DNA from: Lachnospiraceae bacterium
GTDB taxonomy: Bacteria; Bacillota_A; Clostridia; Lachnospirales; Lachnospiraceae
DNA length: 26,527 nt
Direction: 5' to 3'
Assembly (NCBI GenBank): GCA_017430765.1
Contig: JAFRMI010000064.1
Coordinates: 1-26,527 of the forward strand
Positions 1 to 26,527 of this stretch are shown here, piece after piece. Below the pieces are notes generated by a model that was not told the origin of the DNA, ran no database searches, and worked only from the letters and a program-made list of their open reading frames with translations. How positions within the stretch are numbered: position 1 is the stretch's first letter; each line of letters opens with the position of its first letter. The position numbers and the translations under genes were made by a program.

Positions 1-270
1 AGGAGAACTGAAAGGAGCTGGCCTTAGTACGAGAGGACCGGGCTGGACCCGCCGCTGGTGCACCGGCTGGACTGCCAAGTGCATAACCGGGTAGCCAAGC
101 GGGGACGGGATAAACGCTGAAGGCATCTAAGCGTGAAGCCCCCCTTAAGATGAGTTCTCCCATTCCTTCAAGGAAGTAAACCCCCTTAGAGACGATGAGG
201 TAGATAGGGCAGAGGTGGAAGTGCAGTAATGTATGGAGCTGACTGTTACTAATAGGGTGAGGGCTTGACC
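1..270 (+). rRNA. 23S ribosomal RNA, 3' end (partial)
   Basis: This is the 3' terminal part (domain VI) of a large-subunit rRNA; its 5' portion lies outside the window. The sarcin-ricin loop core AGTACGAGAGGACC is at 26-39. It is followed by the conserved run through GTAGCCAAG and the terminal TACTAATAGG...GGGCTTGACC. The mature 3' end is placed near 270 by similarity to the usual 23S terminus and could be off by a few bases. Confidence 0.97.
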
Positions 271-488
271 AGGAATGATAATGCGGCTTCAGGGAGAAGG
301 AGCGGCGGATATGCTGGCATATCCGGAGCGAGTTCTGCCTGAAGACATAGGTGACAATGGAGGACATGAAAAAGCGCGGAGCGCTTTGAATGACCGGAAT
401 TGTCAGCTATGGGCAGCGAAGCTGCCTAGAGCATGATCAGTATAAGAATTGCTTTGCAAGTATATGCGGTTTTGAGGGTACGTCCCGT
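271..488 (+). other. 23S rRNA trailer with serial stem-loops; no 5S gene
   Basis: This stretch between the 23S end and the terminator has no convincing ORF and no 5S rRNA. Hairpins visible by eye: CTTCAGG (287-293) with CCTGAAG (338-344), enclosing GGATATG (307-313) with CATATCC (318-324); TGACAAT (352-358) with ATTGTCA (399-405), enclosing AAAGCGC (371-377) with GCGCTTT (381-387); and GGCAGC/GCTGCC near 412-426. The segment at about 461-482 (TATGCGGTTTTGAGGGTA) looks like the 3' strand of an rRNA processing stem whose partner would lie upstream, outside the window. That last point is inference. Confidence 0.6.
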
Positions 489-515
489 AACTCCCATTCA
501 ATGGGAGTTTTTTTG
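489..515 (+). terminator. Intrinsic terminator of the rRNA operon
   Basis: AACTCCCA and TGGGAGTT form an 8-bp stem around a four-base loop, followed immediately by a run of T. It ends the rRNA transcript and abuts the first copy of the 174-bp repeat. Confidence 0.85.
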
Positions 516-688
516 TCGGATAGGAAATTCCTCGGAATTCCCTATCCGACAAAAAGCCTCCGGCAGGATGCACACGGACACGCAATGAGATAGTCGCTTA
601 CGCGACCGTGCCCGGCGCAAAAGTACGGCTGCGCTCCCCTCATGAATGAGGGGCGGGGGAGTTGAAGTCCGCTTGCGGACTTTATTCT
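515..688 (+). repeat. 174-bp structured intergenic repeat, copy 1
   Basis: This is near-identical in length and layout to 4732-4905. It contains hairpin H1 GTCGGATAGG (515-524) with CCTATCCGAC (541-550). H2 is GTCGC-TTAC-GCGAC (593-606). H3 is CCCCTCAT-GA-ATGAGGGG (636-653). H4 is AAGTCCG-CTTG-CGGACTT (665-682). It begins in the T-tract of the rRNA terminator. Small ORFs crossing it on either strand look spurious because they merely read through the hairpin arms. Whether it is a mobile repeat or a structured RNA cannot be decided from this window. Confidence 0.85.
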
Positions 689-715
689 ACATAAAATCAT
701 AGAAGAATTCTAAAG

Positions 716-763
716 AAACACTCGTGCGAATGTTTCCGCAACGTTCGCACGGGTGTTTTTTTG
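716..763. terminator. Long perfect-stem terminator, probably bidirectional
   Basis: About 19 paired positions (716-734 with 740-758, two wobble pairs) surround a five-base loop TCCGC. A T-run follows on the plus strand and a T-rich tract on the minus strand. It sits just past the stop codon of the minus-strand regulator remnant, so it probably served as that gene's terminator. Confidence 0.8.
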
Positions 764-771
764 TATGAGTG

Positions 772-1249
772 CTATTGATCCAGGATCATAAGCCCGATAC
801 TCAGAAGCGTACAGGTACAGCAGTTATCCAGGTCAATCCCTGTCAGATGCTCGATCTTGTTAATTCGGTAAGTCAGCGTATTGCGATGAATACGCATCAT
901 TTCACAAATTTCCGCGCTCTTCCCCATATATCGAAGATAAGTACGCAGTGTCTGCAGGTAATTTGTCGCATATTCGCGGTCGTATTCCCGGAGAAAGGGG
1001 GAAGCGGGATGGATGCAGTTGGTTTCTGCCAAGCTCATTGATTGCCGAAGAAATGATAATCTCCAAAGCGAGGTGCCGGCAGAAGAAAACTTTATCTTCA
1101 TTACGGGAAGCTAAATTGAAGAGAAGCGCGTGTTCTGCCTGCGACCGCATATTCGAAAACTCGGACAGATCATTGAAGGGAAGTGATATACCGCAGGCAT
1201 AGTTGAACTGTTTTGTCAGATCAATCAGTCTGTTTTTTTCCGCCGGTTT
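772..1249 (-). pseudogene. Truncated, frameshifted PucR/CdaR-family transcriptional regulator
   Basis: Two minus-strand frames join into the C-terminal half of a PucR/CdaR-type regulator. The upstream frame (about 1249 to 1010) carries the end of the GGDEF-like domain (ACGISLPFNDLSEF, then an RSQAEHALLF helix). The downstream frame (about 1010 to 772) carries LREYDREY, LQTLRTYL and the PucR-type helix-turn-helix with IHRNTLTYRINKIEHLTG. The frames meet at a direct tandem GGAT-GGAT (plus strand 1007-1014). Removing one 4-base unit restores the family sequence LHPASPFLREYD. Upstream of 1249 the reading frame is closed by stops, and the N-terminal sensor region is not visible. So it is both truncated and frameshifted, and probably inactive. 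The original target genes cannot be told; this family often controls purine or sugar-acid catabolism. Confidence 0.82.
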
Positions 1250-1350
1250 TAATTGATTTCATGCGGGTTTTAACGTTTTCACACATATGGAAAACAGCAC
1301 CTGACGGCTGAATGCATCGGCAGAAGAATCGATTGTTATATAAAAAGAAC

Positions 1351-1379
1351 TTGTATTTATTTGCAAAATGCAATAAATT
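1351..1379 (+). promoter_or_regulatory. Possible tex promoter overlapped by an inverted repeat
   Basis: TTGTAT (1351-1356), a 17-base spacer and TAAATT (1374-1379) form a plausible sigma-A-type promoter in an AT-rich stretch. The spacer overlaps an inverted repeat, ATTTATTTGCA (1355-1365) and TGCAATAAAT (1369-1378), with a three-A centre and one unpaired base. The repeat could be an operator. Neither element is proven. Confidence 0.35.
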
Positions 1380-1422
1380 AAGAACAATGCATCCAATTAT
1401 CAATAACTGGAGATTCTGAACC

Positions 1423-3564
1423 ATGAACATTCCTGTTACTATCGCCGGAGAACTCGGCATCGACGAACGTCAGGTAAAAGCCGTCATTGAACTTCTCGAT
1501 GAAGGCAATACGATTCCGTTTATCGCGCGTTACCGCAAGGAAAAGCACGGCTCTTTGAATGATGAGCAGCTTCGCAATCTTTATGAGCGGCTTACCTACC
1601 TCCGCTCTCTTGAGGAGAGAAAAGAGACAGTGCTGAAGAGCATTGATGAGCAGGGAAAGCTCACGGAGGATCTTCGCAGGCAGATCGAATCCGCGATGAC
1701 ACTTGTGGAAGTGGAAGACTTTTACCGCCCCTATAAGCAGAAAAGACGTACCCGTGCTTCCATTGCCAGGGAGAAAGGCCTCGAACCTCTCGCCGTGCAG
1801 ATTCTTATGCAGAAGATTGATATTCCGCTTGAGGAGTATGCGGTCCGCTATATTTCCCCTGAGAAGGGAGTTGAAACTGCGGAGGAGGCGATCGCGGGGG
1901 CTTCCGATATTATCGCGGAACATATCTCCGATGATCCCGCCTTCCGAACATGGATCCGTAACCGGACGAGAGGATACGGCATCCTGTCCTCGGAGGAAAA
2001 AGAGAAGGATGAGACCGGGGTATTTTCCAATTATTATGGATTCCAAAGTACATTTGACAAGATGAGCGGGTACCGTACCCTGGCGCTGAACCGGGGGGAG
2101 CGTGAAAAGAAGCTGACTGTCCGCCTGACCGCCCCGGAGGAAGACATTCTTCGTTCGATTGGCCGGAGAGTGATCAGGACTCAGAATCCTTATACTACGC
2201 CGGTACTGACATCTGCGATAAAAGACAGCTACAGAAGACTGATCGCCCCCTCAATCGAGAATGAGCTCCGCGCCGAACTGACGGAGGCTGCGGAGGACGG
2301 CGCGATCGAAGTGTTCAAAAAGAATCTGGCGCAGTATCTCATGCAGCCGCCGATTGCGGGTGAAACTGTTCTGGGCTGGGATCCGGCATTTCGAACCGGA
2401 TGCAAACTGGCGGTTGTGGATCCCACGGGAAAAGTTCTCGATACGGCAGTCATATATCCGACCGCGCCGACCAATGAGAAGAAGAAGGCGGAGGCCGCGG
2501 GTGTTCTCACCGACTTTATCAGACGTTACGGCGTCACCCTGATCTCCGTCGGAAACGGAACGGCTTCCAGAGAGTCTGAGCAGTTCATCACCGCATTCCT
2601 GAAGACAATTCCCGAGAAAGTGATGTACGTCATCACTAATGAGGCCGGAGCCTCTGTTTATTCCGCGAGTAAGCTCGCATCGGATGAATTTCCGTCCTTC
2701 GACGTGGGGCAGCGAAGCGCCGTCTCCATTGCGCGGAGAGTACAGGATCCTCTGGCGGAGCTCGTCAAAATAGACCCGAAGGCGATCGGAGTCGGACAGT
2801 ACCAGCACGACATGAACCAGAAGAAACTGGGAGAGGCTCTCGGCGGAGTTGTCGAGGACTGTGTCAACCGTGTCGGGGTGGACCTCAATACGGCTTCGGT
2901 GTCCCTTCTGATGTATGTCTCGGGGGTGTCGAAGACAGTCGCCTCCAATATAGTGGGAATGCGGGAAGAGATCGGCCGCTATACCAGCCGGCGGCAGCTT
3001 CTGAAAGTTCCGAAGCTCGGCCCGAAGGCCTATGAGCAATGCGCGGGTTTTCTGCGGATCCGCGGGGGCGATGAGCCGTTTGATATGACAGCTGTTCACC
3101 CGGAATCCTATGCGGCGGCTGAGAAGCTGATCACGGAGATGGGCATGAAGAAGGAGCAGCTGAAAGACGGTCCAATTACGATCACTGTGCGAGATTATCC
3201 CAAGACGGCGGAAAAACTCGGAATCGGCGAACCGACCCTGCGCGACATCGTGAGGGAGCTTTCACAGCCGGGCCGCGATCCCCGGTCAGATATGCCTCTT
3301 CCGGTTCTTCGCAGTGATGTCCTCGAGATGAAAGATCTGAAAGAGGGTATGGTTCTGAAGGGAACGGTTCGGAACATTGTGGACTTCGGCGCTTTTGTGG
3401 ATATCGGCGTCCATGAGGACGGGCTCGTTCATATATCCAGAATGTCCAAAAAGAAGTTTGTCAAACATCCGCTCGATGTTGTAAGAATCGGCGATGTTGT
3501 GGAAGTGAAAGTCGTCAGTGTTGATCTTAAAAAGAAACGGATTGGGCTTTCAATGATCATTTAA
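1423..3564 (+). CDS. tex: Tex family RNA-binding transcription accessory protein
   Basis: The 713-aa product matches the Tex family end to end. It has an N-terminal helical region with TIPFIARYRKE and EDFYRPYKQKRRTRA. A YqgF-like RNase H fold follows from about residue 311 (LGWDPAFRTGCKLAVVD, then GNGTASRESE). The conserved QDPLAELVKIDPKAIGVGQY block and helix-hairpin-helix segments come next at about 485-560. An S1 RNA-binding domain lies at about 640-713 (GTVRNIVDFGAFVDIGVHEDGLVHIS). Tex proteins are cytoplasmic nucleic-acid-binding factors implicated in transcription; their exact role is unsettled. GGAG at 1409-1412 supports the ATG at 1423. It ends soon after the S1 core, and no T-rich terminator is visible before the next gene. 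Confidence 0.96.
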   Translation: MNIPVTIAGELGIDERQVKAVIELLDEGNTIPFIARYRKEKHGSLNDEQLRNLYERLTYLRSLEERKETVLKSIDEQGKLTEDLRRQIESAMTLVEVEDFYRPYKQKRRTRASIAREKGLEPLAVQILMQKIDIPLEEYAVRYISPEKGVETAEEAIAGASDIIAEHISDDPAFRTWIRNRTRGYGILSSEEKEKDETGVFSNYYGFQSTFDKMSGYRTLALNRGEREKKLTVRLTAPEEDILRSIGRRVIRTQNPYTTPVLTSAIKDSYRRLIAPSIENELRAELTEAAEDGAIEVFKKNLAQYLMQPPIAGETVLGWDPAFRTGCKLAVVDPTGKVLDTAVIYPTAPTNEKKKAEAAGVLTDFIRRYGVTLISVGNGTASRESEQFITAFLKTIPEKVMYVITNEAGASVYSASKLASDEFPSFDVGQRSAVSIARRVQDPLAELVKIDPKAIGVGQYQHDMNQKKLGEALGGVVEDCVNRVGVDLNTASVSLLMYVSGVSKTVASNIVGMREEIGRYTSRRQLLKVPKLGPKAYEQCAGFLRIRGGDEPFDMTAVHPESYAAAEKLITEMGMKKEQLKDGPITITVRDYPKTAEKLGIGEPTLRDIVRELSQPGRDPRSDMPLPVLRSDVLEMKDLKEGMVLKGTVRNIVDFGAFVDIGVHEDGLVHISRMSKKKFVKHPLDVVRIGDVVEVKVVSVDLKKKRIGLSMII

Positions 3565-3774
3565 ACCGTACGAACAGTCCCACGTCTCCAAGAAGCAGAG
3601 GCGAAGATGGGAGTAAAGGGAAGACTGTTGTTCTGGCAGGAGTAAAAGCTTCTGCCGGGAAGATGCCGCTCCTGACCGCTGTTCATAAGCAGAAGAAGCG
3701 AGACGGATTGCGAATGTCCGCTTTTCTGTACAGCAGGTAAGATAGCGGCAGGAAACTCAGGAGGATTCTTAAAC

Positions 3775-4566
3775 ATGCTGATTTGGATAAAGGGAGGCGG
3801 AGATCTCGCGAGCGGTGTGGCCCTTCGCCTGCATCATTGCCATCTGCGCGGGGTGATCTCCGAACTCCCGGAGCCGATGGCCGTCAGAAGGACGGTATGC
3901 TTTTCCGAGGCGGTTCGGCTCGGGAGATGTACGGTCGAAGATGTGACGGCAATCCGGGCGGACAGTCCGGAAGCAATCCGGAGAATCTGGGATGAAGACG
4001 CGATCCCCGTGCTTGTGGATCCGCCGCTTTCTCTCCGGGAGGAGATGAAGCCGGATGTTTTCATTGACGCGACGATTGCCAAACGCAATACGGGGACGTC
4101 CATAACCGATGCGCCTCTTGTGATTGCGCTCGGACCGGGATTTACGGCGGGAGAGGACTGCCACGCGGTCATCGAGACACTTCGCGGACACTGGCTGGGG
4201 CGCGTGATTACGAAAGGCAGTGCAGCCCCCAATACCGGAATCCCGGGGGTGATAGGAGGATACGGAAAGGAGCGCGTCTTCCGGGCTCCGCAGGACGGTA
4301 TCTTTCACGCGGAGAGAACATTCGGTGATCTGGTTGAACGCGGGGAGGAAGTCGCAAGTGTCGACGGCATGCCGATCTTTGCGGAGATCGGCGGCATGAT
4401 CCGCGGCATGCTTCCGGAGGGAATCCGTGTGACGAAAGGAGTAAAAGCAGGTGACATCGATCCGAGAGGGCGAAAGGCGGATTTCACAACGATCTCCGAC
4501 AAGGCCATGGCGATTGCCGGCGGGGTTCTGGAGGCAATTCTTACGTTCAATCCCTGCAGGTTTTGA
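3775..4566 (+). CDS. yqeB: YqeB-like selenium-dependent molybdenum hydroxylase accessory protein
   Basis: The 263-aa product resembles the YqeB/EF2563 family linked to selenium-dependent molybdenum hydroxylases. Visible features are an N-terminal nucleotide-binding-like glycine-rich turn (IKGGGDLASGVALRL, about residues 6-20), DATIAKRNTG, APLVIALGPGFTAGEDCH, and a C-terminal lobe with GVKAGDIDPRG. AGGAGG precedes the ATG. The usual partners (selD, yqeC, xdhC-like genes, the hydroxylase subunits) are absent from this window, so it is an orphan here. The family role is accessory or maturation, with no defined reaction. The 210-base gap after tex holds no recognisable gene. Confidence 0.82.
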   Translation: MLIWIKGGGDLASGVALRLHHCHLRGVISELPEPMAVRRTVCFSEAVRLGRCTVEDVTAIRADSPEAIRRIWDEDAIPVLVDPPLSLREEMKPDVFIDATIAKRNTGTSITDAPLVIALGPGFTAGEDCHAVIETLRGHWLGRVITKGSAAPNTGIPGVIGGYGKERVFRAPQDGIFHAERTFGDLVERGEEVASVDGMPIFAEIGGMIRGMLPEGIRVTKGVKAGDIDPRGRKADFTTISDKAMAIAGGVLEAILTFNPCRF

Positions 4567-4595
4567 TTGACGAATGAGCCGCTTTGTGATACTAT
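4567..4595 (+). promoter_or_regulatory. Promoter of tRNA-Trp
   Basis: TTGACG (4567-4572), a 17-base spacer and TACTAT (4590-4595) lie just after the yqeB-like stop codon and about 28 bases before the tRNA. The tRNA thus probably has its own vegetative promoter. Confidence 0.75.
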
Positions 4596-4622
4596 GCTTT
4601 AGTCGGCACAAAACCGGCGGAT

Positions 4623-4693
4623 AGGGGAATCCTCTAATGGTAGGAGAGCGGTCTCCAAAACCGTCAATGGGGGTTCGACTCCCTCTTCCCCTG
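4623..4693 (+). tRNA. tRNA-Trp (anticodon CCA)
   Basis: A 71-base cloverleaf folds by eye. The acceptor is AGGGGAA with TTCCCCT and discriminator G. The D stem is CTCT/GGAG with an AATGGTA loop. The anticodon arm is GCGGT-CTCCAAA-ACCGT with CCA as anticodon. The variable loop is CAAT. The T arm is GGGGG-TTCGACT-CCCTC. The 3' CCA is not encoded. It is a single-tRNA unit between its own promoter and terminator. Confidence 0.95.
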
Positions 4694-4700
4694 TAAAAAG

Positions 4701-4731
4701 GAAATGACCCCGCCGGGTCATTTCTTTTTTT
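4701..4731 (+). terminator. Intrinsic terminator of tRNA-Trp
   Basis: GAAATGACCC and GGGTCATTTC form a 10-bp stem with a CGCC loop, followed by a run of seven T. The second 174-bp repeat begins at the end of this tract. Confidence 0.9.
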
Positions 4732-4905
4732 ATCGAATAGGATATTCCTCGGGATTCCCTATTCGATAAAAAGCCTCCGGCAGGATGCACACGGGCACGT
4801 AAGGAAAATGTCGCTTACGCGGCTGTGCCCGGCGCAAAAGTCCGGCTGCGCGCCCCTCATAAATGAGGAGCGGGGGAGTTGAAGTCCGCTTGCGGACTTT
4901 ATTCT
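4732..4905 (+). repeat. 174-bp structured intergenic repeat, copy 2
   Basis: It has exactly the same length as 515-688, and hairpin H4 starts at the same offset (150 bases in). H1 is ATCGAATAGG (4732-4741) with CCTATTCGAT (4758-4767). Relative to copy 1, two G:C pairs have become A:T on both arms, which are compensatory changes. H2 keeps pairing through a G:T wobble, H3 carries one mismatch, and H4 (4882-4899) is identical. It follows the tRNA-Trp terminator. Minus-strand small ORFs through it are judged spurious. Confidence 0.85.
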
Positions 4906-5002
4906 GAACGTTGGTACAGAATCTTGGAGCCGCCGTCATGATGGAGCGGAGCGTAATGCGGATATCCGCTTTACTGGGCGGTATTCCGGAGAAAAAGAAT
5001 GC

Positions 5003-6013
5003 ATGGATTCCGGTGAAGGAAAGAAGAGCGGAAAAGGGTATTTCAGGAAAGCGGTGATCGTGTCGCTTTGTCTTTGCGCGCTGCTTCTGCTTGGGACGGC
5101 CGGGTATGCCTTATTATACAGGAACGAAGACGTGAGCGACTCCCGGAGCGGCCAAAGCGAAGAGGAGAGCGTCTCGTCTGCCCCTGCCGTTTCATCGGAA
5201 GAAAGCGCCTCTTCGGGCGAGGAAGAACCCGAAGAAAGCTTCGCGGTCGAGATTGGCGTGCCGGAAGAGACGCCGACACCGAAGCCCTATCCGGATCTTA
5301 TAGAGGACGGGGAACCTCCTTTCGAAGTGGACTTTGAGGCGATGTACCGCATCAATCCGGATATCATCGGGTGGCTCTATGTCGATGCGATGCCGTCGAT
5401 CGATTATCCGATTCTGCAGTCGTCCGACAATGATTACTATCTTCATCACAGTCCGGAGAAAGAGACGACGATCGACGGGTCCATCTTTGCGGATTATCTC
5501 AATTACCCCGATTTTGCGGATCCGAATACGCTTCTCTACGGCCACAATATGCGCAGCGGAGCGATGTTCGGGAGCCTTAAGTTCCTGAACGATCAGGAGA
5601 AGTACGACGCGGATCCCTATTTTTGGATCATTACCCCGGAGGGCAGTTACCGCTACAAGATTTTTTCCATGTTCTACACGCAGGTGAACTCGGATGTTTA
5701 TCTGCTTTACAGCTATAACGACGAAGCCTTTTATGAGTGGCTTCTTCTCATGCAGGCGCAGTCCGAGGTGGAGAATGATGTGCCGCTCACTCCGTACGAC
5801 AAAGTTGTGTTTATGTCAACCTGCACGTCCGACTCCACGAAGCGGTTCGTCGTATTCGGCAAATGCGTATCGAGCAAAAAACCGGAGGAACTGTTTAACC
5901 GGGAGACCGGCCGCGCCTGGGGGGATTCCGGTCCTCCCCTTCCGGAGCTTCCGGGCGGCAGCGACGGGGTTTCCCTCTCGGAGATCGGGCTGCATACGCC
6001 GCTGGATGGCTGA
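5003..6013 (+). CDS. srtB: Class B sortase (membrane-anchored transpeptidase)
   Basis: The 336-aa protein has a basic N-terminus and one transmembrane segment (about residues 17-38, AVIVSLCLCALLLLGTAGYA). A Ser/Glu/Pro-rich linker follows (about 45-100), then a class B sortase domain (about 110-290). Visible active-site residues are His181 in YGHNM, Cys274 in MSTCTS and Arg281 in TKRFVVFG. NPDIIGWLYV and IDYPILQ are typical of this class. The C-terminal 45 residues are a low-complexity tail. Sortases cleave a sorting motif and join surface proteins to the cell wall or to each other. No gene with a sorting signal adjoins it. GGAGA precedes the ATG; an overlapping ATG four bases upstream is out of frame. 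The symbol follows the class only. Confidence 0.92.
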   Translation: MDSGEGKKSGKGYFRKAVIVSLCLCALLLLGTAGYALLYRNEDVSDSRSGQSEEESVSSAPAVSSEESASSGEEEPEESFAVEIGVPEETPTPKPYPDLIEDGEPPFEVDFEAMYRINPDIIGWLYVDAMPSIDYPILQSSDNDYYLHHSPEKETTIDGSIFADYLNYPDFADPNTLLYGHNMRSGAMFGSLKFLNDQEKYDADPYFWIITPEGSYRYKIFSMFYTQVNSDVYLLYSYNDEAFYEWLLLMQAQSEVENDVPLTPYDKVVFMSTCTSDSTKRFVVFGKCVSSKKPEELFNRETGRAWGDSGPPLPELPGGSDGVSLSEIGLHTPLDG

Positions 6014-6095
6014 GCTGCAAAGAGGAGAGAGGGCAGGAGACGGAGACGGCAGCCTTTCGGGAAGGGACAGTATGCGGGAAATCCCGCAGAATCGA

Positions 6096-6124
6096 AAAAT
6101 GCATCCGCTTTAAGGCTGCATTTT
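6096..6124 (+). terminator. Probable terminator after the sortase gene
   Basis: AAAATGCA (6096-6103) pairs with TGCATTTT (6117-6124), with two further C:G pairs inside. The T stretch is short and forms part of the stem, so termination may be weak. A separate GCGGGA-AA-TCCCGC hairpin lies just upstream at 6074-6087. Confidence 0.5.
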
Positions 6125-6152
6125 CATAAACAGAATGATGAGAGGGCAGGAC

Positions 6153-6674
6153 ATGGCAGAGGAAAGATTTGATATCTACAACGGGAATAAAGAAAGAACG
6201 GGGCGTACGATGATCCGCGAGGGGAGCTTTTTGCGGGAAGGCGAGTACTGCCTGATCGTTCTTGGAATCGTGGAGAGACCGGATCACCGCTTTCTGATCA
6301 CCCAGAGGTCAGAGGAAAAGCACTGGGCGCCGGGAGCGTGGGAAGTGCCGGGCGGAGGCGTGCGTGCCGGCGAGGACTCCTGCGAGGCGGTCAGAAGAGA
6401 GGTGTATGAGGAGACGGGGATCTCCGCTGCGGACGCGGAAGTGAAATTGATCGACACCTATTCGAACGTGGATCTTAAGCGGGGGGACAACTACTTTGTC
6501 GATATCTATCACATAGCGATGGATTTCGATGAGGCAGACATGCACTATGACCCCGCCGAGGCGCAGGGAATCAAGCTGGCCGGATTTGACGAGATCACAA
6601 GGCTCGATGAAAAGGGTGCATTTATGCACTACAAAAGAATAAAAACAGCCCTGGTGAAAGCGGGGCTGCTGTAA
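6153..6674 (+). CDS. NUDIX hydrolase
   Basis: The 173-aa protein has a complete Nudix box starting at Gly68: G-x5-E74-x7-R82-E-V-Y-E-E-T-G-I90 (GEDSCEAVRREVYEETGI). The catalytic Mg-binding glutamates are present. Such enzymes hydrolyse a nucleoside diphosphate linked to another group; the substrate cannot be read from the sequence. The N-terminus (FDIYNGNKERTGRT) resembles the Nudix group related to isopentenyl-diphosphate isomerase-type proteins. I prefer the ATG at 6153, which has GAGAGG seven bases upstream and begins MAEERFDIYN. The ATGs at 6135 and 6138 would add residues with no clear ribosome binding site. The gene ends before a convergent terminator shared with the CarD-like gene. 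Confidence 0.9.
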   Translation: MAEERFDIYNGNKERTGRTMIREGSFLREGEYCLIVLGIVERPDHRFLITQRSEEKHWAPGAWEVPGGGVRAGEDSCEAVRREVYEETGISAADAEVKLIDTYSNVDLKRGDNYFVDIYHIAMDFDEADMHYDPAEAQGIKLAGFDEITRLDEKGAFMHYKRIKTALVKAGLL

Positions 6675-6683
6675 GGCGAAAAG

Positions 6684-6740
6684 AAGAATTCCCGTCTCCG
6701 TTACCGGCAGGATGCCGGCCGGAAAGACGGGATTCTTTTA
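6684..6740. terminator. Bidirectional terminator between the NUDIX and CarD-like genes
   Basis: The outer arms at 6684-6697 and 6725-6737 (AATTCCCGTCT with AGACGGGATT, one bulged T) enclose a second hairpin, CCGGCA-GGA-TGCCGG. T-rich tracts follow on both strands. The position between convergent genes suits a shared terminator. Confidence 0.75.
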
Positions 6741-7232
6741 TACTCTGTCTCTTATATAGTCAGGGACTTCAGCGGGTGTGATCCCGAGCGTATACGCGAA
6801 TTCCCGGCAGATCCGGACGTCCATATCCTTCAGAAACTGCTCATCCGTGGTATGGAATCGTCTTCCGGCCTGCGCATATTCCTGTTTTTTTTCATAAAAC
6901 AGGTGGACGAGGGAAAGAAGCGTCTCAATGGACGCATTCTTACGGGCGTCAAGAAGCATGGCCTGCCGCTTTTTTTCATCGGTAATCCAGACGGTATCCA
7001 TTTCCGGTATGCGCCGGATCAGAGCTTCCGCCTCTTCCTTGGTGAGGGGGTCCCGGAGAAACCGGTCCGCGCGCGCGATCGGAATATAGAGTTTGGACGC
7101 CGTCTCATAGAGCGGCTGCAGGACATAGTACTCATCCGGTTTTTCAAATTGTCGTCCCATCTCGGCTGTTCCGGTGATTTCACAGATTCCGTCGCGGAGA
7201 TGAACTACGGTGTCGCCTTTCTTCCATGTCAT
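6738..7232 (-). CDS. CarD/CdnL-TRCF-like RNA polymerase-interacting regulator
   Basis: The 164-aa protein begins with a CarD/TRCF RNA-polymerase-interaction fold (WKKGDTVVHLRDGICEITG, then YYVLQPLYETASKLYIPI, about residues 3-55). A helical C-terminal region follows. Family members bind the RNA polymerase beta subunit and modulate initiation or promoter stability. This copy is a standalone domain protein, not the repair factor Mfd. AGAGGTG lies upstream of the ATG, and the stop codon overlaps the convergent terminator. Assignment to the superfamily is firm; the regulon is unknown. Confidence 0.85.
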   Translation of the reverse strand: MTWKKGDTVVHLRDGICEITGTAEMGRQFEKPDEYYVLQPLYETASKLYIPIARADRFLRDPLTKEEAEALIRRIPEMDTVWITDEKKRQAMLLDARKNASIETLLSLVHLFYEKKQEYAQAGRRFHTTDEQFLKDMDVRICREFAYTLGITPAEVPDYIRDRV

Positions 7233-7253
7233 ATTATCACCTCTTATTTCCCT

Positions 7254-7282
7254 ATTTTACCACTATTTATACGTTTTCGTAA
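7254..7282 (-). promoter_or_regulatory. Promoter of the CarD-like gene
   Basis: On the minus strand, TTACGA (7282-7277), a 17-base spacer and TAAAAT (7259-7254) are preceded by an extended-minus-10-like TGG. It sits about 20 bases before the CarD-like start codon, so the leader would be short. Confidence 0.55.
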
Positions 7283-7338
7283 GGAAAAATATAAAAGAAA
7301 GAGGTCACAAATTTAATATAAAAATTAAAAAAATGTCT

Positions 7339-7367
7339 TGCGTGTTACCTCATTATGCATTATACTG
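7339..7367 (+). promoter_or_regulatory. Promoter of the secreted transglutaminase-like gene
   Basis: TTGCGT (7339-7344), a 17-base spacer and TATACT (7362-7367) predict transcription from about 7374. This is downstream of the ATG at 7355, so that upstream start cannot be used from this promoter. The ATG at 7454 is favoured. Confidence 0.7.
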
Positions 7368-7453
7368 TTCTTAACAACAAAGAAAATGTGAAAAACAGAA
7401 GCAGGAGACCGGAAGGCGTCCCGTCCCGGGCCGGTCAGGAAGGAGCGGATGGC

Positions 7454-9049
7454 ATGAAGAGAATATGGTTGCGAATCGGTGCTGCATTTGCCGGACTTTT
7501 TGCTGCTGCTGCGATCGGCCTGTCCCACCCGTCAGCTGTCAGCGCCGCCAGTTACGGGTCAGCGGCCAATGCGACGGAGCTGAATCCCAGAAACTACGGT
7601 ACCTGTGCCGCCTCACTCAGGGATGCGATGGTGAAAAGAGATACCGCGGTCCGGATCTTCGTAAAGGTTCCCTACTCTGATTACGGGAATAATAAACTGG
7701 CGAGGAGCATTCTTGACCGGGCGATGGAAGAAAACTATGCCGGGAACGCGGGAGACTACCTCCTGTATTCCAGCAAAAGCTTCAGCTACGGGTTTGGGCA
7801 GGCCCTTAATTTCGATTTCAGCGGATCCGAGCTGGCGATTATCACCACACTGGAATATGATATCGGGTACCGGGACGACGCGTCGAAGGAATCGCAGACG
7901 GCGAGCGGCGTCAACTCGAGACTGAAGAGTCTGAATCTGTCCGGCAAGTCCGATTACGACAGGGTATCTTCCATCTACAATTATATTACTACGAACGTCA
8001 CATACGACACGAAGGCTGCCACAACGAGCAACGGGGATACGGTTTACAAAACCGCATGGACAGCCTACGGCGCATACTGCAACAAGAAAGCGGTCTGCCA
8101 GGGCTACGCGCTCCTTTTCTATAAGATGTGCAATCTGGCAGGCGTACGGGCCCGCATCGTCGACGGGGACGCCAGAGGTGCGCGGGGCAATGAGGGCCAC
8201 GCATGGAATATGGTCCGGATCGGCAACTCCTGGTACTACTGTGATCCCACGTGGGACGCTGCTTATAAGCAGGCCGGCCAGCCGTATCAGTATTTCCTGA
8301 AGAATACGTCTGACTTCAAGGATCACTATCTCGATACTTCCTCCACCACCGGCGGCAACGGGACGAGAAATAAAGCCATTTTGTCCGCCTGCCCGCTCTC
8401 TTCGAAGAGCTACGGCCAGGGCGGCTCGAAATACAAAGTAACCGTCTCGGGCGGAAAGATCAACGGAGGCAGCTCGAGCGGAAGCTTTAAAGCCGGCACA
8501 GTCATTGAAATTAAGGCATCCTCACCTCCGCTTGCGGGACAGGTGTTCTCGAGATGGAGCGGCACGGCTGCTTACGCGAGCGGTTCTGCGACAAGCTCCA
8601 CGGTGAAAGTTAAGGTATCCGGCGATATCAGCCTGAAAGCTACCTACGCCTACAGGGATGCCAATGTGAAAGCGGCCAACTACAAGGTGAGTTCCCTCTC
8701 CGCTCCCGGGAAGAAGAATTCGCTGAAAGCCAACAAGAACAGCAAGAAGGACAATACGTCCATTGTCCTTGAAAAATCCGCATCGGCGCCGCGCTTTAAG
8801 CTGTCGAAGGCGGGAAGCGGCTATTACTACCTGATGAACGTAAAGAGTAAGAAATATCTGAGCCTCAAGGGATCGAGTGCGGTGCAGGGCAAGAAGGGAA
8901 CGTCGACGAGCCGGTGGAGAATCGTTAAGGACGGAAAAGCGTACCGGCTGATCAACAAGAACGGGAAAGCTCTCACGGTCAGCGGCTCAACGGTCAGAGC
9001 GGGAGCAGATTCCGGAAGCAAGAAACAGAAATTCAAACTGCCGAAATAA
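7454..9049 (+). CDS. Secreted transglutaminase-like protein with InlB-type and ricin-like C-terminal regions
   Basis: The 531-aa protein starts with a signal peptide (residues 1-31, cleavage likely after AVSA). A transglutaminase-like/papain-fold core spans about 165-290. Its apparent triad is Cys215 (AVCQGYA), His249 (GHAWNMV) and Asp264 (CDPTWD). At about 325-400 a segment ending FSRWSG...VSGDISLKATY resembles divergent InlB B-repeat domains. The last 120 residues (YYYLMNVKSKKYLSLKG, then WRIVKDGKAYRLINKNGKALTV) look like a ricin-type beta-trefoil fragment, which could bind carbohydrate. No LPXTG-like signal is seen, so it is probably released or held non-covalently. Activity could be proteolytic or crosslinking; the substrate is unknown. 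AGGAG at 7441-7445 lies eight bases before the chosen ATG. Confidence 0.88.
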   Translation: MKRIWLRIGAAFAGLFAAAAIGLSHPSAVSAASYGSAANATELNPRNYGTCAASLRDAMVKRDTAVRIFVKVPYSDYGNNKLARSILDRAMEENYAGNAGDYLLYSSKSFSYGFGQALNFDFSGSELAIITTLEYDIGYRDDASKESQTASGVNSRLKSLNLSGKSDYDRVSSIYNYITTNVTYDTKAATTSNGDTVYKTAWTAYGAYCNKKAVCQGYALLFYKMCNLAGVRARIVDGDARGARGNEGHAWNMVRIGNSWYYCDPTWDAAYKQAGQPYQYFLKNTSDFKDHYLDTSSTTGGNGTRNKAILSACPLSSKSYGQGGSKYKVTVSGGKINGGSSSGSFKAGTVIEIKASSPPLAGQVFSRWSGTAAYASGSATSSTVKVKVSGDISLKATYAYRDANVKAANYKVSSLSAPGKKNSLKANKNSKKDNTSIVLEKSASAPRFKLSKAGSGYYYLMNVKSKKYLSLKGSSAVQGKKGTSTSRWRIVKDGKAYRLINKNGKALTVSGSTVRAGADSGSKKQKFKLPK

Positions 9050-9075
9050 TCTATACGCACAGCAGACGGACGTCC

Positions 9076-9106
9076 GGGACAGGGTAAAAATACCCTGTCC
9101 CTTTTT
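9076..9106 (+). terminator. Intrinsic terminator
   Basis: GGGACAGGGTA (9076-9086) pairs perfectly with TACCCTGTCCC (9091-9101) around an AAAA loop, followed by five T. It ends the transglutaminase-like transcript. Confidence 0.93.
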
Positions 9107-9126
9107 ATGCCGGACAGATGGCTGTT

Positions 9127-9220
9127 CAAAAAAAGCATCCGGCTGGATTGTACACAGGCACATAAGGAGAATGTCACTTACGCGACCGTTCCCGGCGCAA
9201 AAAATCTGACTGCGCTCCCA
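9127..9220 (+). repeat. Decayed fragment of the 174-bp repeat (copy 3)
   Basis: The middle of the element is recognisable. AAAAAGCATCCGGCTGGAT corresponds to the AAAAAGCCTCCGGCAGGAT of the full copies. ATAAGGAGAATGTCACTTAC and the CCCGGCGCAAAA block also match. The first hairpin (H1) and the terminal hairpins (H3, H4) are missing or unrecognisable. As with the full copies, it lies in the same orientation just downstream of a terminator. Confidence 0.7.
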
Positions 9221-9242
9221 TGCCTTTGTGCACTTTTTTAAG

Positions 9243-9270
9243 TTGACAAACAAAAGAAACGTGATATGAT
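9243..9270 (+). promoter_or_regulatory. Promoter of lon (extended minus-10)
   Basis: A consensus TTGACA (9243-9248), a 16-base spacer and TATGAT (9265-9270) are present, with TG one base upstream of the minus-10. This is a strong vegetative promoter directly before the CIRCE element. Confidence 0.85.
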
Positions 9271-9282
9271 ATAGGAGATATA

Positions 9283-9309
9283 TCAGCACTCGAAATAATA
9301 GAGTGCTAA
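9283..9309 (+). promoter_or_regulatory. CIRCE element (HrcA operator) upstream of lon
   Basis: TCAGCACTC (9283-9291), nine bases, then GAGTGCTAA (9301-9309) match the CIRCE consensus TTAGCACTC-N9-GAGTGCTAA at 17 of 18 arm positions. It lies just after the minus-10, across or immediately downstream of the predicted start site. That is the normal position for HrcA repression of heat-shock genes. It predicts heat-inducible lon expression. Confidence 0.93.
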
Positions 9310-9343
9310 CAAAACAGAAATCTATGAAAGGAGCGATGAATCT

Positions 9344-11743
9344 ATGAACCATACCAATATGATTATACCGATTTATAATACAGTGCTCCTTCCTGACGTG
9401 GAATACCGGTTGAATATAGAGGGAATCAGTGAGGAAGAGAAGAGCAGGGTCAAGATCGATAACGGTCTCGCGGTTCTTCTGCCGCTGAAGGAGGAGATCG
9501 AACGGGATGCGATCGGGATGGAGGATTTCTATCCGCTCGGGGTTCTGATGGAGATCTCCGAGATTGTCGAGGGCCCGATGGGGACGATTCTCCAGGGGCA
9601 GTCCAGGGATAAGGTGCGGGTCTCCAATATAGAGACGGGATCCGGTGTGATTGAGGGGTCGTGGACGGCTGTCAGCGAAGTGATGGACGTGACGGCGCAG
9701 GCGGAAAAGGACCTCCTGGCGGAGCTTAAAAAGCAGTCGACGGAGATGGCCAAACAGATCCGGGGAGGCGACTACGCGATCGAATATATCCGAAAGATCC
9801 GGACCGTCAGCGAATACGCGTCCGCTTTCTGCCAGTTCTTTGACATGACGGCGGAGGAGAAGTACGAGCTTCTTGCGACGGACTCCTTTAAAGAGCGCGG
9901 CATTCTCATCCTCGAGGCGATGCGGAGATTCAAGGCTGCCATCGAGCTGCAGGTGCGGATTGCCGGAGCGGATGATCCGGAGGCGAACGCATACAAAAAA
10001 GCCGCCATTCACAAGCAGATGAACCTTCTGGAGAAGGCTCTCGCCGAGCTGGAGCCGGAGGTGGAGGAGGACGAGGATTCCTTTGAGAAGCGGATCGAGG
10101 CGGCAGGGATGCCGGAGGAGGTGCGGAAAGAAGTGGAGCGCGTCCTGCGCAGATTCCGCAGGGAGCCTTCCAACGGGGCGGAATACAATTCCCTCTATGA
10201 TTATCTGGATTTTGTTACAACGCTTCATTGGAAGCCGGAGAAAACCGAGCCGATCGACCTCAAAAAAGCCAGAAAGATCATGGACCGGGATCACTACGGC
10301 CTTGACAAGGTAAAAGACCGGATCCTGGAATATCTGGCGGTGATGTCCCTGCGGGAGAGCGGGGACTCCGAGGACAAGAAGGGGACGATCCTTCTTCTTG
10401 TGGGGGCGCCGGGAACCGGAAAAACCAGCATGGGGCGTTCCGTTGCGGAAGCGCTGGGAAGAAAATACGTCCGGATTTCCCTTGGCGGAATCCGGGATGA
10501 AGCGGAGATCCGCGGACACCGGCGCACATATATCGGCGCGCTTCCGGGCAGAATTATGGACGGGATCAAGAGATCCGGCGTAATGAATCCGGTCGTCGTT
10601 CTCGATGAGGTGGATAAGCTGCAGGCGAGTTTTAACGGCGATCCTTCCGCGGCGCTCCTCGAGGTGCTGGATCCGGAGCAGAATACGACCTTTGAGGATC
10701 ATTATGTTAACCTTCCGTACGATCTGTCACACGTGTTCTTCATCTGCACGGCCAATACATGGGATACGATTCCCCAGCCGCTGCTTGACCGCATGGAAGT
10801 AATTGAGCTGTCGGGCTATACACCGACGGAGCATTTCTACATCGCAAAGAAGCATCTGGTCTCCCAGGCACTCAAAGAGAGCGGCCTTTCCGGTCAGGAT
10901 CTCCGCTTCACGGACGGGGCGCTGAAGAAGATCATCGAGGACTACACGATGGAAGCCGGCGTCCGCGGACTGAAGAAGCAGCTGCTCACCGTGTGCCGCA
11001 AAGCGGCGGTGCAGATTGTCACAGGAAAGCTCGAGGATAAAAGCCGGAGCGGGGAGGATCCCGAACCCCGGCAGGTCGTTATCCGCGAGAAGAACGTCGA
11101 GGAGTTTCTCGGCAGAAAGAAGATCAACCACGGGAAGGTCCGGAAAGAGAATCCGGCCGGCGTTGCCACCGGGCTCGCCTGGACACAGGCGGGAGGCGAG
11201 ATCCTCTTCATCGAGTCCGTCGCCATGAACGGCACCGGACAGATCCATCTGACCGGGCATATCGGCGATGTGATGAAGGAGTCCGCGGAGACGGCGGTGA
11301 GTCTTGTGAAGAGCCTCTTCACTGACAGGAAGGTGAACTTTAAGGAGAGGGATATCCACATCCACATTCCGGAGGGAGCGGTTCCGAAAGACGGACCGAG
11401 CGCAGGCATCACCATGTTCACCGCGCTGATGTCCCTTGTGACCGGCATCCCTGTGAGCCCGTATCTTGCCATGACCGGTGAAATTTCGCTTCGCGGACAG
11501 GTTCTCCCGATCGGCGGCCTGCCCGAAAAGCTGATGGCAGCCGAACGTTCGGGCATCCGGAAAGTTCTCATTCCGAAAGACAATGTCAGGGACCTTGAGG
11601 ATGTGCCGGAAGAGATCCGCGGCAAACTGGAGATCGTCCCGGTACAGACTGTGTCGGACGTCATCCGGCAGTCGCTCGCCATGGATCTTCCGGCAAGAAG
11701 CGAAAAACCGTTTGAGCCTCGTGAACAGGCATCCGTCTCTTAA
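9344..11743 (+). CDS. lon: ATP-dependent protease Lon (endopeptidase La)
   Basis: The 799-aa protein is a full-length LonA-type enzyme. It has an N-terminal substrate-binding domain (about 1-200), a helical linker with an acidic stretch (about 225-270) and an AAA+ module. Walker A is GAPGTGKT (354-361) and Walker B is VVVLDE with Asp421-Glu422. The C-terminal peptidase has catalytic Ser686 (DGPSAG) and Lys729 (GGLPEK); their 43-residue spacing matches other LonA proteases. It degrades misfolded and regulatory proteins in the cytoplasm. AAAGGAG lies 10 bases before the ATG at 9344. The CIRCE element upstream indicates HrcA control. The last 25 residues are a short divergent tail. Confidence 0.97.
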   Translation: MNHTNMIIPIYNTVLLPDVEYRLNIEGISEEEKSRVKIDNGLAVLLPLKEEIERDAIGMEDFYPLGVLMEISEIVEGPMGTILQGQSRDKVRVSNIETGSGVIEGSWTAVSEVMDVTAQAEKDLLAELKKQSTEMAKQIRGGDYAIEYIRKIRTVSEYASAFCQFFDMTAEEKYELLATDSFKERGILILEAMRRFKAAIELQVRIAGADDPEANAYKKAAIHKQMNLLEKALAELEPEVEEDEDSFEKRIEAAGMPEEVRKEVERVLRRFRREPSNGAEYNSLYDYLDFVTTLHWKPEKTEPIDLKKARKIMDRDHYGLDKVKDRILEYLAVMSLRESGDSEDKKGTILLLVGAPGTGKTSMGRSVAEALGRKYVRISLGGIRDEAEIRGHRRTYIGALPGRIMDGIKRSGVMNPVVVLDEVDKLQASFNGDPSAALLEVLDPEQNTTFEDHYVNLPYDLSHVFFICTANTWDTIPQPLLDRMEVIELSGYTPTEHFYIAKKHLVSQALKESGLSGQDLRFTDGALKKIIEDYTMEAGVRGLKKQLLTVCRKAAVQIVTGKLEDKSRSGEDPEPRQVVIREKNVEEFLGRKKINHGKVRKENPAGVATGLAWTQAGGEILFIESVAMNGTGQIHLTGHIGDVMKESAETAVSLVKSLFTDRKVNFKERDIHIHIPEGAVPKDGPSAGITMFTALMSLVTGIPVSPYLAMTGEISLRGQVLPIGGLPEKLMAAERSGIRKVLIPKDNVRDLEDVPEEIRGKLEIVPVQTVSDVIRQSLAMDLPARSEKPFEPREQASVS

Positions 11744-11818
11744 CTGCAGAGGCGCAGGCGGAGCGGAAGGCATCCCGGAGATCGATTTCACTCCGAGGTA
11801 GCACCTTCCATAGAGTAG

Positions 11819-11827
11819 TGATATAAT
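11819..11827 (+). promoter_or_regulatory. Candidate extended minus-10 promoter for malQ
   Basis: TGA followed by TATAAT (11822-11827) forms an extended minus-10. No good minus-35 is seen at the right distance. Its right edge overlaps the left arm of the lon terminator hairpin, so a transcript would start inside that hairpin and escape termination. Confidence 0.4.
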
Positions 11828-11861
11828 AGTGACGCAATATCTTGTGCGTCACTATTTTTTT
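11825..11861 (+). terminator. Intrinsic terminator of lon
   Basis: AATAGTGACGCA (11825-11836) pairs with TGCGTCACTATT (11845-11856) around an eight-base loop, followed by T residues. This is a strong rho-independent terminator about 80 bases after the lon stop codon. Confidence 0.9.
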
Positions 11862-11943
11862 GGGCTGCGGGGGATTGCAGACCGGCGGGCGGCGGGCATG
11901 TCTTCTGCCGGTGAATCAAAACAGAAAGAGAGTATTCAATATT

Positions 11944-13494
11944 ATGCGAATGAGCGGAATCTTGTATCCGATCACATCGCTGCCGTCCCGTTACGGGATC
12001 GGCAGCTTTTCAAAGGAAGCGTATGAATTCGCGGACTTCCTGCATGAGGCGGGACAGAGCGCGTGGCAGGTGCTTCCGTTTGGCCCGACGGGCTTCGGGG
12101 ACTCTCCCTACCAGTCCTTTTCCACGTTTGCCGGGAATCCCTATTTTATCAGCCTCGAGGATCTGATCGAGGACGGTCTTCTAAAAAGGGAGGAGTGCGA
12201 TGCGGTCAATTTCGGAGACCGCCTTGAATTTGTCGACTACGGCGCCATCTATAACGGAAGGGCAAAGATTCTCCGGCAGGCATATGAGCGCTTTCGCGAG
12301 GTCAGGGATCAGGAAGAAGCTTATCAGTCTTTTGTGAAGAAGGAGTCGGACTGGCTCGACGACTACTGTCTCTTCATGGCCCTCAAGGCAGAGAACGGCG
12401 GAAAGCCGTGGACGGAGTGGGAGACCGCATACCGCAACCGGGACAGGAAAGCGATGACTGTTGTGCAGGAAGTTCTGCGGGACGAGACAGACTTCTACCG
12501 TTTCCAGCAGTATATGTTTATGAAGCAGTGGGAAAAGCTTCACGCATACGTGAACGCGAAGGGAATCTCGGTCATCGGTGACATCCCGTTCTATGTCGCG
12601 TTTGACAGCGCTGATACATGGGCGCACCCGGAGATGTTCAAGTTTGACGAGGAGAATGTCCCGACTGTCGTCGCGGGCTGCCCGCCGGATGCATTTTCAG
12701 CGACAGGACAGCTCTGGGGGAATCCGATCTACAACTGGGCGTACATGAAGAAGCACGGGTATGACTGGTGGATCCGGCGGATTGAGCGGTGCTTCACGTT
12801 CTATGATGTCCTCCGCATCGATCATTTCCGGGGATTTGACGAATATTACGAGGTGCCCTACGGTGAGGAGACCGCGATGAACGGCGAGTGGGCGGAAGGC
12901 CCGGGAATGGATCTTTTCGATGCGGTTCACGAAAAACTCGGCGATGTGCGAATTATCGCGGAGGATCTGGGATACATCACGCCGACTGTAAGGGAACTGC
13001 TGAAACAGACCGGGTATCCCGGGATGAAAGTCCTGCAGTTTGCGTTCGATGAGAGCGAGTCTTCTATGTACCTCCCGTACCTTCATGAGCGCAATGCCGT
13101 TGTGTATACCGGGACGCACGACAACATGACGACGCGCAGCTGGATTGAAGCGATCAGCGACCACGACAGGGATTTCGTGAGACGGTATATCAACTCGGTT
13201 CACACGGACTACGGCCAGTTCACCTGGGACTTCATCCGGGAGGCGTTCCGCTCGGTCGCCGATCTGTGCATCGTCCCGATCCAGGACTTCCTCGTGAAGG
13301 GAGAGGAAGCCAGGATGAACTGCCCGTCCACGGGAATGGGCAACTGGCAGTGGCGGGTGACGCCCGGCCTTCTGTCACGGGAACTGGCGAAAAGCATCTA
13401 TGAGATGACGAAGCTCTACGGGAGGCTTCCGCTTCCGCCGGCACAGCCGGAGGAGAAAGCCGAAGAGGAAGCCGCAGGGGAAACAGAAGAATAA
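11944..13494 (+). CDS. malQ: 4-alpha-glucanotransferase (amylomaltase)
   Basis: The 516-aa GH77 enzyme transfers 1,4-alpha-glucan segments between maltodextrins in cytosolic starch or glycogen metabolism. The family signature is complete: the N-terminal GILYPITSLPSRYGIGSF, nucleophile Asp293 (LRIDHFRGF), acid/base Glu340 (IIAEDLG) and Asp393 (TGTHDNMTT). I chose the ATG at 11944 (MRMSGIL) because it gives the usual family N-terminus; a longer frame back to 11842 would begin inside the lon terminator. The ribosome binding site is weak (AAAGAGAG). The last 20 residues are an Ala/Glu-rich tail beyond the normal catalytic domain. No other maltodextrin genes adjoin. Confidence 0.95.
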   Translation: MRMSGILYPITSLPSRYGIGSFSKEAYEFADFLHEAGQSAWQVLPFGPTGFGDSPYQSFSTFAGNPYFISLEDLIEDGLLKREECDAVNFGDRLEFVDYGAIYNGRAKILRQAYERFREVRDQEEAYQSFVKKESDWLDDYCLFMALKAENGGKPWTEWETAYRNRDRKAMTVVQEVLRDETDFYRFQQYMFMKQWEKLHAYVNAKGISVIGDIPFYVAFDSADTWAHPEMFKFDEENVPTVVAGCPPDAFSATGQLWGNPIYNWAYMKKHGYDWWIRRIERCFTFYDVLRIDHFRGFDEYYEVPYGEETAMNGEWAEGPGMDLFDAVHEKLGDVRIIAEDLGYITPTVRELLKQTGYPGMKVLQFAFDESESSMYLPYLHERNAVVYTGTHDNMTTRSWIEAISDHDRDFVRRYINSVHTDYGQFTWDFIREAFRSVADLCIVPIQDFLVKGEEARMNCPSTGMGNWQWRVTPGLLSRELAKSIYEMTKLYGRLPLPPAQPEEKAEEEAAGETEE

Positions 13495-13578
13495 GAATCC
13501 CGCAGCACATATCGATCCGCCTCCGGCAGCGGAGTGCTCCGGGGTGTCTGATCAGCTGCGAACAGGAGTGCAAAAACT

Positions 13579-14427
13579 ATGAGCCATGCGGATAAGCTGT
13601 TTGTCGCGATGTGCCGCGACATACTTGAAAACGGAACCGACACGAGGGGCGAGGCCGTCCGCCCGCACTGGGAGGACGGGAGTCCCGCCTACACGGTGAA
13701 GCAGTTCGGGGTTGTGAACCGCTACGATCTCCGGAAGGAATTTCCGGCGCTGACGCTCCGGAAGACGGCCCTGAAAAGCGCCATGGACGAGATTCTGTGG
13801 ATCTGGCAGAAGAAATCCGCGAATATCCATGACCTGAAATCCCATATCTGGGACGAGTGGGCGGATGCGGAAGGCTCCATCGGCAAGGCGTACGGATATC
13901 AGATGGGCGTCAAACACCGCTATAAGGAAGGCATGTTTGACCAGACCGACAGGGTGCTTTATGATCTGGCCCACAATCCCTTCAGCCGGCGGATTCTCAC
14001 CTCGATCTACAATCATCACGATCTGAGTGAGATGGCGCTCTATCCGTGTGCCTGGTCCGTCACGTTCAATGTGACGCAGCATATGGGAGATGAGAAGCTG
14101 ACGCTCAACGCGGTGCTCACGCAGCGGTCTCAGGATATTCTTGCGGCCAATAACTGGAATGTATGCCAGTACGCGATTCTGCTCATGATGTTCGCGCAGG
14201 TTTCGGATATGATTCCGGGTGAGCTCCTGCACTGTATCGCGGATGCACACATCTATGACCGCCATGTCCCGATCATCGAGGAGCTGATCACACGTGAACA
14301 GCATCCGGCCCCGAACGTGCGGCTGAATCCGGAGATCCGGAATTTCTATGATTTCACGACGGACGACCTGCTTGTCGAAAACTATGTGACAGGCGAGCAG
14401 ATCCGGAACATTCCGATCGCGGTGTAA
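13579..14427 (+). CDS. thyA: Thymidylate synthase
   Basis: The 282-aa ThyA-type enzyme methylates dUMP to dTMP using 5,10-methylene-THF, producing dihydrofolate. The nucleophile is Cys157 in LYPCAWS. The dUMP phosphate site is QRSQD (182-186), followed by NNWNVCQYA. The C-terminal end IPIAV gives the usual C-terminal closure residue. CAGGAG precedes the ATG. It lies 84 bases after malQ and 150 bases before folA. The folA enzyme regenerates THF from the dihydrofolate made here, so pairing the two genes makes metabolic sense. Confidence 0.97.
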   Translation: MSHADKLFVAMCRDILENGTDTRGEAVRPHWEDGSPAYTVKQFGVVNRYDLRKEFPALTLRKTALKSAMDEILWIWQKKSANIHDLKSHIWDEWADAEGSIGKAYGYQMGVKHRYKEGMFDQTDRVLYDLAHNPFSRRILTSIYNHHDLSEMALYPCAWSVTFNVTQHMGDEKLTLNAVLTQRSQDILAANNWNVCQYAILLMMFAQVSDMIPGELLHCIADAHIYDRHVPIIEELITREQHPAPNVRLNPEIRNFYDFTTDDLLVENYVTGEQIRNIPIAV

Positions 14428-14577
14428 ACCGCGAAAAAAAAGTCCCCCGTTTTTCGGATGCAGAGGCGCCGAATGCCCGCTTTCCGCGCTGCGGTGCCAG
14501 GCTCCGCGCGATGAAAGACGCAGGCGGGGATCCACGCAGCCGCGCGGCAATACTGAAAAGAAAGAAGAGATATAAAC

Positions 14578-15090
14578 ATGATGAAAGCGATTGTTGCGGT
14601 CGATCGGAACTGGGCGATCGGAAAAGACGGCTCCCTGCTCACCCGCATCCCGGCGGACCAGAGGTATTTCCGCGCGATGACGGAAGGAAGCGTTGTGATC
14701 ATGGGACGGAAGACGCTCGAGTCTTTCCCCGGAGGGAGGCCCCTGAAAAACCGCGTGAACATTGTGATCACGAGGAACCCGGACTACAGGCCGGACGGAG
14801 TGACTGTCGTCGGCAGTGTGGAGAAAGCGGCGCAGGAGGCTCTGCGGTATGCGGGAAGGGAAGTGTTCGTCATCGGCGGCGGTGAGATCTACCGGGAAAT
14901 GCTCCCATACTGTGACACCGCCTATGTCACAAAGATCGACTATTCCTATGACGCCGATACGACATTCCCGAATCTGGACGAATGCTCCGACTGGGAGATC
15001 GCGGAAGAAGGGGAGGAGCAGACCTCTTTTGACCTGATCTTCACATTCGTGACCTACAGAAGAAAAAGCGGGGGGACAACAGGGAGGTAA
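14578..15090 (+). CDS. folA: Dihydrofolate reductase
   Basis: The 170-aa enzyme reduces dihydrofolate to THF with NADPH. Visible motifs are AVDRNWAIGKDG (residues 7-18), Asp27 in RIPADQRYF (the substrate-binding acid), VIMGRKTLESFPGGRPL (40-56) and VIGGGEIY (98-105), which contacts the cofactor. Two adjacent ATGs (14578 and 14581) are possible starts; AGAAGAG precedes them. The gene ends two bases before the ispG ATG. The 150 bases upstream hold short GC-rich stems but no clear promoter or terminator. Confidence 0.96.
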   Translation: MMKAIVAVDRNWAIGKDGSLLTRIPADQRYFRAMTEGSVVIMGRKTLESFPGGRPLKNRVNIVITRNPDYRPDGVTVVGSVEKAAQEALRYAGREVFVIGGGEIYREMLPYCDTAYVTKIDYSYDADTTFPNLDECSDWEIAEEGEEQTSFDLIFTFVTYRRKSGGTTGR

Positions 15091-15092
15091 CG

Positions 15093-16148
15093 ATGCTGTA
15101 CAGGGAGAAGACGAAAGAGATCCGGATCGGGGAACGCCGGATCGGCGGGGGCAACCCGATCGCGATCCAGTCGATGACCAACACGAAAACCGAAGACGCG
15201 GAGGCGACGATCGCGCAGATCCTCGCCCTGGAGAGCGCCGGGTGCGAGATTGTGCGCTGTACGGTCCCCACGATGGATGCGGCGCGCGCATTTTCCGAGA
15301 TCAAAAAAAGAATCCATATACCTCTTGTCGCGGACATCCATTTTGATTACCATCTCGCGATCGCCGCGATAGAGAACGGGGCGGATAAGATCCGCATCAA
15401 TCCCGGCAATATCGGCGGAGCGGACAGGATCCGGGAGGTGGTATCCTGCGCGAAGGAGCGGCAGGTTCCGATCAGGGTCGGCGTCAACTCCGGATCCCTT
15501 GAGAAGGAGAAGATCGAGAGGTACGGCCGCGTCACGGCGGAAGGCCTTGTGGAAAGTGCCATGGAGAAGGTGCATATGATCGAGGATGCGGGGTACGACA
15601 ATCTTGTCGTCAGTATCAAGTCCTCGGACGTCCTTATGAGCATCCGGGCCCATGAAAAGATTGCGGAACAGTGCCCCTATCCGCTTCATGTAGGGATCAC
15701 CGAGGCGGGAACCGCCTATTCCGGCAATGTGAAGTCCTCTGTCGGGATCGGGATTATCCTGTATGAAGGGATCGGGGATACAATCCGCGTCTCTCTCACG
15801 GAGGATCCGATCCTGGAAGTGCGGACGGCAAAACTCATTCTGAAGACGCTGGGACTTAGAAGAGGCGGCATAGAGGTGGTTTCCTGCCCGACCTGCGGCA
15901 GGACGGATATTGACATCATCGGCCTCGCCGCGAAAGTCGAGGAGATGGTGCAGGACATCCCGCTTGATCTCAAGGTTGCGGTGATGGGATGCGTTGTCAA
16001 CGGGCCTGGAGAAGCCCGGGAGGCGGATATCGGGATAGCCGGAGGGAAGCACGAGGGGCTGCTGTTCCGGCAGGGAGAAATTATCCGGAAAGTGCCGGAG
16101 GACCAGCTTCTTGCCGCGCTCCGGGACGAACTGATGAACTGGTGCTGA
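15093..16148 (+). CDS. ispG: 4-hydroxy-3-methylbut-2-en-1-yl diphosphate synthase
   Basis: The 351-aa iron-sulfur enzyme carries out the penultimate step of the MEP isoprenoid pathway, converting MEcPP to HMBPP. The N-terminal TIM-barrel part shows GNPIAIQSMTNT and ADIHFDYHLA. The 4Fe-4S ligands are Cys265 and Cys268 (CPTCGR) and Cys300, with Glu307 in CVVNGPGEA. All four are offset by five from their E. coli positions, so the domain is intact. GGGAGG overlaps the end of folA, and the start codon is two bases after its stop, which indicates co-transcription. polC follows after eight bases. Confidence 0.97.
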   Translation: MLYREKTKEIRIGERRIGGGNPIAIQSMTNTKTEDAEATIAQILALESAGCEIVRCTVPTMDAARAFSEIKKRIHIPLVADIHFDYHLAIAAIENGADKIRINPGNIGGADRIREVVSCAKERQVPIRVGVNSGSLEKEKIERYGRVTAEGLVESAMEKVHMIEDAGYDNLVVSIKSSDVLMSIRAHEKIAEQCPYPLHVGITEAGTAYSGNVKSSVGIGIILYEGIGDTIRVSLTEDPILEVRTAKLILKTLGLRRGGIEVVSCPTCGRTDIDIIGLAAKVEEMVQDIPLDLKVAVMGCVVNGPGEAREADIGIAGGKHEGLLFRQGEIIRKVPEDQLLAALRDELMNWC

Positions 16149-16156
16149 GAAAGCGT

Positions 16157-19100
16157 ATGAATGGAAAGATGATGCCGTTTTTTACGGTATTTCCGAACCT
16201 GATACTGGATGCTGAGATAGAAGGTCTGATGCAGTCTGTGACGGTGGAGCGGGTGACGGTCAATCCGGCCGGTAACCGGCTTCGCGTCTTTATGCTGTCT
16301 GAAAACTGGCTGAAGAAGGCATACATCTACCGGGTGGAGGAGTCGATCGCGAAGCAGATTTTCACCGACAGGGAGGTCGACGTCCACATTGTGGAGCGTT
16401 TCCACCTGTCTCCTTCCTATACGCCGGAACTTTTCTACGACAGTTACAAAGCGAGCATGCTGGAGGAGCTCAAAAGCGTAAACCCGCTGCTTTTCCAGTG
16501 CTTTCTCCGGTCAAATCTCACGTTTTCAAAAGACGGGATCAAGGCTTCCATCCCCGACACGCCCATCCGCGCGAAACGGAAAGAGGAACTGGCGGACTAT
16601 ATTGAAAAAGTCTTTACGGTCAGGGCCGGATTTCACGATCTCGACGTTGTCTGTGAGTATGTCAGAACAGACGCGGGAGCGGGAGAAGGGATCCGGGAGG
16701 AGGACAGACGGATCGCGGAGAAGGTACGGCAGGTTCTCCGCAGCAACGAAGACCGGAAGAGAACGCCGGAAGAGGAGAAAAAGCTTCCGAAAAAACAGGA
16801 ATCCCGGAAAAAATATACACTCACGAAGGATCCGACCCTGCTTTACGGCCGGAACTTTGACGGGGATCCGATTCCTCTGATCAATCTTACGGCGGACCCG
16901 GCCCCTGTGGTGATCCGCGGGGAAGTATACGGGACAGAGAGCCGGAAAACCAGGACCGGAAGAATTATATACACCGTCACACTGACGGATTATACGGACA
17001 GTATCCGAATGAAACTCTGGTTCGACGAAGAGGAGGAACCGGAGTACAATGCCGTGTTCCGGAAAGGGGAAGCGTTTCTGGTACAGGGACTTCTGGACTT
17101 TGATCCATTTGACAAGGAGTTTATGATCCGGAACGTGGGCGGGATTAAGAGGACTGCGCCGATCCGCACCGTCCGCGAGGACACCGCTCCTGTCAAGCGA
17201 GTCGAACTGCACTGCCATACGCAGATGTCCGATATGGACGCGGTCTCACCCGCTGCGGACATCATCAAACAGGCGTACCGGTTCGGTATGAACGCGGTTG
17301 CGATTACAGACCACGGCGTTGTCCAGGCCTTCCCCGAGGCAAAAAAAGCACTTGGCGGCAAGGGCGGGATCCCGAAAGACGCGGATATGAAGGTCATCTA
17401 CGGGATGGAAGCCTATCTCGTGGACGACATGAAGAATCTGGTGAGCGGGCCGCTTCTTGGGAGCATCCACGATCCCCTGGTCGTCTTTTCGACCGTTACG
17501 ACGGGGCAGAGCCCTCTGAAGCATTCGATCATCGAGATCGCCGCGGTAAAATTCGCGGAAGGACAGATCCGCGAGGAGTTTTCGACCCTCGTCGATCCCG
17601 GGAAGCCGATTTCCTTCTCCATGCAGACGGAGACCGGCATTACGGACGAAATGGTGTCAGGAAAGCCCGGGATCGCGGAAGCGCTGGCACAGTTTTCCGC
17701 TTTCGCGGGGGATCTTCCGCTTGCGGCGTACGATATTGACCAGGAGATGAATTTTCTTTACGCCGCTTCCGATACGTTCGGATCCCTGGCCGGAAACCGA
17801 ACGCTGATTGATATTCCGCAGATCGCGAGATACCTCGTGCCGGGGATCGGCAGAATCCGCTTTAAAACACTTGTGAAGCACCTCAAAGTGCCCTGCAGCG
17901 ACGATATGCGGGCTTATCCGAGGGCGAAGGCGATGGCATTCGTCCTCCGGCACCTGATCCGTGAGATGGACGCGGCGGAGATCCGCACGTTTGCGCAGCT
18001 CAATGAGAAGGGAGCGGTGTCCGGGGACCGGATCCGCAACCTGCGCTATTATCACGCGATTCTGCTTGCCGCCAACGAGACGGGAAGAAGGAATCTGTAT
18101 ACGCTGGTTTCAGAGTCGCATCTTCATTATTTTAAGCTGCGTCCCAGAATTCCGCGCAGTCTCCTTAACGCGCACCGCGAGGGGCTGATTCTCGGCAGCG
18201 CGTGTTCCGCGGGAGAACTCTACCAGGCCCTCCTTTCCGGAGCCTCGAAGAGCGAGATCGCACGGATTGTCGACTACTATGACTATCTGGAAATACAGCC
18301 GATCGCGAACAACGCGTACATGCTCTCCGATCCCGGGAGCGGCATCGCGGGCGAGGAGGACCTGCGTGAGATGAACAGGCGGATTGTCCGGCTCGGGGAG
18401 GAGTTCGGAAAGCCGGTCTGTGCGACCTGCGACGTCCATTTCCTCAATCCGGGAGACGCGATTTACCGCGCCATTATTCAGGCCGGGCACGGATACAAAG
18501 AGGAGGCAGGAGGACAGCCGCCTCTCTTTCTCCGCACGACGGACGAGATGCTCGCGGAGTTCAGCTATCTGGGGGAGCGGAAGGCCTACGAGGTGGTGGT
18601 GGAGAACACGAACCGCATCGCGGACCGGATTGAAAAGATCTCTCCGATCTACCCGGACAAGTGTCCGCCTTCCATCCCCAATTCAGAGAAGGATCTGGAG
18701 GAGATGTGCTACCGCACGGCGAAGGAGATGTACGGAGATCCTCTGCCGGAGATCGTCGAAAGCCGCCTTGGAAAAGAACTCGGGTCCATTATAAAAAACG
18801 GCTACGCGGTCATGTACATGATCGCGCAGAAGCTCGTGGAGAAATCCATGCAGGACGGATATCTCGTCGGTTCCAGGGGATCCGTCGGGAGTTCATTTGC
18901 CGCCACCATGTCGCACATTACGGAAGTGAATCCACTTCCGCCGCATTACAGGTGCCCGGTCTGCCGCTACAGTGAATTTGATTCGGAGGAGACGATCCTC
19001 GCCCATAAGGAGGGGCGCTGCGGATGCGACATGCCGGACAAGCGCTGTCCGGTCTGCGGGGAGATGCTCATGAAAGACGGCTTTGACATTCCGTTTGAGA

Positions 19101-20560
19101 CATTTCTTGGGTTCAAGGGAGACAAAGAGCCGGATATCGACCTCAATTTTTCCGGTGATGAGCAGGGGATCGCACAGGCTTACACGGAGGTGATCTTCGG
19201 GAAGGGGCAGACCTTCAAAGCCGGGACCATCGGAACCGTTGCGGAGAAAACCGCATACGGATATGCCCTCAAGTATTTCGAAGAGAAAAAGATTGAAAAG
19301 AGGCGCTGTGAGCTCGAGAGGCTGGCGGAAGGCTGCGTCGGTGTCCGCAGGACAACCGGACAGCACCCGGGCGGCGTTATTGTTCTGCCTAAAGGGATGG
19401 ACATCAACTGGTTTACACCGGTACAGCACCCGGCGAACGACACGTCGAGTCCCATTATAACCACGCACTTTGACTATCACTCCATCGACTCCAACCTCCT
19501 GAAACTGGATATTCTCGGACACGATGACCCGACCATTATCCGGATGCTGAAGGATCTGACGGGAGAGGACCCGATGCATGTCCCGCTCGATGACAAAGAC
19601 GTGCTGTCTCTCTTTACGGGAACGGAGGCTCTGGGAATCGCTCCGGGCGGCCTTCCGGATATCGATCTGGGGACGCTGGGAGTTCCCGAATTCGGAACCT
19701 CCTTTGTCATGGGGATGCTCCGCGATACAAAGCCGAAGACATTCTCGGAACTTATCCGGATCTCCGGTCTGTCACACGGAACGAATGTGTGGCTCGACAA
19801 CGCGCAGTATTTTATCAAAAACGGCGACTGTACGCTGGGAAGCGCGATCTGCACGCGTGACGATATCATGCTCAACCTGATCAACTGGGGCGTTGAGCCG
19901 GAACATTCCTTCAAAATCATGGAGGCGGTCCGGAAGGGGAAGGGGCTTACCTCGGATCAGGAGAAGGAAATGCGGGAGCACAATGTTCCGGACTGGTATA
20001 TTGAATCCTGCAAGCGGATCAAGTACATGTTTCCGAAGGCGCACGCGGCGGCGTATGTCATGAACGCGTTCCGCATCGCGTATTACAAGATCCACTACCC
20101 CCTTGCCTACTATGCGGCGATGTTCTCCATCCGTGTGAAGACATTCAACTACGAGAAGATGTGCCAGGGCCCGGAGAAGCTCGAGTACTGTGCGGAGGAA
20201 ATCCGCAGAAACCCGGAGCAGAGCGCGAAGGACGCGGAGGAACTTGACGACATGAAGATCGTGCGGGAGATGTACGCGCGGGGTTTTGCATTCGCAAAGA
20301 TCGACCTCATGCAGGCGGACGCGACACGGTGCCGCATCATCGGCGGACGCATTATGCCCCCGCTCAGTTCCATCAGCGGAATGGGGGAGACACAGGCGAA
20401 GGCGGTCTCCGCTGAGGCCGCAAAGGGACCGTTTTTATCAAAGGATGACTTTCGCGAGCGGACACATGTGTCCAAGACCATCATAGATCTTCTCGCGGAA
20501 CTTGGCATATTGGGAGATATCCCGGAGAGCAATCAGATATCTATTTTTGATATCGGCTGA
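16157..20560 (+). CDS. polC: DNA polymerase III PolC-type alpha subunit with degenerate exonuclease domain
   Basis: The 1467-aa replicative polymerase of Gram-positive type has an N-terminal domain and an OB fold (about 250-345). A PHP domain begins HCH (352-354) and contains TDHG (384-387); an exonuclease-like insertion follows (about 435-605). The second PHP part comes next, then a zinc finger (Cys933, Cys936, then CGCDMPDKRCPVCG). The polymerase core has catalytic Asp993 and Asp995 (PDIDLNFSGDEQ). The C-terminal region contains GQHPGG and KYMFPKAHAAAYV. The exonuclease fold is recognisable, but DIETTG is STVTTG (Ser445, Val447), the AHNxxFD motif is AYDIDQE, and HRAxxD is MRAYPR (Met584, Arg589). 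All five DEDDh catalytic residues are therefore replaced. I start at 16157, since the longer frame to 15989 lies inside ispG. Its ribosome binding site is weak. Confidence 0.96.
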   Translation: MNGKMMPFFTVFPNLILDAEIEGLMQSVTVERVTVNPAGNRLRVFMLSENWLKKAYIYRVEESIAKQIFTDREVDVHIVERFHLSPSYTPELFYDSYKASMLEELKSVNPLLFQCFLRSNLTFSKDGIKASIPDTPIRAKRKEELADYIEKVFTVRAGFHDLDVVCEYVRTDAGAGEGIREEDRRIAEKVRQVLRSNEDRKRTPEEEKKLPKKQESRKKYTLTKDPTLLYGRNFDGDPIPLINLTADPAPVVIRGEVYGTESRKTRTGRIIYTVTLTDYTDSIRMKLWFDEEEEPEYNAVFRKGEAFLVQGLLDFDPFDKEFMIRNVGGIKRTAPIRTVREDTAPVKRVELHCHTQMSDMDAVSPAADIIKQAYRFGMNAVAITDHGVVQAFPEAKKALGGKGGIPKDADMKVIYGMEAYLVDDMKNLVSGPLLGSIHDPLVVFSTVTTGQSPLKHSIIEIAAVKFAEGQIREEFSTLVDPGKPISFSMQTETGITDEMVSGKPGIAEALAQFSAFAGDLPLAAYDIDQEMNFLYAASDTFGSLAGNRTLIDIPQIARYLVPGIGRIRFKTLVKHLKVPCSDDMRAYPRAKAMAFVLRHLIREMDAAEIRTFAQLNEKGAVSGDRIRNLRYYHAILLAANETGRRNLYTLVSESHLHYFKLRPRIPRSLLNAHREGLILGSACSAGELYQALLSGASKSEIARIVDYYDYLEIQPIANNAYMLSDPGSGIAGEEDLREMNRRIVRLGEEFGKPVCATCDVHFLNPGDAIYRAIIQAGHGYKEEAGGQPPLFLRTTDEMLAEFSYLGERKAYEVVVENTNRIADRIEKISPIYPDKCPPSIPNSEKDLEEMCYRTAKEMYGDPLPEIVESRLGKELGSIIKNGYAVMYMIAQKLVEKSMQDGYLVGSRGSVGSSFAATMSHITEVNPLPPHYRCPVCRYSEFDSEETILAHKEGRCGCDMPDKRCPVCGEMLMKDGFDIPFETFLGFKGDKEPDIDLNFSGDEQGIAQAYTEVIFGKGQTFKAGTIGTVAEKTAYGYALKYFEEKKIEKRRCELERLAEGCVGVRRTTGQHPGGVIVLPKGMDINWFTPVQHPANDTSSPIITTHFDYHSIDSNLLKLDILGHDDPTIIRMLKDLTGEDPMHVPLDDKDVLSLFTGTEALGIAPGGLPDIDLGTLGVPEFGTSFVMGMLRDTKPKTFSELIRISGLSHGTNVWLDNAQYFIKNGDCTLGSAICTRDDIMLNLINWGVEPEHSFKIMEAVRKGKGLTSDQEKEMREHNVPDWYIESCKRIKYMFPKAHAAAYVMNAFRIAYYKIHYPLAYYAAMFSIRVKTFNYEKMCQGPEKLEYCAEEIRRNPEQSAKDAEELDDMKIVREMYARGFAFAKIDLMQADATRCRIIGGRIMPPLSSISGMGETQAKAVSAEAAKGPFLSKDDFRERTHVSKTIIDLLAELGILGDIPESNQISIFDIG

Positions 20561-20583
20561 TACACTTGGACACCAGTTGACGA

Positions 20584-20612
20584 CCCGGCCTTCGCAGGTG
20601 CGCATGGCCGGG
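20584..20612 (+). other. Stem-loop between polC and the DUF5717-like gene
   Basis: CCCGGCC (20584-20590) pairs with GGCCGGG (20606-20612), and the loop contains CGC-AGGT-GCG. There is no T-tract, so it is not a standard terminator. It could be an mRNA processing or stability element. Confidence 0.45.
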
Positions 20613-20647
20613 AGTCGCACGATCAGGACGCGGGGCGGGTTTGCAGT

Positions 20648-23600
20648 ATGATCAGGATCAGAGAACAGGAAATACGGCTTGTCACGGTGCCGGGCAAGCA
20701 GGTGTTTGGCCGGCTTCATATAGAATCGGACGGAGGAGAACGCATCCGGGGGGAGTGCTATTCCAATCACTTCCGCATTGTCCCTGAGATGAGCACGTTC
20801 GCGGGAAGGGCTCTCTCCCTTCGCTTCGGCGCGGATGTGACCGGAATTCCGGACGGCGGAGCGATTGACGGCGGTCTGACCGTCGTGACCGAAGCGGGAG
20901 AATTCTTCATCCCGGTGCATGTATCTGTGGAGGAGACACGTCTTGAGACGTCCTACGGAGCAATCCGGACGCTGAGCGATTTTGCGGAGTATGCGCACAG
21001 CGACCCGGAGGAGGCGTTCCGCCTCATGAGAAGCGACCGCTTTGCGGAACTGATCCCGGAGGAGGATCATGCGCTCCGGGCACTCTGGAGAGGTTTTTCG
21101 AAACCTCCCGCGGCAATTACGGCCATGGAGGAATTTCTGGCGGGGGCCGGGCTGAAGGAACCGGTTGTGCTGCGGGCGGAGACGGATCACGCGGAGTTTT
21201 ATTCCCTCACGGATTCGTCGGAGGAACTTCTTACGATCCGCAGAAGCGGCTGGGGGAATTTCCTGATCACGGTGGAGACGGACGCCGACTTTATCGAACT
21301 TCCGCGGAAGCGGATCACGGATGCGGACTTCGTCGGCAGCGTATATGACCTTGCCTACAGGATCAATGCGCACCGGATCGGCAGCGGTGTGCGCCGCGGC
21401 GCGATCCGGCTGAAAAGCGCGGCGGGATCTTTTACGCTTCAGGTGACGGCTTCTCTCCGCGAGAAGGAGGCCGCCTCTTTCGAGCTTCCGGTTTTGAAGA
21501 ACCGCGCAGCCCTGTTAAAAGAACGCCTTCTCTATATGCTGGACCGGGAAGACCGGCGTTCTTATGCGGAACACTCGCTGGCCCTGCTTGAGGAGAGATA
21601 CGGGCTGACCAATGAGAATCTGACAGCCATGCGGCTCTATCAGGCTTACCTGCAGGAGCTGCTCGGGAAGAGAAAAGAAGCGGGGGCAATCCTCAGGGAA
21701 TTCCGGACGGACGGCTTTTCCCCGGAGGAGTATGAGGAGGAGACGGCATACCTGTATCTGACCGGTCTTCTCGGTATCGCGAAAGAGGACTCCGCCGGAA
21801 TATCCAAACGCGTGCGTACAAGATACGCGGAAGGGGACGCTTCCTACACGATGATGAAGCTCCTTTTTCTCACAAATCCGGATATCGGCCGCTATCCGAG
21901 GAGAAAGCGCCGCTACGAGGAGGAACTCTTCGAGGCGGGTGTCCGCAGCCCGCTCCTCTACGCGGAGGTGCTGCGGGATCTGAGGGACAATGACGCGCTT
22001 TTATCCGAGCTCACGGATCTGTCTCTTCAGGTGCTTCTCTTTGCTGCGAAGTGGGACCTTATGACAGAACCCCTCGCTCTCCGTGCCGCCTATCTCTCGG
22101 ACAGGGTGAGGGAGGCGTCGCCCGTACTCATCCGGATTCTCACATCCGCCTATGAGAAGTGGCAGAGCGATGGAATTCTCACGGCGATCGTCAAGGTTCT
22201 GATGAAGGAAGATCCGGGTGATCCCGCACATTTTCCGTGGTATGAGAGAGCTGTAGAGCGAAATCTCCGGATCCTCCGGCTGTACGAGTATTATATTGAG
22301 ACGATGCCGGAGAGCAGGAGGCAGGTCCTTCCTCTTCCTGTCAGAAAATATTTTATGTACAACAGCACCCTTCCCGAGCAGGGAATGGCGGATCTTTACG
22401 CGAATATCGTCCGGAACCGCTATGAGGATCCGGATACGTATGCGCGCTATAAGGAGAGGGCGGAGGTCTTCGCCTACCGGTCCCTGCGTGAAGGACGGCA
22501 GGGGGAAAGCTTTGCCGTTCTTTATCAGGAATTTGTGAAATCCCTCCCCGATGAGACGTCGGAAAACACCTACATTGACTGCGCTTTCATGCGGCGGGTT
22601 TACACCGAACACCCGGACATCAGGGCGGTCGCGGTTGTCCACGATGAACTCCTCGAAGACGAGACGGTTCCTCTGCTGCATGGCGCTGCCTGTGTCCGGA
22701 TCTTTACGGACTCCGCGCAGATCTTTTTCGTAAATGCAGCCGGTGAACGCATTCGTTCTTCCGTCGATTACAGCATGGTCCCTCTTATGGAGGAGGGAAG
22801 GGCCCGCAGGATCCTCGGAGGCTGTACGGCGGACCACGCCGGCCTGCGCCTCAGCCGCATTCTATCCATGGCGGCGGACACGGAGGATCACGAGGAGCTG
22901 CTGCGCCTTATGAAGGAAGTGGCCGCATCGCCTGTCTATACGGACAGTTTCCGCGATGAAGCGAGGCGGAGAATCCTGCACCTTGTTCTTACGGACTGGA
23001 ATCTCCGCTCTTTCAATCCGACGGAAGAGGAACTCTCCGCCTATGCCGCGGCGGACAAATCGGGACTTATCGAAGTCCTTCTTGATGCGGGGAGGGAAGA
23101 GGAAGCGTACAGGATCCTCCTTGAGAGGGGCACGGAGAATGTGGGCGCGGAGTGCCTGGTCCGCCTGGCCAGCCGGATGATTGCGGCGGCGGAAGGGGCT
23201 AAGGATGAGGAACTGACGGCTTTCTCGGAGCAGGTCTTCCGGGAAGGACTCTACGATGAACGGATGCTCATGTATCTGTCGGAGTGGTTTACGGGAAGCA
23301 TGGACGAGATGCTGGCGCTTCGGAGAGCGGCGGACTCGTTCTATGTGGATACCTTCGTTTTGGATGACAGAATCTTAAGAAGGGCTGTATTTTCAAACAG
23401 TCCGATATCGGAAGCGCCGGAAATTCTGCGCGACTACGTGCGCGCAGGCGGCCGGAAGAGTGTGATCCGGAGTTTTCTGACTTTCCATGCGGATACCTCT
23501 CTTGGACGGGACGGGAAGGTCGACCCGGTCATTGCGGCGGAGGCGGCGGAGGCGCTGGACAGCGGGGAACCGATTGACTTTGCGGTGAAGCTGATGCTTC

Positions 23601-24124
23601 TGAAATATTACTCCGAGAAGGGGAGCCTTACGGTACATGAGGAAGTACAGGTGGACCGTCTGCTCGAGGAGTGCGAAAAAAGGGGAATCCACATGATGTT
23701 CATGAAGAATCTCCCGGCCTCTTTTGTCAGCGCCTACCGGCTTCTGGACAAGGTATATATCGAGACGAGGGCGGAAGAAGGGGAGACGGTCTATCTTCGG
23801 TATTCCTTCGGGGATGACTGGAAGACGGAGATGCTGATCCCCAAATTCCGGACGCTCCTCACGAAGGAGTTCACGCTGTTCTACGGCGAGACTTTATCCT
23901 ACACCTTCATACGCGTGAAGGAGGGAGAGGAAACGGAATCCGACGTCCGGACGATCCGCTGCGGCAGCTTTGATGTGCTCGGGCTGAGCGCATTCCAGAG
24001 AATCAACCGGATGCTGAAGTTCCGGGCGGAGGGAGACGAAGAAAAACTCGCGGAGGAACTGCGCGAATATCTCGTCGCAAAACATCAAAGTGAGGTCTTG
24101 TTTCAACTGGAGGACATGAAGTGA
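20648..24124 (+). CDS. DUF5717-like large protein, first gene of a three-gene operon
   Basis: This 1158-aa protein resembles the uncharacterised DUF5717 family as I remember it from Lachnospiraceae. No signal peptide or membrane segment is visible, so it is probably cytoplasmic. The first 300 or so residues are beta-rich with repeated Ig-like strand patterns (for example VFGRLHIESDGGERIRGECY and FFIPVHVSVEETRLETSYG). Residues of about 310-980 are leucine- and alanine-rich helices with TPR-like spacing, suggesting an alpha-solenoid scaffold. The last 150 residues return to beta strands (YIETRAEEGETVYLRYSFGD) and end in a charged helix. Its stop overlaps the GTG of the next gene. No enzymatic motif was recognised, and the function is unknown. 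Its ribosome binding site is weak, and it may be read from polC. Confidence 0.8.
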   Translation: MIRIREQEIRLVTVPGKQVFGRLHIESDGGERIRGECYSNHFRIVPEMSTFAGRALSLRFGADVTGIPDGGAIDGGLTVVTEAGEFFIPVHVSVEETRLETSYGAIRTLSDFAEYAHSDPEEAFRLMRSDRFAELIPEEDHALRALWRGFSKPPAAITAMEEFLAGAGLKEPVVLRAETDHAEFYSLTDSSEELLTIRRSGWGNFLITVETDADFIELPRKRITDADFVGSVYDLAYRINAHRIGSGVRRGAIRLKSAAGSFTLQVTASLREKEAASFELPVLKNRAALLKERLLYMLDREDRRSYAEHSLALLEERYGLTNENLTAMRLYQAYLQELLGKRKEAGAILREFRTDGFSPEEYEEETAYLYLTGLLGIAKEDSAGISKRVRTRYAEGDASYTMMKLLFLTNPDIGRYPRRKRRYEEELFEAGVRSPLLYAEVLRDLRDNDALLSELTDLSLQVLLFAAKWDLMTEPLALRAAYLSDRVREASPVLIRILTSAYEKWQSDGILTAIVKVLMKEDPGDPAHFPWYERAVERNLRILRLYEYYIETMPESRRQVLPLPVRKYFMYNSTLPEQGMADLYANIVRNRYEDPDTYARYKERAEVFAYRSLREGRQGESFAVLYQEFVKSLPDETSENTYIDCAFMRRVYTEHPDIRAVAVVHDELLEDETVPLLHGAACVRIFTDSAQIFFVNAAGERIRSSVDYSMVPLMEEGRARRILGGCTADHAGLRLSRILSMAADTEDHEELLRLMKEVAASPVYTDSFRDEARRRILHLVLTDWNLRSFNPTEEELSAYAAADKSGLIEVLLDAGREEEAYRILLERGTENVGAECLVRLASRMIAAAEGAKDEELTAFSEQVFREGLYDERMLMYLSEWFTGSMDEMLALRRAADSFYVDTFVLDDRILRRAVFSNSPISEAPEILRDYVRAGGRKSVIRSFLTFHADTSLGRDGKVDPVIAAEAAEALDSGEPIDFAVKLMLLKYYSEKGSLTVHEEVQVDRLLEECEKRGIHMMFMKNLPASFVSAYRLLDKVYIETRAEEGETVYLRYSFGDDWKTEMLIPKFRTLLTKEFTLFYGETLSYTFIRVKEGEETESDVRTIRCGSFDVLGLSAFQRINRMLKFRAEGDEEKLAEELREYLVAKHQSEVLFQLEDMK

Positions 24125-25419
24125 ATGAGGTGAGGAATATCCTGGTGGGCCTCTCGATCAACCGGGATACATCACAGCTGTGCTACTACGACAGGAAAGC
24201 CGGCGACGCCGTGTCGGTCCCGACCAAGGTGGGGACGAATCTTTATGCTTTTCCGACCGCACTTCTTAAAGCGCCGGAAGAGAACGTGTGGCATATTGGT
24301 TTCGAAGCGGAGTATTTTGAGAAGAAGGGGGAAGGCATTCCGATCCGGAACCTTCTCACGAAGCTGACCAGCGGCTTTACGATCACCATTGACGGGAAGA
24401 AGATGAGCGCGCCGGAGCTTCTTGCGGTTTTCATTCTGGAATCCCTGAAGCTTCTGGGGATCCCGAATCCGGTGAAAAGTATCCGGGGCATCGGCGTCAC
24501 AACGAAAGATCTGACGCCGGAGACCGCGCTTTCGATCCGGGAGGCCCTGCTCTGCGCGGGCTTTGCGCCGGATGCGGCGTCCGTCATGCCGGAGGAGGAG
24601 TGCTTTTATTATTACGGGTACTCTCAAAGACCGGAGATCTGGACCCGCGGACTTATGCTGATCCGCTTCGATGGGAACCATGTATCGTGCGACCGTATGA
24701 CGGAGATGCGCGCGAGGAAACCGTTTCTCGTCACTGTCTCGCACCGCGGGGAGACGGATCTTCCGATGGAGAGTACGGAAAGAGACGAGGCGTTCGCTCA
24801 GGCGGTCGATGAGTGGGGCGGCAGCATCCTGTGTTCGGGCATCTTTATTACAGGGGACGGATTCAGTCCTTCGTGGGCAAAACGGTCAATCCGCGCTTTA
24901 AGCCGCGCGGCTTCCCATGTATTCGAAGGGGATAACCTCTTTGTGAAGGGGGCGTGCTTCGGCGTCTATGAGAAGATGGAGAGGCATGCATTTAAGGACC
25001 GGTTTTATCTTGGGGATCACCTTGTGCGCGGCTCCCTCGAGCTTATGGTGCTTGACGCCGGGACGCCCTCTTCCTTCACACTCATCCATTCCGGCATCGG
25101 ATGGTATGAAAATGCGTCCACGGTTGAGATCATCCTTGGCGGTGAAAACGGCGGAAGAGACGAGGACGCGGAAGAGGAGGTGCCGTATCTCACCTTCCGG
25201 ATCCGTCCTATGGAGCGGGAAAAGCACGGGGAGATCCGTATGGAGCTGCCGGATCTTCCGGTATCTTCCTGCGGGATGACACGTCTTCTCATCGAGGCGC
25301 GCTGCGAGAGCGCGGAACGCTTCCTGATCCGTGCGGAAGATCTGGGGTTCGGGGAATTTCAGCCGGCATCCCATCGCGTCTACACGGAGACGGTTGATCT
25401 TTCGGAGGTGGAGATATGA
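24121..25419 (+). CDS. DUF5716-like protein with Hsp70/actin-like ATPase outline
   Basis: The 432-aa protein starts at GTG, which overlaps the previous stop in GTGA, and GGAGG is seven bases upstream. The N-terminus (ILVGLSINRDTSQLCYYD) aligns in pattern with the phosphate-1 loop of Hsp70/actin ATPases but lacks the DLG acid-glycine core. WHIGFEAEYF matches the following Hsp70 strand. GIFITGDGFSPSW (240-252) and NLFVKGACFGVYE (272-284) mirror the adenosine-binding loop and the final helix of the ATPase fold. The last 150 residues form a beta-rich domain. Nucleotide binding is plausible, but hydrolysis is doubtful. It matches what I recall of the DUF5716 family, usually next to DUF5717. Function is unknown. 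Confidence 0.75.
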   Translation: MNEVRNILVGLSINRDTSQLCYYDRKAGDAVSVPTKVGTNLYAFPTALLKAPEENVWHIGFEAEYFEKKGEGIPIRNLLTKLTSGFTITIDGKKMSAPELLAVFILESLKLLGIPNPVKSIRGIGVTTKDLTPETALSIREALLCAGFAPDAASVMPEEECFYYYGYSQRPEIWTRGLMLIRFDGNHVSCDRMTEMRARKPFLVTVSHRGETDLPMESTERDEAFAQAVDEWGGSILCSGIFITGDGFSPSWAKRSIRALSRAASHVFEGDNLFVKGACFGVYEKMERHAFKDRFYLGDHLVRGSLELMVLDAGTPSSFTLIHSGIGWYENASTVEIILGGENGGRDEDAEEEVPYLTFRIRPMEREKHGEIRMELPDLPVSSCGMTRLLIEARCESAERFLIRAEDLGFGEFQPASHRVYTETVDLSEVEI

Positions 25420-26183
25420 CGGCGGCAAGATTGTCAAGAACGGGACGGACGGAACACCCGTGGTTTGTGAGCAGCATTCCGCTGAATCTTTTCTCGGTCG
25501 AAGAACTGCTGCATTTTCTGTATCACAATCCCGAACTGATCGACGAGGAGATCCGTTCTGCGGCGCTCGCCCGCTGGCTGGTGACGGAATTCAAGATGAC
25601 GGATACGGCGCTCCGGATGGAGCGGGGACTTGGAAAAGGGCGGAGCCTGAAAGATTTTATCCTTCCGCTTTTCAGGGATACCGCGTACCTGTCTTCGGGC
25701 GATCTTCTGCGCTATACCCGCGAACTGGATTTACTTGAGACGGCATCCTATCCCGAACGGCTCCGGAGAAAGGCCGATGCGCTGGTTCGCAATGCGCGGT
25801 ACGGTGAGGCGGTCTCGAACTACCATATGGCGGAAGAGAGCGCACCGAAGGAGGACAGGGGGCTGCTGGCCGCGATTTTTAAGGGGAGAGGGATCGCGCT
25901 GATGCGTCTTCTGGCGTGGGACGAGGGCTGTGCCGCATTTGAAAAATCCATGCGGATGGTGCAGAGCGGGAATACGCTGCGCCTTCTGCTTACGGCTTAC
26001 CGCATCGCGAAGCCGGAGGAGGTTTTCCGCCTGCGGGCGGAGGAACTGGAGGCGTCTTCCGATCTTCTGGAGGAGATTGACCGGGAGATTGCGGCCGCGC
26101 GGGCGGAGGTGACGGAGACGGAGGTGACGGACAGCCTCCTGCTGGCCTTAAGAGAACAGTATCACAAAGAAGCTGGGACTTGA
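25416..26183 (+). CDS. TPR-like helical protein, third gene of the DUF5717/DUF5716 operon
   Basis: I do not recognise a named family for this 255-aa protein. The ATG overlaps the previous stop (ATGA), with GGAGGTGGAG directly upstream, so translation is probably coupled. Residues of about 20-120 are helical (NLFSVEELLHFLYHNPELID). Residues of about 125-210 show TPR-like helix pairs (ADALVRNARYGEAVSNYHMA, then GRGIALMRLLAWDEGCAAFE), and a glutamate-rich coiled tail follows. There is no signal peptide or membrane segment. As the last gene of the unit it may be an adaptor for the ATPase-like or scaffold protein; this is inference from context. Confidence 0.78.
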   Translation: MTAARLSRTGRTEHPWFVSSIPLNLFSVEELLHFLYHNPELIDEEIRSAALARWLVTEFKMTDTALRMERGLGKGRSLKDFILPLFRDTAYLSSGDLLRYTRELDLLETASYPERLRRKADALVRNARYGEAVSNYHMAEESAPKEDRGLLAAIFKGRGIALMRLLAWDEGCAAFEKSMRMVQSGNTLRLLLTAYRIAKPEEVFRLRAEELEASSDLLEEIDREIAAARAEVTETEVTDSLLLALREQYHKEAGT

Positions 26184-26209
26184 CCAACCGGGCGGATATG
26201 TGCTAATAT
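26180..26209 (+). promoter_or_regulatory. Promoter of the ABC transporter lipoprotein gene
   Basis: TTGACC (26180-26185) overlaps the stop codon of the preceding gene. An 18-base spacer leads to TAATAT (26204-26209), preceded by TGC as an extended minus-10. No terminator separates the upstream operon, so some read-through is likely. Confidence 0.65.
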
Positions 26210-26220
26210 GCATTAGTACT

Positions 26221-26240
26221 TTATCATGGTAGAGTGATAA
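26221..26240 (+). promoter_or_regulatory. Palindrome in the leader of the ABC transporter gene (candidate operator)
   Basis: TTATCA, eight bases, then TGATAA form an inverted repeat 12 bases after the minus-10, covering the predicted start region. The position suits a repressor operator. I cannot assign a regulator. Confidence 0.4.
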
Positions 26241-26261
26241 TTCGCTAAAGGGAGGATTGTT

Positions 26262-26527
26262 ATGAAGAGGGCAGTGCTTAGTATATTACTGGCGGTATCG
26301 ATGGTATGCGGACTTGCGGCATGCGGCGGCGGGACAGAGGCGACACAGTCGGCGGAAGCTGTGGAGTCGGAAGCTGCGGAGTCGGAAGCTGCGGAGTCGG
26401 AAGCTGCAGCGGATTCGGACCTCGCCTATATTAAGGACAAGGGACGCCTGATCGTCGGTATTACGGATTTCGAGCCTATGGACTACAAGGATGATGCCGG
26501 AAAATGGATCGGCTTCGACGCGGACCT
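26262..26527 (+). CDS. Polar amino acid ABC transporter substrate-binding lipoprotein (partial)
   Basis: The first 88 codons of a family 3 solute-binding protein are present; the gene runs off the window. A lipoprotein signal peptide ends in LAAC with the lipidated Cys21. A low-complexity linker contains AESEA repeats. The mature domain begins RLIVGITDFEPMDYKDDAG, characteristic of polar amino acid-binding proteins. GGGAGG lies before the ATG. It would deliver an amino acid to a membrane permease probably encoded downstream. The substrate is not identifiable from this part. Confidence 0.9.
   Translation, partial: MKRAVLSILLAVSMVCGLAACGGGTEATQSAEAVESEAAESEAAESEAAADSDLAYIKDKGRLIVGITDFEPMDYKDDAGKWIGFDAD
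26361..26405 (+). repeat. Three tandem 15-base repeats in the lipoprotein linker
   Basis: Three in-frame units (GTGGAGTCGGAAGCT once, GCGGAGTCGGAAGCT twice) encode the Glu/Ser/Ala linker after the lipobox. Only one base differs between units, so the array is recent and may vary in copy number between strains without breaking the frame. Confidence 0.85.

Follow-up and report, generated by a model that had tools for sequence, protein, structure and literature searches.

The polC locus

The window, that is the whole 26,527 nt stretch of DNA analysed here, carries a polC gene on its forward strand (positions 16157–20560). The gene is a single open frame, from the ATG at 16157 to the stop at 20560, and encodes a 1467 aa PolC-type DNA polymerase III alpha subunit. 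NCBIfam names the protein PolC with 1574.6 bits (cut-off 873). Pfam finds the PolC N-terminal domain, the PHP domain, the inserted exonuclease, and the polymerase and finger domains; the match to the inserted exonuclease is weak (44 bits), and an OB match of 25.9 bits is slightly below the cut-off of 27. Pfam and NCBIfam together give the PolC domain set of N-terminal domain, OB, PHP with inserted exonuclease, polymerase core and helix-hairpin-helix. The catalytic polymerase aspartates D993 and D995 (19133–19141, forward strand) were located by alignment. They are present in 67 of 67 rows that cover these positions in the clade of related PolCs described below.

Upstream of polC on the forward strand is ispG (15093–16148; TIGR00612, 418 bits, cut-off 280). 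Downstream, on the same strand, is a gene for a DUF5717 protein (20648–24124), a conserved neighbour by neighbourhood comparison. ispG is upstream of polC in 25 of the 27 clade loci with enough upstream DNA, and the gene order lon-malQ-thyA-folA-ispG-polC-DUF5717-DUF5716 is conserved, whole or in part, across clade loci. The clade shares the ispG-polC order with sister PolCs, as it is also found at the non-clade loci L023, L024, L028 and L036. There is one PolC locus per clade genome (30 genomes searched), and this only PolC seen sits at the ordinary locus with its polymerase aspartates kept.

In 21 of the 25 clade loci that have ispG, thyA is found upstream of ispG-polC, mostly with folA in between (window positions 13579–16148). 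At four loci outside the clade whose flanks are long (L024, L028, L033 and L036), it was not seen. Nucleotide synthesis genes are thus linked to the replicase gene in the clade loci. Farther upstream in the window is a transglutaminase-like protein with ricin-type lectin and InlB-like repeat domains (7355–9049), with a sortase nearby (5003–6013).

Loss of the DEDDh site

The DnaQ-like exonuclease domain of the window protein spans approximately residues 440–606 (17474–17974, forward strand), as delimited by Pfam, phmmer and alignment. The original prediction, that all five catalytic residues are replaced, is borne out to the residue. In Exo I (17489–17497, forward strand), Asp is replaced by Ser445 and Glu by Val447, while the TTG that follows is kept. 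Exo II (17729–17746, forward strand), normally HNxxFD, reads Y525-D-I-D-Q-E530. In Exo III (17906–17923, forward strand), His is replaced by Met584 and Asp by Arg589. The codons of the five residues start at 17489, 17495, 17744, 17906 and 17921, inside the segment 17477–17925 to which the change had been assigned. The domain is still alignable with PolC exonucleases, as had been claimed. By phmmer it aligns gap-free at all three motifs with 9QPC, a solved PolC structure whose exonuclease was inactivated by its authors; S445 and V447 stand opposite both Exo I positions, where the 9QPC construct has Ala.

The PolC alignment has 115 rows (50 proteins and 65 loci, some rows repeating one gene), of which 70 belong to the clade and 45 do not. 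At the five catalytic positions the window has S-V-E-M-R, against D-E-D-H-D in 44 of 45 non-clade rows; in the remaining non-clade row, L033, the exonuclease domain is deleted. Within the clade, the Exo I Asp is retained in 4 of 70 rows and the Exo III position is Arg in 66. The Exo II position still has a carboxylate, as Glu, in 56. Judged from the alignment, the carboxylates that remain in the clade do not make a two-metal site, and activity at this DnaQ-type (DEDDh) site is hardly to be expected. The window protein falls outside the active DnaQ-type (DEDDh) exonucleases, as it has S445, V447, E530, M584 and R589 in place of the four carboxylates and the histidine of the metal site.

Distribution and origin of the variant

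The exonuclease region was searched against 5.8 billion proteins and matched 49 of them at E ≤ 1e-10, which makes 50 with the query added. Thirty-nine of these are related PolCs without the catalytic set and 11 are intact. Among the 39 clade proteins, 36 keep none of the five catalytic residues and 3 keep the first Asp alone. A scan of genome contigs gave 37 loci, titled Lachnospiraceae, Clostridiales or Clostridia bacterium and mostly from metagenome assemblies, of which 32 were assigned to the clade. RUG names, which we take to denote rumen uncultured genomes, are borne by 17 of these 32.

Thirty further PolC loci came from a sample of 299 Lachnospiraceae genomes. L025 and L037, which stop short of the exonuclease domain, were left out, so that 65 loci entered the alignment. 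Of these, 33 are intact and 32 are not, the latter consisting of 31 clade rows and L033. Since L038 repeats L003, there are 30 distinct clade loci; L032 covers the exonuclease domain partly. Only two genomes of the family sample were recognised as clade members among the matches listed, the genome at the centre of the sample (G001) and G007; the exonuclease status was read for the 29 other genomes that gave loci.

A tree that leaves out the exonuclease columns (718 columns, with 35 rows from the clade and 35 others) unites the rows with the dead site in one clade, with an SH-aLRT of 100 and one change of state. L033 is placed among intact relatives, and its exonuclease deletion is a separate loss. 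The genome that carries L033 (G331) has a standalone DnaQ of approximately 240–260 aa (L116). Clade PolCs diverge to as little as 61% identity. These results support a loss of the DEDDh site that is ancestral to a whole deep clade of uncultured Lachnospiraceae, many of them from the rumen.

No clade contig from the scan is longer than 516,916 bases, so that none is a complete chromosome. Clade genome sizes are 1.8–4.2 Mb. The clade loci are GC-rich, with a mean of 0.556 (30 loci) compared with 0.451 for 33 live Lachnospiraceae PolC loci.

The retained exonuclease domain

Structure prediction, another check proposed with the original prediction, recovered a DnaQ fold; the metal site was judged from the alignment. 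The AlphaFold2 model of the window domain has a mean pLDDT of 91.7. Its best solved matches in Foldseek are the PolC structures 9QRN and 9QPC (TM 0.86), followed by DnaQ proteins, with E. coli epsilon at approximately 0.7. The RNase H-like (DnaQ-like) exonuclease fold is thus predicted to be kept.

The domain changes faster in the clade than in intact relatives. At a core distance of 0.12–0.20, the exonuclease domain differs at 0.477 of sites in clade pairs (939 pairs) and at 0.341 in intact pairs (170 pairs), the pairs being non-independent. On a fixed tree, the branch length of the exonuclease, taken relative to that of the core, comes to 4.48 for the clade and 2.08 for intact PolCs, a factor of 2.15. 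The stem branch of the clade is long for the exonuclease (1.25) and also for OB (1.02), compared with 0.18 for the core, so that the exonuclease was not alone in this burst of change. In three independent close clade pairs, the dN/dS of the domain is 0.072, 0.050 and 0.125 against 0.021, 0.011 and 0.042 for the core. The model and these three sequence pairs show a dead exonuclease domain that is relaxed yet under purifying selection, that is, a maintained pseudo-exonuclease.

Particular residues are held as well. In the TTG turn, T448 and T449 are kept in 67 of 69 covering rows and G450 in 69 of 69. Residues new to the clade, V447, E492, Y525, C580 and R589, are near-invariant (at least 90% of 62 rows). 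A salt bridge between E530 and R589 was considered and is not claimed. All 4 rows without R589 are also without E530, but these are close relatives, and 10 rows are without E530 alone.

PHP sites of PolC and DnaE1

The original prediction also held that the PHP histidines remain along with the polymerase aspartates. This is so, and all nine PHP ligands are present. The first half of the PHP domain (17204–17410, forward strand) keeps H352, H354, D361, H386 and E418, assigned by motif order, and the second half (18053–18439, forward strand) keeps H633, C683, D759 and H761. Of 70 clade rows, 69 have the complete set HHDHEHCDH; in L032, five of the positions fall in a run of X. All nine ligands are also present in 44 of 45 non-clade PolC rows, so that the clade PHP site is inherited and not new. 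DnaE1 was located in 25 of the 30 clade genomes, in some of them in pieces; of the other five, one has a short fragment only and 4 gave no DnaE1. The window is without dnaE1. In the DnaE1 of clade relatives each PHP ligand, assigned by motif, is present in at least 24 of 25 loci.

A 2026 survey gives the active PHP exonuclease motif of C-family polymerases as HHDHEH[C/H]DH (PMC12926913), and by sequence both the window PolC and the DnaE1 of its relatives carry it. The Geobacillus kaustophilus PolC, in which one PHP ligand is changed, is without PHP exonuclease activity (PMC5636811); by phmmer, this protein has Asn at the place of window D759. The claim that the window replicase is without intrinsic 3′–5′ proofreading thus holds as far as the DEDDh site goes, which can hardly be active. 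As a statement on the whole enzyme it is too strong, since the PHP site is complete in PolC and DnaE1.

Extra constraint on the PHP halves was considered as a sign of compensation and is not claimed: their tree rates relative to the polymerase core are 0.80 and 1.10 times those of live relatives. In pairwise distances both halves are lower in the 0.12–0.20 core-distance bin, and the first half is not lower in the 0.03–0.12 bin.

Fidelity of replication in the clade

Replicase proofreading is taken as near-essential for bacterial genomes. The clade appears to have been without DEDDh proofreading by PolC since before its PolCs diverged to 61% identity, and errors are probably corrected by a route other than the DEDDh domain of PolC.

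The explanation that we favour, and on balance consider probable as a whole, is a single loss of the PolC DEDDh site, a kept pseudo-exonuclease, and fidelity provided by PHP sites together with MutS/MutL. The exonuclease was inactivated once, in the common ancestor of the deep uncultured Lachnospiraceae clade, as the tree shows. The domain was then retained as a folded pseudo-exonuclease under purifying selection, as the model and the three sequence pairs show. Proofreading would most likely be done by the zinc-dependent exonuclease sites of the PHP domains of PolC, of its partner DnaE1, or of both, where the residues are present. MutS and MutL would back this up; the genes are above cut-off in 29 of 30 (MutS1) and 28 of 30 (MutL) clade genomes, a search that had been suggested at the outset. 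As PHP is complete in PolC and DnaE1 and MutS/MutL are present, PHP proofreading plus mismatch repair is, from gene content and residues, the likeliest fidelity system of the clade. The pseudo-exonuclease would most likely serve as an architectural or 3′-end-binding part.

A more specific role for the dead domain is conceivable, although we give it a low chance. It may be a metal-free 3′-end receptor that holds a frayed or mismatched primer end uncut and then hands it over to the polymerase's own PHP zinc site. This reading is suggested by the kept TTG turn and by R589 and E530, which occupy two former metal-ligand positions. Recognition would then take place in a former nuclease and cutting in a different nuclease domain. 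In cryo-EM, an E. faecium PolC whose exonuclease had been inactivated in the laboratory holds a single-stranded DNA stretch of three nucleotides in the exonuclease domain (PMC12592400).

Several points count against PHP proofreading with mismatch repair. The PHP site is inherited, and from the sequence comparisons its halves seem to be under no consistent extra constraint. In B. subtilis, the combination of a mutant PolC exonuclease with a mutant MutL raised mutation about 6000-fold (PMC11890065). Also, a common KapD-like nuclease could act in trans.

The last point leads to the first alternative, that a separate DEDDh exonuclease proofreads in trans, which we regard as improbable. Its best candidate is a KapD/ERI1-like DEDDh nuclease of approximately 320 aa, which 25 of the 30 clade genomes carry; nine of these proteins (L068–L076) were inspected by eye and keep a DEDDh set. 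However, of 34 Lachnospiraceae genomes outside the clade, at least 12 have it too (both counts by profile range and frame length), and it is thus not a clade gain. The one protein tested against the KapD profile gave 66 bits (cut-off 169) and would by this score be a distant KapD relative only. The gene content of the clade was read from the 30 clade genomes reached through PolC loci. A search of these and 34 other genomes with PF00929 alone, in assemblies that may be incomplete, found no clade-wide replacement DnaQ, so that the standalone DnaQ-like protein suggested as compensation was not seen as a clade trait. A further DEDDh domain is found in 7 of 30 clade genomes (one a fragment) and in about 20 of 34 others (19 of 33 with live PolC), counted by profile range and frame length with the non-clade types unsorted. 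Three of the clade proteins (L077, L078 and L111, in three genomes) are Cas2e-DnaQ fusions (TIGR01873), and the others (L109, L110, L112 and L113–L115) are, by reading, unlike these fusions. Judging by these profile counts, DnaQ proteins seem to be less numerous in the clade than outside it, which speaks against proofreading in trans.

It is also unlikely, in our estimate, that the clade simply tolerates weaker proofreading and a higher mutation rate, with MutS/MutL holding it down. The lost DEDDh site, the PF00929 search that found no gained DnaQ, and the presence of mismatch repair would fit. The complete PHP sites argue against it, and the GC content and genome sizes given above show no sign of decay, although neither gauges rate.

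A very unlikely alternative is that DnaE1 is the main replicase and PolC an accessory polymerase, so that proofreading by PolC would be dispensable. PolC and DnaE1 occur together in Clostridia (PMC12926913), and a DnaE1 with intact PHP is present in the 25 clade genomes noted above, in some of them in pieces. Against this, the PolC polymerase core is strongly constrained, with a dN/dS of 0.011–0.042 in the three pairs. Most clade PolCs also end in a clamp motif of the QxSLF type.

A mistake in sequencing or assembly, or a phage polymerase present as contamination, would fit with relatives that are metagenome assemblies by title, but these relatives already exclude it: the loss is shared by 39 proteins and 30 distinct loci that come from many assemblies. 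The gene order from lon to DUF5716 is conserved, whole or in part, and phage records match only below 60% identity.

The clade makes PHP-domain proofreading by PolC directly testable. PHP exonuclease activity in clade PolC or DnaE1 would mean that a PolC system can be sustained by PHP-only proofreading; its absence from both would mean that a lineage with little replicative proofreading exists.

Comparison with known systems

The clade PolCs resemble PolCs with an active exonuclease (B. subtilis, E. faecium and sister Lachnospiraceae) in domain order, PHP and polymerase sites, exonuclease fold and position in the PHP loop. They differ in the site, with all five DEDDh residues replaced in the window, and in the rate of change of the exonuclease domain, which is about double when measured against the core.

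Proteins that lack the exonuclease insertion make up 6% of PolCs, all but one in Clostridia and Negativicutes (PMC3919608). They share with the clade the loss of DnaQ-type proofreading and the keeping of the PHP domain. Unlike these, the clade has the domain present, predicted to fold and under selection, with the site dead. The window protein is thus not a PolC of the insertion-less type, as the domain is found by Pfam and in the model.

In Pol epsilon, the inactivated module forms a half of the polymerase that has no catalytic role, and a working exonuclease is present elsewhere in the enzyme. This inactivated polymerase-exonuclease module is described in PMC2669801, and DnaQ-like domains inactivated in many Pol I orthologs, PolA2 (APEX) and PolB2 in PMC12926913. 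The clade is like all of these in retaining a vestigial nuclease domain within a polymerase. It is unlike Pol I, PolA2 and PolB2, which are repair or translesion enzymes, in that the domain is the proofreading domain of a bacterial replicase. The M. tuberculosis DnaE1, which proofreads by PHP, has the same nine-ligand PHP site and no working DEDDh within the polymerase (PMC5636811). The clade enzyme differs in being a PolC, with a PHP activity that is predicted from residues.

According to the 2026 survey, which covers more than 3000 species that have complete genomes, it is PHP and not DnaQ that is inactivated in Pol III alpha subunits (PMC12926913). The clade is a counterexample to this generalisation, which rests on complete genomes only. 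As no clade contig is a complete chromosome, the clade may have been missed by a survey of this kind. Titles and the starts of abstracts gave no recognisable report of an inactivated but retained PolC exonuclease, an absence that is not proof. The clade PolC is a well-supported real variant for which no earlier report was found.

Other PolC forms in Clostridia

As a class-wide test for an intact Exo III, a DNA pattern for HHRAx(D/E)DA matched only 178 of 391 genomes and was considered too narrow. A profile made from live exonuclease domains took its place; with it, 56 of the 391 genomes gave no match and 41 a match weaker than 1e-47. The best E-value per genome can come from other DnaQ proteins, and these figures thus give no clean class-wide frequency. 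Genomes inspected were 20 of the 56 without a match, 29 of the 41 weak ones, and 11 borderline ones. They yielded 44 PolC-like proteins, of which 30 (1062–1360 aa) show no exonuclease motif, 6 show one or more, and 8 carry a long insert. The class sample agrees with PMC3919608 on insertion-less PolCs.

The eight long PolCs (L133–L137, L173, L175 and L176, in G475, G569, G516, G615, G695, G455, G409 and G385) have frames of 1530–1705 aa. They carry in the PHP loop an insert of approximately 280–320 aa with an exonuclease-like start (e.g. VAIKTTG...AASKYRLKGY) and no DEDDh set. These are possibly a second, independent retained pseudo-exonuclease. A profile comparison was weak (probability 10%, E-value = 0.003), the best hmmsearch E-value was 0.005, and the AlphaFold model was poor (pLDDT 45.9). 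Two further PolCs of approximately 1330 aa (L164 and L166) have at the exonuclease position an insert of approximately 140–150 aa without recognisable motifs, perhaps a remnant of the domain.
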